64,000 nucleotides of DNA from a bacterium endosymbiont of Escarpia laminata. GTDB lineage: Bacteria; Pseudomonadota; Gammaproteobacteria; Chromatiales; Chromatiaceae. Below are positions 1-64,000 of this stretch, piece after piece. Position numbers and translations under genes: made by a program. The notes below the pieces were generated by a model. The model was not told the DNA's origin, searched no databases, and saw only the letters and a list, made by a program, of their open reading frames with translations. The stretch is taken from positions 1 to 64,000 of the forward strand of contig QGON01000063.1 in the NCBI GenBank assembly GCA_003660235.1, written 5' to 3'. Numbering within the stretch: the stretch's first letter is position 1; the number at the start of each line of letters is the position of its first letter.

Positions 1-149
1 TCAGGGTCGGTGTTCGTATCGGCATCGTTATCGAGCAGAACCCAAGTGGACCATTCGGCACCGTCGAACTCGTAGAGCGCCGCTGATGCGGAGCCGGCAA
101 TCAGCGCAGTGCTGCAGATGACGCCTGTAATGATATTTTTAATGTTCAT
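1..149 (-). CDS. Partial secreted protein, 3' part outside the window
   Basis: The minus strand is open from an ATG at 149 to the window edge (49 codons). The first 23 residues form a classical signal peptide: a Lys near the start, a hydrophobic core (IITGVICSTALIAG), then SASA before ALYEFDGAEW, where signal peptidase I would cut. The visible mature part is acidic (DNDADTNTDP) and matches no family I can name. The upstream 150-300 stretch is AT-rich and would hold its promoter. Function unknown. Confidence 0.55.
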   Translation of the reverse strand, partial: MNIKNIITGVICSTALIAGSASAALYEFDGAEWSTWVLLDNDADTNTDP

Positions 150-488
150 CTATTAATCTCGCTTTATTTATTTTTGAGTAGTCACAAAATGTTGCAAATA
201 GTTATAAGCAGTTCCCGTGCCAGCCTTTCTAATGCTTTGTTTTCCATGATGATTAAAGAATTCTGTGAATTTTTATTACAACTGACTGTAAAAAGACCCG
301 ACAGAACGGCAATTTGATTCTGCCTGCCTGCTGTCGCGTTATCTTATTGTTAATTGAGTGATTTATGGCATTGATAGGCAGGCTGCTCTGGTGCAGCAGT
401 CATTTTTGTGAACCAGTTCCGTAACAGGGTGTTAAAAATTCCGACAGAGTGAAAAATCCGGATCAATTTTACTGGCGGCAGATGGGAG
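150..488. other. AT-rich intergenic region
   Basis: No convincing gene in 339 bases. It lies between the start of the partial secreted-protein gene (leftward) and the 3' end of the HDOD gene (also leftward). The left half is AT-rich and is the likely promoter region of the partial gene; I could not fix -35/-10 boxes. No clear hairpin terminator was found for the HDOD gene. Confidence 0.4.
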
Positions 489-1748
489 TCAACTGTCAAG
501 TAGCGCTTGGGCGCTGGCAATCTGGTCGGCGGCATTTTCCAGAATCTGGATGCTAAGTTCAGGGGTGAGATCGCCGATATCGAGTTTTTGAAATGCAGGT
601 ACCCTATCGAGGGCCGGCAGGGCCTTCATTTCCGATGTGCCTATGTAACTATGGAGTTGCGCGACAATCACCAGATCGGTGTAGTCAGCTTCTTCCGGGT
701 GATCTCTGGTCCAATCCTCCGCCTCTTTGGTAACGGCGACCAGATCCTCAAGGAAACCCCATGCGTCCAGGATGTGGCATCCGATCACTCCGCGCATATC
801 CTTCATCACCTGTTCCAACTGCTGCTCGCTGTTGGCGATTTCGGGAAAATGCTCTGCATAACTCAGGATGGCCACTTCACCTATGTCGTGCAGAAGCCCC
901 GCCAGCAATGCGTGTTCCGGATTGAAGCGTCGTGAAAGTTTGGCCAGTACGAAGCAGATGCCAGCCACCTGTGTACTGTGTTTCCAGAGTTTACGCATCT
1001 GATCCTGTAGCACTCTGGAGTGCGCTTTGAAGAGTTCGCGCAGGGCAAAGGTGAGAACCAGCTTGTGCGTGGTGGTGTTTCCCAGGCGGATGACGGCGGC
1101 AGTACAGCTGGCGGAGGGCGACAGGCCGGCATAGAGCGCACTGTTGGCTGCACGAATCAGTTTTGTGGTGATAACCGGATCGGCCTGGATTATCCTGGCG
1201 AGGTGCTCGGCATCGGTATCCTCGTCTTCGATGGCGCGCCCGACTTTGATGGCAACATCGGGCAGACTGGGAAGGATCAGCCGGTCGCTTTTCAGATCCG
1301 TCAGCAATGCCTGGGAGAGCCGGTTCTCTGTTTCGTCTTTTTCGTATTGGCCGCTGAGGGAGGCGAGCTCTTCACTTGCCAGGGTTTCAAGGCTGTCATT
1401 GGTCAAGCCGTCCAGGAGACGGTTGTCGATGAGAAAATATACGATAGGTGTAACGACGGTGACATCGTATTGTCTGGGAATCAGATGAGCGATCGGGTTC
1501 ATCGCCTGGACTGAACCGGCTTCGATCTCAGAGGCGTGGCCATCGGCGGTTTCCAGTTTTACCCGGCCTTTTAGCAGATAGAGGCTGAAGGCGTCCCTGG
1601 ACCCCATCGAAAGGAGCTTCTTGCCACGGATCTCTGTTTGTAGATGGAGCGAATGGGAGAGCAGTTTCAGCTGATCTTCACTTAGCCCCTCCATGGGATG
1701 GAGCTTGCCAAGAATTTCGGCTGGCGGATGTTGGCCGGTTACTGCCAT
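489..1748 (-). CDS. cNMP-binding domain / HDOD domain regulator
   Basis: 419 residues from the ATG at 1748. The N-terminal third resembles a cyclic-nucleotide-binding beta-roll (LSLYLLKGRVKLETADG region). The rest is an HDOD domain, a non-catalytic HD-like fold used in signalling (LPSLPDVAIKVGRAIEDEDT, then RIIQADPVITTKLIRAANS and LLAGLLHDIGEVAILSY). The frame stays open to 1847, but that would overlap the preceding pyrD-like gene by 77 bases; starting at 1748 leaves a 22-base gap and keeps the whole cNMP domain. Same strand as the pyrD-like gene, so possibly co-transcribed. Presumably senses a nucleotide second messenger; a class I adenylate cyclase lies elsewhere in the window. The output is not predictable from sequence. 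Confidence 0.82.
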   Translation of the reverse strand: MAVTGQHPPAEILGKLHPMEGLSEDQLKLLSHSLHLQTEIRGKKLLSMGSRDAFSLYLLKGRVKLETADGHASEIEAGSVQAMNPIAHLIPRQYDVTVVTPIVYFLIDNRLLDGLTNDSLETLASEELASLSGQYEKDETENRLSQALLTDLKSDRLILPSLPDVAIKVGRAIEDEDTDAEHLARIIQADPVITTKLIRAANSALYAGLSPSASCTAAVIRLGNTTTHKLVLTFALRELFKAHSRVLQDQMRKLWKHSTQVAGICFVLAKLSRRFNPEHALLAGLLHDIGEVAILSYAEHFPEIANSEQQLEQVMKDMRGVIGCHILDAWGFLEDLVAVTKEAEDWTRDHPEEADYTDLVIVAQLHSYIGTSEMKALPALDRVPAFQKLDIGDLTPELSIQILENAADQIASAQALLDS

Positions 1749-1770
1749 GGCTTCGTGTCGTTTGTTAAGC

Positions 1771-2739
1771 TCAGCAGCCGCACTTGGGCGCTGGTTGCTG
1801 GTGGAGTTGCAGGGTTCCGACCAGCCGGTCCACCGAGGGCAGATCATGCCGCTTTAGATACGCCTCGATGCCGCTATTGATCTTGCGGCAGATCAGCGGG
1901 TCGTAGAAGAGCGCTGTACCTATGCCTACGGCGCTGGCCCCGGCGATAATGAATTCAATGGCGTCTTCCGGCGTGGTGATGCCGCCCTGTCCGATTATCG
2001 GGATATTGTGATCCCGGCAGACCTGATAGACCTGGTGAACCTTGAGCAGTGCCACCGGTTTGATGGCGGGGCCGGAGAGTCCGCCCTGGTTGTTGCCGAT
2101 GACCGGTGTGCGGCTTTCGATGTCGATGGCCATACCCATCAGGGTGTTGATCACCGAGAAGGCATCGCTGCCGGCCTCGATGCAGCCCCTGGCATTGCCG
2201 GCGATGTCGGTCTGATTGGGGGAGAGTTTGGTGATCAGTGGTTTGTTGGTGGCCTTGCGGCAGGCCTCCACCACCCGTGCAGACATGGCGGGGTCGTTGC
2301 CGAAGGCGACGCCGCCCTCCTTTACGTTGGGACAGGAGATATTGATCTCGATGGCGTCAATGGGGGAGTCGTCGAAACGCCGTGTGACCTCATGATACTC
2401 CTCCACCGAAGAGCCGGAGACATTGGCGATGAAACGGGTTTCGCTGAAGTCGAGAGAGGGCAGGATCTCATTCACCACCTTGTCCACCCCGGGATTTTGC
2501 AGGCCGATGGCGTTGAGCATACCTGCCGGCGTTTCGTAGACCCGGTGAGGCCGATTGCCGGGGCGGGGCTCCAGGGTCGTCCCCTTGAGGCAGACTGCAC
2601 CGGCGTCGCTATTGCTAAAACCTTTGACTCGCGTGTACTCTTCGCCAAAACCGACACAGCCGGAGAGCAGCACGATTGGGCTGCTGAAGGGCATGCCGCA
2701 AAACTCTATCGCCAGGGGGGATGGGTCAGTTTGGGTCAT
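1771..2739 (-). CDS. Dihydroorotate dehydrogenase, class 1B type
   Basis: 322 residues, FMN-dependent TIM barrel that oxidises dihydroorotate to orotate in pyrimidine synthesis. The active-site base is a cysteine (NISCPNVKEGG), as in cytosolic class 1 enzymes; membrane class 2 enzymes, the usual form in gammaproteobacteria, have serine and an N-terminal membrane extension that is absent here. Substrate and FMN loops (NAIGLQNPG, GQGGITTPEDA, GIGTALFYDP) are present. Class 1B enzymes normally work with a PyrK Fe-S/FAD subunit, and none is in the window. The ATG at 2739 is chosen over 2790 because the latter would run into the divergent trmL. Could instead act on a related dihydropyrimidine. Confidence 0.8.
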   Translation of the reverse strand: MTQTDPSPLAIEFCGMPFSSPIVLLSGCVGFGEEYTRVKGFSNSDAGAVCLKGTTLEPRPGNRPHRVYETPAGMLNAIGLQNPGVDKVVNEILPSLDFSETRFIANVSGSSVEEYHEVTRRFDDSPIDAIEINISCPNVKEGGVAFGNDPAMSARVVEACRKATNKPLITKLSPNQTDIAGNARGCIEAGSDAFSVINTLMGMAIDIESRTPVIGNNQGGLSGPAIKPVALLKVHQVYQVCRDHNIPIIGQGGITTPEDAIEFIIAGASAVGIGTALFYDPLICRKINSGIEAYLKRHDLPSVDRLVGTLQLHQQPAPKCGC

Positions 2740-2781
2740 CGTCACTTGATCTGTTGCTAACTTGAGGCCACACGGAGCAGA

Positions 2782-3246
2782 ATGTTCCACATTGTTCTAT
2801 ACGAACCTGAGATTCCACCAAATACCGGTAATATCATACGCCTCTGTGCAAATAGCGGTAGCCATTTGCATCTGATCCACCCGTTGGGTTTCGAACTCGA
2901 CGACAAGCGTCTGCGCCGGGCCGGACTCGATTACCATGAGTGGGCGGAGTTGCAGGAGCATGCCTCGCTGCAGGCCTTCCTGCAGAAGGTTGCTCCAAGC
3001 CGTCTTTTTGCCTGTACAACCAAGGGCAGGCGGGCCTACGCCGATGTCGGGTTTGCACCGGGTGATGCCCTGCTCTTTGGGCCGGAAAGTCGCGGCCTGC
3101 CCCAGCCGCTGCTGGATGAACTGGATGCTTCGAGCCTGTTGCGTATCCCGATGCAACCGCAAAATCGCAGTCTAAACCTCTCCAACGCCGTTGCCATTAT
3201 CCTCTACGAGGCCTGGAGGCAGCAGGGTTTTGACGGTGCTGTATAA
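2782..3246 (+). CDS. trmL: tRNA (cytidine/uridine-34 2'-O)-methyltransferase TrmL
   Basis: 154 residues, the family's normal length. A minimal SPOUT methyltransferase that 2'-O-methylates the wobble base of tRNA-Leu using SAM. Visible motifs: [17 protein letters not shown] at the N-terminus, FGPESRGLP (knot/SAM-binding) and [18 protein letters not shown] at the C-terminal knot. Divergent from the pyrD-like gene and convergent with gpsA, with only 4 bases between the two stop codons. In E. coli trmL also lies near gpsA. Confidence 0.93.
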
Positions 3247-3250
3247 CAAG

Positions 3251-4267
3251 CTAGTCCTCAGCCCTCTGGCGCCGATCGAGTAGGCTGTGAACGGCCTCCT
3301 TCGGCGGCAAACCTTCATAGAGCACCTTGTAGACCTGCTCCGAGATCGGCATCTCAACATCCATCTTGTGGGCAAGCTGGTAGACCTCGGAGGCGGTCTG
3401 TACACCCTCCACCTCTTGGCCGATCTCCTCTTTTGCCTGCTCGATGGTCAGGCCGCGGGCGAGGGCAAGCCCCATGCGCCGATTACGTGATTGGTTGTCG
3501 GTGCAGGTGAGTACCAGGTCGCCGAGGCCGGCCAGTCCCATGAAGGTTTCCGTCTTGCCCCCGAGGGATTGGCCAAGTCGCATGACCTCTGCGAGACCAC
3601 GGGTAATCAGTGCGGCACGGGTGTTGGCGCCGAAACCGAGGCCGTCCGCAATGCCGGCGGCAATGGCCAATACATTCTTGCTGGCTCCGCCGACCTGTAC
3701 GCCGATGATGTCGTGACTGGTGTAGGCGCGAAACCAGGATGCGTGCAGATAGGCGGCGACTCTCTCTGCATGGGCGCTGGATTCCGAAGCGACGGTGACC
3801 GCGGTGGGCAGGCCGCGGGCGACTTCGCCGGCAAAGGTGGGTCCCGAGATGACCGCAAGTTCGGGGCGTTGCAGGATGTCGCTGGCGACATCGGAGAGCA
3901 GGCGCTGGGTGCCGGACTCGAATCCCTTGGTAGCCCAGGAGACGCCAACGCTGGGCGCCAGCAGCGGGGCAATGGTCTGCACAACAGTACTAAAGGCATG
4001 GCTTGGCACCGCCACCAGCACTTCGGATACCCCGGACAGCGCCTTGTTGAGATCGGTTTCGGGTCTCAGAGATTCCGGAAAGGGAATATCGGGCAGAAAG
4101 TGGTGGTTCTGGCGATCCTGCTGCAGGCGTTCGATATCCTCAGGAATGTGTCCCCAGAGTCGCACATCATACCGATTGTGGCTGAGTAGGATGGCCAGGG
4201 CTGTGCCCCAGGATCCTGCTCCCAGTACGGCGATGGCGGTGCCTGATGGCTTAATGGGTTTTGCCAC
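3251..4267 (-). CDS. gpsA: Glycerol-3-phosphate dehydrogenase [NAD(P)+]
   Basis: 338 residues. Reduces dihydroxyacetone phosphate to sn-glycerol 3-phosphate for phospholipid synthesis; cytosolic. Rossmann motif AVLGAGSWGTALA at the N-terminus, substrate-site ISGPTFAGEVA, the conserved Lys in [19 protein letters not shown], and the C-terminal GLAGLGDLVLTC. The start is the GTG at 4267: it has a GGAAGG ribosome-binding site six bases upstream, overlaps the end of secB by 17 bases and gives a normal-length protein. An ATG at 4324 would overlap secB by 74 bases. Last gene of a yibN-secB-gpsA operon. Confidence 0.95.
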   Translation of the reverse strand: MAKPIKPSGTAIAVLGAGSWGTALAILLSHNRYDVRLWGHIPEDIERLQQDRQNHHFLPDIPFPESLRPETDLNKALSGVSEVLVAVPSHAFSTVVQTIAPLLAPSVGVSWATKGFESGTQRLLSDVASDILQRPELAVISGPTFAGEVARGLPTAVTVASESSAHAERVAAYLHASWFRAYTSHDIIGVQVGGASKNVLAIAAGIADGLGFGANTRAALITRGLAEVMRLGQSLGGKTETFMGLAGLGDLVLTCTDNQSRNRRMGLALARGLTIEQAKEEIGQEVEGVQTASEVYQLAHKMDVEMPISEQVYKVLYEGLPPKEAVHSLLDRRQRAED

Positions 4268-4730
4268 TGTCGCCTTCCGCCATCTTTTTTGCCAGCTCCT
4301 GTTGGTGCTGGGCATAGAGGGCATCGAAATTGACGGGCTGCAGGATCATCTGCGGGAAACTGCCCTTGGTAACCATGTCGGAGATCGCTTCGCGTACATA
4401 GGGGAAGAGCAGATTGGGGCAGTAAGAGCCGATAACCGCGCCCATCTCCTGATCCGCAAAGCCGCTGATGGAGAAGATTCCTGCTTGCTGCACTTCCGCG
4501 AGGTAGGCTGTCTGCTCGCCGACCTTGGTGGTTACAGTAACATTGAGAACGACTTCATAGACGTTCTCACTCAATGTGTTGACCTCGGTATTCATGTTGA
4601 CGTTGGTCTCCGGTTTCCACTCCTTCTGGAAGACGGACGGAGAGTTCGGTGTTTCAAAAGAGACGTCTTTCAGATAGATGCGTTGTATAGAGAGCTCTCG
4701 GTTCGGCTGCTCTTGTTTCTCTTCGGACAT
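4251..4730 (-). CDS. secB: Protein-export chaperone SecB
   Basis: 159 residues, full length. Tetrameric cytosolic chaperone that keeps secretory precursors unfolded and delivers them to SecA. Diagnostic segments: IYLKDVSFETPNSP, the beta-strand block NVYEVVLNVTVTT, and YVREAISDMVTKGSFPQ followed by LQPVNFDALY. The acidic N-terminus (MSEEKQEQ) is typical. 31 bases downstream of the rhodanese gene and overlapping gpsA, so the three are one transcription unit. In E. coli a glutaredoxin gene (grxC) lies between yibN and secB; it is absent here. Confidence 0.96.
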   Translation of the reverse strand: MSEEKQEQPNRELSIQRIYLKDVSFETPNSPSVFQKEWKPETNVNMNTEVNTLSENVYEVVLNVTVTTKVGEQTAYLAEVQQAGIFSISGFADQEMGAVIGSYCPNLLFPYVREAISDMVTKGSFPQMILQPVNFDALYAQHQQELAKKMAEGDSGKTH

Positions 4731-4761
4731 GGTGCTGATTCCTTCGTTATTCGTGAGAATT

Positions 4762-5184
4762 TTATTTTTTGCGCGTTATCGGCAGGTTGGCGCTCTGCCA
4801 CGCCAGGATGCCGCCGCGCAGATTAAAAGCCTGTTCAAATCCCGCTTTGCGCAGCGTTTGGCAAGCGCCTGCGGATTGGGCGCCGGAGCGGCAGCTGACG
4901 ATGATCGGCTGGCCCTTGTGTTTTTCCAGAGAACCAAGTTGGTTGGCAAAACCGTTCATGGGAATGTTGATGGCGTTGATGATATGGCCTTTGTGGAAAT
5001 CGGCGGCGGGGCGAATGTCAAGCACCACCGCATCCTGATGGTTGATCATCACGGTGGCGCCGGTTGGATCCACGGAGCCCTTGTTGCCCTGCAGCAGGTT
5101 ATGGACCAGCAGCCCGCCAACCGCCAACAGTGCCAGCACCAGGATCAAGTGGTTGGTGGAGAACTCGATGAGTTGTTGCAGCAT
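4762..5184 (-). CDS. yibN: Membrane-anchored rhodanese-like protein (YibN type)
   Basis: 140 residues: one N-terminal transmembrane helix (about 13-31, LILVLALLAVGGLLVHNLL) then a single rhodanese domain (about 45-135). The active-site loop is SCRSGAQSAG with Cys98 as the expected persulfide-carrying nucleophile, so a sulfurtransferase rather than a dead domain is likely. First gene of the secB-gpsA operon, the same place as yibN in E. coli. The adjacent ArsR-type gene carries a possible persulfide-sensing cysteine pair, which fits sulfur metabolism, but they are separate units with a hairpin between them. Confidence 0.88.
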   Translation of the reverse strand: MLQQLIEFSTNHLILVLALLAVGGLLVHNLLQGNKGSVDPTGATVMINHQDAVVLDIRPAADFHKGHIINAINIPMNGFANQLGSLEKHKGQPIIVSCRSGAQSAGACQTLRKAGFEQAFNLRGGILAWQSANLPITRKK

Positions 5185-5245
5185 TCAGGGGCCTCTATGT
5201 AAACCAGAAAGAGTTTGGAAAGTGGGGGAGTGTATAACAGGAACA

Positions 5246-5267
5246 AGCTCCGGGGTAACCCGGAGCT
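5246..5267 (-). terminator. Hairpin downstream of the arsR-type gene
   Basis: Perfect 9-bp GC-rich inverted repeat (AGCTCCGGG / CCCGGAGCT) with a 4-base loop, in the gap between the ArsR-type gene and yibN (both leftward). The T-rich tail on the minus strand is poor, so it may be a weak terminator or attenuator. Confidence 0.5.
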
Positions 5268-5291
5268 CAAAACTGCATATGACAAGGCGTA

Positions 5292-5651
5292 CTAGGCGTG
5301 AGTGCAGAAGACTTCGCGCATCATGCCGATCAGCCGCAAAGTGCGAAAATCACTGACCCGGTAGTAGACCCGGTTGGCATCTTTCCGTGAAGCGAGAATG
5401 CCTTTGTCGCGCAGGATGGCAAGATGCTGTGAGATATTGCTCTGGGACGTGCCGACCTGATCGACGATCTCCTGGACGCTTATCTCCTGATCACTCAAGG
5501 TGCAGAGGATCTTCAGCCGCAACGGATGGGACATGGCCTTTAGCGAGCGGGAGGCACGGTCGATATCGTCGTCAGTGGCAAACAGGGTATCGAATTCGGC
5601 CGTATCGGCATTCAGTACGGGTTTGTTGGGTTTACCGAATTTGTGTTCCAT
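5292..5651 (-). CDS. ArsR/SmtB-family repressor with SqrR-like cysteine pair
   Basis: 119 residues from the ATG at 5651, which has an AAGG Shine-Dalgarno; an open extension to 5765 has no family similarity. Winged helix-turn-helix dimer with recognition helix GTSQSNISQHLAIL and wing ASRKDANRVYYRVSD. There is no CxC or metal-ligand set of classical ArsR/SmtB, but two cysteines sit at C50 (KILC, before the HTH) and C116 (EVFC, last helix), 66 residues apart. This is the position and spacing I recall for SqrR/BigR, repressors that release DNA when persulfides link the pair. That assignment is inference. It neighbours a rhodanese gene. A perfect palindrome just upstream of its start could be its own operator. 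Confidence 0.85.
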   Translation of the reverse strand: MEHKFGKPNKPVLNADTAEFDTLFATDDDIDRASRSLKAMSHPLRLKILCTLSDQEISVQEIVDQVGTSQSNISQHLAILRDKGILASRKDANRVYYRVSDFRTLRLIGMMREVFCTHA

Positions 5652-5661
5652 GGAAATGACC

Positions 5662-5671
5662 TTATTAATAA
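5662..5671. promoter_or_regulatory. Candidate autoregulatory operator
   Basis: Perfect palindrome TTATTAATAA, ten bases upstream of the ArsR-type start codon and inside the divergent arsR/gpmI control region; AT-rich sequence with further TAAT/ATTA half-sites follows to about 5700. ArsR-family operators are AT-rich palindromes overlapping the promoter, so this is a reasonable candidate, not proven. Confidence 0.3.
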
Positions 5672-5866
5672 CTAATACAATAATACGCTGTTTTAATAGG
5701 GCTTGAGAACCCCCTGATTTATTCGGGTTTTCCCTGATAAGCCAGACTATGTCCGGATGGGCCATTCTGGCCTGAAAAATTGAAAAGTGTTCTAATGCAA
5801 AGGTTTATCAGCAACCTGCCGGGGTGGACTTCCCGTTGCAGAGCGAAAGAGAAGTAGAGAGTTGTC

Positions 5867-7423
5867 ATGACGGATAAGCCAAAACCTGTCGTCCTTCTCA
5901 TATTGGACGGCTGGGGATATAGAGAAGACGAGAACGCAAACGCAATACTTGCGGCCAGCACACCGGTTTGGGACCGGTTGTGGAAAGAGTATCCCCATAC
6001 CCTGATCCACACCTCCGGCGCCGAGGTCGGTCTGCCCGGCGGGCAGATGGGCAACTCCGAGGTGGGTCATCTGAACCTGGGGGCGGGGCGGGTGGTCTAT
6101 CAGGAGTTTACCCGGGTCAGTCGCTCCATTCGCACCGGTTCCTTCTTCTCCAACCAGACCCTCACCAGCGCGGTGGACAAGGCTGTGGAGATGGACAAGG
6201 CGGTGCATATCCTTGGTCTGCTCTCGCCCGGTGGTGTGCACAGTCATGAAGCGCATATTCACGCGATGGTGAAACTGGCGGTTGAGCGGGGCGTAAAGAA
6301 GGTTTATCTGCATGCCTTCCTGGATGGGCGTGACAGGCCGCCGAAAAGCGCTGAGGCATCCTTGAAGGCGATGAACGATGTCTTCGCCGAATTGGGCGCC
6401 GGCAGGATTGCCAGTATCGTGGGTCGTTACTACGCGATGGACCGCGATAACCGCTGGTGCAGGACCGAGGTCGCGTATGATCTGCTGAGCCAGGGTATTG
6501 CGGATTACAGCGCGACGGACGCCTGTGAAGGGTTGCTGCAAGCCTATGCACGTGGTGAAACCGATGAGTTCGTCAAGCCGACGGCGATTGTGCCCGAGGG
6601 CGGATCCCCGGTGGGGGTCGAAGAGGATGACGTGGTGTTCTTCCTCAACTACCGGTCAGATCGTGCGCGGCAGTTGACGCGCCCGTTTATCGAGGAGGAT
6701 TTTGCCGATTTCGAGCGCAAAGCCTGGGTGCCGCTTGGTGCTTTTGTTAGTCTGACTCAGTACCACAAAGGCTTCGAAATCCCCGTCGCCTTCCCGCCCG
6801 AGCGGCTCAAGAACGGATTCGGCGAGTATATTGCAAAGCAGGGCATGCGCCAGTTGAGGCTGGCTGAGACGGAGAAATATGCCCATGTCACCTTCTTCTT
6901 CAATGGCGGCCGTGAAGAGCCGTTTGAAGGAGAGGCCCGCATTCTGGTGCCCTCACCCAGAGTGGCGACCTACGACGAGAAGCCGGAGATGAGTGCGGAG
7001 GAGGTGACCGACCATCTGGTGGAGGCGATCAGAGGTGGCAAATATGACGTCATCATCTGTAACTTTGCCAACGCTGACATGGTGGGCCATACCGGTATTC
7101 AGGAGGCGGCGGAGCAGGCCATCGAGACCATCGATCACTGTCTTGGCCGGGTGCAGAAAGCGCTGCACAAAGCGAGCGGGGAGATGTTGATTACAGCCGA
7201 TCACGGCAATGTGGAGCAGATGGAGGATTTTGCCCATCACCAGCCCCATACTGCCCACACGCTCAATCCAGTGCCGTTGATCTATGTCGGCCGAGAGGGG
7301 ACGCTGGACGAGAGTGGCGCCCTGTGCGACATCGCCCCGACCCTGCTGAAACTGATGGGACTGGACCAGCCTGGCGAGATGAAAGGGCATGCGCTGATCA
7401 GATTTGAGGAAGAGGCGGAGTGA
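5867..7423 (+). CDS. gpmI: 2,3-bisphosphoglycerate-independent phosphoglycerate mutase
   Basis: 518 residues, normal length. Di-manganese enzyme interconverting 3- and 2-phosphoglycerate in glycolysis and gluconeogenesis. Metal ligand Asp14 in [11 protein letters not shown] and catalytic Ser64 in [15 protein letters not shown]; the phosphatase-domain metal motifs ADMVGHTG and [10 protein letters not shown] are near the C-terminus. GAGAG precedes the ATG. Its stop codon overlaps the envC start (TGATG). gpmI-envC-ctpA-yibQ next to yibN-secB-gpsA is the arrangement known from E. coli. Confidence 0.97.
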
Positions 7424-8640
7424 TGCAACGCGCCGGTGCCGCCGCCACGCTGCTGGCATTGGTGCTGTGCGCTGCGATACCTGGTGTCTCCGCAGCGGCT
7501 GAAAAAGCGCAACTGCAGCAAAAGAGTGAGGAGCTGGCCCGGGTCCAGGCCCGTATTAAGCAACTACAGACTCAGTTGCAGTCGGCGGTGGGTGAGCGCC
7601 AGGGGCATAACAGCGCACTACGGGAGGCCGAAGAGCGTATCGGTGATCTGGCCAGGCGTGTCCGGGTCATTGCCGTGAGTCTCGACCGCCAGCGCCAGCG
7701 CATGGCGGAGTTGGAACAGGAGCGGGCCGACGCCCGTCTGCAGCTCGATTTTCATCGCCAGACGATGGAGCAACAGATTCGGGCCGCCTACATCATGGGA
7801 AGGCAGGAGAAGGTGAAGATTCTGTTGAATCAGCAGGATCCCGCCGTGGTCAGCCGGGTGATGGTGTATTACGATTACCTCAACGGTGCGCGCCTGGCCC
7901 GCATGAACCTGATTCGCGACAGTCTGCAGCGGCTGGCCAAAATCGAACAGGCGCTCTCAGAAGAGGAGCAGCGACTGCAACAACTGCAGGCCAAGGAGGC
8001 GGTGGAGCGAGAGCAATTGGAGCGGACTCGGGTTGGCCGGGAGCGGGTGATAGCTGCACTCAGTGTGCGCCTTCGCAATAAGGGACAGGAGCTGGAACAG
8101 CTCAAGGCCAATGAGAAGCAACTCTCATCCCTGTTGGCGAATATTCAGGAGGCGTTGGCGGACATTCCGATGGAGCGCCTTGCGCATAAGCCGTTCGGTA
8201 AACTTAAAGGCCGCCTGCCCTGGCCCTCAAAAGGCAGACTGACGGCCAGTTTCGGTTCCTCCAGGCAGGTTGGAGAACTGCGCTGGGACGGCGTACTGAT
8301 ATCCGCGCCCGAGGGGCGGGAGGTCAAGGCGGTGCACTATGGGCGCGTGGCCTTTGCCGATTGGCTGCGGGGTTTTGGACTGCTGTTGATTGTTGATCAC
8401 GGTGACGGTTATATGAGCCTCTACGGCCACAACCAGAGTCTCTTCAAGGAGACGGGCGAGTGGGTCGAACCAGGTGAGGTGGTGGCGTTGGTGGGCAGCA
8501 GCGGCGGCCGCAGTACGTCAGGGGTTTACTTTGGCATTCGTCATAATGGCGCGGCGGTGAACCCGAAGAAGTGGTGTCGGCGTACCAAAGGCAAGCGAAT
8601 CAGTATGGTTAGCTCACACGCCGCAGACAATAGGGTGTAG
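7423..8640 (+). CDS. envC: Murein hydrolase activator EnvC
   Basis: 405 residues. Signal peptide (LLALVLCAAIPGVSAA), long coiled coil (about 30-250, rich in Gln/Glu/Arg) that recruits the protein to FtsEX, then a LytM/M23 domain (about 275-385). The LytM domain is degenerate: one active-site motif (MSLYGHN) remains, but the first zinc His and the terminal HxH are replaced (VYFGIRHNG), as expected for EnvC, which activates amidases and has no peptidase activity itself. The ATG at 7423 overlaps the gpmI stop. Acts in the periplasm at the septum. Confidence 0.92.
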   Translation: MQRAGAAATLLALVLCAAIPGVSAAAEKAQLQQKSEELARVQARIKQLQTQLQSAVGERQGHNSALREAEERIGDLARRVRVIAVSLDRQRQRMAELEQERADARLQLDFHRQTMEQQIRAAYIMGRQEKVKILLNQQDPAVVSRVMVYYDYLNGARLARMNLIRDSLQRLAKIEQALSEEEQRLQQLQAKEAVEREQLERTRVGRERVIAALSVRLRNKGQELEQLKANEKQLSSLLANIQEALADIPMERLAHKPFGKLKGRLPWPSKGRLTASFGSSRQVGELRWDGVLISAPEGREVKAVHYGRVAFADWLRGFGLLLIVDHGDGYMSLYGHNQSLFKETGEWVEPGEVVALVGSSGGRSTSGVYFGIRHNGAAVNPKKWCRRTKGKRISMVSSHAADNRV

Positions 8641-8750
8641 GATGCTTGGCACAAAGTCAAAGTGCACTATGTGATGTGGAAGCGGTCTTATCAGTCTGAA
8701 CCGACTATTGAATTGAATCGCCTATGGGTGATGATTGCAGGATGAATGGG

Positions 8751-10076
8751 ATGAAACGTTCGTTTCACAGCTTTTATGTACTCTGTCTCGGTGCTGTTTT
8801 CGGGATGGGTTTATTGGTGGCAGGAAGTGTCGCTGCCCAATCGGAGAAGCAGGCAGTCGAGTTGCCGCTACAGGAGCTGCGCACCTTTGCCGACATCTTC
8901 GGCCGCATCAAGGCCAGTTATGTGGAGCCGGTGGAAGACAAGGTTCTGCTGGAGAGTGCAATCCGCGGCATGCTCTCCGATCTTGATCCCCACTCGAGTT
9001 ACCTCAATGAAGAGGAGTACAAAGAGCTGCGGGTCGGCACCAGTGGTGAATTCGGTGGCCTCGGCATAGAGGTGGGTATGGAGGATGGCTTCATCAAGGT
9101 CATCTCTCCCATCGACGATACCCCGGCGCAGCGGGCAGGCGTGCTTGCCGGTGACCTGATTGTGCGGCTGGATGATACGCCGGTGAAGGGGCTCTCCCTG
9201 AACGAGGCAGTCAACATGATGCGCGGCAAGCCCGGTAGCAGTCTTGTTCTGACCATTGCCCGGAAGGGGGTGGAAAAGCCCCTGAAGATCGAGGTGGTGC
9301 GTGCGGTCATCAAGGTGACCAGCGTTAAGAGCCGGCTGCTGGATGAGCGCTTTGCCTATGTACGCATCTCCCAGTTTCAGTCGCATACCACCGACGACAT
9401 GCTGAAGGCAGTACGCAAGCTGGAGGAGTCAGCAAAGGGGGGACTGAAGGGATTGGTACTCGATCTGCGCAATAACCCCGGTGGGGTACTCAATGCGGCG
9501 GTGTCCGTAAGTGATGCCTTTCTGGAAGAGGGCCTGATCGTCTATACCGAAGGCAGGGTAAACGACTCCGCGCTGCGCTTTGAGGCTGCGCCGGACGATG
9601 TGCTCAAGGGCGCGCCCATCGTGGTACTGGTCAATGCCGGTTCAGCGTCGGCCTCGGAAATTGTCGCCGGTGCACTGCAAGACCACCATCGCGCGGTGAT
9701 CATGGGCAAGCAGACATTTGGCAAGGGTTCGGTGCAGACCATCATCCCGATCAATCAACGCTCGGCAGTGAAATTGACCACCGCCCGCTATTTTACCCCT
9801 TCAGGCCGATCTATCCAGGCGGAGGGCATCAAGCCCGACATTGAGCTGGAGGATGTGGAGGTATCCGCGTCGAAAGACAATGGCGTGAAGCCGTTGAAAG
9901 AGGCGGATCTTTCCGGGCATCTGGAAAACGGCAATGGGAAAGCAAAAAAACGGGCAGGGAAGAAAAAGGCCGACAAAGAGAATAAGGGTTCTTTGGCGGC
10001 CCGGGACTACCAGCTTAGCGAAGCGCTCAACCTATTGAAAGGGTTGGTGATACTGCAAAAACGCAAGGCGGGCTGA
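8751..10076 (+). CDS. Carboxy-terminal processing protease, S41 family
   Basis: 441 residues. Periplasmic serine protease: signal sequence (FYVLCLGAVFGMGLLVAGSVAAQ), N-terminal helical cap, PDZ domain (about 85-170, GEFGGLGIEVGMEDGFIKVISP), then the S41 core with the Ser/Lys pair in NAGSASASEIVAG and GKQTFGKGSVQT. The C-terminus has a Lys-rich stretch (KAKKRAGKKKADKENKG) before a last helix. The ATG at 8751 has AGGA eight bases upstream; an earlier in-frame ATG at 8724 would add nine residues before the signal peptide. Same family as CtpA/CtpB; it sits between envC and yibQ, so a role in wall remodelling is likely. Confidence 0.93.
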   Translation: MKRSFHSFYVLCLGAVFGMGLLVAGSVAAQSEKQAVELPLQELRTFADIFGRIKASYVEPVEDKVLLESAIRGMLSDLDPHSSYLNEEEYKELRVGTSGEFGGLGIEVGMEDGFIKVISPIDDTPAQRAGVLAGDLIVRLDDTPVKGLSLNEAVNMMRGKPGSSLVLTIARKGVEKPLKIEVVRAVIKVTSVKSRLLDERFAYVRISQFQSHTTDDMLKAVRKLEESAKGGLKGLVLDLRNNPGGVLNAAVSVSDAFLEEGLIVYTEGRVNDSALRFEAAPDDVLKGAPIVVLVNAGSASASEIVAGALQDHHRAVIMGKQTFGKGSVQTIIPINQRSAVKLTTARYFTPSGRSIQAEGIKPDIELEDVEVSASKDNGVKPLKEADLSGHLENGNGKAKKRAGKKKADKENKGSLAARDYQLSEALNLLKGLVILQKRKAG

Positions 10077-11199
10077 TGAGTGGCCTCCGGCAAACATGTT
10101 CACTCCTGTTGCTGGGTTTTGCCGCCATTCTCGTGCCGGGGGCTCAGGCGGATGACGCAGAGGGGATCGGGAGATCTCCCGCCTATATCGCACTGATCAT
10201 CGATGATATGGGTAACCGGCGTGAAGCCGGTGAGGCAGCACTGGCCCTTCCTGGCGCCATCACTTACTCGTTCCTGCCTCACACCCCGTTTGCCAAGGTG
10301 CAGGCCGCTATCGCCCACGCCACTGAGAGAGAGGTGATGCTTCATCTGCCGATGGAGTCGAACGAAAACTATCCGCTGGGTGCGGGCGGTTTGACGATGG
10401 ACATGGAACGGGATGCATTTGTCCTGACACTCGCTCGCTGCCAGCCATGGAGAGCGAAGCGAAGGCTGGTAGTCCCCGGTAGCCGCGAGGCCGCACTGCT
10501 TACCCGGCGTGCCTTGCGCCAGAGGGGAAGCAAAGTAGGCATCCGAGCGCGGCGTCCAGTCATCGGGAGCTGGCAACGGAGCGGCAACGAGCTTGCGAGG
10601 TTGTCGCGTAGTGCCAGTGACCGGGACGGCCGGGGCACAAACAGGTTGTCGAAGGCCGAGTCGATTTTGGGGACTGGGATGTCCCAAAATCTATCACGAG
10701 GTCGAAGACTCACTTGGAGGACATCGCATCGGTTCCGTATGTGGCCGGCATCAACAACCATATGGGCAGCCGAATGACCCGTGATGTGGAGGCGATGCGT
10801 TGGCTGATGGCAGCGCTCAGAGATTCGGAACTCTTTTTTATCGACAGCCGTACCTCAGACCAGACCCAGGCTGAAGCGGTGGCCAGGGAGAATCTGGTGG
10901 CCGTCACGCGGCGCAACGTCTTTCTCGACAACGAACGGGATCCGGAGGCGATCCGGTTGCAGTTCCAAAACCTGATTCGTCTGGCAAAGAGAGACGGCAG
11001 TGCCGTTGGCATCGGTCATCCGCATCCGGAGACCCTGGAGATTCTGGCGGAGATGTTACCGCTGCTCGAACAGGAGGGGGTGCAGCTTGTGCCGGCCTCG
11101 CATCTGACAAATCAGGAGAGAAGATTATGGCACGCGTCCTCGTCCCCCTCGCCCAAGGCTGTGAAGAACTCGAAGCCGCCACCATCACCGATCTACTGA
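10076..11199 (+). pseudogene. yibQ: yibQ-like divergent polysaccharide deacetylase, interrupted
   Basis: Two pieces of one YibQ (DUF610) protein in different frames. Piece one (10076-10432) starts by overlapping the ctpA stop (TGATGAG), has a signal peptide, and contains YIALIIDDMGNRREAG and EVMLHLPMESN. Piece two (10714-11199) begins LEDIASVPYVAGINNHMGSR and continues through FFIDSRTSDQTQAE and GSAVGIGHPHPET to the end. Removing 10433-10713 (281 bases) joins VLTL directly to LEDIAS and restores a continuous protein of normal layout with the metal-site and NNHMGS motifs. As it stands, translation runs through the insert in the wrong frame and stops at 10777. Probably non-functional unless the insert is removed from the RNA or a separate start is used. 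Confidence 0.8.
10433..10713. mobile_element. 281-bp non-coding insertion in yibQ
   Basis: Foreign to the yibQ frame and without a credible gene. It holds two hairpins: CCAGCC (10441) pairing with GGCTGG (10464), and near the right end GATTTTGGG (10663) pairing with CCCAAAATC (10683). An ACTC repeat lies at both edges (10429 and 10708) and could be a target duplication, although using it does not restore the frame exactly, so the ends are uncertain by a few bases. Looks like a small non-autonomous element (MITE-like). No transposase, and none of the features of a group II intron. Confidence 0.55.
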
Positions 11200-11663
11200 C
11201 CCGTGCCGGGGTGGAAGTGGTGACGGCAGGCCTCGATGACCAACCGGTCAAGGCCTCTAAAGGCTTGACCCTCCTGCCTGATACCACCCTCGACGCCGTT
11301 GTGGACGAGTCGTTCGATATGATCGTCTTGCCCGGCGCAGACTATCTGGATCAGGATCCGCGCATCCACCGTCTGCTGCAGCGTCTTGCCGGGGAGGGAG
11401 GGTACACTGCGGCAATCTGTGCCGCCCCCAAGGTGCTGGCCAGTGCCGGATTGCTGGAGGGCCGTTCCGCCACCAGCTATCCCGGTGTACTGGACGGGAT
11501 GGATCTGCCGGGCGTGGATGTGAACCTGCGGCCGGTGATCGCGGATGGAAAGGTAATCACCTCCCGTGGGCCGGGAACGGCAATGGATTTCGCCCTGGCG
11601 TTGATCGAAGCACTTGAAGGCAAGGCCAAACGGGATGAGGTGGAGGCCGGCCTGGTTCGCTGA
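11127..11663 (+). CDS. DJ-1/PfpI family protein (YajL-like)
   Basis: 178 residues, one complete DJ-1 domain. Begins MARVLVPLAQGCEELEAATI with the conserved Glu, and has the nucleophile-elbow cysteine in AAICAAPKVLASAGLL, followed by SYPGV. Members act as glyoxal/methylglyoxal protectors or oxidative-stress chaperones; which one cannot be told here. Good ribosome-binding site (AGGAG, eight bases before the ATG). The start overlaps the 3' end of the yibQ pseudogene by 73 bases in another frame. Confidence 0.9.
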   Translation: MARVLVPLAQGCEELEAATITDLLTRAGVEVVTAGLDDQPVKASKGLTLLPDTTLDAVVDESFDMIVLPGADYLDQDPRIHRLLQRLAGEGGYTAAICAAPKVLASAGLLEGRSATSYPGVLDGMDLPGVDVNLRPVIADGKVITSRGPGTAMDFALALIEALEGKAKRDEVEAGLVR

Positions 11664-11704
11664 TGCCGGAGGCAGTGCCTCTCGATGGTGGTCTGTGAAG
11701 CGCT

Positions 11705-11781
11705 GTAGGTCGGATTACGATACGCGGCAAGCCAAGCCACAAAACTCAGGTTTGGCACAGTGCGCATCTAACCCGACCTAC
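11705..11781. repeat. GTAGG/CCTAC palindromic repeat, copy 1
   Basis: Bounded by GTAGGTCGGATTAC and GTAACCCGACCTAC-like arms (TAACCCGACCTAC on the right). Sits in the convergent gap between the DJ-1 gene and the dehydratase gene. One of several intergenic copies in this window. Confidence 0.6.
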
Positions 11782-11821
11782 GTCATATTGCGCTGAATAG
11801 TTACAAAGATGTTAGCGGCAG

Positions 11822-13765
11822 CTATTTTTTAAGATAGATGACATCCGCCCCGCTGTTGCGGGACTGTCCGTTCGGTTGGGGGCCGTGCTCCGGCACCAGG
11901 GAGTGCAGCGCCTCGTCCAGTCGCTGGATGTCCATGGATTCACAGGCTTCGGCAACCGTTTTCATGGTCTCATTGAGACCGTCCCAGTCCACCTTGCGGT
12001 GACTTGCCAGAAATACCTTTTCGTGCCGGGTCTTGTCGAGCGCCTCTTTTTCGTGGAACAGCTCCTCGAACAGCTTCTCTCCCGGGCGCAGGCCAATGTA
12101 CTCGATTTCGATATCCTCTCCCGGCTTTTTACCGGAGAGTTGGATCATCTGTTCAGCCAGATAGCTGATCTTTACCGGTTCGCCCATGTCCAACACAAAG
12201 ATCTCACCGCCATCCCCAAGCACCACCGTCTGCATGATCAGCTGGCAGGCCTCCGGGATAGTCATGAAGTAACGCTCCATGCGGGGGTCGGTCACTGTGA
12301 CCGGCCCGCCTGCGGCGATCTGCTTGCGGAAGAGGGGAATCACGCTACCCGCTGAGCCGAGCACGTTACCGAAACGGGTGGTGATAAACCGGGTGTTGGA
12401 GTGTGCATTGAGATTTTGGCAGAAAATCTCCGCCGCGCGCTTGCTGGCGCCCATGATGTTGGCCGGGTTGACCGCCTTGTCGGTAGAGACCAGCACGAAG
12501 ACGCTGCTGTCAAACTGGTTTGCCGCTTCAGCGACATTACGGGTGCCGAGCACATTATTCCGCATCGCCTGACGAAGCTGGGGTTCCAGCATGGGAACGT
12601 GTTTGTAGGCGGCTGCGTGGAAGATGACATCCGGGTGGTGCCGGGTGAAAACATCATCGACATAGGGACGGTCGGTGACGTCGCCAAGGTGGCACTCCAG
12701 TTCCAGATCGGGAAAAGCCTTCTGCAGTTCCATCTCGATGGAGTAGAGATTGAATTCACTCTGCTCCAGGAGCACCAGCCGTGTTGGTTTTAGCCGGGCC
12801 AGTTGACGGCAGAGCTCCGAGCCGATGGAGCCGCCGCCGCCGGTGATCAACACGGTTTTATTCGACAGGGCCTGCTCGATGGCTGGCCAGTCAAGCGAGA
12901 CCGGTTCGCGTCCCAGCAGATCCTCGATGGAGACCTCACGGAGGTCGTTGATGCGCACATTGCCGGACATCAGATCGTTGAGTTGCGGTACCGCCTGGAA
13001 GGGTATGTGGGCCTGTTCACAAAACTCGACCACCCTGCGCATTTGTGAGGAAGTGGCCGACGGCAGGGCGAGCATGATGATGTCGATTTCGTATTGCTCG
13101 GTTAATGCCGGTATGGCGTCACAGCCACCGGCGACGGGTATGCCGTGGATGTCCCGTCCCTGGTGCCGCGGGTTGTCGTCCGCAAATGCCATGGGCTGAA
13201 AGGCGTCGTGGCGGTTGCGCAGAATATCCCTGGCCAGCATCTCCCCCGCCTTTCCGGCACCAACGATGAGTACACGTTGACCGGAAGAGAGATAGAGCCG
13301 GTTGTCCTTCAGCCAGCGGTAGATCATTCTTGGGCCACTGAGCAGCAGCAATAGTAGAAGGGTGTAGATGACGGGAACGGAGCGGGGTATCTCCTCTGCC
13401 CGGGTGATCACAAAGAGCAGGGCCATACCGATGGCGCTGCCAACCGCAACCGCTTTGAGGATTCTGAGAAGATCGGGCAGAGAGGCAAAACGCCAGATTC
13501 CCCGGTAGAGGCCGAAAGCGATAAATGCGCCAAGCTGTACCGGGAGAATGATGAGCAGGGCCTTTAAGCCCTCATCGAAAAATTCAACCGGCAGTACGCC
13601 AAGGTTGTACCTCAGCCAGAATGCAAGCGTCCAGGCGATGGGCACCATCAGCGTGTCGTGAATCAGAGCCGTGCCCTGGGACTGGAATCGAGCAGGGATG
13701 ATGTTTTTTCGCATGTCCTTGTCTGGCGCTTCTCTTTGTTGAGGAGTGATTCTATCATGGTCCAT
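11822..13765 (-). CDS. Membrane nucleoside-diphosphate-sugar 4,6-dehydratase (WbpM/CapD family)
   Basis: 647 residues. N-terminal membrane helices (from about residue 30, HDTLMVPIAWTLAFWLRY) and a CoA-binding-like Rossmann domain (VLIVGAGKAGEMLARDIL), then the catalytic SDR domain (VLITGGGGSIGSELCRQLA). Active-site segment STDKAVNPANIMGASKRAAE has Met in place of the usual SDR Tyr, as in WbpM. Removes water from C4/C6 of a UDP-HexNAc to give the 4-keto-6-deoxy sugar, the substrate for an aminotransferase such as the one at 16201. The start at 13765 has AGGGA upstream; the further ATG at 13801 would overlap the divergent gene's start. Divergently transcribed from the rest of the left sugar genes. 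Confidence 0.92.
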   Translation of the reverse strand: MDHDRITPQQREAPDKDMRKNIIPARFQSQGTALIHDTLMVPIAWTLAFWLRYNLGVLPVEFFDEGLKALLIILPVQLGAFIAFGLYRGIWRFASLPDLLRILKAVAVGSAIGMALLFVITRAEEIPRSVPVIYTLLLLLLLSGPRMIYRWLKDNRLYLSSGQRVLIVGAGKAGEMLARDILRNRHDAFQPMAFADDNPRHQGRDIHGIPVAGGCDAIPALTEQYEIDIIMLALPSATSSQMRRVVEFCEQAHIPFQAVPQLNDLMSGNVRINDLREVSIEDLLGREPVSLDWPAIEQALSNKTVLITGGGGSIGSELCRQLARLKPTRLVLLEQSEFNLYSIEMELQKAFPDLELECHLGDVTDRPYVDDVFTRHHPDVIFHAAAYKHVPMLEPQLRQAMRNNVLGTRNVAEAANQFDSSVFVLVSTDKAVNPANIMGASKRAAEIFCQNLNAHSNTRFITTRFGNVLGSAGSVIPLFRKQIAAGGPVTVTDPRMERYFMTIPEACQLIMQTVVLGDGGEIFVLDMGEPVKISYLAEQMIQLSGKKPGEDIEIEYIGLRPGEKLFEELFHEKEALDKTRHEKVFLASHRKVDWDGLNETMKTVAEACESMDIQRLDEALHSLVPEHGPQPNGQSRNSGADVIYLKK

Positions 13766-13799
13766 TTCGCGATCCCTACCAGGAGTATTTGAACGAATC

Positions 13800-15014
13800 A
13801 TGATGACTTGGCGTCAATGGCAGCAGCGATTTGATCTGGCTGCCCGGGGCATGGCGGTGTTCGCCGCCTTTAGTGTGCCGTTGCCGACCGCCTGGCTCAC
13901 AGTCGCGATGGGTCTGCTGCTGATCTTCTGGCTGCTGGGTGGCGGATACAGCAACAAATGGCGGAGGATGCGGGAAAATCCACTGACTCGCTGGCCGCTC
14001 CTTCTGCTGCTGGCTTTTGCTCTGGGGCTGCTCTACAGCAGTGCCGGGATGGACGAGGCGCTGGACAAATCGGGCAAGTATCTCAAACTGCTCTATATCC
14101 CCCTGTTGATTTCGCTACTCGACAGCCGCCTTTGGCAAACGCGTGCGGCCAACGCCTTTCTGTTGGCGATGCTGCTTACCCTGGTCGTTTCTTGGGGCAT
14201 GTATGCCGGTCTGATTCCCCATGCTACAGAGGTGTTCCCTAACACAGTGTTCAGAGGGCGTATTGCACAGAATTTCTTTATGGCCTTCACCGTCTACCTG
14301 CTGTTTGACCGATTTATGCAGGATAGCGGTCGTTGGCGCTGGCTTTGGGGTTTGTTGTCTGGTCTGGCGCTGATCAATGTGCTGCTGCTGGTGGGTGGGC
14401 GCACCGGCCAACTGGTTCTGCTGCTGCTGATCCTGTTGGCCGCCGTACAATATCTGAACTGGCGTGGCCTGCTTGCGGGAGGGCTGGTTATTGTGTTGAT
14501 CAGTCTGTTCTCCTACCAATTTTCGGAGAACTTCAGCAGCCGGGTCGATCTGACTTTGCAGCAATTGGATGCGTTCAATGATGGTGTTCGGAATCGTTGG
14601 AAGGTGGGGCCTCGTCTGGAGATGTACAGTAACTCATTGGAGCTGATCGGTCGTCATCCACTGGTAGGCACGGGCAGTGGTAGCTTTGCTATTGAGTACA
14701 ACAAACTGGCACGACAAAAGGGGTTAGCACTGATGTCCGCCAATCCCCACAATGAATATATGAATATCGTCGTGCAGTTGGGGCTGGTGGGTCTGTTGCT
14801 CTTCCTGCTGTTGCTTTACAATCACTGGCGACTCTCCGCACAGGTTGATCCACGCTTCCGTGGTCCCTCCCAGGCCCTGGTGGTGGCGATGGCTGTGGGC
14901 TGTCTCTTCAACTCCTTCCTGATGGACAGGGGGGAAGGCAGCTTCTATGTCGTTCTGACGGCGGTTTATCTGGCTGGCCTCAGCCACGCCCGTCTGCGGG
15001 AGAGGGGAGGTTGA
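13800..15014 (+). CDS. O-antigen ligase/polymerase family membrane protein
   Basis: 404 residues with about ten hydrophobic helices. The large periplasmic loop and family signature lie at GRHPLVGTGSGSFAIEYN followed by NPHNEYMNIVVQLGLVGLLLF, typical of the Wzy_C/WaaL superfamily. It either ligates O-antigen to lipid A-core or polymerises repeat units; the superfamily does not separate these by sequence alone. The other polymerase candidate in the locus (32321-33031) looks short, so this protein's role matters. The double ATG at 13800/13803 makes the exact start uncertain by one codon. Confidence 0.85.
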   Translation: MMTWRQWQQRFDLAARGMAVFAAFSVPLPTAWLTVAMGLLLIFWLLGGGYSNKWRRMRENPLTRWPLLLLLAFALGLLYSSAGMDEALDKSGKYLKLLYIPLLISLLDSRLWQTRAANAFLLAMLLTLVVSWGMYAGLIPHATEVFPNTVFRGRIAQNFFMAFTVYLLFDRFMQDSGRWRWLWGLLSGLALINVLLLVGGRTGQLVLLLLILLAAVQYLNWRGLLAGGLVIVLISLFSYQFSENFSSRVDLTLQQLDAFNDGVRNRWKVGPRLEMYSNSLELIGRHPLVGTGSGSFAIEYNKLARQKGLALMSANPHNEYMNIVVQLGLVGLLLFLLLLYNHWRLSAQVDPRFRGPSQALVVAMAVGCLFNSFLMDRGEGSFYVVLTAVYLAGLSHARLRERGG

Positions 15015-15041
15015 TGACTACCCACTGGGCGTGTAATCCAG

Positions 15042-16112
15042 ATGTCTAGACTCTTTGTTGCAGTCTCCGCCCACGGTTATGGACATCTCTCACAGATCGC
15101 GCCGGTGATCAACAGCCTGCGCCGCGATCTACCCGGCCTTCAGGTGGTGATTCAGGGTGATCTTCCGACGGAATTTATCCGCAGCAGAATAGACGGGCCC
15201 TTCGAATTGCTTGCCGAGGCCTGTGATGTGGGCATGGTGATGGAAAATCCATTGACTGCCAACTGGCAGGCCACCCATGAAGCCTATCGGCTTTTTCATC
15301 AGGATTCCGCTGAAAGACTGAAGCGGCAACGGGCCTTGCTGGCGTCGGTGGCGCCGGATCTTCTGCTCGCCGATGTGCCTTGGTTACCTCTGGTTGCGGC
15401 AAAGGATCTGGGCATCCCTGCGGTGGGACTCTGCTCACTGACCTGGTTTGATATCCTCCATGAAGGTCCAGTGGCGAGCACACCCCTGGAAGATTGCCTG
15501 CGGGATATAAAGCAGGCCTATCAGCTGGCTGACCTGTTTTTGCGGCCTGCGCCTTCGATGCCGATGGCGTGGTTGCCCAACAGCCATCCGATAGGTCCGT
15601 TGGCAATCCGGGGCAAGCCGCACCGCGAAGAACTTATCGCGCGTCTCGGCCTGCCCAGGGAGAGTCGTATCGGCCTATTGCAGTTTGGGGGCGTGAGCGG
15701 AACGGTTGCTGCGGATGCGCTTCCCCTGCTTGATGGACTGGTCTGGCTGGTGCCGGAGATTATTGAGGCGGAACGTTGCGATTTTTTTACCCCACCCGAG
15801 GGGATTGCATTCATCGATCTGATGGCATCCTGCGACCTGATGATCACCAAGCCGGGTTACAATAGCTTTACTGAGGCGGCGGCGAATGGTTTACCATTGC
15901 TCTCGGCGGCCAGAAATGAGTGGCCGGAGAGCCGTTGGTTGGTTGACTGGGTGGCTGAGCGGATTCCGTTCAGGCAATTGACCCAGGCAGAGTGGCGGCC
16001 GAAACCACTGAAATCGGCGATTGAGTCGATGTTGGATGCGCCAAGACCAGAACTCACTCCGGCAACCGGGGTGGAGGATGCGCTTGCCCTGTTACGGCCC
16101 TGGTTTAGCTAA
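15042..16112 (+). CDS. GT-B glycosyltransferase, MurG/GT28-like
   Basis: 356 residues. The N-terminal acceptor domain opens with AVSAHGYGHLSQIAPVINSL, the GxGH loop seen in MurG-like and undecaprenyl-linked transferases. The C-terminal donor domain has LMITKPGYNSFTEAAANGLPLL, a match to the nucleotide-sugar binding KPG-x-E-A motif. No membrane helix is obvious; likely peripheral on the inner membrane. 27 bases after the O-antigen ligase gene and before an aminotransferase gene, so presumably adds a sugar to the same polymer. Donor and acceptor are not predictable. Confidence 0.72.
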   Translation: MSRLFVAVSAHGYGHLSQIAPVINSLRRDLPGLQVVIQGDLPTEFIRSRIDGPFELLAEACDVGMVMENPLTANWQATHEAYRLFHQDSAERLKRQRALLASVAPDLLLADVPWLPLVAAKDLGIPAVGLCSLTWFDILHEGPVASTPLEDCLRDIKQAYQLADLFLRPAPSMPMAWLPNSHPIGPLAIRGKPHREELIARLGLPRESRIGLLQFGGVSGTVAADALPLLDGLVWLVPEIIEAERCDFFTPPEGIAFIDLMASCDLMITKPGYNSFTEAAANGLPLLSAARNEWPESRWLVDWVAERIPFRQLTQAEWRPKPLKSAIESMLDAPRPELTPATGVEDALALLRPWFS

Positions 16113-16200
16113 TGGGTTGAACGGGAAATGACAATCAGCCAGCGCTTGCTTAATATGGCGCCACTTTTTTCGTGCCCACCCAAAAACAGGTTTTGATTGG

Positions 16201-17373
16201 ATGAACAGAGACGATTTCCTGCCTTTTGCTCTGCCCAGCGTCAGTGAAGATGAGATCAAGGAGGTGGTGGACACCCTGCGTTCCGGCTGGTGGTCCACGG
16301 GTGCCAAGACGAAAAGATTCGAAGCCGATTTCGCAAAATTTGTCGGCGCCCGCCACGCTATCGCGGTCAACTCAGCTACAGCCGGTCTACACCTTTCCCT
16401 GGAGGCGATCAATATAGGCCCGGGCGATAAGGTGATAACCACCACCTTTACCTTTACCGCCACAGCGGAAGTGATCCGCTATCTGGGAGCAGATCCGCTG
16501 TTTGTCGATATCGACCCACAGACCCTCAATATCTCGGTGGATCAGGTGGAAGATGCCTTGAAGAACCACCCGGAGGCGAAGGCGATAATGCCGGTCCACT
16601 TTGCCGGTCAGGCCTGCGAGATGGATGAACTGCTGGCGTTGGCGGAGCAGTATGGCGTCAGACTGGTAGAGGATGCAGCCCATGCACTGCCGGCGACCTA
16701 TAAGGGTCGCCAGATCGGTACCCTGGGGGATGCCACGGTCTATAGTTTCTACGTGACCAAGGCCATAGCCACCGGTGAAGGCGGCATGGTGGTGACCGAC
16801 GACGATGCCATCGCCGAACGGGTGCGGGTGATGCGCCTGCACGGTATCAGCAGGGATGTCTTCGACCGTTATTCCTCTGATAAACCCGCCTGGTATTACG
16901 AAGTGATTGCGCCCGGTTATAAATACAACATGACCGATATCGCCGCCTCTTTGGGTCTGCATCAGCTGAAGCGGGCCGAGGCCTTCCGTCAGCGGCGTGA
17001 ACGGATGGCGCAGCGTTATGATGTCGCCTTTGCCGACCTGCCGGTGCGGTTGCCGTTTGTTAAACGCCCCGACGATCTCCACGCCTGGCACCTCTATGTG
17101 CTGCGTTTGCAGATGGGGGAGCTGACCATCGACCGTGACCGCTTTATCGAACTGATGGCCGAGCGGGGCATAGGCACCAGCGTGCATTTTATCCCGCTCC
17201 ATCGCCACCCCTACTGGCGCGATACTTACCAGCTCGATGCCGCCGACTTTCCCGTCGCAGAACAGGTCTTTACCGAATGCGTCAGCCTGCCCCTATTTCC
17301 TGCTATGAGTGATACTGACCAGCAGCGGGTGATCGAGGCGGCAACGGCCATTCTGCAGGACGCCTGCCGGTGA
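16201..17373 (+). CDS. DegT/DnrJ/EryC1 family sugar aminotransferase
   Basis: 390 residues. PLP-dependent enzyme that aminates a keto-sugar nucleotide. PLP-binding Lys187 lies in [15 protein letters not shown] and the Asp that holds the PLP ring nitrogen is D158 in [14 protein letters not shown]-terminal substrate segment [17 protein letters not shown] is typical. With the 4,6-dehydratase at 11822 upstream and the initiating transferase directly downstream (GTGA overlap), the likely product is a 4-amino-4,6-dideoxy-HexNAc. No acetyltransferase for that sugar is adjacent. Confidence 0.9.
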
Positions 17374-17969
17374 TCGCCAAGCGCCTCTTCGATCTGTTAC
17401 TGACCCTGCCGGGGCTGTTGTTGTTGCTGCCGCTGATGGCAGTGATCGCACTTTGGGTGCGGCTCGACAGTCCAGGACCGGTGCTGTTTCGCCAGCAGCG
17501 GGTGGGGCGCGGTGGTGTCTCTTTCGCACTGTTGAAATTCCGCAGTATGCGGGTCGATGCCGAGAAGCTGGGACCGAAGGTGACCGTGGGGGCCGACCCG
17601 CGCATCACCCACAGCGGGCAGTTTCTGCGCAAGTCGAAGCTGGATGAACTGCCCCAGCTCTTCAATGTGGTGATGGGGCAGATGAGTCTGGTGGGGCCGC
17701 GCCCCGAGGTGCCGGAGTATGTGGCCCACTACCCGGCAGAGATCCACGATAAGGTGCTCTCGGTACCCCCGGGCATTACCGATCTTGCGTCCATTGAGTT
17801 CCGTAATGAGAACGCCATGCTGGAGGGGGCGGACGATCCGGTTGCCACCTACCTCAACGAGATTATGCCGATCAAGCTCGGCTACTATGTCTCTTACGTG
17901 GAGCAGCGCAGTTTGTGGCTCGATGCGAAGATCATCCTGCGGACGTTTTGGGCGGTGGTGGCTGGGTGA
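17370..17969 (+). CDS. Initiating sugar-1-phosphate transferase (PglC-type)
   Basis: 199 residues, the short monotopic type: one re-entrant hydrophobic helix ([25 protein letters not shown]) followed by the catalytic domain. Motifs [22 protein letters not shown], the [13 protein letters not shown] active-site segment and [10 protein letters not shown]. Transfers the first sugar phosphate to undecaprenyl phosphate at the inner membrane, starting the repeat unit. GTG start overlaps the stop of the aminotransferase gene by four bases, so the two are translationally coupled. Functional counterpart of WbpL, but of the PglC class. Confidence 0.93.
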
Positions 17970-18138
17970 AGGGGGCGGGCGCGGCCTGGCTGGGTGGGCT
18001 GGTGGCCCGATTCCGCCTCGTTTGACGGGTGCCGGCTGCGAAGGGGATAATCGATGAGTTTTACTGGGTGAGGGAGTGCCAGATCCAGTCGATCGGATGT
18101 GGCGAGAAATCGATCAATCACAGGTGAATAGACGGATT

Positions 18139-19200
18139 ATGTCAGACAAGTCAGTACCGGTTTCGGGGCGCAAAGTGCGTATCGCCGTTGTGGGATGTGG
18201 CCGCATATCGGCCAAACATTTTGAGGCGATAAAAGAGCACAATGACCGGGTCGAGCTGGTCGCCGTATGCGACAATAATCCTGATCGGCTGAGCCGGGCG
18301 GCAGAAAAAAACGGCTCCCGGGGCTTCGATGATCTTGCCTCCCTGTTGGATGAGATGGAGCTGGATTTGGTGGTGCTGACGACCCCGAGCGGTTTGCACT
18401 CGGAGCAGACGCAGATGATCGCGCAGGCGGGTTGCCATGTCATGACAGAAAAGCCGATGGCAACGCGCTGGAAGGATGGGCTGCGCATGGTCGAGGCCTG
18501 CGACAAGGCCGGAGTCAGGCTGTTCGTGGTCAAGCAGAATCGTCGCAACGCCACCCTGCAACTGCTCAAGCAGGCAATGGAGCAGAAGCGTTTCGGGCGC
18601 ATCTATATGGTCGTGATTAATGTCTTCTGGACCCGTCCTCAGTCCTATTACGACATGGATGCCTGGCGGGGAACCTGGGAGTTCGACGGTGGGGCGCTGA
18701 TGAATCAGGCTAGCCACTATGTCGATCTGCTGGACTGGCTGATCGGTCCCCTCGAGAGTATCCATGCCTATACGGGAACCCTGGCCCGCGACATCGAGGT
18801 GGAGGATACGGCTACCATGAACATTCGCTGGCGCTCGGGTGCGATGGGTTCGATGAATGTCACCATGCTTACCTACCCGAAAAACCTCGAGGGCTCCATC
18901 ACCATCATCGGTGAGAAAGGCACGGTGCGGGTGGGTGGCGTCGCCGTCAACGAGATCCAGCACTGGGAGTTCGATGAGCCCCACGAGAACGACGGCAGGA
19001 TCAAGGAGGCCAATTACGAGACCACCTCGGTTTATGGATTCGGGCACCCCCTCTACTACGACAATGTGATTAAGACCCTCTGCGGAGAGGCGGAGGCGGA
19101 GACAGATGGCCGCGAAGGGCTGCGTTCGTTGGAAACCCTGATTGCCGCCTATCTCTCGGCCCGAGATGGCAAGCGGGTCTCCTTGCCCCTGGAGTACTGA
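18139..19200 (+). CDS. UDP-GlcNAcA 3-dehydrogenase (WbpB-like, Gfo/Idh/MocA)
   Basis: 353 residues. NAD-binding Rossmann domain [17 protein letters not shown], the family EKP motif in [11 protein letters not shown], then the C-terminal dimer/substrate domain ([17 protein letters not shown]). In P. aeruginosa WbpB oxidises C3 of UDP-GlcNAc uronic acid before WbpE aminates it. The downstream WbpD-like and WbpE-like genes support that role. The frame is open to 18076, but the ATG at 18139 places the Rossmann motif at the usual distance. The stop overlaps the next start (TGATG). WbpA (6-dehydrogenase) is not in this window. Confidence 0.85.
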
Positions 19201-19784
19201 TGGGATTACAGGCGCATGAAACAGCCATCATAGATTCCGGCGCGGAGATTGGCGAAGACTGCCGGATCTGGCACTGGGTCCACGTCAGCGCCGGGGCCAG
19301 GATTGGCCGGGGCTGCAGTCTTGGCCAGAATGTCTATGTCGGCAACCGCGTCCGTATCGGTGACAATGTAAAGATCCAGAACAACGTCTCGGTATATGAC
19401 AATGTGACGCTGGAAGACGATGTGTTTTGCGGCCCAAGCATGGTCTTCACCAATGTCTATAATCCCCGTTCTGGGGTATCCCGCAAGGATGAGTACAGAG
19501 ATACCCTTGTGTGTCAGGGGGCTACGTTGGGAGCCAATTGCACCATCGTCTGTGGCGTCGAGATTGGCGAGCATGCATTCATCGGCGCGGGCACCGTCGT
19601 GAACCGGGACGTGCCCGCATTTGCCTTGATGGTTGGGGTGCCGGCCAGGCAGATTGGCTGGATGAGCCGGCATGGCGAGCGGCTGGATCTGCCCCTGGCT
19701 GGCGAAGGAGAAGCAGCCTGTCCTGCGACGGGAGAGCGATACCGTCTGGAACAGGGGGTCTGCCGCTTGCTGAACGATGCTTGA
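19200..19784 (+). CDS. Sugar-nucleotide 3-N-acetyltransferase (WbpD-like)
   Basis: 194 residues of left-handed beta-helix: hexapeptide repeats run from about residue 10 ([21 protein letters not shown]) to 150 ([21 protein letters not shown]). The central loop [14 protein letters not shown] with its Asn and the [11 protein letters not shown] end match WbpD/WlbB acetyltransferases, which acetylate the 3-amino group of UDP-GlcNAc3NA with acetyl-CoA. Start codon overlaps the wbpB-like stop; the wbpE-like gene follows after 328 bases. Confidence 0.88.
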
Positions 19785-20112
19785 TCGGCCTGCCGGCCGG
19801 GTGGAAGTAGCCTGCGAGGCAGTTTCAACACGGCCTCCCCTCTGCGAAGACGACGACATCCGCCGGTTTCAGATCTGCTGCCCTTTTTCATTCTGGGGTA
19901 AATCCCCAGCTACCATGTTCACGAGAAACAATCACACGCTCCTGGTGGCGACGCGCTGGGGTCAGTCCTCCGCAGATGCCGGGACTGGAGGCAAAATTCT
20001 GTTGCACGGATTCTGATAGAATGTCGCGTAGCCAGACTTTGGAGAACAGGGGCCGTCGCCTCATAAACAGAATCAGGACGCCCCAATCCATGATGAGAAC
20101 AGAGGAAAAGCA
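19785..20112. other. Intergenic region upstream of the wbpE-like gene
   Basis: 328 bases without a supported gene between two genes of the same pathway on the same strand. Short reading frames occur but have no ribosome-binding site or family resemblance. A TAGAAT -10-like box near 20015 could be a promoter for the next gene; no matching -35 at good spacing was found. Confidence 0.35.
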
Positions 20113-21198
20113 ATGAAGTTTATTGATCTCCAGGCCCAGTATGCCCGCATCGAAGATCAGGTCATGCAGCGGATAAAGACAGTGTTAGATCATGGTCAGT
20201 TCGTTATGGGACCCGAGATGAGAGAATTGGAAGAACGCTTGGCGGGGATGGTGGGAGTCAACCACTGCATCGGCGTATCATCCGGCACGGATGCCCTGCT
20301 GATCGCCATGATGGCGCTGGATATCGGGCCGGGTGACGAGGTCATCACCACGCCATTCACCTTTATCGCCACAGGAGAGATGATCGCCCTACTCGGGGCA
20401 AAACCTGTCTTCGTGGATATAGACCCCCGTACCTACAATGTCGATCCGGTAAAGATCGAAGCGGCGATCACCCCCAAGACCAAGGCCATCATGCCGGTAA
20501 GCCTCTATGGACAGTGTGCTGATTTCGATGCCATCAATGCCATTGCCGAAAGACATGGTCTGCCTGTCATAGAGGATGGGGCGCAGAGTCTGGGGGCGAC
20601 ATACAAGGGACGTCAGTCATGCGGTCTCTCAACAATCGGTTGTACCAGCTTCTTCCCTTCCAAGCCCTTGGGCGGCTATGGCGACAGCGGAGCCTGTTTT
20701 ACCGATGACGATGATCTGGCCAAGGCCATGCGGGAGATCCGCGTGCATGGACAGGATCGCCGTTACCATCACCCCCGGATTGGCATCAATGGTCGCCTCG
20801 ATACTTTGCAGGCGGCGATTCTGTTGCCGAAGCTCGATATCTTTCCGGAAGAGGTTGCGATGCGGGCCAGAGTGGGTGCACGTTATTCTGAGCTGATCAG
20901 GGAGATGGCGCCCGCAGTGACGACGCCATTCATTGCGGAAGGCAATACCAGTGTCTATGCGCAGTACACGATTCTGGTGGAGAATCGGCCGGAGGTGCTC
21001 GATTGCCTGGAGCAGGCCGGCATTCCAACGGCAGTGCATTATCCTGTCCCGCTCAACAGGCAGCCGGCCCTTGAGACGGATGAATTTGATCTGGCCGTGG
21101 CGGAGCGCTTGTCAGAGCGTGTGATGAGTTTGCCGATGCATCCTTATCTATCTGCAGATGAGCAAGGCTTAGTTGTTGACGCCCTTGTGAGTGGGTGA
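20113..21198 (+). CDS. UDP-3-keto-GlcNAcA aminotransferase (WbpE-like)
   Basis: 361 residues, DegT/AHBA fold. PLP Lys184 in FFPSKPLGGYGDSGACFTDD, ring-binding D155 in IEDGAQSLGATYKGR; N-terminus MKFIDLQAQYARI is characteristic of WbpE/WlbC. Transfers amino nitrogen from glutamate to C3 of the 3-keto sugar made by WbpB, giving UDP-GlcNAc(3NH2)A for WbpD. Ribosome-binding region GAGGAAAAGCA precedes the ATG. Distinct from the other DegT enzyme at 16201, which probably handles a C4 keto group. Confidence 0.9.
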   Translation: MKFIDLQAQYARIEDQVMQRIKTVLDHGQFVMGPEMRELEERLAGMVGVNHCIGVSSGTDALLIAMMALDIGPGDEVITTPFTFIATGEMIALLGAKPVFVDIDPRTYNVDPVKIEAAITPKTKAIMPVSLYGQCADFDAINAIAERHGLPVIEDGAQSLGATYKGRQSCGLSTIGCTSFFPSKPLGGYGDSGACFTDDDDLAKAMREIRVHGQDRRYHHPRIGINGRLDTLQAAILLPKLDIFPEEVAMRARVGARYSELIREMAPAVTTPFIAEGNTSVYAQYTILVENRPEVLDCLEQAGIPTAVHYPVPLNRQPALETDEFDLAVAERLSERVMSLPMHPYLSADEQGLVVDALVSG

Positions 21199-21254
21199 GT
21201 TTGTGTATTTCCAGTCAGTCGTCCTCCCGATAAATATTCCTGGAGAAATTAACA

Positions 21255-22706
21255 ATGGCTAGAGTTTTGGGCTTGTCAGCCAGTTTACGTGGTGCAAGAC
21301 ATGGCCATGGCGTGGATCATCTTTGCGGGGAGTTGGCCCAACTGGGAAGCAGAGACGATCTTGATGAATATCTCACCAGGGAAACGAGAATTCTACATGA
21401 GGAGTATATAACAGCAGGTTTGAGCGAAGGAAAACCCTTTGATGAGATATACAAGGAGCTGCAGAAAGGGTCTGGAAAGCATGGTTTGAGCAACTCCGAG
21501 GCTGCACTGGTAGCGGGGCTTTGGGGTGCCATGAACAATGGGGCAGAAATCGATTACTGTAGCCTGCAGTCATTTTTTCCCGCATCCGGGAACAATCGGA
21601 ATCTCGATCAGTTGAAACAGCATGTATTGCAAGCAGATGCGATACTGCTTGCTGGCCCCGTCTATTTTGGCGACAGAAGCTCCTTGGCTCAAGAGTTCAT
21701 CGACTTTGTCTATTCTGATGAAGAGATCCGGTCTCATATCATGAACAAGGTGTATGCAGGGATCGCAGTTGGAGCAAAGAGAAATGGGGGGCAGGAGACG
21801 ACGCTGGTATATCAATTGATCGACATGATTAATCTCAACATGCTTGCCGTCGGTAATGGAGCAACATCGACGGCTCAATATGGTGGCACAGTTGTAGCGG
21901 GTGATGTTGGTACGGCCGCGACTGACTCATATGGATTGAATACCTCAATCGATACCGGAGTTCGGGTTTCGCATGTCGCATCTCTGCTTCAGATGGTTGG
22001 CGATGACTATAAAAGTGAGCCAGTAAGAATAGCCGTTGTTTTGTTGCAGGATATCAAGAGTCAAAAAGGGCTTGAGCTGGTAAATGAGTATTGTTTGAAG
22101 GTTTCCAGCGCAACGGAAGGTGCAAAGTTTGACGTATTGGATTTTTCCTCAGAATATTCAATGAGATGCATTGCATGCGATGTTTGTCCGGAAGAGTTTG
22201 GCGAACCAGACGAATACAGATGTATTATCAAGAACAGAAGGGACCTGTTTGTAAAGTTTCACCAGCAGTTAATCAACTATGACGCGATTATTGTCGCAGC
22301 ATATAGCCCTTGTGACAGGCATGAGATTTCTTCCGTTTACCAGCGGTTTATGGAGCGGACCAGATATCTCAGACGAGACAACTATGCTATAGGCGACCTT
22401 CTTATTACTCCGCTGGTTTTTTCCGAGCTCAACTCTAATCAAAACCTGCACATACGAATGACAACGTCCATGATTCGCCATCATTCAATCATGCATCACC
22501 CACTTATCGGAATCTTCAAAGATGGCAAGGTACTGGACTGGGAGTTTATGATCAGACAAGGAATGATATATGTAGATAACGTCAAACGTCTGCACAGCTC
22601 CAAGAAGCGATCCGGGAATTCATATCGCAAGGACTGGGAATACAATCCGCTTGGATATGTTATTAGCGCAAAGAAAAAGCATTTCGACAATATTTCTGGA
22701 AAATAG
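21255..22706 (+). CDS. Tandem flavodoxin-fold flavoprotein with Fe-S cysteine motif
   Basis: 483 residues built from two flavodoxin/FMN-reductase-like domains. Domain 1 (about 1-250) begins RVLGLSASLRG (FMN-phosphate loop), has a roughly 60-residue insertion, LLAGPVYFGDRSSLAQEFID and GAKRNGGQETT. Domain 2 (about 256-480) begins VRIAVVLLQDIKSQKG and carries C305-x2-C308-x2-C311 plus C323, the compact cysteine pattern of Fe-S flavoproteins. A two-domain protein of this layout is not one I can name. Strong ribosome-binding site (GGAG, nine bases before the ATG). First gene of the AT-rich Dlt-like block, 24 bases before the microprotein gene; may make, reduce or protect the group that block transfers. 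Substrate unknown. Confidence 0.7.
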   Translation: MARVLGLSASLRGARHGHGVDHLCGELAQLGSRDDLDEYLTRETRILHEEYITAGLSEGKPFDEIYKELQKGSGKHGLSNSEAALVAGLWGAMNNGAEIDYCSLQSFFPASGNNRNLDQLKQHVLQADAILLAGPVYFGDRSSLAQEFIDFVYSDEEIRSHIMNKVYAGIAVGAKRNGGQETTLVYQLIDMINLNMLAVGNGATSTAQYGGTVVAGDVGTAATDSYGLNTSIDTGVRVSHVASLLQMVGDDYKSEPVRIAVVLLQDIKSQKGLELVNEYCLKVSSATEGAKFDVLDFSSEYSMRCIACDVCPEEFGEPDEYRCIIKNRRDLFVKFHQQLINYDAIIVAAYSPCDRHEISSVYQRFMERTRYLRRDNYAIGDLLITPLVFSELNSNQNLHIRMTTSMIRHHSIMHHPLIGIFKDGKVLDWEFMIRQGMIYVDNVKRLHSSKKRSGNSYRKDWEYNPLGYVISAKKKHFDNISGK

Positions 22707-22730
22707 CAAGATAATTGCAGGGTGTAAGAA

Positions 22731-22850
22731 ATGCGTGAAGTATTCGTCTCAGTCGTGCAGTTCTTGTTTTGGATGGGCCTATATACCGCGATTTTTTTCA
22801 CCATGTTCAAGTCGGTCGACTTGAGTGCTTTTCGTTATGTCGGGTTTTGA
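22731..22850 (+). CDS. DltX-like one-TM microprotein with C-terminal FxYxxF acyl-shuttle motif
   Basis: 39 residues. Start ATG at 22731 with AGGGTG six bases upstream. Layout: short N-terminus (MREVF), one hydrophobic helix (about 4-26, VFVSVVQFLFWMGLYTAIFFT), then a short tail ending exactly in FRYVGF. In the Dlt pathway the microprotein DltX has one TM helix and a C-terminal FxYxxF hexapeptide outside the membrane; its Tyr accepts the acyl group from the MBOAT and passes it to a serine on DltD. Here Tyr36 is the equivalent. The next four genes encode a DltD-like protein, a carrier, an MBOAT and a ligase, and that MBOAT does not itself end in the motif. Function is inferred from motif and context. 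Confidence 0.8.
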   Translation: MREVFVSVVQFLFWMGLYTAIFFTMFKSVDLSAFRYVGF

Positions 22851-22871
22851 CGAATTCCTCTGCTGCCTGCG

Positions 22872-23936
22872 ATGGATATAGATCTCTCTGATCTGCTGAA
22901 GCCAAGATTGCTGCCTCTCGTGCTGGCAAGTATAAGCTTTGCTTTCTTGCTGTATATGGTGGGAGACTATTTCAGATTTCTTGTTTTGAAGCAGTTTACT
23001 CTCCAGCAACACTTTGTGGATGGGTCAACGTATGTTTCACATATAGCAACAAGATACACTCCAACTGAAAAGTTGACGATTGTCATGCTGGGAGGGTCTG
23101 TCACGAGAGAAGGGACTCTGCCGGATGGCAAAGTGGAGCAGATGTGGCATGAGGCTTACGGTATTGAAATCGACTTCATCAACCTGGGCAGCAGCAGTCA
23201 GACAATTTTTGAAAGCCTTGCTCTGCTTGCAACGATGGACACGCCGAAGAAATTCATTGTCGTACAACAATTTTCCTACAAGAAGCTGGACAGCGGCCCT
23301 GATTTGCTGAGGCAGGAGTACCTGTCACCCAGAATGACATACCTAGATTACTCCAGCCTAGAATCATACTTGTCGCATTCTGATCATTTCCTTCGAACCT
23401 TCATGCCCGACCTTTTGCTATATGCAGGCCCTATCAGACAGTATCTAGGAGAAAGGGAATGCAGCTTGATTGCATTGCTGTCAATGGATGGACGGATAAG
23501 ATGCTTCCGAAACAAGAAGGTTAAGAGGAGATATTATGCGGACAAGGAATCCATGACGTTTGACAAGAAGAAATCATATGTCCTGGACATGCAAAGAGAT
23601 ATTATTCCAAATTACGAAAAAAATGCAGGATTTAACATTGTAGTAATGAAAGAAATGTCCCGCCTCGTCAAGGAGCGAGGCGGCAAGCTGGTGTTCGCCA
23701 TCTACCCATTTGACGATGCCGAAAATGAGTTGAATAAGGCAATAACAGGAACAGATCGATACAGGGAGTTGGCAGGTGAGTTGGCTGGAAACATTTTTTT
23801 TGATATTCAGCAGGCAGGAAGCTTCTCCGATAAGGATTTTTATGACTCACAACACATGACATCATCGGGAAAAACAAGATTTTCTCGGCTGTTGATCGAG
23901 GATATCCACGCCATTGTCTCAGGAGAAAACCAGTGA
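22872..23936 (+). CDS. Membrane-anchored SGNH/DltD-like acyl transferase
   Basis: 354 residues. One N-terminal membrane helix (about 12-30, LLPLVLASISFAFLLYMVG) and a large extracytoplasmic domain with an SGNH-type catalytic set: Ser76 in VMLGGSVTREG, the Gly/Asn region INLGSSSQ (104-109), and Asp325/His328 in FYDSQHMTSSGK. DltD has the same design and takes the acyl group from DltX on its serine before handing it to the polymer. 21 bases after the microprotein stop; its own stop overlaps the GTG of the carrier gene. The acceptor is probably the O-polysaccharide built by the flanking genes, by inference. A plain esterase is the main alternative. Confidence 0.75.
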   Translation: MDIDLSDLLKPRLLPLVLASISFAFLLYMVGDYFRFLVLKQFTLQQHFVDGSTYVSHIATRYTPTEKLTIVMLGGSVTREGTLPDGKVEQMWHEAYGIEIDFINLGSSSQTIFESLALLATMDTPKKFIVVQQFSYKKLDSGPDLLRQEYLSPRMTYLDYSSLESYLSHSDHFLRTFMPDLLLYAGPIRQYLGERECSLIALLSMDGRIRCFRNKKVKRRYYADKESMTFDKKKSYVLDMQRDIIPNYEKNAGFNIVVMKEMSRLVKERGGKLVFAIYPFDDAENELNKAITGTDRYRELAGELAGNIFFDIQQAGSFSDKDFYDSQHMTSSGKTRFSRLLIEDIHAIVSGENQ

Positions 23937-24175
23937 ACAGAGAAAGTATTTACCTTAAAGTACAGGCATTCCTGATTGATGAGTTTGGATTGCCGGAAAA
24001 TCTTTCCGGGAGTGATGCGCTTTTTTCAAGCGGCATGCTCGACAGCATGGATGTGCTCTCACTGCTGATTTTTTTTGACAAGGAATTTGGCGTAAGTTTT
24101 TCTCCCTTTGAAGTGGGTCTTGAACAGCTCGATACTGTAGAAATGATTGCTGCCGAGATTGCCGGAAAGAAATAA
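23933..24175 (+). CDS. Acyl carrier protein (DltC-like)
   Basis: 80 residues, four-helix carrier. Ser38 in GMLDSMDVLSLL is the 4'-phosphopantetheine site; DltC has a very similar GLLDSM context. Acidic, as expected. GTG start overlaps the stop of the DltD-like gene (GTGA) and its own stop overlaps the MBOAT start (TAATGG), so three genes are translationally coupled. Would carry the activated acyl group as a thioester from the ligase at 25830 to the MBOAT. No phosphopantetheinyl transferase is in the window. Confidence 0.88.
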   Translation: MNRESIYLKVQAFLIDEFGLPENLSGSDALFSSGMLDSMDVLSLLIFFDKEFGVSFSPFEVGLEQLDTVEMIAAEIAGKK

Positions 24176-25782
24176 TGGCATCAGGTGGCAGAGTCATATT
24201 AGTTTGCTTGCTGGTTGCAGCTGCATTTGCGATTTTATCTCTTCAGAATGCTCCTCATTTAGATTTCAAAACATATCGAGGCCAAGTCGGGCTGGATTAC
24301 TCCCAAGAGTCCATGCCAATATCTGCCAGGAACATTACCATTGAAGTCCAGCCCGGAGATGCGCAGAGGATCTCTGCAGTAGATCTTCAGGTGCATGGTG
24401 ATGCCCTCTTTCATGTTGACAGCAAGTCGGTTGAACCCTCATGCAGTGCGGAAGGAGCGCTCAATAGATGCAGGATCATCCTCTTTCATGGGAAGGAGAT
24501 CCATAACATTCACATTGATGCAAAAGATAACAAAAAAGAGATAAGACTCGAAAACCTGACTTTCTCTGTGCTGAAGGAATCAAGGTTGACGGCTGCATCC
24601 TACGTCGATCTGTTCTATATGTGGACGAGTCTGGCGGTACTGATCCCGGTATTATGGTTGGCCCATAAGAACAAATCGCTGAGTCAATGGATGCTGGTCA
24701 TTTTTTCTTCTGGAATTATTTTCTATATTCAGCCACTGTTTTCAATCATACTCATTGGCTACCTTGTCACAAGCCATTTCATCGGGACAAGGTTTTCAAA
24801 AGGTCGCGGGAAGATTCTGTGGCTCCTTTTCGCTGGCTCAATCTTCATATTGATATTTTTTAAATATATAGGAGAGGACATCATAGGGATATTCCTGGAT
24901 CCCGGGGATTTTGGTCTGGTTCTTCCCCTAGGGCTGTCATACTTTCTGATAAGAGCGATAGATACGCAGGTGAACTGGTACAGGGGGCTGCAATGTGATG
25001 TGAGTATCAGGGAGTATCTCAGCTACATCATGTTTCCGGCGACTCTGCCAGCAGGCCCGATTGATACGCTGTCAAATTTCAGGTCGGGACGATCAGAGAA
25101 GATATCCAAGGATGATGTATTGTATGGTGTAACTCGTATCATCGTGGGGCTTTTCAAAAAGATCGTCATTGCAGACCATCTCATTTTTCGACCGCTTTAT
25201 GGTAGCGACGGCCTTTTTCACGAGATAGCGAGCTTGCTGGAAATTGAAGCCGGACACGAAATAATCATCCTTCTGGTTGGAAGTTTTTTGTTTGTTTATT
25301 TTGACTTTTCTGCGTATTCGGATATTGCTATCGGGCTTGGCAGATGTATGGGCTACCGGGTTCCGGAAAACTTCAACCTGCCCATCATTGCAAATTCTAT
25401 CAGAGATTACTGGAGGAGATGGCACATGAGCCTGACGGGCTGGTGCATGAGGAACATATATTTCCCGCTTCTCATAATGACAAGACACGTTGCGATTCCT
25501 GCCTATATGGTTATGCTGGCGGTTGGAATGTGGCACTCGTTTACCGCTTCCTGGTTCTTGTGGGCCGTGCATCATGGAACAGCGATTGCCGTTCAGGGAA
25601 AGATCGAGGAAAAAACAAAGGGATACCGGATGAAGGGAGTTCATCCATTACTCAAGCGGGCCGTTATGGTCGGAATTGTTATCGTGTGGGTTTCAGCCGG
25701 TCATGCATTTGCCCAGATCCATGATCCATCGGTAGCCCTCGATCTCTATCTGGCATATTGGAAATCATTTTTTCTGCTTTGA
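24175..25782 (+). CDS. MBOAT O-acyltransferase (DltB/AlgI type) with extra N-terminal periplasmic domain
   Basis: 535 residues. The MBOAT core spans about 145-530: YFDFSAYSDIAIGLGRCMGY, ENFNLP, DYWRRWHMSLTGW with H417, and H453 in GMWHS, the position of the catalytic His in this family. Before it, an N-terminal helix (about 6-23) and a roughly 120-residue, largely hydrophilic segment (25-140) with beta-rich pattern and two cysteines (C90, C99) that would lie outside the membrane; DltB and AlgI lack this. Moves an acyl group from the carrier thioester across the membrane. The C-terminus (WKSFFLL) lacks an FxYxxF motif, consistent with a separate microprotein. Coupled to the carrier gene. Confidence 0.85.
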   Translation: MASGGRVILVCLLVAAAFAILSLQNAPHLDFKTYRGQVGLDYSQESMPISARNITIEVQPGDAQRISAVDLQVHGDALFHVDSKSVEPSCSAEGALNRCRIILFHGKEIHNIHIDAKDNKKEIRLENLTFSVLKESRLTAASYVDLFYMWTSLAVLIPVLWLAHKNKSLSQWMLVIFSSGIIFYIQPLFSIILIGYLVTSHFIGTRFSKGRGKILWLLFAGSIFILIFFKYIGEDIIGIFLDPGDFGLVLPLGLSYFLIRAIDTQVNWYRGLQCDVSIREYLSYIMFPATLPAGPIDTLSNFRSGRSEKISKDDVLYGVTRIIVGLFKKIVIADHLIFRPLYGSDGLFHEIASLLEIEAGHEIIILLVGSFLFVYFDFSAYSDIAIGLGRCMGYRVPENFNLPIIANSIRDYWRRWHMSLTGWCMRNIYFPLLIMTRHVAIPAYMVMLAVGMWHSFTASWFLWAVHHGTAIAVQGKIEEKTKGYRMKGVHPLLKRAVMVGIVIVWVSAGHAFAQIHDPSVALDLYLAYWKSFFLL

Positions 25783-25829
25783 ACTAAAGTGGTGATGGTT
25801 TGATGTAATACACCACATGACGGAATGCC

Positions 25830-27293
25830 ATGTATATCAATCAACAGTGCAATATTCTTGGAGAAAAGGGAGAGCTGCCCTTTATTTCTAACGAGTCAGA
25901 GAGTATCTCGTTTTCCGGTTTCGTGGAGGCGGTCTCGCAGCGGGCGGGAGAGTTTCAAAGTTCTGGATGTAGAGAGAATGAGTGCATCATGCTCGGTTGC
26001 GCGGACGGCCTGGATTACTTTGTCTCGCTGGTTGCAATCTGGTCTATTGGCTGTGTGGTCGTCCCCTTTGATGAAACTGGAGATGATGAGCAGTTTGATT
26101 TTGTCGTTGGCATAACCAAACCTCGTCTGGTAGCTGGTAGAACTACGGGCGATATTCTTCTTATGAGTGACGATCAAGAGTATCGAGCGACAAAATATGA
26201 AAGCAAGATTGCCGCCATCCTCTTTACGAGTGGATCTTCTGGTGTGCGGAAAGGTGTTTTGTTGTCTGGAAATTCACTTTTTGGAAATGCTTTGTCGACA
26301 CTGAAGATTCTGAACTATCAGTCTACCGATCATCTATTTGTAAACACCTCATACCATTTTACAAGTGCAATATGTCACTTTCTTGCTGCATTCTTCTGTG
26401 CAGGAAGGCTGACAATCGTCCATAATAAGTGCTTCCCAGCAAATCTGGTAAAGGCTGTTTGCGAGTCAGGTGCAAACGCCTTTGGCGGGGCGCCTATTCA
26501 GCTGTTGTGGCTTGTTGAAGGCTTGAGCGAATCGGAAGGTTTGCGTTGGGTGATGACCTCTGGAGACGATCTTCCCGAATCAACGCAACAGCGGTTGAAT
26601 AAAAAATTTCCAGCTACCGACCTGTTTGTCTTTTATGGCTTAACTGAAGCAGCAGGCAGATTCTGTGTGCGCTTGCCGGATGATCATTCTGCCGGTTACT
26701 GCTCGGTTGGAAAGCCCATCCATGGCATGTCGGTAAAAATTGTAGCAGATGACGGGGCTGAACTGCTTGCCCGAGAGGTTGGTGAGGTAGTCGTTGGCGG
26801 GGAATTCCTGATGAATGGGTATCTTGGCCTCGACAGGGCTGATACTGTTCTGTCGACCGGCTTCAGGTCAGGAGATAGTGGTTATCTGGATGACAGGGGC
26901 AATCTCTATCTACTTGGCCGTCTCGATGATGTGTTCAAGGTTGCGGGGCGAAAAGTAAGTGGTTTGAGAATACGTGACTCCGTTCTTGAGACAGGGATGG
27001 TAAAAGACGCCGTTGTGATACCTTTCCGGGACCCGGTGGCTGGAGTCGTTCCGGGATTAGTATATGCCACCCGAGATAATGTCGATTTCAATAAAGGAGC
27101 ATTTCTGCGTAGCTTGAGAGGTCGGTTGCCGACCAACCATGTGCCTCGTAAACTGATCTGTGTCGATGATATTGAAAGAACCGGATCGGGAAAGATCATC
27201 AGGCAAAAACTGAATGACAGGCTTGCCGAGTTCAAGATCAATCAGCGCAAGGACCGCAGCTATATGGACGAGGCAGAGTCTGGCGAAGAATGA
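25830..27293 (+). CDS. AMP-forming acyl ligase (DltA-like, ANL superfamily)
   Basis: 487 residues. Complete adenylation motifs: P-loop LFTSGSSGVRKG (131-142), YGLTEA (269-274), FRSGDSGYLDDRG with the ribose-binding Asp349, GR at 363, hinge VAGRKVS, and catalytic Lys455 in RTGSGKI. Activates a carboxylic acid with ATP and loads the carrier at 23933. In amino-acid activators such as DltA, an Asp in the A4 region (FDLS) binds the amino group; the matching segment here reads SYHFTSAI without that Asp, so the substrate is probably not an amino acid. 47 bases after the MBOAT; last gene of the block, convergent with the formyltransferase-like gene. Confidence 0.85.
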   Translation: MYINQQCNILGEKGELPFISNESESISFSGFVEAVSQRAGEFQSSGCRENECIMLGCADGLDYFVSLVAIWSIGCVVVPFDETGDDEQFDFVVGITKPRLVAGRTTGDILLMSDDQEYRATKYESKIAAILFTSGSSGVRKGVLLSGNSLFGNALSTLKILNYQSTDHLFVNTSYHFTSAICHFLAAFFCAGRLTIVHNKCFPANLVKAVCESGANAFGGAPIQLLWLVEGLSESEGLRWVMTSGDDLPESTQQRLNKKFPATDLFVFYGLTEAAGRFCVRLPDDHSAGYCSVGKPIHGMSVKIVADDGAELLAREVGEVVVGGEFLMNGYLGLDRADTVLSTGFRSGDSGYLDDRGNLYLLGRLDDVFKVAGRKVSGLRIRDSVLETGMVKDAVVIPFRDPVAGVVPGLVYATRDNVDFNKGAFLRSLRGRLPTNHVPRKLICVDDIERTGSGKIIRQKLNDRLAEFKINQRKDRSYMDEAESGEE

Positions 27294-27315
27294 TCCTTTG
27301 CGCTCTCTGGTGATA

Positions 27316-27999
27316 TTATCTGCTGTTTGCACCGTATTTCTGGCTGAACACCCTTCGCGCCTTGGCCTTTAGCTCATCCCGCATGGCAAAACACAGCTCC
27401 GAGGCATCGGTATCGTTTGCCATGAAATCGACCTTCCCATCGTGGACCTTTATTGCCGCGTTCACAAGGGCCTTTGCCTGTTCATCTTCAAGGCGCTGAT
27501 AGAAGCGGTCGAAGTCTTCGCCCGAATCTGCTGGTTCAATGTGTTTCTGCACTATGATGCTGCCCGCATCTACCTTCTCCTCAACCAGATGGGCTGTAAC
27601 ACCAAATGGCGCATCCTTCAGAATCGCCCATTGAAAGACATCCATCTCCCACAGGCCCGGGAGGACGGCAGTAAGCAGTTCCACGACGATTGCGCCGTGA
27701 TTGATTTTGTCGTAACAGATGATCCTGAAGTCATATTCATTGGCGAGAGCAGCCAAGGTTGGTATTGAGGCGTTGTCTGCCGGAACAGGTGTCTGACTTG
27801 ATCGGCGAATTCGCCTTGCGGCTTCAATGGGGCCAAGTTGGCGCCAGATTCGTCTAAGTGATCCCAACTTGAACAGCAGGTTTTCTGCGCTGGAGCCAAG
27901 AAAGAGGATAGAAGGTCTCTTCCCGGCTTGGCACAGGCCATCGACTATCCGCCGGGTATAGCGTGTTTCGCTGTTGGCGATAACAACGATATCAGCCAC
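27316..27999 (-). CDS. Formyltransferase-like protein with altered active site
   Basis: 227 residues from a GTG at 27999 that has AGGAAG nine bases upstream. The C-terminal half shows the formyltransferase pattern WAILKDAPFGVTAHLVEEKVDAGSIIVQKHI, including the conserved Asp (VDAGS). The segment that should hold the catalytic Asn and His (NxH-x-SLLP in ArnA-like enzymes) reads VELLTAVLPGLW, so both residues appear to be missing. It may be an inactivated sugar N-formyltransferase or a relative with other chemistry. Last gene of the leftward polysaccharide block, where a sugar formyltransferase would make sense. Confidence 0.65.
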   Translation of the reverse strand: MADIVVIANSETRYTRRIVDGLCQAGKRPSILFLGSSAENLLFKLGSLRRIWRQLGPIEAARRIRRSSQTPVPADNASIPTLAALANEYDFRIICYDKINHGAIVVELLTAVLPGLWEMDVFQWAILKDAPFGVTAHLVEEKVDAGSIIVQKHIEPADSGEDFDRFYQRLEDEQAKALVNAAIKVHDGKVDFMANDTDASELCFAMRDELKAKARRVFSQKYGANSR

Positions 28000-28208
28000 G
28001 GTGGTGATCTTCCTTTGTTGCTGGTCGATAGAGACTTTTGCTGTGTGCGCTCCAGTTCGGTGTTGCAATATCGAACAACAATGGCATCAGAAGGGATGGC
28101 GTTTGACGTCAGATGAATGCTGAACGGTACGCCTAGCCTGCAGTCGATTTCATAAAAGGCGTGTTGCAGGTTGATCATCGACTCCAGAGGAATAAGAAAG
28201 AGGATCAT
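27945..28208 (-). CDS. Small ORF coupled to the methyltransferase gene, possible gene remnant
   Basis: 87 codons. Its ATG overlaps the stop of the upstream methyltransferase gene (ATGA), a sign of real translation coupling. The first half looks protein-like (YEIDCRLGVPFSIHLTSN, then SDAIVVRYCN); the second half is low quality (SLSTSNKGRSPPWLISLL) and overlaps the start of the formyltransferase-like gene by 55 bases. This fits the 5' end of a longer gene that lost its remainder by deletion. Family not recognised with confidence. Confidence 0.35.
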   Translation of the reverse strand: MILFLIPLESMINLQHAFYEIDCRLGVPFSIHLTSNAIPSDAIVVRYCNTELERTQQKSLSTSNKGRSPPWLISLLSPTAKHAIPGG

Positions 28209-28903
28209 GGCCTAGCTATCCAGCAGAGCAGGTGGCTGCGCAGAAACGGGAACACGTTGAATACCCTATAGAGCATGGGGTGGATAGCGGTAACCCTGCG
28301 GGCGATCGGTGGCGCCAGGGTCACTCTGTGGGTCTCAATGCGGCCTTTGGGGAACAGCTCCCCAATGCGCTTCAGCCCAACAGCGCGCACATCAGGGTTG
28401 GCTGGATTGTTGTAGGTGAAGTCGTACCAGATAATGCCCCCGCCTGGCTTTACCATTCGCCAGGCCGTTGCGGCCAGTCTCTCCTGAAAATCGTCGTCCA
28501 GGATGGAGGTGAAGACCGTTGATAGCAGAATCGCATCGAATGCCTCGAAGCGATCGATCAGGGAGGCGTCCCCAGGTAGTATCTCTACTGCAGCGGGCAG
28601 CAACTTGCGTGCTTCATCCACTCGCTCGGGAAGCAGTTCATTGGCGACTAAGTTCTCCGGTCTGAAGCCAAGTTTGAGCAGCTGGATCAGGTTGCTGCCA
28701 TTACCGCAGCCAATCTCCAGTAGTTTCCTGTCAGCGAGGGGCTGCAGATAGGGATGGAGTATCCTGCGTATCAGAACCCGCTCACGCTCCTGCTGTGTGA
28801 GATAGACCGATGGGTGCAACGGGTCGTACAACGCTTGTACACCCGATTCCCGACGGCGTGCGTAGCGTTCACTGATGGCATTGGTTTCCTGCTCCCTGCT
28901 CAT
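28205..28903 (-). CDS. Class I SAM-dependent methyltransferase
   Basis: 232 residues. SAM-binding motif I LLEIGCGNGSNLIQLLKLG (about 61-79), acidic loop after ENLVANEL, motif LPGDASLIDRFEAFDAILLST and the post-motif MVKPGGGIIWYDFTYN. The hydrophobic C-terminus (LYRVFNVFPFLRSHLLCWIA) suggests membrane contact. Similar methyltransferases in O-antigen loci methylate or cap the chain; the substrate here is unknown. Overlaps the start of the GT4 gene's stop region by four bases (28900-28903), so it is in the same operon. Confidence 0.85.
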   Translation of the reverse strand: MSREQETNAISERYARRRESGVQALYDPLHPSVYLTQQERERVLIRRILHPYLQPLADRKLLEIGCGNGSNLIQLLKLGFRPENLVANELLPERVDEARKLLPAAVEILPGDASLIDRFEAFDAILLSTVFTSILDDDFQERLAATAWRMVKPGGGIIWYDFTYNNPANPDVRAVGLKRIGELFPKGRIETHRVTLAPPIARRVTAIHPMLYRVFNVFPFLRSHLLCWIARP

Positions 28904-30132
28904 GCCCGCATGACCTTGAGAAACGTTGCGGCAAGTTTCGGATAGTCGTGATGGGCTGCCACATAGTGACGCCCATTCTGGCCCAATACCTCTCTTTCTG
29001 CGGGCGACATCTCAAACAGTGCCCGGATGGCTGCTGCGATAGCTTCAGGGTCTTCGGGTTTCACCGTGATACCGCAGTGGCTCTTGGTGACCATGTCGTT
29101 ACCCGCCTCGATTGCCTGGATGATTGGCTTGGCCGCCATCATGTAGTCCATCAGCTTGTTCGGGCTGATGCCAAACCGGAATAGTGATTGATGCTGCAGA
29201 CCAATGTAGAAGGCATCCATCTTGTTTAACAGAGCCGGGATAGCTATTTTGGGCACCGGATCGAGAAATAGCACATTTTTGAGTCGGAGTGATTCTGCCT
29301 GTTGCTGAAGGGCCTCTTTTTCCGGACCTTGTCCGATCAGCAGGACAGTCACAGGAAGATCCGTGCTCAGGCGGGCTGCCTCTATCAGGTGTTGCAGGGC
29401 GTTAGCCAAGCCGTGGGCGCCCGCATAGCCGATCAGGAACTGTCCCCTAGCGATCAGGGCGTCGAGGGTTCTGCCATGGCTCTCCGGGAGCCGGTCTGCC
29501 GAATCGTCCCAGGCATCGGCATGGATGCCGTTGGGAACATAGACGAATTTCTCCGCCGACATGCCATGCCGGATCAGATAGTCGTCCGTATGGGGCAACA
29601 TGGAGATGACCTTGTCGGCTAGCCGGCAGGCGCGGTTCTCGGCGTGCTGCATCAGCAGGATGAAGGGATGCAGCGGTGACATGCCGGATAGCTCAATGGG
29701 TGAGCGGGGCCAGAGATCGTGAATCTCCCAGACCAGTTTTGCTCCGCTCTTTTTTGCCAGATGAAGGGCTGGGTGTATATCCAGTGGATAGGTAGAGGAG
29801 GCGATGACGACATCAGGCTGAAAGCCATCAAGAATGACCTTGTTGGATTGTTGATAGAGTTGCCAGACGAAAGTAAAGATGTTTACCGCCCGCGTGATGC
29901 CGTTGCCTGTATAAGGGGGGGTTTTGAGCCAGATGTACTCGATTCCGTCGATGATCTCCTTGCGGAACTTACCGCCGACCGATATGACCTGATTGCGGAC
30001 ATGGGACTCAGATGCCGCAATGATCCTGACTTTGTGGCCGGCTTTGCTCCACTCACGGGCCATGAAGTAGGGACGGAACTCCATCCCGTATTCAGGTGAT
30101 CCTGCATAGTGGTTGATCAGAAGAATGCGCAT
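28900..30132 (-). CDS. GT4 family glycosyltransferase
   Basis: 410 residues, GT-B fold. N-terminal NHYAGSPEYGMEFRPYFMAREW with the glycine-poor acceptor loop typical of WcaI/WbuB-like enzymes; C-terminal donor half with FLIGYAGAHGLANALQHLIEA and the family E-x7-E region replaced by SPNKLMDYMMAAKPIIQAIEAGN. Peripheral inner-membrane enzyme adding one sugar of the repeat unit. Ends four bases into the methyltransferase gene; six bases after the 2-epimerase gene. Sugar specificity unknown. Confidence 0.88.
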   Translation of the reverse strand: MRILLINHYAGSPEYGMEFRPYFMAREWSKAGHKVRIIAASESHVRNQVISVGGKFRKEIIDGIEYIWLKTPPYTGNGITRAVNIFTFVWQLYQQSNKVILDGFQPDVVIASSTYPLDIHPALHLAKKSGAKLVWEIHDLWPRSPIELSGMSPLHPFILLMQHAENRACRLADKVISMLPHTDDYLIRHGMSAEKFVYVPNGIHADAWDDSADRLPESHGRTLDALIARGQFLIGYAGAHGLANALQHLIEAARLSTDLPVTVLLIGQGPEKEALQQQAESLRLKNVLFLDPVPKIAIPALLNKMDAFYIGLQHQSLFRFGISPNKLMDYMMAAKPIIQAIEAGNDMVTKSHCGITVKPEDPEAIAAAIRALFEMSPAEREVLGQNGRHYVAAHHDYPKLAATFLKVMRA

Positions 30133-30138
30133 GGCTGA

Positions 30139-31215
30139 TTACTGCACCAATCGTCGGGCGATTAGGTCGGCACTATTACCCTCACCGTAAAGGTTTTCAG
30201 GTCGTCCGGAGGTGCCGATTTGTTTAAGGATGCTGTCGGCAATCTGTTTCCCGTTGTTTGGGGTGAGCAGGGTGTTCCAGCCCAGTTCGACCAGTTCGAC
30301 CCACTCGGTTTCGTCGCGCAAGGTGACGCAGGGACGTTGGTAGAAGTAGGCTTCTTTTTGGACACCACCTGAATCGGTTGCAATCAGTGCAGCATGACGC
30401 TCCAGCATCACCATGTCGAGGTAACCGACGGGTTCGATCAGTGTGATGCCTTGAGTTAGGTCGAGCTGACCGTTCTTCTCCAGAGTGGCGCGGGTGCGAG
30501 GATGCATGGGCAGTATGACGGGGATATTGCTTGAAACTTTTTGTAGCCCTTCGAAAATCGCCTGAAGGCGTTTGGGGTCGCCGGTATTTTCGGCACGATG
30601 TACGGTGCTGAGGATGTACCCCTCAGGTTGTAGGCCGAGTCGATCGAGGACATGGCTCTTCTGACGAGCTATTTCGCCGTAATAGAGAGCAGCGTCATAC
30701 ATCACATCCCCCACCTGCTCAATCAAGGAGGTGGCTATGCCTTCCTGCTCCAGATGGTGGGTAGCTGTATCGGTGGGTGTAAATAGCAGACTGGCAGCAT
30801 GGTCGGTTAGTATGCGGTTGATCTCTTCCGGCATGCGTTTGTTGAAGGAGCGCAGGCCCGCTTCGACATGAGCGATGGGGATGTGCAGTTTCGCTGCCGC
30901 CAAGGCTCCGGCGAGGGTGGAGTTGGTGTCGCCATAGACCAGCACCCAGTCCGGTTGCTCTTCCAGCATCACCCGCTCAAGGGCTTCCAGCATACGGCCT
31001 GTCTGTGCGCCGTGGTTGCCTGAGCCTATCTCAAGATTGCGATGGGGCTTGGGGATACCCAGTTCAGTGAAGAAGACGTCAGACATATTACTGTCATAGT
31101 GCTGGCCGGTGTGGACAAGGCACTCCTGCATCCCGGGGATGGCATTCAAGGCACGAGAGACGGGGGCTGCTTTGATGAACTGGGGGCGGGCGCCAATGAT
31201 GGTACAGATTTTCAT
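30139..31215 (-). CDS. UDP-GlcNAc-type 2-epimerase (WecB/WbpI family)
   Basis: 358 residues from the ATG at 31215. Signature MKICTIIGARPQFIKAAPV, HTGQHYDSNMSDVFF, VYGDTNSTLAGALAAAK, HVEAGLRSFNKRMPEEINR, and the C-terminal TDSGGVQKEAYFYQRPCVTLR. WecB makes UDP-ManNAc; WbpI inverts C2 of UDP-GlcNAc3NAcA to the ManNAc3NAcA form. Because wbpB-, wbpE- and wbpD-like genes and the WbpG/HisH2/HisF2 set are in the same locus, the WbpI role is more likely. Start overlaps the upstream glycosyltransferase stop (ATGA). Confidence 0.92.
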   Translation of the reverse strand: MKICTIIGARPQFIKAAPVSRALNAIPGMQECLVHTGQHYDSNMSDVFFTELGIPKPHRNLEIGSGNHGAQTGRMLEALERVMLEEQPDWVLVYGDTNSTLAGALAAAKLHIPIAHVEAGLRSFNKRMPEEINRILTDHAASLLFTPTDTATHHLEQEGIATSLIEQVGDVMYDAALYYGEIARQKSHVLDRLGLQPEGYILSTVHRAENTGDPKRLQAIFEGLQKVSSNIPVILPMHPRTRATLEKNGQLDLTQGITLIEPVGYLDMVMLERHAALIATDSGGVQKEAYFYQRPCVTLRDETEWVELVELGWNTLLTPNNGKQIADSILKQIGTSGRPENLYGEGNSADLIARRLVQ

Positions 31216-32324
31216 GAGAGAATTCTTTCGTAGAGATTGATCAGTTTTACGGATTCCGCATCCCAATTGTATTGGCTGTAGACGGCATCCCTACCGCGCT
31301 GGCCCATGGCCTCAGCATCAGCGGGGTGTTCCAAAATCCAGTTAATGGCCTCGGCGATCTTTTCCGGGTCCATTGGGTCGACCAGGAGACCGCATTCTGC
31401 AGAATCAATTATTTCTCGCCATAGAGGGAAGTCGGAAGCAATTACTGGGAGTCCGGCGGACATATATTCGTATAGCTTATTCGGTTGGGCATGGATATGG
31501 TTGGCCAGGGGGTGAAACAGAACCAGTCCCGCTCGCACCTCACTGAACATAGAGGCTACCTGTTGCCTGTCCTGCCAGCCGAGAAAATCGACATGAGCCC
31601 AGCCGGGCGCATGGCTTAATTCGTCCTGAAGGCTGTCGGGCCAGACATAGCCCGCTAGCTTCAAACAGATATCCTGTTGCTGGGCAGCAAGATGGATGGC
31701 CGAGATAATTTCCCTTGCCCCTCTTCCTGCGGTCAGCCCGCCAGTGAATGTAATGGCATGTGGTCGCATGGCGTAGGTGGCGTCAGATGTTGTTTCAAGT
31801 TCACCCAGGATGGGATAATTTTGAACCGTTTCCGTCTTGAAAGCAGGAAAGCGTTTGGCGATGGTGGGCGTAGCAGTGACCACGGCTTTGAAACGGGTTA
31901 TGGCCAAGTGTTCCAATAGAGCCAAGGCTTTAGCGACGGGCCAGCGGATCAAGGGGTTTATCCACTCTTTGTCCAGGATCTGGGCAGGTGTGTCCTCGTG
32001 GGCATCATATATCACCTTCTTTCCCGACAGCGCTAACAACAGTCCCAAGACCAACAGCTCAGGGTCGTGGAAATGGTATATGTCGGCATTCGTGTCTTTG
32101 GCTCGTTGATAGAGATGCCAAACTAGTTTGAACATGCGTTTAAAACGATTCTTCGGTGTTGGGAGGGCGAGTATTTGTATTCCATTTACAATCTCGTCCT
32201 GGCTATGCTGGACGATAAACGTTACATCGTAACCAGCGGATACAAGTGCAGAGCACTCCTTACGAAATATCCGAGTGTCTGTTGCGGTATGTACAGAACT
32301 TAGGTGGGCAACCTTGGGTTTCAT
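31212..32324 (-). CDS. GT4 family glycosyltransferase (WbpH-like)
   Basis: 370 residues, GT-B fold. N-terminus VAHLSSVHTATDTRIFRKECSA with the TDTRIFRKE motif common in O-antigen transferases; donor half with HAITFTGGLTAGRGAREIISA and the donor-binding QPNKLYEYMSAGLPVIASDF (E-x7-E type). Coupled at both ends: its ATG overlaps the Wzy-like stop and its stop overlaps the epimerase start. Probably transfers one of the uronic acid residues, judged only from context. Confidence 0.88.
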   Translation of the reverse strand: MKPKVAHLSSVHTATDTRIFRKECSALVSAGYDVTFIVQHSQDEIVNGIQILALPTPKNRFKRMFKLVWHLYQRAKDTNADIYHFHDPELLVLGLLLALSGKKVIYDAHEDTPAQILDKEWINPLIRWPVAKALALLEHLAITRFKAVVTATPTIAKRFPAFKTETVQNYPILGELETTSDATYAMRPHAITFTGGLTAGRGAREIISAIHLAAQQQDICLKLAGYVWPDSLQDELSHAPGWAHVDFLGWQDRQQVASMFSEVRAGLVLFHPLANHIHAQPNKLYEYMSAGLPVIASDFPLWREIIDSAECGLLVDPMDPEKIAEAINWILEHPADAEAMGQRGRDAVYSQYNWDAESVKLINLYERILS

Positions 32325-33031
32325 AAGCGGTGAATGGGTTTATGGGTGAGATTGAGTGGGGTTTGCAGCAGAATTGAAGCCAGTCGTGCTTTAAGGTGGT
32401 CCCAATGGAGCAACAAACTGCTAACGCCTATAGCCATGACCAGGAGTGGTCGACGAATATTATCTGCAATGACGAGGCTGGCCTGGGCGGCAAGCAGTGG
32501 TATCACTGCTGAGAGCATCAAAAAATAGGCGTATTTGGGTAAAGGATTAGTCAGCAGCTTCAATGAATGTTCCCTGGCCATCTTTGCTGAGGCGGGATCG
32601 AAAAGGATGGCATAGAGTCCGGTTGACCGGGGTGGAACATAGATGAAGTAGATCGTCAGTAACAGTGCCGCGATAGCGGAGAGCAGTATGATCGCTCTCC
32701 GGGCTTCCTGCCACCCGATGGCGGGACTCGTTGTGACCATCTGCCAGGTTTGCCTCGCCTCCTTCCTCATGATGAACATGGTAAGGGTTAGGGTAACAAC
32801 GGTATAGAGATGCACGATCAGGAATAGGATCGTTGCATTGGGGAGCTGCTGGGATATCTCAGCCCACAACAGGGTACATGGCCATTGGAAGAACAGATGC
32901 GTAAAGGCAATGAGCAAGACGCTTGGCTTGATAAACATGTACCTCTGGCGGATGAACAGCCAGCTAAGCCATGCCGCAGTGCCAAGCGTGAACAGCCAGT
33001 TGGCTGTCAAGAGGAGGTCGTCCTGTCCCAT
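32321..33031 (-). CDS. Wzy-like membrane protein, apparently short
   Basis: 236 residues with about six hydrophobic helices. The segment PPRSTGLYAILFDPASAKMARE followed by KLLTNPLPKYAYFLMLSAVIPLL resembles the periplasmic loop and following helix of O-antigen polymerases, which usually have about 10-12 helices and 400 or more residues. Here the protein ends soon after SSLLLHWDHLKARLASILL, roughly halfway. The stop overlaps the start of the next gene, so there is no leftover 3' half nearby. Either a truncated polymerase or a small member of the superfamily. Confidence 0.55.
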   Translation of the reverse strand: MGQDDLLLTANWLFTLGTAAWLSWLFIRQRYMFIKPSVLLIAFTHLFFQWPCTLLWAEISQQLPNATILFLIVHLYTVVTLTLTMFIMRKEARQTWQMVTTSPAIGWQEARRAIILLSAIAALLLTIYFIYVPPRSTGLYAILFDPASAKMAREHSLKLLTNPLPKYAYFLMLSAVIPLLAAQASLVIADNIRRPLLVMAIGVSSLLLHWDHLKARLASILLQTPLNLTHKPIHRL

Positions 33032-33048
33032 TTACTGAAAAGTAACCA

Positions 33049-34197
33049 TTACTGGGCGTTTCGTGAAACCAGTCCAAGGTGTTTGAAGCGCCTGATCATT
33101 CGGGTCTTGAACTCAAACAGCCAAGCGTTGGAAGGATAGTCTAAATAGGTGCGGTTGGGCTGCGCCATGATCTGGTCAAACGCTTCATCACTGATCCCCA
33201 GCTTCTTGGCCACAAATGCCTTGTCTTCCAGCAACTCTTTTTCCGGATGGGGTGGGCGTTTCATCTCATCGAGCGCGGCTTCACGTTCCATCTGTCCGGA
33301 TACGATGAGGCTCGACAGATGGGCGCGTCGTTTGTCGAAGCCAAATTTATGGGGTAGGTAGTAAGCCTGAAAGAAACGGGTGAATATGGATTCGTAGTGT
33401 TTGCCCCCATAATCACGCCAGCCAAACTCATCCTGGATCAGTTTCTTGGCCTCCTGCTTACTGTAGGGCATGTCGTTGAGCAGGCGCACTGTCCGCATCT
33501 TTTTGACGAACGGGTAGAGTAGATAGCGTTGGAAGAACGATAGAGTGGGGTACTGTTTCAGGCGCATGGTGCCGAATTGCTTCTGTACTGCTTTCAGGTG
33601 ACGCCGATCCCCGGCATTATAGCCCCATGCGCTGGGCAGGATCGACTCCGTGGCAAGGTTGCCGCCACTGATGATGTTTTTGATGCCGTGGGATGCGGCC
33701 AGATGGTGGAGCACAGCAAGAAATGCGTGATCTTGGGGTATGTCGCAATTGGCCAGCGACGCCTTGAAGAAGGCGAGTTGAAGATCGCGCATTTCGTCCC
33801 AGTTAACGACAAAGGTATAGAGGTCAATATCAAGTTTTTTGACGATGTTTTCGATATTGCTGACCGCCAGTTCGGAATTCCACCCAGTATCGCAGTGAAC
33901 CGCCAGTGGCCGAAGGCCAAATTCCTTCACCTTGTAGGCCAGGTAGGAGCTGTCTACCCCACCGCTGATGCCTATCACGCAGTCGTACTCCTTACCTTTT
34001 CCTTCAGCCTTGATCTGATCTACAGTTGCCTGGAGCTGCTGATTGCCTTGGGTCGTGCCCGTCAGCTTCAGCTTAGCTGCGGCAGTAGCATCGAAGGTTT
34101 GGCAGTGGCTGCATACTCCCTGACTGTCGAAGGTGATCTCCGGGTCGGATGTATCCATGATGCAACGGGTACAAATCTGGTAGCTGTTCTGAGTCAT
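33049..34197 (-). CDS. N-acetyl sugar amidotransferase (WbpG family)
   Basis: 382 residues. N-terminal cysteine pairs (CTRC ... CSHC) suggest a zinc site; the ATP-pyrophosphatase loop GISGGVDSSYLAYKVKEFG is intact. WbpG uses ammonia from HisH2, channelled through HisF2, to convert an acetamido group of a UDP-2,3-diacetamido uronic acid into an acetamidino group. Both partner genes lie directly upstream. Matches the P. aeruginosa O5 (B-band) set in content and neighbours. Cytosolic. Confidence 0.93.
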   Translation of the reverse strand: MTQNSYQICTRCIMDTSDPEITFDSQGVCSHCQTFDATAAAKLKLTGTTQGNQQLQATVDQIKAEGKGKEYDCVIGISGGVDSSYLAYKVKEFGLRPLAVHCDTGWNSELAVSNIENIVKKLDIDLYTFVVNWDEMRDLQLAFFKASLANCDIPQDHAFLAVLHHLAASHGIKNIISGGNLATESILPSAWGYNAGDRRHLKAVQKQFGTMRLKQYPTLSFFQRYLLYPFVKKMRTVRLLNDMPYSKQEAKKLIQDEFGWRDYGGKHYESIFTRFFQAYYLPHKFGFDKRRAHLSSLIVSGQMEREAALDEMKRPPHPEKELLEDKAFVAKKLGISDEAFDQIMAQPNRTYLDYPSNAWLFEFKTRMIRRFKHLGLVSRNAQ

Positions 34198-34214
34198 GTG
34201 AATTTACATTCGCG

Positions 34215-34976
34215 CTAGGTAAGCGCCTTTTCAAGTTCGTTGATTGATGGGTAACTGATGAGTACGGCACGGTGTTTGCCGTGAAATACGAACATGCTGC
34301 CGGCGGCCACCGCGTCTGCATGGCCTTGGGTGATTGCCTCGCTGAAGTGTTCGATTCGGGCTGCACCACCCAGGGCAATTACCGGGATCTCCACACTGGA
34401 GCTGATCCCGGCCAGGGTGTCTAGGTCGTAGCCGGAGAAGGTGCCATCCCGGTCAATGGAGTTGACGAGCAGTTCTCCTGCGCCCAGGTCTTCCATCTTA
34501 CGGGCGGCATCGAGCGGGGTATAACCGCTCTTTTTTGTGCCGCCATAATAGTATGCCCCAGGCTTGCCAAACAGTCCTTTTTTTACATCGATAGTGACGG
34601 TGATACTTTGATTGCCATAGCGGCTTGATGCCTCTCTGACCAGTTTGGGGTTGGAGAAGGCTGCGGTGTTCAGGCTTACCTTCTCCACGCCTAAACGGAA
34701 CAGCTGGCCGATCTGTTCAATGTTACTCACGCCGCCGCCATAGGACAGAGGCATGAAGCACTCACTGGCAATTTCGGATATCAGTTGGAAGTTAGGTGGG
34801 CGCTGTTTACGGGATGCGTCGATATCAAGCAGTATCAGCTCGTCAACCTCTTTGTCGTTAAATATACGCACTGTATTGACAGGGTCGCCCACATAGGTGG
34901 GGGATTTGAAACGCACCGTCTTGACAAGGCCACTGCCCTGCAGCAGCAGGCAGGGTATAACGCGGGTTCTAAGCAT
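34215..34976 (-). CDS. HisF2, cyclase-like subunit of the LPS amidotransferase
   Basis: 253 residues, (beta-alpha)8 barrel of the HisF family. Start at 34976 (MLRTRVIPCLLL). In true HisF the first catalytic Asp follows IPCL (IPCLDV); here it is Leu (VIPCLLLQGSG), while the second Asp (VTIDVKKGLF) remains. Loss of the first Asp suggests it no longer makes imidazole glycerol phosphate and serves as the ammonia channel for WbpG. Located between hisH2 and wbpG, overlapping hisH2 by eight bases; not with histidine genes. Confidence 0.92.
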   Translation of the reverse strand: MLRTRVIPCLLLQGSGLVKTVRFKSPTYVGDPVNTVRIFNDKEVDELILLDIDASRKQRPPNFQLISEIASECFMPLSYGGGVSNIEQIGQLFRLGVEKVSLNTAAFSNPKLVREASSRYGNQSITVTIDVKKGLFGKPGAYYYGGTKKSGYTPLDAARKMEDLGAGELLVNSIDRDGTFSGYDLDTLAGISSSVEIPVIALGGAARIEHFSEAITQGHADAVAAGSMFVFHGKHRAVLISYPSINELEKALT

Positions 34977-35583
34977 TGCCGAATCGCTCTGCAAAATTGC
35001 GCATCAGGATAATGCCGAATTTATGGCTCTTTTCAGGATGAAACTGCAGGCCGGCCAAGTTGTCTCGCTCGATGCCGGAAGTGAATTCCATGCCGTAAGG
35101 TGTGTGGCACAAGCGGTCTACGGGACTATCACAGACCATGCGGTAGGAGTGTACAAAATAGAATCTTGCCGGATCGGGTAGATCCTGAAACAAGACGCTG
35201 GGCTTAAGTGGTTGAGCAATATTCCAACCCATGTGAGGAACCTTGAGCGGGGCTGCTTTGATGCGAACTGTGGTGGCATCAAACCAGCCAAGGCCCGGTA
35301 GCTTTCCCTCCTCGCTTCCCTGTGTGAGCAACTGGGCACCCAGACAGATGCCGAGTATAGGTTTGCCCTGTTCGTTCGCAGCCTGGTTAAGTGGTTCGAT
35401 CAGGTTCAGGTTATTGAGGTGCTCCATGCCGTGGTCAAAGGAGCCGACGCCCGGCAGTATCAACTTGTCGGCGGAGAGGATATCTTCCGCTCGACTGGAG
35501 CTTTTTGCTTCTGCCCCCACCTTCTTGAGCATATTGAGTATGGAGCCAAGATTGCCCATGCCATACTCGACGACGACGATCAT
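34969..35583 (-). CDS. HisH2, glutamine amidotransferase subunit
   Basis: 204 residues, class I glutaminase. Nucleophile Cys in ILGICLGAQLLTQGS, catalytic His/Glu in LQFHPEKSHKFG, oxyanion region LPGVGSFDHGMEHL. Releases ammonia from glutamine and passes it to HisF2 and then WbpG. Its position just upstream of hisF2 and wbpG, with wzx four bases ahead, places it in O-polysaccharide synthesis and not in histidine synthesis. Confidence 0.93.
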   Translation of the reverse strand: MIVVVEYGMGNLGSILNMLKKVGAEAKSSSRAEDILSADKLILPGVGSFDHGMEHLNNLNLIEPLNQAANEQGKPILGICLGAQLLTQGSEEGKLPGLGWFDATTVRIKAAPLKVPHMGWNIAQPLKPSVLFQDLPDPARFYFVHSYRMVCDSPVDRLCHTPYGMEFTSGIERDNLAGLQFHPEKSHKFGIILMRNFAERFGNA

Positions 35584-35587
35584 TACA

Positions 35588-36853
35588 TCAACTCCTCACA
35601 CTGAATTTATAAGACAGGCCCAAGTAGATTAGATACATGGCCGAGTAACTGGCGGAGAACAGGGCGATGCTTACCTTTGGTTCGCCCATCATACCTCCAA
35701 TGACGATGGATGCGGTGGTTACCAGCAGCAGGCCGACTTGCCAGATCAAATCCACCTGCTGTTTTTCTGCGATATACATCACATAGCTGAGGGGGCTGCT
35801 GATGAATCGCATGAAATAGAGTGCGATTAACAGTCGCGCGTAGTCACCTGCTTCACGCCACTCGGCACCAAAAACGACCTCGAACAGATCGGGAGCGATG
35901 AAGAACAGTAAGCTGAAAGGCCCTATGGCTAGCAGTGACAGGGTCTTGAATGTTTTGAGGTAGATTTCACGGCAGCTGCCGGTTTCTCTGAAGTCCCGGC
36001 TGGCACGCTCTTTGAAAACTTCGAGTACCGAGACCCCGAGCAAGGAGACAGGCGCGCCCAGAACCCGTAGGGTCAATGCATAAAACCCGGCCACAGTTGC
36101 GCTGAAATAGAAACCCAACAGGATCAGAGGCAACTGGCTGGCCATGCTGTTGATGAAGTCAGCGGGTAGTGAAAAGATCGGAAATTTGCGGTAGATGCGT
36201 CCTATGCGGAGGAGGGTTTTCCTGTCCACTTTTCGACGCAGTGCAAGATCACCTCTTACGGTGGAGAAAAAAAGTGTTACCACGCCGATAGTCTGCCCTG
36301 TTATCTGTCCGAGTAACAGTCCGGTTTTTTGGCTGATCAGCGCCAGGGTTAACTGACTGCTACCAATACCACCAGACCACGCGACCTTTGCTGCTGCCAG
36401 GCGTTTGAAGCGGACGCGATAGATTGTCCAGTAGCTGAAGATCTGGAACAGAGCCGCAGTCAATATGCCGAACGGGATCAGATAGACCAGTGGGTTATCC
36501 GGGGCTATACCCAGTACTCCATTGATTTCAGGTCCCCATATTCCGGTGGCAACGAAACTGGTGAAAGTGCCCCCCAGGGCGATAAGCACAGCCAGACTGA
36601 AGACTGCGAATGAATCATCTTCGTTTTCAGGAAGGGTGATGGCCATCTCGTAGCGCCCCGTGGCGATAACTGCGGCCATGGTAATGATGCCGAGATAGAT
36701 GGCGAATACCCCAAACTGCTCAGGCCCATATAAGCGGGTGAGAATAGGCGAGACTGCGATCGGTATCACCTGGGCCAGCGCCGCACCCGTGAACATGGTT
36801 AGTACATTGCGCACATAGCTGCTGTTCCGCAAGCGGGTGAACAGCGCGTTCAT
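35588..36853 (-). CDS. O-antigen flippase Wzx-like
   Basis: 421 residues, about 12 hydrophobic helices, MATE-like polysaccharide exporter. N-terminus SSYVRNVLTMFTGAALAQVIPIAVSPILTRLYGPEQFG is the family's typical opening (AQVIPIAVSPILTRLYGP). Flips undecaprenyl-linked repeat units to the periplasm. The ATG at 36853 has AGG just upstream; a GTG four codons earlier (36865) is an alternative. 24 bases after the wzz-like gene and four bases before hisH2, so one operon. Confidence 0.9.
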   Translation of the reverse strand: MNALFTRLRNSSYVRNVLTMFTGAALAQVIPIAVSPILTRLYGPEQFGVFAIYLGIITMAAVIATGRYEMAITLPENEDDSFAVFSLAVLIALGGTFTSFVATGIWGPEINGVLGIAPDNPLVYLIPFGILTAALFQIFSYWTIYRVRFKRLAAAKVAWSGGIGSSQLTLALISQKTGLLLGQITGQTIGVVTLFFSTVRGDLALRRKVDRKTLLRIGRIYRKFPIFSLPADFINSMASQLPLILLGFYFSATVAGFYALTLRVLGAPVSLLGVSVLEVFKERASRDFRETGSCREIYLKTFKTLSLLAIGPFSLLFFIAPDLFEVVFGAEWREAGDYARLLIALYFMRFISSPLSYVMYIAEKQQVDLIWQVGLLLVTTASIVIGGMMGEPKVSIALFSASYSAMYLIYLGLSYKFSVRS

Positions 36854-36877
36854 CAAGCCTGCCACGCGATCATATTG

Positions 36878-37771
36878 TTATTTCAGGTCCCTTTTTTCTG
36901 TTTGTTCCAGCAGGGATCTGGTCTGTGACAGAGAGTTGAGGAAAAAAACCAGAAACGCTGCACCGATGAAGGCCAAGCTAAATATAATCATAAATTTGAG
37001 TGAACGCTGAGGTCCGGCCGGTTGGAGTGAAAGGGCCGGTTGCATGACGATCTTGGGGGATTTTATAGTGGATAGCTGATCTTGTAGTTGTATGATCATC
37101 AGGCTGTTATTGAGCAAATTTTGATTCACCTGGTATTCAAGGTCGAGTAGTTGGTAAAGTTGTTCATTGTTGTCGTTTACGGATTTGTTCGTGGTGGTGA
37201 GTTGAGTGTTTGACGGTAAGGGCTGAGTTAAAAACTTTTTCAACTGGATTGTTTCGACTGCGCTTTGTTGGAGTTGTTGTTGTGCCGCCACACGAGTCTG
37301 AAGCTGGTTTTGTAACCTCTTCTGGGCGGCAAAGTAGTTCTCTGACTGCTGTGAGATCAATTTTTCCAGTATCACCCCATAGAGTTTAACGGCGTTTTTC
37401 GTCTCGCTATCAGCGATGCGGGTTTCCAGTGTGATCAGTCGGGGGTTGTTGGTTAGTCTCAGGTTGATAGCCATCCGATTGATATCCGGCCATTGTTCCG
37501 CTAGCCCAGACTTGGCTTCTGGAATAATGACCTCCTCAAGTAGCGATATGACAGCCTGGGCACTGTTGTCCTGTCTGTTGGATGCTGTGTTGATCTCAGT
37601 CTGCCCCGTCATGAATGTGGCTTTGTAAAAGTGAAGCCTGGGAGTCGATAGAGCCCATGGAAGCCCTGCTAAAGTCAGGATAACAAGGGAGAGGGCGAAT
37701 ATCTTTTTTCGTCTGACCAATATCGCGAGCAGAGTGCTCCCACTCTTTGGTGAATTGGCTTCTGACTCCAT
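36878..37771 (-). CDS. Wzz-like chain-length determinant / polysaccharide co-polymerase
   Basis: 297 residues. Two membrane helices flank a periplasmic coiled-coil domain: TM1 about 25-43 (IFALSLVILTLAGLPWALS) and TM2 near the C-terminus (FMIIFSLAFIGAAFLVFFLNSL). The middle is rich in Gln/Asn with leucine heptads (QKRLQNQLQTRVAAQQQLQQ). The canonical proline-rich motif before TM2 is only weakly recognisable (ALSLQPAGPQRS). Start at 37771 has AGGA upstream. First gene of the leftward block; sets O-chain length with the Wzy-type polymerase. Confidence 0.78.
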   Translation of the reverse strand: MESEANSPKSGSTLLAILVRRKKIFALSLVILTLAGLPWALSTPRLHFYKATFMTGQTEINTASNRQDNSAQAVISLLEEVIIPEAKSGLAEQWPDINRMAINLRLTNNPRLITLETRIADSETKNAVKLYGVILEKLISQQSENYFAAQKRLQNQLQTRVAAQQQLQQSAVETIQLKKFLTQPLPSNTQLTTTNKSVNDNNEQLYQLLDLEYQVNQNLLNNSLMIIQLQDQLSTIKSPKIVMQPALSLQPAGPQRSLKFMIIFSLAFIGAAFLVFFLNSLSQTRSLLEQTEKRDLK

Positions 37772-37941
37772 CCGTGTGATTCCTGAGCGATCCAAGATCT
37801 AGGCAGGGCGACAATGCGCTGGGAATAGTAACATATTGGCTCGATACGTTGTTTTGCTGGACTCCCTGTTTGGGATGGAAGCTGCTTGTGGCTTGATGAG
37901 CAAGCCTGGGAGAGATCGGGTAATGTAAGTTGTCGGGTTCG

Positions 37942-39600
37942 TTAGCTGAGAGAGTTTATCCAGCCACGTATCAGGACCAGGCCTCCCCCCACACCCAGTC
38001 CGCTGCCGATAAGCAGTGTTGCGGTGGCGGGAATGAGTGCGCCGCTACCGAATACCAGCAGCAGCGAGCCACTGAGCAGCATGGCGCTGCCTGAGATCAC
38101 GGAGACAGTGCTGCGATGGTTCTTTCGCAGTACCTGCTGCATCTGCACCAGTTCATCCGATTTCCATTTTATTTCCAGGCGGCCGGCGGCGGCATCTTCC
38201 ACGATTTTGTTGATCTGCACTGGTAGATCTGGCAGATGCTCAACGATAAACGGCAGGTTTTCCTTCATCTTACGCAGCAGCGCACGGTGGCCTATCTGCT
38301 CGCTCATCCAGCGTTCGAGAAAGGGCTTGGCGGTGGTCCACAGGTCGAGCTGTGGGTAGAGCATGCGCCCAAGACCTTCGATATTGAGCAGGGTCTTCTG
38401 CAGCAGCACCAGCTGGGGTTGCACCTCCATGTCGAAGCGGCGCGCGGTCTGAAACAGACGCAGCAGGAAGTGGCCGAAGGAGATTTCGCTCAGGGGTTTC
38501 TCGAAGATCGGCTCGCAGACGGTGCGGATTGCCGCCTCGAACTCCTCAACCCGGGTGCTTTTCGGTACCCAGCCGGACTGAACGTGTAGTTCGGCAACGC
38601 GCTTGTAGTCGCGATTGAAGAAGGCCAGCAGGTTCTCTGCAAGGTAGCGTTTGTCGGCCTCAGTGAGGGTGCCCATGATGCCGAAATCGACGGCGATATA
38701 GCGGCCGTTGGGCTCAACGAAGATGTTGCCGGGATGCATGTCGGCATGGAAAAAGTTGTACTGGAAAACCTGGGTGAAGAAGATCTCAACCCCGCGTTCT
38801 CCCAGCAGTTTCATGCTGATGCCCTGGCGCCGGAGTTCCTCCACGTTACCCACTGGTGTGCCGTTGATCCGTTCCATGACCAGTACATTCTGACGTGCGA
38901 GATCCCAGTAGATCTCCGGCACATAGAGCACCTTGCTGTCGAGGAAGTTGCGCCGGAGCTGGGAGGCGTTGGCGGCCTCGCGCATCAGGTCGAGTTCATC
39001 GAATATGGTCTTCTCATACTCCTCGATCACCTCCACTGGCCGCAGGCGACGCCCCTCTTTCCAGTACTTCTCCGCCAACCGGGCGATGGTGAAGAGCAGA
39101 TCCACATCCCGGCGGATGATCTTCTCGATTCCGGGGCGCAGCACCTTCACCACTACTTGCGTGCCGTCCTTCAGTTGCGCAGTATGGACCTGGGCGACGG
39201 AGGCGGAGGCGAGTGGTTGCTCGTCGAAGGCGTCGAGCAGTTCACCAACGGGCTGGCCGTAGGCCTTCTCGATGATGGTGCGGGCCTGGTCTCCGGGAAA
39301 CGGCGGCACTCGGTCCTGCAGTTTCGCCAGCTCATTGGCAAGATCGTCCGGCAGCAAGTCACGTCGGGTGGAGAGTATCTGTCCGAACTTGATGAAGATA
39401 GGACCCAGATCTTCCAGTGCGCGTCTGATGCGCTCCGGGTAGGCGCCACGGTCGCGGCGGAGCCAGTACCAGGGCGATAGATAGATGAGAAAGCGGAGCG
39501 GGCGAAAAAGGTGGGTGGCCAGAACCACCTCGTCGAGGCCGTGACGCAGCAGCACCAGATTGATATGTGCGAGCCGGAGTACCTGCGAGGGGCGGATCAT
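37942..39600 (-). CDS. ubiB: Ubiquinone biosynthesis kinase-like protein UbiB
   Basis: 552 residues. ABC1/ADCK atypical kinase: KxGQ motif in [20 protein letters not shown], Ala-rich nucleotide loop [15 protein letters not shown], and catalytic-like [12 protein letters not shown] and [10 protein letters not shown]. Two C-terminal helices ([20 protein letters not shown] and after) anchor it in the membrane. Required for the aerobic hydroxylation steps of ubiquinone synthesis. Overlaps the end of ubiJ by four bases; ubiE-ubiJ-ubiB order as in E. coli. Confidence 0.95.
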
Positions 39601-40211
39601 GAAGCCGCCTTATCGTGCAGGCGCTGTAGTCTGGCTGCCAGACGTTCCACATCATCGCGCAGGGTGTCGACGTCTGCCAGGAACGGCTCGATTTCGTACC
39701 GGCTGGGCAACAGGCGCAGCTCCTCTTGCAGATACTCCTGCAGGTTCTGCCCGGAGGTTCGGCGCAACTTCTTCCCCCAGCCAAACAAGTTGCGGGCGGC
39801 CTTGCCGACTTCATGGGCGATGAGATCGCCTGTGAGATGGGAGAGCTGCTCCTCCCAGTCGATATCGAGTGCGGAGAGGAAGTTGCCGAAACGGTGGGCC
39901 AGGGCTGTGTCGCCTTCGATCTCTACCGCACCGCTGAAAAGCTGATCGGCACTTTTACGCTTACCGCGCATGGCGGCCAGATCGAGGGGGGTACCGCGCA
40001 GGGTGCAGTCCGGATCCCCCTCGAAGTCACTCAGCAGTTGTATGCCGCCGGGTTCCGGGATCAGGTAGAGTGACAGACCAAATCCCAGCAGGTCGAGCCG
40101 GATGACCCGTCCATACATGGGTGCCAACCGCGCCGGCGCCTCCGGGTCGAGCCGGATGGCGTGGCTAATCAGCTGTTCAAGGGTGGCGAAGGCGGCCGCG
40201 CTAATGGTCAT
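39597..40211 (-). CDS. ubiJ: Ubiquinone biosynthesis accessory factor UbiJ
   Basis: 204 residues with an SCP2 sterol-carrier-like fold in the first 120 ([44 protein letters not shown]) and a C-terminal coiled coil ([21 protein letters not shown]). Binds the hydrophobic ubiquinone intermediates in the soluble Ubi complex. Six bases after ubiE and overlapping ubiB. Confidence 0.93.
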
Positions 40212-40217
40212 TATTGG

Positions 40218-40967
40218 TCAAAGTTTATAGCCCCGATGGATTGCCACCACGCCGCCGGTCTCGTTGAAGTAGTCGCAACGCTCGAAACCGGCATGTTCCA
40301 TCATCCCCTTCAGGGTCTCCTGGTCGGGATGCATGCGAATCGACTCCGCCAGATAGCGGTAGCTCTCCTCGTCGTTGGTCACCAGCTTGCCTATCTTGGG
40401 CAGCAGGGAGAAGGAGTAGAAGTCGTAGATCTTCTCCAGCGGCTTGAGGGTCGGTTTGGAAAACTCCAGCACCAGCAGACGGCCGCCAGGGCGGACAACT
40501 CTGAAGATGGCGTCCAGCGCCTTCTGTTTGTCGGTGACGTTGCGCAGCCCGAAAGCGATGGTAACGCAGTCGAAATAGCTATCGGGAAACGGCAGATATT
40601 GGGCGTCGACCTGGGCGTATTGCAGATTGCCGACTCGCCCTTCGTTCAGCATGCGCTCACGGCCCTGCTCCAGCATGGCGGCATTGATGTCGGTAAAGAC
40701 CACCTGTCCATCAGGACCCACCAGGCCACTGAAGCGGGCGGAGAGGTCGCCGGTGCCGGCTGCCAGATCGAGTACCCGCTGGCTGCGGCGTACGCCGGAG
40801 AGCTCAATGGTGTGGCGCTTCCACAGGCGATGGACCCCGAACGACATCAGGTCATTCATCAAATCATACTTGTTGGCGACCGAATCGAAGACGGCGCGCA
40901 CCCGTCCCGCCTTCTCTTCGACATTAACCTCTTCATAGCCGAAATGTGTGGTCTTATCGTCACTCAT
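40218..40967 (-). CDS. ubiE: Demethylmenaquinol/2-methoxy-6-polyprenyl-benzoquinol methyltransferase
   Basis: 249 residues from the ATG at 40967. C-methyltransferase of ubiquinone (and menaquinone) synthesis. SAM motif [15 protein letters not shown], family signatures [18 protein letters not shown] and [17 protein letters not shown]. The frame is open far upstream but [14 protein letters not shown] is the conserved start. A short palindromic repeat lies immediately upstream (40986-41018). Confidence 0.97.
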
Positions 40968-40985
40968 GTTGCATATGCCTGCTGC

Positions 40986-41018
40986 GTAGGATGCGCTTCG
41001 TACCTCACAACATCCTAC
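40986..41018. repeat. GTAGG/CCTAC palindromic repeat, short copy
   Basis: 33 bases: GTAGGATG at the left and CATCCTAC at the right, 8-bp perfect inverted ends, between the ubiE start and the DUF971 gene. Same subtype as the copy at 44822. Confidence 0.55.
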
Positions 41019-41031
41019 ATCGTGGTTTTTC

Positions 41032-41400
41032 TCAGTTTGCCAGCTCTTTACGTTGGTAACCGGCGGCCTTGAGCCTTGCCAGGTAACCCTTCCAGTTGGC
41101 ATTTTGGTTGGCCCCCAGTTTGTAGAGGGTCTCCCAGGAGTAGATGCCGGTGTTGTGTTCGTCGTCGAAATGGAGGCAGACGGCGTAATTTCCCACAGGA
41201 TCGATATGGAGAATGTTCACCTCTTCCTTGCCGGTCTGCAAGACCTCCTGACCTGGGCCGTGACCCTGTACTTCGGCGGAGGGGGAGAATACCCGTAGAT
41301 ACTCTGCCGGAAGGGCAAATTTGTTGCCGTCGTCGAAGGTGATCTCAAGAACCTTGGACTGACGGTGCAGATGGATCTCGGTGGGATTGGGATGGGACAT
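41032..41400 (-). CDS. DUF971 protein (gamma-butyrobetaine hydroxylase N-terminal-like domain)
   Basis: 122 residues. Single domain: [29 protein letters not shown] then [27 protein letters not shown]. The domain forms the N-terminus of eukaryotic gamma-butyrobetaine hydroxylase and occurs alone in bacteria, often near hslU or Fe-S genes. Position between hslU and ubiE is common in gammaproteobacteria. Role uncertain. Confidence 0.88.
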
Positions 41401-41555
41401 CTCTTTTCTCTCTCTAAACTTGATTTAAAGATGCAATTTTAAGCGCTTGCCGGTCGGCAGAAACCCGGCAGCAAAGCGGGTTGCTGCATCCTTTGGGTAA
41501 AATCATTTATTTGCCTGGTTACTGTGTCCTGAATGCTCATGCAATCTGTTGTGGA

Positions 41556-41643
41556 GTAGGCCGGTTCAAGCGTAGCGGAACCGGCACTCCGCCTGATTTG
41601 CCGATTCAGGAAGGCCCGATCCGCTACGCTTGATCGGGCCTAC
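41556..41643. repeat. GTAGG/CCTAC palindromic repeat (ggccGGTTC subtype)
   Basis: 88 bases: GTAGGCCGGTTCAAGCGTAG at the left and CTACGCTTGATCGGGCCTAC at the right, with inner hairpins (CCGGTTC...GAACCGG; GCCCGATC...GATCGGGC). Lies between hslU and the DUF971 gene. Closely related to the copies at 50928 and 56971. Confidence 0.65.
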
Positions 41644-41675
41644 ACTCTGTTTAGCAGCGAAGTTCAGCATGGGTC

Positions 41676-43016
41676 TCAAAGAATGTACTGGCTCAGGTCA
41701 TCGTCGGCCGCAAGTTCCGCCAGATGTTTGTCAACATAGGCCGCGTCGACGGTAAAGCGCTCGCCGGTATGCTCAGTCGCTGCGAAGGAGATGGTCTCCA
41801 GCAGGCGCTCCATTACCGTGTGCAGACGTCGTGCGCCGATGTTTTCGGTACGCTCATTGACCTGCCATGCGGTCTCTGCGATGCGTTGAATGCCATCCGG
41901 GGTGAACTCAAGCTTCACCTGCTCGGTGGCCATCAGCGCTTGGTATTGCTCGGTCAGTGAGGCGTCCGGCTCGGTCAGTATGCGGGTGAAGTCTTCAGTA
42001 CTCAGCGCTGCCAGTTCCACCCGGATCGGCAGGCGGCCCTGCAGTTCCGGGATCAGGTCGGAGGGTTTGGAGAGGTGGAAGGCGCCAGAAGCGATGAAGA
42101 GGATGTGGTCGGTCTTCACCATGCCGTGCTTGGTGGAGACGGTGCATCCCTCCACCAGTGGCAGCAGGTCGCGTTGCACCCCCTCACGGGAGACATCGGC
42201 GCCGCCATGGTTGGAGCGGCTTGCCACCTTGTCCAGTTCGTCGAGAAAGACTATGCCCTGTTGCTCCACCATGTCGAGGGCGCGCAGTTTGAGATCCTCT
42301 TCGTTGATCCGTTTCTGCGCCTCTTCGTCCTGCAATATCTTGAAAGCGTCCTTGATGCGCAGTTTGCGCCGTCGGGTGCGACCGGAACCCATGTTGGAGA
42401 ACATGCCCTGCAACTGACTGGTCATCTCCTCCATGCCGGGTGGAGCCATGATCTCAACTCCCATGGGTGAGGCGCTGACCTCGATCTCTATCTCTTTGTC
42501 ATCCATTTCGCCGCTGCGGATCTTCTGCCGGAATCGGTCACGGGTGGTGCTGGAGACGCCGCTGTCGGAGTCGCTGTCATCACCCCAGTCACTCGACTTG
42601 GGAGCGGGCAGCAGGGCGTCGAGAATGCGCTCTTCTGCGGCATGGTGGGCGGCGTCCGCCTCTTTTTCCATCTCGGTTTCGCGCACCATTTTTACGGCGG
42701 AATCGGCAAGATCGCGAATGATGGAGTCGACTTCGCGTCCAACGTAGCCAACTTCAGTGAATTTTGTCGCCTCGACCTTTATGAAGGGGGCGTTTGCCAG
42801 CTTTGCCAGACGGCGGGCGATCTCGGTCTTGCCCACGCCGGTGGGGCCGATCATGAGGATGTTTTTCGGGGTGATCTCGTTACGCAGATTCTCAGGCACC
42901 TGGGATCGCCGCCAGCGGTTACGCAGGGCGATGGCCACGGCCCGTTTGGCTTCCGCCTGGCCGATGATGTGTTTGTCGAGTTCAGCGACAATCTGCTGGG
43001 GAGTGATTTCCGGCAT
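41676..43016 (-). CDS. hslU: HslUV protease ATPase subunit HslU
   Basis: 446 residues. AAA+ unfoldase that feeds substrates to HslV. Walker [16 protein letters not shown], the I-domain insertion (about 110-240, Asp/Ser-rich DSDSGVSS), Walker [10 protein letters not shown] and the C-terminal LSQYIL tail that activates HslV. N-terminal [20 protein letters not shown] conserved. Eight bases after hslV. A heat-shock promoter would lie upstream of hslV; not identified. Confidence 0.97.
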
Positions 43017-43024
43017 GATAACGG

Positions 43025-43564
43025 TTATTGCTCGCAGTCGAGTTCTTCAAGAACGATGTTGTGGTTGGTATAGATGCAGATATCTGCCGCGATGGAGAGG
43101 CCTTTGTTTACCACCTCTGCCGCGCCTAGCTCGGTATTCTCCAGCAGGGCGCGGGCAGCAGCCTGCGCAAAAGCGCCACCGGAGCCGATCGCCATAAGAC
43201 TGTTTTCCGGCTCGATCACATCGCCGGTGCCGGAGATAATCAGGGATGCCTTGGCGTCAGCGACACAAAGCAGAGCTTCCAGACGCCGCAGAGAGCGTTC
43301 GGTGCGCCAGTCTTTAGCCAGTTCAACGGCCGCCCGGGTCAGGTTTCCATGATGTTTTTCCAGCTTGCCCTCGAAGCGCTCAAAGAGGGTGAACGCGTCT
43401 GCAGTGGCGCCTGCAAAGCCGGCAATCACGCCGCCTTTGTAGAGGCGGCGCACCTTGCGGGCGTTGCCTTTCATCACTGTGTTGCCGAGGGAGACCTGGC
43501 CGTCTCCGCCGATCACCACCTTACCGTTACGCCGCACTGAGAGGATTGTCGTGCCTTTGAACAT
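43025..43564 (-). CDS. hslV: HslUV protease proteolytic subunit HslV
   Basis: 179 residues. Proteasome-like threonine protease; mature protein should begin at Thr5 of [17 protein letters not shown], so a four-residue propeptide is removed, unlike E. coli HslV where only Met is lost. Other conserved parts: [47 protein letters not shown]. Cotranscribed with hslU. Confidence 0.96.
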
Positions 43565-43874
43565 TGTTTAAGGAGATCCGTGCAGTTACTGCAAAAGAGG
43601 GATTGTACCTGAGCCGGAGCCTTGTTAGAAATTGGTGATGGAAGGTAATTTTTCAGCTTGGTCCTGCATATGTGCCTTTTGGTAGGTTGGGTTAGATGCG
43701 CATTGCTGTAAACCCTCATTATTTCGCCAAACCTCGCGCGCATCGTAACCCAATATCGGGATGTCGGGTTACGTCCCACGCAAGGTGCGGTGCCGTATTT
43801 GGGCCTTGTGCGTAGTGCGACTAACCCGACCTACATCGAAGTGTACTGGACAGTTACGATTGAAGTTGCAGTTG
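43565..43874. repeat. Intergenic region with composite GTAGG/CCTAC repeat (43682-43834)
   Basis: 310 bases between xerC's stop and hslV's start. Most is a composite palindromic element: GTAGGTTGGGTTAG at 43682, an internal CGTAACCCAATATCGGGATGTCGGGTTACG palindrome region near 43744-43776, and CTAACCCGACCTAC ending at 43834. It reads like two elements joined. The remaining bases near 43565-43680 should contain the hslVU promoter. No gene seen. Confidence 0.55.
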
Positions 43875-44789
43875 TCATTTTTTGCGGGCGCGGGGATGGG
43901 CTTTGTCATAGACCTCCGCAAGGTGCTGGAAGTCGAGATGGGTGTAGATCTCGGTGGTGCTGATGTCTGCGTGACCCAGCAGCTCCTGCACCGCCCGCAG
44001 GTCGCCGGAGGATTCCAGCAGGTGGCTGGCGAAGGAGTGGCGCAGCAGATGGGGGTGGACGTTTCTGGGTACCCCCTGTGCGATGGACCAGTGCCGCAGA
44101 CGCTGCTGGATGGTGGAGCGGCTGATGCGTTTGCCCCGCACACCCACAAACAGCGCGTTCTCCCCGGCCCCGGCAAGTTGGCTCCGCACCGCGTGCCAGC
44201 GGGCGAGTGCTGCCAGCGCCTTGCGCCCGACGGGAACCCGACGGGCTCTGGCGCCCTTGCCGGTGACCTCCACCATGGCGTCGGCAATATCGATATCGCC
44301 GAGGTTGAGGCTGATCAGCTCTGCCAGACGCAGGCCGGAGGAGTAGAAGAGTTCCATGATTGTCAGATCCCGGATGGCAACGGGGTCGTCGTCCCGGATA
44401 TCGAGCAGATGGCTGATCTGGTCCGCATCCAGGGTGACCGGCAGTTTGCGCCGAACCTTGGGGGCGCGCACGCCCAGCGCTGGATTAGCCGCGGCAACAC
44501 CTTCCCGTAACAGGTAACGAAACAGGCTGCGCAGGCTGGAGAGCTCCCGCTGCAGGCTCTTGGGGTCTAGCCCCTGGCGGTGGCGTCGGGCGATATAACT
44601 TCTGACCTGATGCTGGTCTAACTGTTGCCAGGCAGTGATCTTTTCTGTTTCCAGCCAATGGGTGGCTTGGTTGAGATCCCGGGCGTAGCTCTCCAGGGTG
44701 CGGGGGGAGAGGCGGCGTTCGAGACGCAGATGGCCGAGAAAACGCTCTACCCACTCCTGTGGATCGTCGGGCGGTGGTATGTGAGACAT
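43875..44789 (-). CDS. xerC: Tyrosine recombinase XerC
   Basis: 304 residues. Resolves chromosome dimers at dif with XerD. SAM-like N-terminal domain (FLGHLRLERRLSPRTLESY), catalytic Arg in SSGLRLAEL, Lys in VTGKGARARRVP, HPHLLRHSFASHLLE with H-x2-R, LLGHADISTTEIYTH with the final His and the nucleophile Tyr. The dapF-DUF484-xerC order marks it as the housekeeping XerC and not a phage or island integrase. Confidence 0.95.
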   Translation of the reverse strand: MSHIPPPDDPQEWVERFLGHLRLERRLSPRTLESYARDLNQATHWLETEKITAWQQLDQHQVRSYIARRHRQGLDPKSLQRELSSLRSLFRYLLREGVAAANPALGVRAPKVRRKLPVTLDADQISHLLDIRDDDPVAIRDLTIMELFYSSGLRLAELISLNLGDIDIADAMVEVTGKGARARRVPVGRKALAALARWHAVRSQLAGAGENALFVGVRGKRISRSTIQQRLRHWSIAQGVPRNVHPHLLRHSFASHLLESSGDLRAVQELLGHADISTTEIYTHLDFQHLAEVYDKAHPRARKK

Positions 44790-44821
44790 TCCGTAACCTG
44801 TCGCGATGACAGTTGATTTAT

Positions 44822-44891
44822 GTAGGATGCCGGTGAGCTTGCGAACCGCATCATTCGCGATTGATGCGGTTCATACTTCACCACATCCTAC
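44822..44891. repeat. GTAGG/CCTAC palindromic repeat (GTAGGATG subtype)
   Basis: 70 bases between xerC and the DUF484 gene: GTAGGATG and CATCCTAC ends, inner hairpin AACCGCATCA / TGATGCGGTT. Same ends as the 33-base copy at 40986. Confidence 0.65.
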
Positions 44892-44910
44892 GCCCTGCTG
44901 TCCGTTGGGG

Positions 44911-45609
44911 TTAGATACCAGGCAGCGAGACCGCCTGCAGGGTGCGACCAATGACCTCTCCAAGCCGCATCAGGAACTGTGTGCCCTGGTGAGCTGCAAA
45001 CCGGTTGGGATCCCGGCTGCCGATGGCGAGCAGACCCAGTACCCCCTCGTTTTTCAGTGGAATCAGCGCAGTGGAGGCGATCTCATCCCCTTCAGTGCCA
45101 AAGATGAAATTGAGCTGGGCGGGCTGCAAGGGACCGCAGATAGGTACGCTTTCGGCGAAAAACTGTTCGAAGGTGGCGATGTGTTCAGGTTTGTCGTCGA
45201 GCAGATGGTCTTCGAGGTGATTGTTGGAGAAGAGCCTCAGTTCCATGGCGTCTGCCTTGAAGTCATCGTGCAGTTCATCCTCCAGGGCGTTCATGACCTC
45301 ATCGAAAGAGGCGGCGTCGATGAGTGCCAGAGTGAGACGATGCATGCGCTCCTGCAGCGCCTCGTTCTCCCTGGCCACGTCCACCAGCTCCTCCAGATGT
45401 GACTGGTAGTGATGCACCTGTTCCCGCAGGCTCTCCACCTGGCGCTCGATGAGGGAGACCGCAGCGCCGCTTTCGTGGGGGATCTGCAGGTTACGCAGCA
45501 GCGCTGGGTGGCGCTCGAAGAAGTCGGAATGATCGGTCAGGTACAGGGCGATCTGCGCCTCCCGCTCCTCCAGGCTGGTATTGTCTGACTCTGAAGCATG
45601 TTGACTCAT
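44911..45609 (-). CDS. DUF484 family protein (YigA-like)
   Basis: 232 residues. N-terminal [22 protein letters not shown], a coiled coil (about 50-95, [22 protein letters not shown]), then a GAF-like domain ending [35 protein letters not shown]. The family always sits between dapF and xerC in gammaproteobacteria; function is not established. Overlaps dapF by four bases. Confidence 0.92.
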
Positions 45610-46436
45610 AGTTCGATTCTACCTTCGAAAACCGTGGCCGCCGGCCCGCTCATCAGTACCGGTTCACTCTCTTCCCGCCACTCTACCACAAGATCGCCGC
45701 CGGGGAGGCTGACCCGCACCTGCGGATTCAGCAATCCCTGAATGCGTCCGGCCACCACTGCGGCACAGGCGCCGGTACCGCAGGCCAGGGTTTCGCCGGT
45801 GCCGCGCTCAAAAACCCGCAACTTGATGTGGTCCGGGTTGACGATTTCCATGAAACCGGCATTGACACGGTTGGGGAAGCGGGCATGGCGTTCGATCAGG
45901 GGGCCCAGCTGTTGAACCGGAGCCTGCGCCACTGAATCGACCTGGACCACCGCATGGGGGTTTCCCATGGAGACGGCTGCGATGGTGAGTCTCTCTCCCC
46001 CGACTTCGAGGTCGTAGGTGGCGGCCTGCATCTCTGCTTGAAAAGGGATCTTGGCAGGACTCAGCTGCGGCCGTCCCATGTTCACCTGCACCATTCCATC
46101 GGGCAGATGTTTGAGCAGAATCTGTCCTGCCGCGGTGCCGACGGGAATCTCATTCTTGCTGCTGAGTCCTTTGTCACGGACGAAGTGGGCGAAACAGCGG
46201 GCGCCATTGCCGCACTGTTCCACCTCTGATCCATCGGGATTGAAGATGCGATAGTGGAAATCGGTCGCCTCATCCTGGGGGGATTCCACCAGCAGAATCT
46301 GGTCACAGCCGATGCCGAAGCGCCGGTCGGCAATGAAGCGTAATTGCTGCTGCGTGAATTCGACCTGCTGACTGATGGCGTCAATCACCACGAAGTCGTT
46401 GCCGAGGCCGTGCATTTTGGTGAACGCGAGTTGCAT
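45606..46436 (-). CDS. dapF: Diaminopimelate epimerase
   Basis: 276 residues from the ATG at 46436 ([17 protein letters not shown]). Cofactor-free epimerase that makes meso-diaminopimelate for lysine and peptidoglycan. The two catalytic cysteines lie in [12 protein letters not shown] and [12 protein letters not shown]. The frame extends upstream through lptM but [10 protein letters not shown] is the family start. Ten bases after the lptM stop. Confidence 0.97.
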
Positions 46437-46446
46437 GAGAACGGGC

Positions 46447-46596
46447 TTATCGCTTCTTCTCGTTGTCCTGTTGATCCACCGTCTCTTCAGCCGGCGGCAG
46501 GTAGAGGGGGCCTTTCTGGCCGCAGGCGCTGAGCAGGTTGCCGCTGCCAAGCACAGCGATTACCAGCCACAGGAGATATCTAGGCCAACAGGTCAT
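46447..46596 (-). CDS. lptM: LPS assembly lipoprotein LptM (YifL)
   Basis: 49 residues. Lipoprotein signal with lipobox LLSAC, then the family hallmark [14 protein letters not shown] and a short charged tail (DNEKKR). In E. coli LptM helps the LptD-LptE translocon mature by promoting correct LptD disulfides. Directly upstream of dapF, as in E. coli. Start ATG at 46596. Confidence 0.9.
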
Positions 46597-46665
46597 AGTG
46601 GTGCTCAACAATTGAAGGGCGAAGAAAAGAGAGAGCCGGAATTATAGCGTTTCGGCGTCGGCGAG

Positions 46666-49494
46666 TCAGGGGGCAAGATCAAGGACGCGGTTAAGATGCT
46701 GCTCGACACGCTTTTTCAGTTGCAGCAGCTCCACAGTGCGGGGCGGCTCGATCGTCTGTATCCCGGCAAGTCGCAGGGAGGTGAGATAGATAGGGTAGCG
46801 TTGGCTGCCCTCACGCAGGCCCTGTAGATGGATGGCGGTGGCAGTATAGATCTCTTCACCATATTCCAGGCGGCTGAACTCCTGATCACCACAGATCAGG
46901 GAGTGGGGGCGGGCAGCAGTGGCATCGAGGGAGTCGGTGACCAGGGAGAGTTCCATATAGTCGTCAGGCCGGGTTAGCGGTACACGGCGAGGTTCGACCC
47001 GCCAGTCGCCGTTTGACGCATGTTTCAGCTCATAAAACCGGGGCTCTTCGAAGAGATTGATCTCACCGCCGGGCATCAGGCTGCGTAATTGCTGCAGGCT
47101 GTTGAGAAAGCGCCGCTGCTGCCGCATCAGAAATCTGGGGCTGTCGGCGGGCAGGGTCTGTTGAAAGAGTGCGCCCTGCTCGTCGAGCAGATAGATATGC
47201 GTCTGCTGTATACCAACCTGGTAAAAGATCTGGATAAAGTCTCTTCTGCTGTGCTGGAAGAGCGTGGGATAGGGGGTATTGGCAAGAATCCTTGGGTCGA
47301 ACGTCAGGGGGCGGAATGTCTGTTGTGGTTGTTCCAACTCCTCCAGCAGGCTCTCGAAGGACTCCAGACTGCGCCACGTAAAGTCTTTGTCGTTCTGCTG
47401 CACCATGTAAAACTCGTGTCCCAGACGGAATGCGAAACGTCCCTCGTGGTTTTCGGACTGCTGAAAGTGGCCGATGATATGTTGGAAGAGTTCGGTGACC
47501 CGTGATGCGATCTGGCTGCCACGAATGGAGGAGAAGCTGTAACTGGATATCCGGCTGGCGGTTGTTTTGGCCTGTCCCTGCAGGTTGAGATTTTGACAAA
47601 GGGCATCGAGCAGGCCCTCCGCCCCCTCGCGGCGGGTGATCAGCAGTTCACCCCAGCTTGTCTCCACCAGCTCTTCGAGATTGAGCACCAGGTTGTTGCG
47701 GGCGGCGCCAAAACTGAGGGGGTCATGACGGTCGCTGGTAAGCTGTTTGCCCTCTTTCGCAAGGTGTTGCAGCGGGTCTGTGCCGAGATTGATGAAGAGT
47801 GTCAGGGAGCGCGCATAAGCGGGCCGCGACAGAGTTTTCATTGAGGCGGATGCCGGTTTTTCGCTGGGGAAAAGATTACGCAGACTCTTGTGCAGGGCAA
47901 GCAGTTCATCTCTGCTGACGTGGTCCTCTGCAGGATAGAGGCTGATGATGGTGTTCTTGTTCCACACTTGGTTGATGTGGCTCCAAAGCAGAATCTCAAT
48001 GAGGTTCAGGGTGATCTTTATCGGTTTGAACTCCAGAACCTCCTCTTCATCAACGGTACCCCGATAGAGCATCCAGGCGAGGCTGCCATCCCGTGAGCGC
48101 CGGTGGTGCAGGGAGAGGTGGGGTTCGGAGAGATCTCTGGAGATCCCGGGGTTGATGCAGTCGACCTTGCCGGGGTGATGATCCAGCGCGGCATAGAGCT
48201 TGCGCCCCAGCAGATTGAGTTCCATGGGATCGATGCGGCTATGCTCTCCCTGAGTGCGGGCGAAGTCGGTGAGCAGCCGGTAGCTGCGGGAGAGCACCCC
48301 TACCAGCACATTGCGCTCCCTGATTACCTGATCGATCTTCCAGTCTGCGCGGGTGTCGAGTATCTGCAACTGGGTCTGGCTCCAGCCCCACTCCCGCGTC
48401 AGCTTGAACAGCTCGGCGGCGCGCCAGTGCTGCAGGTTGCTGTCCCGGCTCAGGGTCTCTCCGACCTTGAAGTAGAAGCAACGCCGCGCCAGTTCAAGAC
48501 GGTCTTCATCCTTGAGTTGGATGAGATACTCTTCAACCCGGCGGTAGAGCAGGATATAGGCGTCGAGTTTGTTGAGGTCGTCTTCTCCAGCATAGATGGC
48601 GGCCTTGGCCTGCTGCGCCAGCCATAGAGGATGGGGAAAGTCGCGGCTGTAAGCCTCCATGAGAAAGATCTTGAGGATCGACTTGTAGGGCGAGTCGATG
48701 CCTTTGTAGAGCTGCCACAGCGCCGCGCCGAAGAATTCGTCCGCAGGTGTCTGATCCAGACCGCCGAGGTCGAGCGTTGCCGCTTTGTTGACGAAACGGT
48801 GTTTGATCAGGTTGTCAGCGTAGTTTCTATAGTCCAGTTCGCGGTCAGGGGGCACCAGCCACCAGAGTGGATAGCGTCCCGCCAGCAACACGGCACTGCG
48901 ATAGAACTCCTCCAGCAGCAGGCTGTGTTGGGTGGTGCCGCTGCTTTCACGGGAGAGGGCGGCCTTTTTGCCGGCCCTGAAACGTTCCGGATCGATAAGG
49001 AAGATGTGAAGTTCCAGATCCAGTTTGTCCGCAGCTTTTTCGATCAGGTCAGCCTTCTCCTGCAGGGTTCTGCGTTGATCGCCGGAGAGGGAAGGGGTGT
49101 GGCAGAGCCAGACGTCAAAATCGCTGCCGGCGGACTGGCCGATGGTACCGGTACTGCCCATCAGATAGAGGCCCTCCAGCAAAAAAGTACGGTGTGCCCG
49201 CTTCTTATAGCTGAAACTGCGGCTGAGTTTGCGCGCAATGGTGAGGGCCTTCTGCGAGGGGCCGAAATCGGGAATGCCGGCCGGGGATTCGCTGTTGACG
49301 AAACCCGGCAGCATCGGATGGTTGATATGAAACAGCAGCGGCAGCAGAGTGATGAAGTCCTGCTGGCTGGGTCTGAGTTCTCCGAGGATGCGCCTCAGTC
49401 GCTCCCGGTGCAGATTCATGAATCGACGCCGGATGGTCTTCAGGTCTTTGCGGCTGATGCCCTCCTCAAAACTGATTTGTTGGGGTTCCGGCAC
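46666..49494 (-). CDS. cyaA: Class I adenylate cyclase
   Basis: 942 residues, longer than the E. coli enzyme (848). N-terminal catalytic domain with the nucleotidyltransferase motif MGSTGTIGQSAGSDFDVWLC (metal-binding Asps in SDFD), and a C-terminal regulatory half. N-terminus ISRKDLKTIRRRFMNLHRERLRR. Makes cAMP from ATP in the cytosol; in enterics activity is tuned by the PTS protein EIIA-Glc. The stop of the upstream GGDEF gene overlaps its start (49494), so the two are coupled. Confidence 0.95.
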   Translation of the reverse strand: MPEPQQISFEEGISRKDLKTIRRRFMNLHRERLRRILGELRPSQQDFITLLPLLFHINHPMLPGFVNSESPAGIPDFGPSQKALTIARKLSRSFSYKKRAHRTFLLEGLYLMGSTGTIGQSAGSDFDVWLCHTPSLSGDQRRTLQEKADLIEKAADKLDLELHIFLIDPERFRAGKKAALSRESSGTTQHSLLLEEFYRSAVLLAGRYPLWWLVPPDRELDYRNYADNLIKHRFVNKAATLDLGGLDQTPADEFFGAALWQLYKGIDSPYKSILKIFLMEAYSRDFPHPLWLAQQAKAAIYAGEDDLNKLDAYILLYRRVEEYLIQLKDEDRLELARRCFYFKVGETLSRDSNLQHWRAAELFKLTREWGWSQTQLQILDTRADWKIDQVIRERNVLVGVLSRSYRLLTDFARTQGEHSRIDPMELNLLGRKLYAALDHHPGKVDCINPGISRDLSEPHLSLHHRRSRDGSLAWMLYRGTVDEEEVLEFKPIKITLNLIEILLWSHINQVWNKNTIISLYPAEDHVSRDELLALHKSLRNLFPSEKPASASMKTLSRPAYARSLTLFINLGTDPLQHLAKEGKQLTSDRHDPLSFGAARNNLVLNLEELVETSWGELLITRREGAEGLLDALCQNLNLQGQAKTTASRISSYSFSSIRGSQIASRVTELFQHIIGHFQQSENHEGRFAFRLGHEFYMVQQNDKDFTWRSLESFESLLEELEQPQQTFRPLTFDPRILANTPYPTLFQHSRRDFIQIFYQVGIQQTHIYLLDEQGALFQQTLPADSPRFLMRQQRRFLNSLQQLRSLMPGGEINLFEEPRFYELKHASNGDWRVEPRRVPLTRPDDYMELSLVTDSLDATAARPHSLICGDQEFSRLEYGEEIYTATAIHLQGLREGSQRYPIYLTSLRLAGIQTIEPPRTVELLQLKKRVEQHLNRVLDLAP

Positions 49495-50315
49495 TAACGA
49501 CTCCCGGATGATGACTCCAATGCCTCCATGGCGTGGCGGATCAGCAGATGCGGGTCGTTACCTCTTTCCCAGGCCACAACACCGATCCCGATATGGGGTG
49601 CGGTTTTGTCTCCCAGTGAGGCCAGGCTGCCATCCCGGCACTCCTGCTGGATCTTTTCCAGCAGGTTGCGGGCATCGGATTCACTGGTCTCGGGCAGCAC
49701 CAACATGAACAGATCCTCTTCGTAATGGCCAATGGTATCGGCCCAGCGAAGTCGGTCACGCAGATACTGGGCGATTGCGATAACCCTGTCACTATCCAGG
49801 GGGGCGGAAGGATCGTCCGGGTCGCTGATGCGGACCACGGCAAGGGTGAGCGGATTGTTATAACGGCGGCTGCGTGTCACCTGTGCGGCCAGAGCCTGCA
49901 AGGTTGCGCGTTGGTTCGCAAGTCCGGTCAAGGGGTCGGTTATGGTCAACTCATCCACCTGCTTCTGCAGGGCCTCGCGTTCCATCTGCGCAACCACCTG
50001 TCCGCTGATATCCTGGTAGAAATGGAGTTTGAGTGGTGTCTGTGCACCATCATTGATCTCCCGTACATCCCGCCGCAGCCAGCGTTCATCTGTCCCATCA
50101 ATGGAGAGGTGGAGGATCTCCGAGGTTTCGAACAGTGCGTGCAACCCTTCCGGGAGTGTTTGCAGATTCTTGCCTACCAGCTCGTTGGCGGACAGATCCA
50201 ACATGGATTCAAGGGCTGGGTTGATCCAGCGGATGCGAATGTCCTGGTCCACTGCCAAAACGCCTGTCGGACAGGCCTCGAACAGTGCCTGGTTGAAACT
50301 GATTCCATCAGTCAT
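49494..50315 (-). CDS. PAS domain / degenerate GGDEF protein
   Basis: 273 residues. PAS domain (about 5-110, ALFEACPTGVLAVDQDIRIRW), short linker, GGDEF-like domain (about 120-273) beginning LTITDPLTGLANQRATLQAL. The GG(D/E)EF signature is replaced by YEEDLF (GHYEEDLFMLVLPE), so cyclase activity is unlikely; it may bind GTP or act through its PAS domain. Its stop overlaps the cyaA start, a pairing that suggests control of the cyclase or of a shared signal. Confidence 0.85.
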   Translation of the reverse strand: MTDGISFNQALFEACPTGVLAVDQDIRIRWINPALESMLDLSANELVGKNLQTLPEGLHALFETSEILHLSIDGTDERWLRRDVREINDGAQTPLKLHFYQDISGQVVAQMEREALQKQVDELTITDPLTGLANQRATLQALAAQVTRSRRYNNPLTLAVVRISDPDDPSAPLDSDRVIAIAQYLRDRLRWADTIGHYEEDLFMLVLPETSESDARNLLEKIQQECRDGSLASLGDKTAPHIGIGVVAWERGNDPHLLIRHAMEALESSSGSR

Positions 50316-50447
50316 TCTGATTCCCCACTCAATGAAGGCGGCCCAATGTATTTCTCTTCGGACCGGTCTGTGTTTTTCTCTGTTTGTTCCTCTGACAGAT
50401 GGAGAGAGGAACCCGCAAAAACCTTAACGGCAGGGGAAGAAGAATCT

Positions 50448-50810
50448 TTAATCTTTATCGTATTCAGATGCCCGGCGGGCGTCGCCGTAGACCTTGTTGG
50501 CTGGGTAGCGTGATTCATTGATCTCGATCTTGCGGTAAACAGCATCGACCAGGTTGATGTCGAGGCGTTCGGCGCAGCGGATCAGGTAGATCAGGATGTC
50601 GGCCATCTCCAGTGTCACCTCGTCGTGTTTATCCGGCGGCAGACTCATGCTCTGCTCCGGGGTCAGCCACTGAAAATGTTCCACCAGTTCCGCGCACTCT
50701 GCGATCAGCGCCATCGACAGGTTTTTAGGATCGTGGAACTGCTCCCAGTTACGGGTCTGGGCAAAGGCCTTGAGGCGGGTGTTCAGGTTGTCGAGGGAAT
50801 CTTTCGGCAT
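50448..50810 (-). CDS. MazG-like nucleotide pyrophosphohydrolase
   Basis: 120 residues, a single all-alpha NTP-PPase domain of the dCTPase/iMazG type. Metal-binding pattern ALIAECAELVEHFQWL with paired Glu, then EVTLEMADILIYLIRCAERL with Glu/Asp. Hydrolyses (d)NTPs, probably house-cleaning of modified nucleotides. Upstream lies a three-fold GGT(G/A)ACA tandem repeat. Confidence 0.88.
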   Translation of the reverse strand: MPKDSLDNLNTRLKAFAQTRNWEQFHDPKNLSMALIAECAELVEHFQWLTPEQSMSLPPDKHDEVTLEMADILIYLIRCAERLDINLVDAVYRKIEINESRYPANKVYGDARRASEYDKD

Positions 50811-50822
50811 GATGGATCCAAA

Positions 50823-50843
50823 GGTGACAGGTAACAGGTAACA
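50823..50843. repeat. Short tandem repeat, three 7-bp units
   Basis: GGTGACA GGTAACA GGTAACA in a row, upstream of the mazG-like start. Possibly slippage-prone; no function evident. Confidence 0.5.
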
Positions 50844-50927
50844 GGGCGAGTTTACAAAATTATTGTTAAATAAGTCTTGGCGTGTTTCCGGGTCGACACA
50901 AACTTTGGAAACCTGAAACTTGAAACC

Positions 50928-51000
50928 GTAGGCCGGTTCCAGCGTAGCGGAACCGGCAACCAGAAGGCGTAAATGCCTGATCCGCTACGCTTGATCAGGC

Positions 51001-51004
<4 letters not shown>
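50928..51004. repeat. GTAGG/CCTAC palindromic repeat overlapping the argH stop codon
   Basis: 77 bases: GTAGGCCGGTTCCAGCGTAG ... CCGCTACGCTTGATCAGGCC, ending CCTAC. The right end covers the argH stop codon (51001-51003), so the element's terminal CTA supplies the TAG. Same subtype as the copy at 41556. Confidence 0.65.
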
Positions 51005-52395
<1,391 letters not shown>

Positions 52396-52453
52396 GAAGG
52401 GCTATCCTGAAGATGAAAGCGGAAAAACGCGGATTATAGCAGGCGATCGAGAG

Positions 52454-53521
52454 ATGCATCAGGCGGAAAAGGAACAGACGGAGATCGGTGATGGGGGCAG
52501 ACAGGAGATCTTTCTGCCCGGCTTTTGCAGTATCCGTGCGGTCTTTGCTGTGGTGGTGACGACAGAGCTGTTGGCGATGGTGCTCACCCTGGCCGACGAG
52601 CGTCCGTTGACGCAGTTCTGGCAGACTCTGAGCGTCAACTCCCTGCTGCTGCAATGGATCGCCTTGGGTACGGCGGGGATGCTCTGTCTGTTGCGCCGCC
52701 GGTTGCCGGGTTTGGGGAATCGGTGGGCCGGACTGTTGGCCTGGGGGCTGCTGCTCTGCGCCACGGTGGTGGTTATCGAGTTGAGCCAGCTGGTTTCCGG
52801 CCACGGGCTGTCGCCGGAGCGCCATCTGGAGTTGCTGCTCAAAAGTCTGGGCATCAGCGCCATCATCGGAGTGGTCGTACTGCGTTATCTCTATCTGCAA
52901 TATCTCTGGCGGCAGCAGGTGGAGGCGGAGAACGCCGCCCGTCTGCAGGCGCTGCAGTCCCGTATCCGTCCCCATTTCCTATTTAACAGTATGAACACCA
53001 TCGCCAGTCTTACCCGCAGCAATCCCAGACTGGCCGAGGAGGTGGTGGAGGATCTGGCAGATCTGTTCCGTGCCTCGTTGGGGGACGTGCGTCGCCTCTC
53101 CACCCTCGGCAGAGAGCTGGAGTTGGCCCGCCAATACCTGAACGTGGAGCGCCAGCGACTCGGAGAACGCTTGCGCGTGGAGTGGGATCTGGAAGAGCTG
53201 CCGGAGAGTGCAATGCTGCCGTCGTTGATCTTGCAGCCCCTGCTGGAGAATGCGGTCTACCACGGGATCGAACCTGCGGCTGAGGGGGGGGTGGTGCGCA
53301 TCGTCGGTCGTTACCGGCGACGACGGGTTAATCTCAGTATCCGCAATACCCTGCCGCAGTCGACGGCCACTTCCCAGCGCAAGGGCAATAGTCTGGCGCT
53401 GGAAAATGTCCGCCAGCGACTGGCTGGGCTATTCGATACAGAAGCGGGTCTGAGCGAGTCCAAGGTGGAGGGGGAGCACCAGGTCCGGCTGTTTTTCCCC
53501 CATCCCTGGAGGCTGGAGTGA
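52454..53521 (+). CDS. algZ: LytS/AlgZ-type sensor histidine kinase
   Basis: 355 residues from the ATG at 52454. N-terminal membrane helices (about 30-130), then the His_kinase domain with the phospho-acceptor region QSRIRPHFLFNSMNTIASL and the ATP-binding LILQPLLENAVYHGIEPA. The classical G1/G2 boxes are reduced, as in the LytS/FimS family. Overlaps algR by four bases (GTGA). In P. aeruginosa the FimS-AlgR pair controls alginate and type IV pili; here the targets may include the polysaccharide locus, but this is inference. Confidence 0.9.
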   Translation: MHQAEKEQTEIGDGGRQEIFLPGFCSIRAVFAVVVTTELLAMVLTLADERPLTQFWQTLSVNSLLLQWIALGTAGMLCLLRRRLPGLGNRWAGLLAWGLLLCATVVVIELSQLVSGHGLSPERHLELLLKSLGISAIIGVVVLRYLYLQYLWRQQVEAENAARLQALQSRIRPHFLFNSMNTIASLTRSNPRLAEEVVEDLADLFRASLGDVRRLSTLGRELELARQYLNVERQRLGERLRVEWDLEELPESAMLPSLILQPLLENAVYHGIEPAAEGGVVRIVGRYRRRRVNLSIRNTLPQSTATSQRKGNSLALENVRQRLAGLFDTEAGLSESKVEGEHQVRLFFPHPWRLE

Positions 53522-54255
53522 GGATTCTGCTGGTGGATGACGAGGCGCTGGCACGGGAGCGTCTGGCAGCACTTATAGCTGAGTTGGGCGCACCCTACCA
53601 AGTGGTGGGAGAGGCCGTTAATGGAGCGGATTCCCTGAAGTTTTGCGCCCAACAGGGTGTAGATCTGGTATTGATGGACATTCGCATGCCGGGCATGGAT
53701 GGGCTGGAAGCCGCAGGCCGGCTTGCCGGATTTGAAACGCCCCCTGCGGTGATCTTCACCACTGCCTACGAAGAACATGCGCTGGAGGCCTTCGAGCGGG
53801 AGGCGCAGGACTATCTGCTGAAACCGGTGCGCCGGGAGCGCCTGCGCCAGGCGCTGGAGCGATCCCGCCGGATCACCCGGCCACAACGCGAAACGCTGGG
53901 ACAGGCGGAGCGGGAGAAGATACCACTGCTGAGTGTAACCTATCGTGGCGGCGTGTTGAGTCTCTCCCTCGATGAAGTGATCTACCTGCGGGCCGACAGT
54001 AAATATATTGCCGTGCGGCATGGTGCGGGAGAGGCACTGCTGGAGGATACCCTGAAGTCACTGGAGGATCGTTATGCCGATTGGCTGTTGCGCATCCATC
54101 GGAATGCCTTGGTGGCGAGGCGGCGTCTGAAAGGGCTGGAGAGGGGGGCGGACGGGAAGATGCAGGTAGTCTTGAACGGATGTGAGGAACGTCTGGAGGT
54201 GAGTCGCCGTCATCTGCCGGAGGTGCGGCGTTGGTTGAAAGGGACGCCAGACTAA
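53518..54255 (+). CDS. algR: LytTR response regulator AlgR
   Basis: 245 residues. Receiver domain with DDEALARERL, phosphorylatable Asp54 in LVLMDIRMPGMDG and Thr/Lys in FTTAYEE and YLLKPV; C-terminal LytTR DNA-binding domain (about 140-245, VIYLRADSKYIAVRH; LLRIHRNALVARRRL). GTG start overlaps algZ. LytTR regulators bind tandem repeats; no site searched could be confirmed. Confidence 0.92.
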   Translation: MRILLVDDEALARERLAALIAELGAPYQVVGEAVNGADSLKFCAQQGVDLVLMDIRMPGMDGLEAAGRLAGFETPPAVIFTTAYEEHALEAFEREAQDYLLKPVRRERLRQALERSRRITRPQRETLGQAEREKIPLLSVTYRGGVLSLSLDEVIYLRADSKYIAVRHGAGEALLEDTLKSLEDRYADWLLRIHRNALVARRRLKGLERGADGKMQVVLNGCEERLEVSRRHLPEVRRWLKGTPD

Positions 54256-54908
54256 TGACATTTCGTCTGTGTGCCGTTATCGCTGCACTGTTGCTGCTGA
54301 CTGCCTGCAGCTTGCCCCCCAAAGAGGCGCAAAAGCCGTTGCCTGTTGTACCGCAAGTGCACACCGAAACCGCCCCTGAACTGATGGACGGGGCCGATGG
54401 CGAAACCCTCGCCGGCGGCTGCTTTGGCTGCCATGGTTTCGAGGGCCGCAGTCTTGGTCCGGCCACCCCGTCGATTGCGGGACTCTCCGAAAACTATTTC
54501 ACCGAAGTGATGGAGGCCTATCGCCGGGGTGATCGTTTCAGCACGGTTATGGGCAGAATCCTGCCCGGGTACACGCCGGATGAGGTACGCCGCATGGCCG
54601 CTTATTTCTCCTCCCGGGAACCGCGTCCGCCGAAGCAAAAAACCGACTGGCGCCTGGTGGACCGAGGAGAGAAGTTGCATCGCCGCTATTGTGAAAAGTG
54701 TCATGGAGAGGCCGGCAGCGATCCGCAAGACGATGCCGGGCGGCTTGCCGGTCAGTGGAAACCCTACCTGCGCTGGACCTTGAAAGACTACCTGGTTGGC
54801 GTCAATCGGGCGGAGCGGGGGATGTCACGGAGATTCACCTCAATGATGCGAAAACAGGGCGTCGAGAGTCTGGAAGCACTGGTCAACTACTACGCCAGAC
54901 AGCGCTGA
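54255..54908 (+). CDS. Diheme cytochrome c lipoprotein
   Basis: 217 residues. Lipoprotein signal with lipobox LLTACS (Cys18). Two haem motifs, CFGCH in the first domain and CEKCH in the second, with Met ligand candidates in VMGRI and SMMRK. Layout like cytochrome c4 or the FccA subunit of flavocytochrome c sulfide dehydrogenase; no FccB gene is adjacent. Inserted between algR and hemC, which in Pseudomonas are neighbours. Start ATG at 54255 overlaps the algR stop. Confidence 0.85.
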   Translation: MTFRLCAVIAALLLLTACSLPPKEAQKPLPVVPQVHTETAPELMDGADGETLAGGCFGCHGFEGRSLGPATPSIAGLSENYFTEVMEAYRRGDRFSTVMGRILPGYTPDEVRRMAAYFSSREPRPPKQKTDWRLVDRGEKLHRRYCEKCHGEAGSDPQDDAGRLAGQWKPYLRWTLKDYLVGVNRAERGMSRRFTSMMRKQGVESLEALVNYYARQR

Positions 54909-55240
54909 ACCCTTTCGTTGCAAAGAAAGCGCAGGCCGATCAGATAATAAATTGCTTGCAGGCAAGGCAGGCTTTAGCATAGGCGCTGTCTGAGCTGGAT
55001 TTGGCCGCAAGCCCTTCAGGGATCAGACCTCTAGGAGGCTGTCGGGTTTAACACTGTTTGGCTGCAAATCCCTGGATGGCGATCAACTCAGCTTATCGAA
55101 CTCGTTAAATAGGTCCACTATTCGCCTCGTTCGATAAACTGATTTGATTCGCCCCCAGTGATTTTCGCTTCAAACGGATAAACCCGACAGTCTCCTGGAA
55201 AACAATAACACCGGCATTTCAAATATCGAGGCCCCTTCAC
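54909..55240. mobile_element. Intergenic region with MITE-like element (55033-55196)
   Basis: 332 bases without a gene. The core, 55033-55196 (164 bases), has 18-base terminal inverted repeats (AGGAGGCTGTCGGGTTTA left, TAAACCCGACAGTCTCCT right) with one mismatch. Inside is a second palindrome, TTATCGAAC (55097 region) with GTTCGATAA. No transposase. It sits where the hemC promoter would be, so it may carry or move that promoter. Confidence 0.65.
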
Positions 55241-56170
55241 ATGCCCCAGAAAACCATCCGTATTGCCACCCGAGTCTCCCCACTTGCCATGTGGCAGGCT
55301 GAACATGTGGCCGCAGAGCTTGGAAAAGCGCATCCCGGAATCAAGGTTGAACTGGTGGGTATGAAGACCCAGGGTGACAAGATACTGGACACCCCCCTGG
55401 CCAAGATCGGCGGCAAGGGGCTATTCGTCAAGGAGTTGGAACAGGGCATGCTGGAAGACCGGGCCGATATCGCGGTTCACTCCATGAAGGATGTACCGGT
55501 GGATCTGCCGGAAGGACTGCATCTGCCGGTCATCATGCAGCGCGAGGATCCCCGGGATGCCTTCGTCTCCAATAACTTCGAGAGCCTCGATGAACTGCCG
55601 GAAGGCAGTTGCATCGGCACCTCCAGCCTGCGCCGTCAGTGCCAGCTCGCCGAGTTGTGGCCGGGTCTGGTGATCAAACCCTTGCGGGGCAACGTCAACA
55701 CCCGCCTGCGAAAACTCGACGATGGGGAATACGATGCCATCATCCTCGCAGCGGCCGGGTTGATTCGCCTCGGTTTCGAGGATCGCATCACCGCCACCAT
55801 CGGCCCGGAAAAGAGTCTTCCGGCGATCGGTCAAGGGGCGGTTGGGATCGAGTGCCGTAGCGACGATGAGCGGATCAACACGCTGCTTGCGCCCCTGCAC
55901 CATCAGGAGACCGCCTATTGTGTTACCGCAGAAAGGGCAATGAACCAACGCCTGATGGGCGGCTGCCAGGTGCCCATTGCGGGGTACGCGATGCTGGAGC
56001 ATGGGGTTCTCTGGTTGCGCGGTCTGGTGGGGGAACCGGACGGCAGCCGTATTCTCCGGGGAGAAGTGGAGGGCACCACAGCCGAAGCGGAACAGATGGG
56101 GTTTGGGCTGGCGGAAAAATTGCTTGATTGGGGGGCTGATGAGATTCTGGCCACCCTCTATGAAGACTGA
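55241..56170 (+). CDS. hemC: Hydroxymethylbilane synthase (porphobilinogen deaminase)
   Basis: 309 residues. Joins four porphobilinogen units into hydroxymethylbilane for haem. N-terminus [19 protein letters not shown], catalytic Asp in SMKDVP, and the cysteine for the dipyrromethane cofactor in [13 protein letters not shown]. Followed by hemD after six bases. Confidence 0.97.
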
Positions 56171-56176
56171 CTGAAT

Positions 56177-56944
56177 GTGAGTTGCGACCTGCGGGGCATC
56201 GGGGTGCTTGTCACCCGGCCTGAGCATCAGGCGGAGGGGCTGTGCGAGCGGATCGAGGCGAGTGGCGGAAAGGCGCTCCCTTTCCCGGCGATCAGGATAG
56301 ACTCGACAGAAGATGCGGACGCCGCCCGGTTGTTGCTGGGCATGGTAGCAGGGGACACTCTGATCTTCGTCAGTCCCAATGCGGTCACCTTCGGGCTGCA
56401 GCTACTGGAGGGAGAGCGGTTGCCCGATGGCATCCGGTTGGCATCGGTCGGCAAGGGAACGGCACGGGTGTTGATGCAGGCAGGTTATCCGCCGGATGTG
56501 GTGCCGCCGGCTCGCTTCGACAGCGAAGGGTTGCTGGCAACCCCGGAACTGCAGCAGGTCGTTGGCAAGCGGATTGTCATTGTGCGGGGCGTGGGTGGCC
56601 GGGCTCTGCTGGGCGAGACCCTGAAGCAACGGGGTGCCGAGGTGAGCTATGCCGAGGTCTATCGGCGGCAGCGGCCGGTGGTGGATGTTGCTCCCTTGCT
56701 GGCCGGCTGGTCCCGGCGGGTTCAGGTGGTGACGGCCACGAGCAACGATATTCTTGCCAATCTGGCCGCGCTGCTGGGAGATGCCGGTCGGCAGAGGTTA
56801 GGTGCAACCCCGCTGCTGGTGATCAGTCCGCGTATGGTGGAAGAGGCGCGGCGGATGGGATTTGAACAGATAGTGCTGGCCGATGGCGCCGATGACGAGT
56901 CAATTGTCCGGCGGCTCTGTGAGTGGCAGATGGAGACTCACTAG
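56177..56944 (+). CDS. hemD: Uroporphyrinogen-III synthase
   Basis: 255 residues. Two-lobed enzyme that inverts ring D and closes the tetrapyrrole. N-terminus GIGVLVTRPEHQAEGLCERI, FVSPNAVTFGLQLLEG, ASVGKGTARVL, and the second-lobe pattern GVGGRALLGETLKQRGAEVSYAEVYRR. GTG start at 56177; position after hemC is the main support since the family is poorly conserved. Confidence 0.93.
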   Translation: MSCDLRGIGVLVTRPEHQAEGLCERIEASGGKALPFPAIRIDSTEDADAARLLLGMVAGDTLIFVSPNAVTFGLQLLEGERLPDGIRLASVGKGTARVLMQAGYPPDVVPPARFDSEGLLATPELQQVVGKRIVIVRGVGGRALLGETLKQRGAEVSYAEVYRRQRPVVDVAPLLAGWSRRVQVVTATSNDILANLAALLGDAGRQRLGATPLLVISPRMVEEARRMGFEQIVLADGADDESIVRRLCEWQMETH

Positions 56945-56970
56945 TCTGCATCCAGAGTAAGATTCGTCGG

Positions 56971-57015
56971 TCTGATCAAGCGCAGCGGATCAGGCAAAAG
57001 GCTTGAACCTGCCTA
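56971..57015. repeat. GTAGG/CCTAC palindromic repeat, partial copy
   Basis: 45 bases between hemD and hemX: GATCAAGCGCAGCGGATC followed by CCTAC at the right end; the left GTAGG is not recognisable. A decayed copy of the subtype seen at 41556 and 50928. Confidence 0.4.
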
Positions 57016-57081
57016 CATTTGATAGAGAAACAGAATCGATTAAGTGGCCTATGGCCGCATAACAAACGGTATCACTGAGTC

Positions 57082-58260
57082 ATGACAGAACAGGGGAAAA
57101 CGGCAACTGAGCAGGAGCGGGTCGATGCGTCCATCGAGCCGGTTGTCCAGGCCGATAGTGAAGCACAGTCAACAGACTTGGGATCGCGCCCATCGTCTGG
57201 CAACATCCAGAAACTGGCGGTTGTGCTGGCAGTAATTGCGCTGCTGGCGGTCTGTGTTGGGCTATTTGTCGGTCACAACTATTGGCAGGTGATGCAGCAG
57301 TCGTTACAGCGGATCGATACAGATCTGACCCGCAGGGCGCAAGAGCAGTCGAGCTTTGCCGCCGGTCTGGATGAGACCCGCCGTGTCTTTGAACTGCAAC
57401 AGCAGCAGATTGAATCCCAGCGCCAGGCGTTGGCGGATCAACACCGGCAACTGCAGCGGTCTTACGATGCCATGCAGGCACAACGCGTCCAGATGGACGA
57501 CTCCTTGTCGGAAATGCAACGCAGGTTTGGCAGCGATCAGGGGCAGTGGCGTATCTCAGAGGCGGAATATCTGATGCGGGTGGCGAACCACCGTCTCACC
57601 CTGGAGGGTGATGTGGCCACCAGTATCACCGCGCTGGAGGCGGCCGATTCGCGCCTGCGCGACACCCTCGACCCTGCCTGGAACAGTGTGCGGGAACAGG
57701 TGGCCCGCGAGATCGCCGCCTTGAAGGTCACGCCCATTGTCGATATGGTCGGCCTGAGCGCGAGGATCGGTGGGTTGATCAAACAGGTGGCGCAGTTGCC
57801 GCTACGGGATCAGGGCGGCATAACGCCACACCCGGCGCAGGCATCAGAGAGTACGGAGCCGCTGGCTGCCGAAGGCTTCGACCTGCGGAAGATCCTCGAC
57901 GACCTCTGGGAGGGGTTTAAGTCGATGATGGTGGTGCGGCATCACGAGCGCCCCATTGCCGCCATGCTGCCGCCCAATCAGCGCTATTTTCTCTATCAGA
58001 ATCTGCAGTTGAAACTTGAGGGGGCGAAGGTGGCTCTGCTGGCGCGAGACGGGGGACTCTACCGCGACAGTCTGACGACTGCAGCCGAATGGATCGAGGG
58101 CAATTTTGAGATGCAGGCGGGAGAGGTGCAGGCATTTATGGCGCAACTGCAAGGTTTGGGCCGGGAGGTATTGCTGCCCGATCTGCCGGATATCACCGCT
58201 TCCCTGCGCACCCTGCAGGCGCGCCGCGAGTTGCTCGATAAACAGGGGGAGAGACCGTGA
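57082..58260 (+). CDS. hemX: HemX, uroporphyrin-III C-methyltransferase-like protein
   Basis: 392 residues. One membrane helix (about 48-68, KLAVVLAVIALLAVCVGLFVGH), then a long coiled coil (70-150, Gln-rich) and a C-terminal helical domain (ISEAEYLMRVANHRLTLEGDV, LNLQLKLEGAKVALL). No methyltransferase motifs are visible despite the family name. Always follows hemCD in gammaproteobacteria. Overlaps hemY by four bases (GTGA). Confidence 0.9.
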   Translation: MTEQGKTATEQERVDASIEPVVQADSEAQSTDLGSRPSSGNIQKLAVVLAVIALLAVCVGLFVGHNYWQVMQQSLQRIDTDLTRRAQEQSSFAAGLDETRRVFELQQQQIESQRQALADQHRQLQRSYDAMQAQRVQMDDSLSEMQRRFGSDQGQWRISEAEYLMRVANHRLTLEGDVATSITALEAADSRLRDTLDPAWNSVREQVAREIAALKVTPIVDMVGLSARIGGLIKQVAQLPLRDQGGITPHPAQASESTEPLAAEGFDLRKILDDLWEGFKSMMVVRHHERPIAAMLPPNQRYFLYQNLQLKLEGAKVALLARDGGLYRDSLTTAAEWIEGNFEMQAGEVQAFMAQLQGLGREVLLPDLPDITASLRTLQARRELLDKQGERP

Positions 58261-59531
58261 AGTCCCTCATCGCCGGTTTTGTTGCCCTCCTTTTCGCCGC
58301 CACTTTGACCCTGTGGGTGAAAGAGGACAACGGCTATGTCCTCATCGGCTATGGACACTGGACCATAGAGGGCAGTCTGGCGCTTTTCGTCCTGGCGGGT
58401 GCGCTGCTGTTCGTGCTCTTCTATCTGTTATTGAGAACCCTCTCCCGTCTCTGGGGCTTTCCGGGACAGGTGCGCGATTGGCGGGGACACCGCCGGACAC
58501 GCAAGGCTCAGCAGGCTCTGACCCAGGGGCTGGTGGAGCTCTCAGAAGGACGCTGGGAAGCGGCAGAGAAGCACCTGCTGCGTTACGCGAGCCAGTCTGA
58601 GACGCCGTTGCTCAACTACCTGGCCGCAGCCAGGGCGGCGCAGTTGCAGGGCGCCCATGAGCGCCGGGATCACTATCTGAACCTGGCCCACGAAAGCATG
58701 CCTGCGGCAGACGTGGCGGTTGGTCTCACCCAGGCGGAGTTGCAGCTTGCCCATCAGCAATATGAGCAGGCGTTGGCGACCCTCACGCATGTGCGCACCC
58801 TGGCGCCGAAACACGCCTATGTCCTGAAGTTGTTGAAGAAGCTCTACGAGGACCTGGGTGAGTGGGACAAACTGGAGGGCCTGCTTCCAGAGTTGCGCCG
58901 CCGCAAGGTCATTACGCAGGATGAGCAGCTTGAGTTGGAGAGCCGGGTCTACCTGGAGCGGCTGCGCAAGGCCGCCGGGGAGAGTGATCAACTCGTGCTG
59001 TTGAGGTTATGGAATCACCTGCCCCGCTCACTGCGGGGCAACCAGGCGTTGGTGGAGGTCTACTGTGAACTGCAGATAGAACGGGGTACGGGCGATCAGG
59101 CCGAAAGGATCATCATCGACACTCTGAGACACACCTGGAGTGACCGGCTTGTGACGCTGTTTGCTGCGATCAGGGGGGGCGACCCCGCTCAGCGTCTTGC
59201 GTTGGCCGAAAGCTGGTTGCCGGAGCACGCGGATGATCCTGTGCTGTTGTTGACCCTCGCCCGCCTCTGTCTTCGCTGCAAACTCTGGGGTAAGGCGAGG
59301 AGTTATCTCGAAGCCAGGATCGGACTGGCGCCGTCACCTGAGGCCTACCGGGAACTCGGGGCGTTGCTGGAGCAGATGGACGAATCTGAGGCCGCGATGG
59401 ATTGCTATCGTTCGGGATTATCGTTATCGGCAGGTCCGGCGACGTTACAGGATACGGTGAAACAGTTGCCTGCCTCCGTAAAGACGAACACCAAACAGTC
59501 TTCAGAATTACTCTTGGGCGTGGAGAGTTAA
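58257..59531 (+). CDS. hemY: HemY, TPR-containing haem biosynthesis-associated protein
   Basis: 424 residues. Two membrane helices at the N-terminus (about 1-20 and 40-62), then a HemY_N domain and tetratricopeptide repeats (ERRDHYLNLAHESMPAADVAVGL, QYEQALATLTHVRTLAPKHAYVL). Last gene of the hemCDXY operon; exact role unknown. This is not the HemY protoporphyrinogen oxidase of Bacillus. Confidence 0.92.
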   Translation: MKSLIAGFVALLFAATLTLWVKEDNGYVLIGYGHWTIEGSLALFVLAGALLFVLFYLLLRTLSRLWGFPGQVRDWRGHRRTRKAQQALTQGLVELSEGRWEAAEKHLLRYASQSETPLLNYLAAARAAQLQGAHERRDHYLNLAHESMPAADVAVGLTQAELQLAHQQYEQALATLTHVRTLAPKHAYVLKLLKKLYEDLGEWDKLEGLLPELRRRKVITQDEQLELESRVYLERLRKAAGESDQLVLLRLWNHLPRSLRGNQALVEVYCELQIERGTGDQAERIIIDTLRHTWSDRLVTLFAAIRGGDPAQRLALAESWLPEHADDPVLLLTLARLCLRCKLWGKARSYLEARIGLAPSPEAYRELGALLEQMDESEAAMDCYRSGLSLSAGPATLQDTVKQLPASVKTNTKQSSELLLGVES

Positions 59532-59625
59532 CAGGTCCTAGGCGGGAAGGATGGTTTGCCTGCCCCTGTTATTGATGAGGAGGCATTCATGCAGACTCCG
59601 TGACTACCCACAACCAGCCGCATGG

Positions 59626-59710
59626 GTAGGTTGGGTTAGGCCGTTATTTTGGCCGTAACCCAACTATATGCGCCATTCTTGTCGTGTTACGCTACGCTAA
59701 CACGACCTAC
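59626..59710. repeat. GTAGG/CCTAC palindromic repeat (TTGGGTTA subtype)
   Basis: 85 bases between hemY and the DUF1456 gene: GTAGGTTGGGTTAGG left, GACCTAC right, inner strong hairpin GTTGGGTTA / TAACCCAAC. It is preceded by another hairpin (CTACCCA 59604, TGGGTAG 59623). Related to the composite at 43682. The surrounding gap (59532-59828) has no gene. Confidence 0.65.
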
Positions 59711-59828
59711 TGTTTTTAGGTTTATGCCAGGCCATCGATAATACGAGTATTGTTGCCTTAAGCTAGTGCTATTCCTATTCCTACAAGATCCGATTTGCCC
59801 CCCGATGACTTCTTGATAGAGCATACTT

Positions 59829-60338
59829 GTGACCAATAACGATATCTTGCGCCGTATCCGCTATACCTTCGACTTTAACGATTCGAAAATGATTGCTCTA
59901 TTTGGCTTGGCCGATCATCAGGTAACGCGGGGACAGATTAGCGATTGGTTAAAAAAAGAGGATGATCCGGCGTATCAACAATGTAGCGACACGCAACTGG
60001 CGGTTTTTCTAAATGGCTTGATCAATGACAAACGAGGAAAAAAAGAGGGGGTACAACCTGAACCGGAGCAGCGTTTAACCAACAACATTATCTTTAGAAA
60101 ATTAAAAATCGCATTAAATCTGAAAAACGAAGATGTATTGGAAGTTTTGGGGATGACTGGGTTGCGTATAAGTAAACATGAATTAAGCGCGTTTTTCCGC
60201 AAACCAGGTCATAAACACTATCGTGATTGTAAAGACCAGGTCTTGCGTAATTTTCTAAAAGGGCTACAGCTTAAATACCGTCCAGGCGTTGAAGAGGAGA
60301 TCGCGTCTGTATGGAAACCACTCAAAACGCCGAGATAG
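59829..60338 (+). CDS. DUF1456 family protein (YehS-like)
   Basis: 169 residues, two repeats of the DUF1456 domain: NDILRRIRYTFDFNDSKMIALFGL (1-70) and NIIFRKLKIALNLKNEDVLEVLGM (85-150). GTG start. A + T richer than most of the window. Function unknown; all-alpha, possibly nucleic-acid binding because it neighbours an RNA helicase gene here. Confidence 0.85.
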   Translation: MTNNDILRRIRYTFDFNDSKMIALFGLADHQVTRGQISDWLKKEDDPAYQQCSDTQLAVFLNGLINDKRGKKEGVQPEPEQRLTNNIIFRKLKIALNLKNEDVLEVLGMTGLRISKHELSAFFRKPGHKHYRDCKDQVLRNFLKGLQLKYRPGVEEEIASVWKPLKTPR

Positions 60339-60402
60339 ATCTAAGCGGTTTAAAACGTAACAATCAACATAGTCGCCCCAGCCCCTACACAGGAAAAACA
60401 CA

Positions 60403-61791
60403 TTGACCCAAACAGCATTCTCAACGCTTAAGCTGCATGCTGCTCTGCTTAAAAATTTATCCTCTCTTGGTTATGAGGAGATGACGCCCATACAAGCACA
60501 GAGTCTGCCGCATATTCTGGCGGGAAAAGATGTTATCGCCCAGGGAAAAACCGGCTCGGGGAAAACCGCTGCGTTCGGTCTTGGCCTGCTGGAAAAGCTC
60601 GATGTAAAGCGTTTTCGTGTGCAATCACTGGTGCTTTGTCCGACCCGTGAACTTGCCGATCAGGTTGCAAAAGAGATTCGGAGATTGGCCCGGGCTATCC
60701 ACAACATCAAGGTCTTAACATTATGCGGCGGTGTTTCGATCGGTCCTCAGATTGGCTCACTGGAACATGGCGCCCACATCATTGTTGGAACCCCCGGACG
60801 CATAGAGGATCATTTGAATAAAGGCACGCTTAAGCTGAATAATGTGAATATGCTCATCCTCGATGAAGCCGATCGCATGCTCGATATGGGGTTTCAGGCA
60901 GCGCTGGATGCCATCATTGATCAGACCCCCGATCAACGCCAAACCCTGTTACTCAGCGCAACCTTTCCAGATCAAATCCAGTCTGTCGCCAAGCGCATCA
61001 TGGTTAAACCCGTCATGGTGCAAGTGGCTTCCACACATGATAATGCCAGTATTCAGCAGCATTTTTTCAAGGTGGAGAATAATGAGCACCGTTTGACCGC
61101 TCTGCGTCTGCTGCTTTTGCAACATCGCCCTGAATCCACCCTGGTATTTTGCAATACCAAACGGGAAACCCAGGCAGTGGCTGATGAGTTACTTCATTTT
61201 GGTTTTAGTGCGCTCGCCTTGCATGGCGATCTTGAACAGAGAGATCGTGATCAAACACTGGTGCAGTTTGCCAACAAAAGCGTCTCAATTCTTGTTGCTA
61301 CCGATGTTGCTGCCCGTGGGCTGGATATCGATGCGCTGGATGCTGTAATCAATTACCACATAGCTCACGAGTCTGAAGGCCATGTTCACCGTATTGGTCG
61401 CACAGGCCGAGCTGGAAGCAAAGGAACTGCGTACTCTTTGTATAGTGACAAAGAGAGTTATAAGGTCGCTTCGCTGGATGCAAATGTAGATCCGATTTTA
61501 GATAGCGAATCTTTGCCGCCGCTCAGTTTGTTGGAAGAACCGGCAATGAACCCCCCCATGGCTACCCTGCAAATTGACGGTGGAAAAAAACAAAAAGTTC
61601 GCCCTGGGGATATTCTGGGCGCTTTAACCGGAAAAAACGGCATTGCCGGAAAACAGGTCGGAAAGATTCAAATTTTTGATAACTGGGCATATGTGGCCGT
61701 TAGTCAGGGCGTGGTTCAACCAGCACTGAAAAAATTAGGTGAAGGAAAATTGAAGGGACGTTCCTTTCGGGTCAGACTGATTCATGGCTAG
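60403..61791 (+). CDS. dbpA: ATP-dependent RNA helicase DbpA
   Basis: 462 residues. DEAD-box helicase: Q motif MTPIQAQSLP, motif I AQGKTGSGKTAAF, motif II ILDEADRMLDMGF, motif III SAT, motif VI HRIGRTGRAG. C-terminal about 75 residues (TLQIDGGKKQKVRPGDILGAL) are the RNA-binding domain that targets 23S rRNA hairpin 92. Likely TTG start at 60403 with AGGAAA ten bases upstream. Acts in 50S subunit assembly. Confidence 0.94.
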   Translation: MTQTAFSTLKLHAALLKNLSSLGYEEMTPIQAQSLPHILAGKDVIAQGKTGSGKTAAFGLGLLEKLDVKRFRVQSLVLCPTRELADQVAKEIRRLARAIHNIKVLTLCGGVSIGPQIGSLEHGAHIIVGTPGRIEDHLNKGTLKLNNVNMLILDEADRMLDMGFQAALDAIIDQTPDQRQTLLLSATFPDQIQSVAKRIMVKPVMVQVASTHDNASIQQHFFKVENNEHRLTALRLLLLQHRPESTLVFCNTKRETQAVADELLHFGFSALALHGDLEQRDRDQTLVQFANKSVSILVATDVAARGLDIDALDAVINYHIAHESEGHVHRIGRTGRAGSKGTAYSLYSDKESYKVASLDANVDPILDSESLPPLSLLEEPAMNPPMATLQIDGGKKQKVRPGDILGALTGKNGIAGKQVGKIQIFDNWAYVAVSQGVVQPALKKLGEGKLKGRSFRVRLIHG

Positions 61792-61826
61792 TCGGCCGGA
61801 CATTTGCGGATTGACCCAATCTCTCT

Positions 61827-62102
61827 TCAGGCGATCTTGATCCTTACCACATTCATCACTTCAAGCTCTATCCCGGCTACTATCTTGATTCCCGGATAGT
61901 AGGTCAGGTTGACCTGTTGACCGGCGATATTCTTGTATCTCCGTTTGCGTTTATAGCTGAAGGGTACCTCATGTCCCTCCACCATCAGCGTGTTGATGGT
62001 CCACTCCCCCTCATCCCGCTGCACATGAGAGACCACCTTGAACATATCGGAGTGAACGAGCTTTGCGTGCCGTTTGATCAGTTTTTCCGGATCGGATTGC
62101 AT
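61827..62102 (-). CDS. Conserved hypothetical protein, 91 residues
   Basis: Start ATG at 62102. Basic, soluble: KLIKRHAKLVHSDMFKVVSHV, VEGHEVPFSYKRKRRYKNI, then NLTYYPGIKIVAGIELEVMNVVRI. The clustered basic residues could bind nucleic acid. Family not recognised. Convergent with dbpA, 35 bases apart. Confidence 0.6.
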   Translation of the reverse strand: MQSDPEKLIKRHAKLVHSDMFKVVSHVQRDEGEWTINTLMVEGHEVPFSYKRKRRYKNIAGQQVNLTYYPGIKIVAGIELEVMNVVRIKIA

Positions 62103-62176
62103 GAGGTTTCTCCTCCATAGCCGGCAAGACCGGGGTTCGCCCACTATTATCCGCTCTGAAGCGCTGGAGTAACAGG

Positions 62177-62374
62177 GTGAGAGGCTATGGACGCAGGAGT
62201 CACTATCTGCTTGGCAAGTATGGACGCTATTTCAATTATCAGCGAGACAGGAATTCGATTTTTATCGAATGCATGCATGAAGATGTGCAGCAGGACAATC
62301 AATTGGATCAACTGAAGGAGTTGATCGGTGATTATGGCAAGGCGCTACAGCAGGCAGGCTACCAGGCCCCATGA
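62177..62374 (+). CDS. Small hypothetical protein, 65 residues
   Basis: GTG start. Residues SHYLLGKYGRYFNYQRDRNS then IFIECMHEDVQQDNQLDQLKELIGDYGKALQQA look protein-like (charged helix, no low-complexity). No family recognised and no strong ribosome-binding site, so it may be spurious. Confidence 0.35.
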   Translation: MRGYGRRSHYLLGKYGRYFNYQRDRNSIFIECMHEDVQQDNQLDQLKELIGDYGKALQQAGYQAP

Positions 62375-62425
62375 AACCCGACAGCCTTCTCAGGGTCGCG
62401 CCTCATATCCGTTTTCCGGCTGCCG

Positions 62426-63439
62426 TTATTTTGATTTTGCTGCGGCGCCATACTCGAAAGAGTCTGAAAAGAGGTGCTCTTCACTCAGCCCGTGTGCGAG
62501 GAAGGTCTCCTTTCCCGCCTGGATCATGGGTGGTGGACCGCTCATGTAGACTTCATGGCCGCTCAGATCCGGGGTGTCGCTGACTACCTGGTCGTGCACC
62601 CAGCCGTTTTTCCCTTCCCAATCCGCATCGGGTTCAGAGAGGACCGGTGTGTAGCTGAAGTTGGCATGCTCCCGCGCCCAGGCTTCCGGCATCTCAGGCA
62701 GATAGAGATCCTGTTTGGCGCGAACCCCCCAGTAGAGATGCATGGGCCGGTCGATGCCGATCTTGAAGGCGTGTTCGATGATGCCCTTCAACGGCGCAAA
62801 GCCGGTGCCGCCCCCCATGAAGATGATGGGCCGGGATGACTCCTCGCGCAGAAAGTAACTGCCCAGGGGGGCCTCCAGCCGCAGAATGGTCTTCTCCTCC
62901 ATGCCGTCGAAGAGGAAATCGGTGAAAGAGCCACCGGCAACATGGCGGATGTGCAGTTCGATATAATCGTCGTTGTGCGGTGCATTGGCGATGGAGAACG
63001 CCCGTTTGTTACCATCTTCAAGAATGAAATTGAGATATTGTCCGGCCAGAAACTGCAGCCGTTCGCCTTCCGGAAGTTTAAGGTAGAGACGGATCACGTC
63101 ATCGTTAAGATGCTCGATCTTATCCACCCGGCAGGGAAACTCGCGAATCTCGATATCCGCCGCATCGATGATCTCTTTTGACTCTAGACGGATATCGGTG
63201 GAAGGTATCGCCTTACAGGTCAGGCAGCTGCTTTCCGGCAGTTCCTCCAGTGCTGGCGGGGTGCCGTCTGCATAGCTCACGTTACCTTCGAGTAGCGTAC
63301 TTTTGCACTCTCCGCAAAAACCATTGCGGCAGCCGTACGTGAGGTTGACCCCCTGTCTTACGGCTGCGTCCAGGATGCTTTCGTCAGCATCCACGCTGAA
63401 TTCGTGACCGCTGGGTTCGACGTGAACTTTGAAACTCAT
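62426..63439 (-). CDS. 2Fe-2S/FAD oxidoreductase (CDP-6-deoxyglucoseen reductase-like)
   Basis: 337 residues, three domains. N-terminal plant-type ferredoxin with CRNGFCGECKS and CLTC cysteines (about 37-73); FAD domain with RAFSIANAP; NAD domain with MGGGTGFAPLKGIIEHAF. Passes electrons from NAD(P)H through FAD and the 2Fe-2S centre to a partner; close relatives are labelled AscD or Fre-like. Partner unknown; no sugar 3-dehydrase is next to it. Confidence 0.85.
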   Translation of the reverse strand: MSFKVHVEPSGHEFSVDADESILDAAVRQGVNLTYGCRNGFCGECKSTLLEGNVSYADGTPPALEELPESSCLTCKAIPSTDIRLESKEIIDAADIEIREFPCRVDKIEHLNDDVIRLYLKLPEGERLQFLAGQYLNFILEDGNKRAFSIANAPHNDDYIELHIRHVAGGSFTDFLFDGMEEKTILRLEAPLGSYFLREESSRPIIFMGGGTGFAPLKGIIEHAFKIGIDRPMHLYWGVRAKQDLYLPEMPEAWAREHANFSYTPVLSEPDADWEGKNGWVHDQVVSDTPDLSGHEVYMSGPPPMIQAGKETFLAHGLSEEHLFSDSFEYGAAAKSK

Positions 63440-63552
63440 GGGATTCCTTGGTATTGGGTAGAGCCTGAATCTACGAATTCAGGTATGAAAACAGTGAACA
63501 AATAATTCTCGCCTATTTTAGTCAGGAATTAAACCGGAGAGTTGATTGGGTA

Positions 63553-64000
63553 ATGCAGAAAGTCACTATTGTGGGTTGCGGAGACATTGGTCACCGGGTT
63601 GCGCTTCGTCTGCCGGTGCAGGAATCAAGTCTCTCCTGTTGGGTAAGGAGCCGTGCCAGTGCCCGGAAGCTTCAAGGGTTGGGATTGGCTTCCGTGGCGG
63701 TTGATCTGGATGATTCTGCGATTACCCTGCCTGTCGTTGTGGGCCATTCACTCTTCTATTTTGCCCCTCCGCCGGGTAAAGGTACTGAAGATCTGCGGGT
63801 GGCGGCACTGATTCGGGCGATGACTGAAACCGGGCATCCGCACCGGGTGGTCTATCTGAGCACCACAGGTGTTTATGGTGACTGCGATGGGGCGTGGGTG
63901 GATGAGCAGCGCCCACCCTCACCCAGGGCTGACCGGGCCTGGCGTCGACTGGATGCTGAACGGCGCTGGCGTGAATGGAGTCTATCGAGTGGCGGCGAAC
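63553..64000 (+). CDS. NAD(P)-binding protein (YeeZ-like), partial at window edge
   Basis: 149 codons visible, 3' end outside. Rossmann motif VTIVGCGDIGHRVALRL, then HRVVYLSTTGVYGDCDGAW, the pattern of short-chain epimerase relatives of YeeZ. Divergent from the oxidoreductase gene by 113 bases. Substrate unknown. Confidence 0.8.
   Translation, partial: MQKVTIVGCGDIGHRVALRLPVQESSLSCWVRSRASARKLQGLGLASVAVDLDDSAITLPVVVGHSLFYFAPPPGKGTEDLRVAALIRAMTETGHPHRVVYLSTTGVYGDCDGAWVDEQRPPSPRADRAWRRLDAERRWREWSLSSGGE

Follow-up and report, generated by a model that had tools for sequence, protein, structure and literature searches.

A six-gene cassette lies on the plus strand of a 64,000-nt stretch of contig QGON01000063.1 (GCA_003660235.1, bacterium endosymbiont of Escarpia laminata), the whole of which we refer to as the window, and runs from 21255 to 27293 in the order flavoprotein-microprotein-SGNH-ACP-MBOAT-ligase (Table 1). 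Judging from sequence analysis, we propose with a probability of roughly 70% that these genes encode a carrier-dependent envelope acylation system with a split tyrosine shuttle. The observations behind this proposal are the parts themselves and their conserved residues, the lack of a fused shuttle motif in the MBOAT, the presence of that motif on a separate one-TM peptide, and the recurrence of the set in other genomes.

Table 1. Features of the six-gene cassette, in window coordinates.
Feature	Position	Strand	Remarks
Tandem flavodoxin-type flavoprotein, 483 aa	21255..22706	+	PF03358 52.4 bits, cut-off 24; N-terminal FMN-reductase domain
Microprotein, 39 aa	22731..22850	+	One hydrophobic stretch, C-terminus FRYVGF, no Pfam match; proposed Tyr36 acyl shuttle
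Hexapeptide FRYVGF codons	22830..22847	+	Tyr36 = 22836-22838; sequence
Membrane-anchored SGNH acyltransferase, 354 aa	22872..23936	+	S76 / D325 / H328
Acyl carrier protein (ACP), 80 aa	23933..24175	+	PF00550 18.6 bits, cut-off 20.8; phosphopantetheine serine S38
DltB-like MBOAT, 535 aa	24175..25782	+	Without C-terminal shuttle motif; H417, H454
MBOAT N-terminal extra domain, residues 26-139	24250..24591	+	Behind first helix, probably periplasmic
AMP-forming acyl-ACP ligase, 487 aa	25830..27293	+	PF00501 143.4 bits, cut-off 29.9
Ligase Thr178	26361-26363	+	At DltA Asp position; alignment with two annotated DltA

The preliminary description of this DNA had recognised five genes, spanning 22731-27293, as a single Dlt-like unit. 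ORF translations place all five in the order and at the coordinates given there, including the overlapping stop and start codons among the middle three genes (SGNH/ACP by 4 bases, ACP/MBOAT by 1 base), and the parts do appear to form one system, but the unit comprises six genes, the flavoprotein gene at 21255-22706 having been overlooked. This gene ends 24 bases upstream of the microprotein gene and shares the low GC of the rest of the block. The AT-richness ascribed to the block is borne out, since the lowest-GC 6039 bases in the window are 21200-27238 (GC 0.459, against 0.461 for the six-gene cassette and 0.568 for the remaining window), as is the position of the flanking genes, which sit on opposite strands on the two sides. 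AT-richness is seen in the window only, with cassette and surroundings at 0.505 and 0.505 in locus L086 and at 0.559 and 0.559 in L098; the L088 cassette has a GC of 0.330 against 0.366 for its surroundings. An empty insertion site was sought via the flanking methyltransferase gene (28205-28903), whose best same-genus match was 36% identical, leaving no site for comparison. Pfam recognised the MBOAT and AMP-binding families above cut-off and PP-binding below threshold, and returned nothing for the microprotein or the SGNH protein.

The main evidence for a joint function of the six genes is that the same content occurs in four arrangements. A ligase profile built from two sequences (E up to 1e-60) matched four of 369 genomes of the class: the endosymbiont's own, G547, G222 and G489. 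With the flavoprotein profile, matches were obtained in 3/398 genomes of the phylum (own, G587 and G695), 2/48 in the class of G587 (G587 and G695), 2/210 of the endosymbiont's own order (own and G135), 1/8 in the order of G547 and 1/1 in that of G222 (each time the genome itself) and 1/303 in another class draw (G222 itself). The SGNH protein found only its own genome among 194 of the family; cassette SGNH proteins share 19-26% identity among themselves, so that this protein alone makes a weak query. All six genes are present in L086 (G547), where the microprotein gene lies on the minus strand and is followed by flavoprotein-ACP-MBOAT-SGNH-ligase, and in L088 (G222), where MBOAT-ligase lie on the minus strand and flavoprotein-microprotein-SGNH-ACP on the plus strand. 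L098 (G587) carries microprotein-flavoprotein-ACP on the minus strand and SGNH-MBOAT on the plus strand, with the ligase on another contig. A fifth locus, L003, came from a genome collection (Gammaproteobacteria MAG KW1-S15_96); its contig starts inside the SGNH gene, continues with ACP-MBOAT-ligase and is thus uninformative on the microprotein and flavoprotein. L087 (G489) holds a ligase relative without the cassette in the stretch read, and L087, L099 and L100 were left out of the cassette counts. A search for the same gene order, as the preliminary description had suggested, thus recovered the six-gene content in two genomes, but with orders and strands that differ from the window. This recurrence in shuffled orders supports the idea that the parts form one system, and neither microprotein homologues lacking the motif nor SGNH and MBOAT proteins belonging to unrelated pathways, either of which would have spoken against it, arose in the loci read.

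The one-TM microprotein ending in FRYVGF is present as described, and its homologues keep the motif. The four endings are FRYVGF, FRYAGF, FRYAGF and FRYAAF, corresponding to FRY[AV][GA]F in 4/4; F34, R35, Y36, G38 and F39 are invariant in the three microproteins aligned and the fourth retains all of these but the Gly, whilst the hexapeptide codons differ synonymously between genes. A 39-aa peptide with a predicted start and no family match might be a chance ORF, leaving the MBOAT to use another acceptor or none. We rejected this reading, which we regard as exceedingly improbable, on the grounds of recurrence, conserved ending and low background: each of the four loci has a 37-44 aa peptide that contains a single hydrophobic stretch and shares this ending; the strand varies, yet the gene is always beside the flavoprotein gene (and beside the SGNH gene in 3/4), and the MBOATs concerned lack the motif. 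An F.Y..F ending occurs in 1/548 window ORFs of 25-70 aa, this being the microprotein itself, and in 2/6297 small ORFs across 839,111 bases of L003-L079.

The separation of a one-TM peptide with a C-terminal F.Y..F from the MBOAT is the arrangement of Dlt (DltXABCD), the teichoic acid D-alanylation pathway familiar above all from Gram-positives, for which the primary study of the DltX shuttle is reportedly that of Schultz et al. 2023. In L. curvatus the annotated DltX, 49 aa long and ending FIYNEF, is built in the same way as the cassette microproteins, although apart from size, the single hydrophobic stretch and the motif no homology between microproteins and DltX was detectable. Pfam at E up to 10 returned no family for any of the four microproteins, whilst the L. 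curvatus DltX control scored 72.6 bits for DltX (PF12459, cut-off 25); NCBIfam is no test for DltX, as the control also went without a match there.

The counterpart of this separate motif is its absence from the MBOAT. The fused C-terminal hexapeptide of PatAB / AlgI-type proteins is missing from 5/5 cassette MBOATs, and the C-terminal stretch carrying it is present in 76 of the 77 MBOAT relatives fetched, the sole exception being L003, itself a cassette member. Among these 77, 68 end strictly in F.Y..F and five in a relaxed form; the L060 and L074 MBOATs end in NTYFRF, L040 is interrupted by Ns and carries the motif on the following ORF, and at L056, where another MBOAT of the same locus was scored, the one actually matched ends strictly in F.Y..F. 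Within the class, the fused motif was found in 30/30 loci examined, out of 67 matches. The cassette MBOAT (PF03062 67.9 bits, cut-off 27; H417 and H454 invariant in 38 sequences) has the DltB-type fold without the extra C-terminal stretch: 81-94 residues follow the second catalytic histidine in the five cassette proteins, compared to 69 in two DltB and 137-201 in 36 fused-motif MBOATs. As the motif is absent from the MBOAT and present on a separate peptide, the tyrosine shuttle appears to be split off, as in Dlt. At the other end, 243-262 residues precede P251 in the five cassette MBOATs, compared to 116-122 in two DltB and 95-177 in the 36 fused, and in the MBOAT model the additional domain shows strands at 48-115, but with pLDDT <50. 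In the MBOAT tree the five cassette proteins form one clade (100/100), and the cassette proteins and two DltB are joined against the 36 fused at 65/83, on long branches; the split arrangement may therefore reflect common descent with DltB or a separate rise. Two distant MBOATs were matched in viral contigs.

Alignments uphold the residues assigned earlier to the SGNH protein (S76, D325, H328) and the ACP (S38). G74, S76 and H328 are invariant between the window SGNH protein and 32 SGNH ORFs from MBOAT loci, and D325 is invariant in 4/4 cassette SGNH proteins. Given no positional input, an iterated SGNH profile picked out, in 64/77 loci, an ORF no more than 250 bases from the MBOAT. This profile matches the partners of fused-motif MBOATs and lies nearer to these than to two DltD, against which the signal was weak (profile-profile probability 1.7; iterated profile 12.0 and 5.5 bits). 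The DltD family (PF04914) did not match the window protein at E up to 0.1, nor those of L086, L088 and L098 at E up to 10, with the L. curvatus DltD control at 418.9 bits. Searching the PDB sequences with this profile returned no match. DltD, PatB and AlgJ/AlgX were absent among the 50 matches listed in a fold comparison of the predicted SGNH model, in which residues 135-248 are unreliable, and this absence excludes nothing. Alignment, profile and fold comparison agree on an SGNH partner of the kind found in MBOAT-SGNH systems.

The remaining two proteins would supply the acyl donor. An ACP gene is present in 5/5 cassette loci, with S38 invariant in 4/4 aligned and its DS conserved in 5/5. In DltA, the amino group of the D-alanine substrate is bound by an Asp. 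This Asp is found in two annotated DltA and 8/11 other ligases of the loci, those lacking it outside the cassette (L069, L078 and L011) all being clostridial, and is replaced by Thr within an HFTS motif in 5/5 cassette ligases, including the G587 ligase encoded apart from its cassette. The substitution speaks for a class of cargo, one lacking an alpha-amino group, rather than for a particular compound; an alpha-amino acid is improbable, and the non-alanine cargo put forward in the preliminary description is likely.

These features have to be weighed against the possibility that the block is a true Dlt operon, horizontally acquired and D-alanylating LPS or O-antigen, as proposed for Dickeya and other Gram-negatives. 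The five same functions, the similar small motif protein and the scoring of the ACP against DltC models, below cut-off, would fit such an operon, and published work describes dlt genes in Dickeya and Pectobacterium (PMC3544676, PMC5541007); Dlt-type chemistry in some Gram-negatives is thus not new in itself. The curated family scores do not agree with it. The DltB equivalog TIGR04091 requires 375 bits, compared to 130.6 for the window MBOAT and 123.2, 120.7, 145.5 and 115.7 for L003, L086, L088 and L098; the window ligase reaches 101.5 of 559.85 bits for DltA (TIGR01734); and against 52.35 bits for DltC (TIGR01688), the ACPs of the window, L086, L088 and L098 score 18.2, 25.8, 22.4 and 24.7. 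Together with the failure of the DltX and DltD Pfam models, which the L. curvatus controls matched, with the Thr in every cassette ligase, and with the extra flavoprotein and extra MBOAT domain, these scores make a true Dlt operon very unlikely, and we discarded it on the family scores and the ligase site. The earlier label of a Dlt-like relay therefore holds for the architecture, but by every curated score tested the cassette falls outside the Dlt family.

The flavoprotein is, judging by its sequence relatives, the sixth member of the cassette: a homologue is encoded in 4/4 microprotein-bearing loci, with a mean pairwise identity of 48%. Its second part is flavodoxin-like by eye and holds a C-x2-C-x2-C-x11-C pattern. 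Plasmid and phage collections contained no relative at E 1e-5. Homologues without the cassette in the stretch read were seen at L099 (G695) and at L100 (G135), the latter next to a malonyl-CoA synthase. Points that count against the main proposal are this occurrence of the flavoprotein outside the cassette, the unlinked ligase of L098 and its want of a recognised sugar-biosynthesis neighbour, the lack of detectable homology between microproteins and DltX, the weak SGNH match to DltD and the carrier genes near several fused-motif MBOATs.

We infer every transfer step, together with the cargo class, the role of the flavoprotein and the acceptor, from this set of parts. In the proposed system the flavoprotein would probably act in the cytoplasm, making or reducing an acid or a precursor of it, and the ligase would adenylate this carboxylic acid, rather than an alpha-amino acid, and load it onto S38 of the ACP. 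The MBOAT would take the acyl thioester at the cytoplasmic side and, via H417/H454, pass the acyl group to the periplasmic face, where Tyr36 of the microprotein would accept it. The microprotein tail would then swing to the SGNH protein, delivering the acyl group to S76, and the SGNH protein would finally place it on a hydroxyl group of a glycan in the periplasm, the O-polysaccharide of the locus being the likeliest candidate.

That last step depends on the surroundings. In the window the neighbours include a Wzy_C protein, two DegT aminotransferases, an initiating sugar transferase, an oxidoreductase, a Wzx-type protein, a HisF-type protein and other sugar genes, including aminosugar genes; L086 has a PF02719 protein with Wzz and Wzy matches just under cut-off, and L088 a lipid A acyltransferase and a UDP-GlcNAc 2-epimerase. 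At L098 the one neighbour scanned is a nucleotide cyclase, beside which the contig ends, and no sugar-biosynthesis gene was recognised there, the remaining neighbours being judged by eye. From these neighbours, an O-antigen acceptor is likely in the window and L086, possible in L088 and unsupported in L098; the O-polysaccharide acceptor named in the preliminary description, itself deduced from gene context, thus fits two O-antigen-like loci of four. The same relay may instead serve another periplasmic glycan or a lipid, a reading that overlaps our main proposal and differs at the last step only. L098 fits it, as does the best NCBIfam model of 4/4 ACPs scanned, an ornithine-lipid synthesis carrier, although this match reaches only 40-49 of the 130-bit cut-off, and the polysaccharide genes of the window, L086 and L088 speak against it; we consider such an acceptor possible but doubtful.

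The literature searched, with most subscription papers outside its scope, yielded no account of such a cassette. According to Anderson et al. 2025 (PMC12148441), who give the F.Y..F motif, the acyl acceptor is the Tyr within a hexapeptide at the C-terminus, borne by DltX in the Dlt pathway and by the MBOAT itself, as a fusion, in the others; MBOAT-SGNH pathways besides Dlt are there described as having neither a carrier nor a DltX-like microprotein, with acetyl-CoA as the donor of PatA. Set against that description, a non-Dlt pathway with such a microprotein would make the cassette a new variant, and its carrier part may be too narrow as well, given the carrier genes found close to fused-motif MBOATs. 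Such carrier genes lie near fused-motif MBOATs in Clostridia, and in others at weak scores. The notion that a carrier-bound donor requires a separate microprotein was dropped as unsupported for this reason, and what distinguishes the cassette is its separate microprotein. The split shuttle would then not be peculiar to D-alanylation, occurring with a carrier and a microprotein in Gram-negatives beside a ligase unlike DltA. More tentatively, the cassette could represent a separate class of envelope acylation, with an unusual non-amino acyl cargo, a tyrosine shuttle split independently of Dlt and an O-antigen acceptor; if so, it would entail a surface modification so far unseen in glycan structures. 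Should the O-antigen be the acceptor, a surface ester dependent on the six genes is predicted, and in so compact a system the cargo could be sought by a simple ligase assay.

Compared to known systems, the cassette resembles Dlt in carrying its shuttle motif on a separate one-TM peptide and in having an MBOAT without the fused motif, but differs in the Thr that replaces the DltA Asp, the extra N-terminal MBOAT domain, the added flavoprotein, its setting in a Gram-negative polysaccharide locus and an SGNH profile that stands further from two DltD than from the partner proteins of other MBOATs. With PatAB and AlgI-type O-acetyltransferases it shares the MBOAT and SGNH pair, the hexapeptide pattern and the SGNH profile match; in these the motif is fused to the MBOAT, whereas the cassette keeps it separate and includes an ACP and a ligase. 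The clostridial loci L019, L059, L063, L068 and L070 likewise combine an MBOAT with ACP and ligase genes, but their motif is fused to the MBOAT and their ligase has the DltA-type Asp. Taken together, the cassette is best filed among the MBOAT-SGNH acyl-Tyr shuttle systems, as one that would work like Dlt but is not Dlt.

In several clostridial loci (L019, L059, L063, L068 and L070), an MBOAT carrying the shuttle hexapeptide fused to its C-terminus occurs together with a carrier protein (ACP) gene and with a ligase of the DltA type that keeps the Asp, and the same three components were found in a further clostridial locus, L036. L043, likewise clostridial, has its ACP and ligase approximately 4 kb away from the fused-motif MBOAT. 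This clostridial set, combining carrier and fused shuttle, is a third arrangement. Elsewhere, weak ACP-profile matches (17.8-21.8 bits) lie immediately upstream of fused-motif MBOATs at 8 loci, and pSymB of Sinorhizobium meliloti has an MBOAT gene followed, approximately 1.3 kb further downstream, by a gene annotated as an acyl carrier protein.

The top-scoring ligase relatives beyond cassettes, in L069 and L078 (211 and 192 bits), accompany fused-motif MBOATs and lack the Asp (motifs NHAS and NHSY). The cassette-flavoprotein homologue of L100 adjoins a ligase passing the malonyl-CoA synthase model (672.5 vs 558 bits), and no MBOAT was recognised near this pair. That of L099 has no cassette around it; by eye, the following gene resembles an enolase-superfamily enzyme. 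The dlt operon of a Limosilactobacillus oris plasmid (L107) lacks dltX in its annotation, and an unannotated frame that extends into the annotated ligase gene start resembles DltX.

Coordinates and loci of the features discussed
Feature	Locus	Coordinates	Basis or group
HisF-type gene	window	within 33049-35583	PF00977
HisH- and WbpG-like genes	window	within 33049-35583	appearance
Flavoprotein homologue and ligase	L100	7880-11014	
Flavoprotein homologue	L099	9070-10593	
Annotated acyl carrier protein	L090	7857-8108	
Region with candidate DltX	L107	1542-1900	look
Weak ACP match	L005, L010, L012, L014, L017, L027, L032		Bacteroidales
Weak ACP match	L064		Pseudomonadota

HisF-, HisH- and WbpG-type genes, such as those of the window appear to be, are known from uronic acid amidation in some O-antigens. 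L087, which has no cassette, seems to carry a similar pair at modest distance from its ligase relative.
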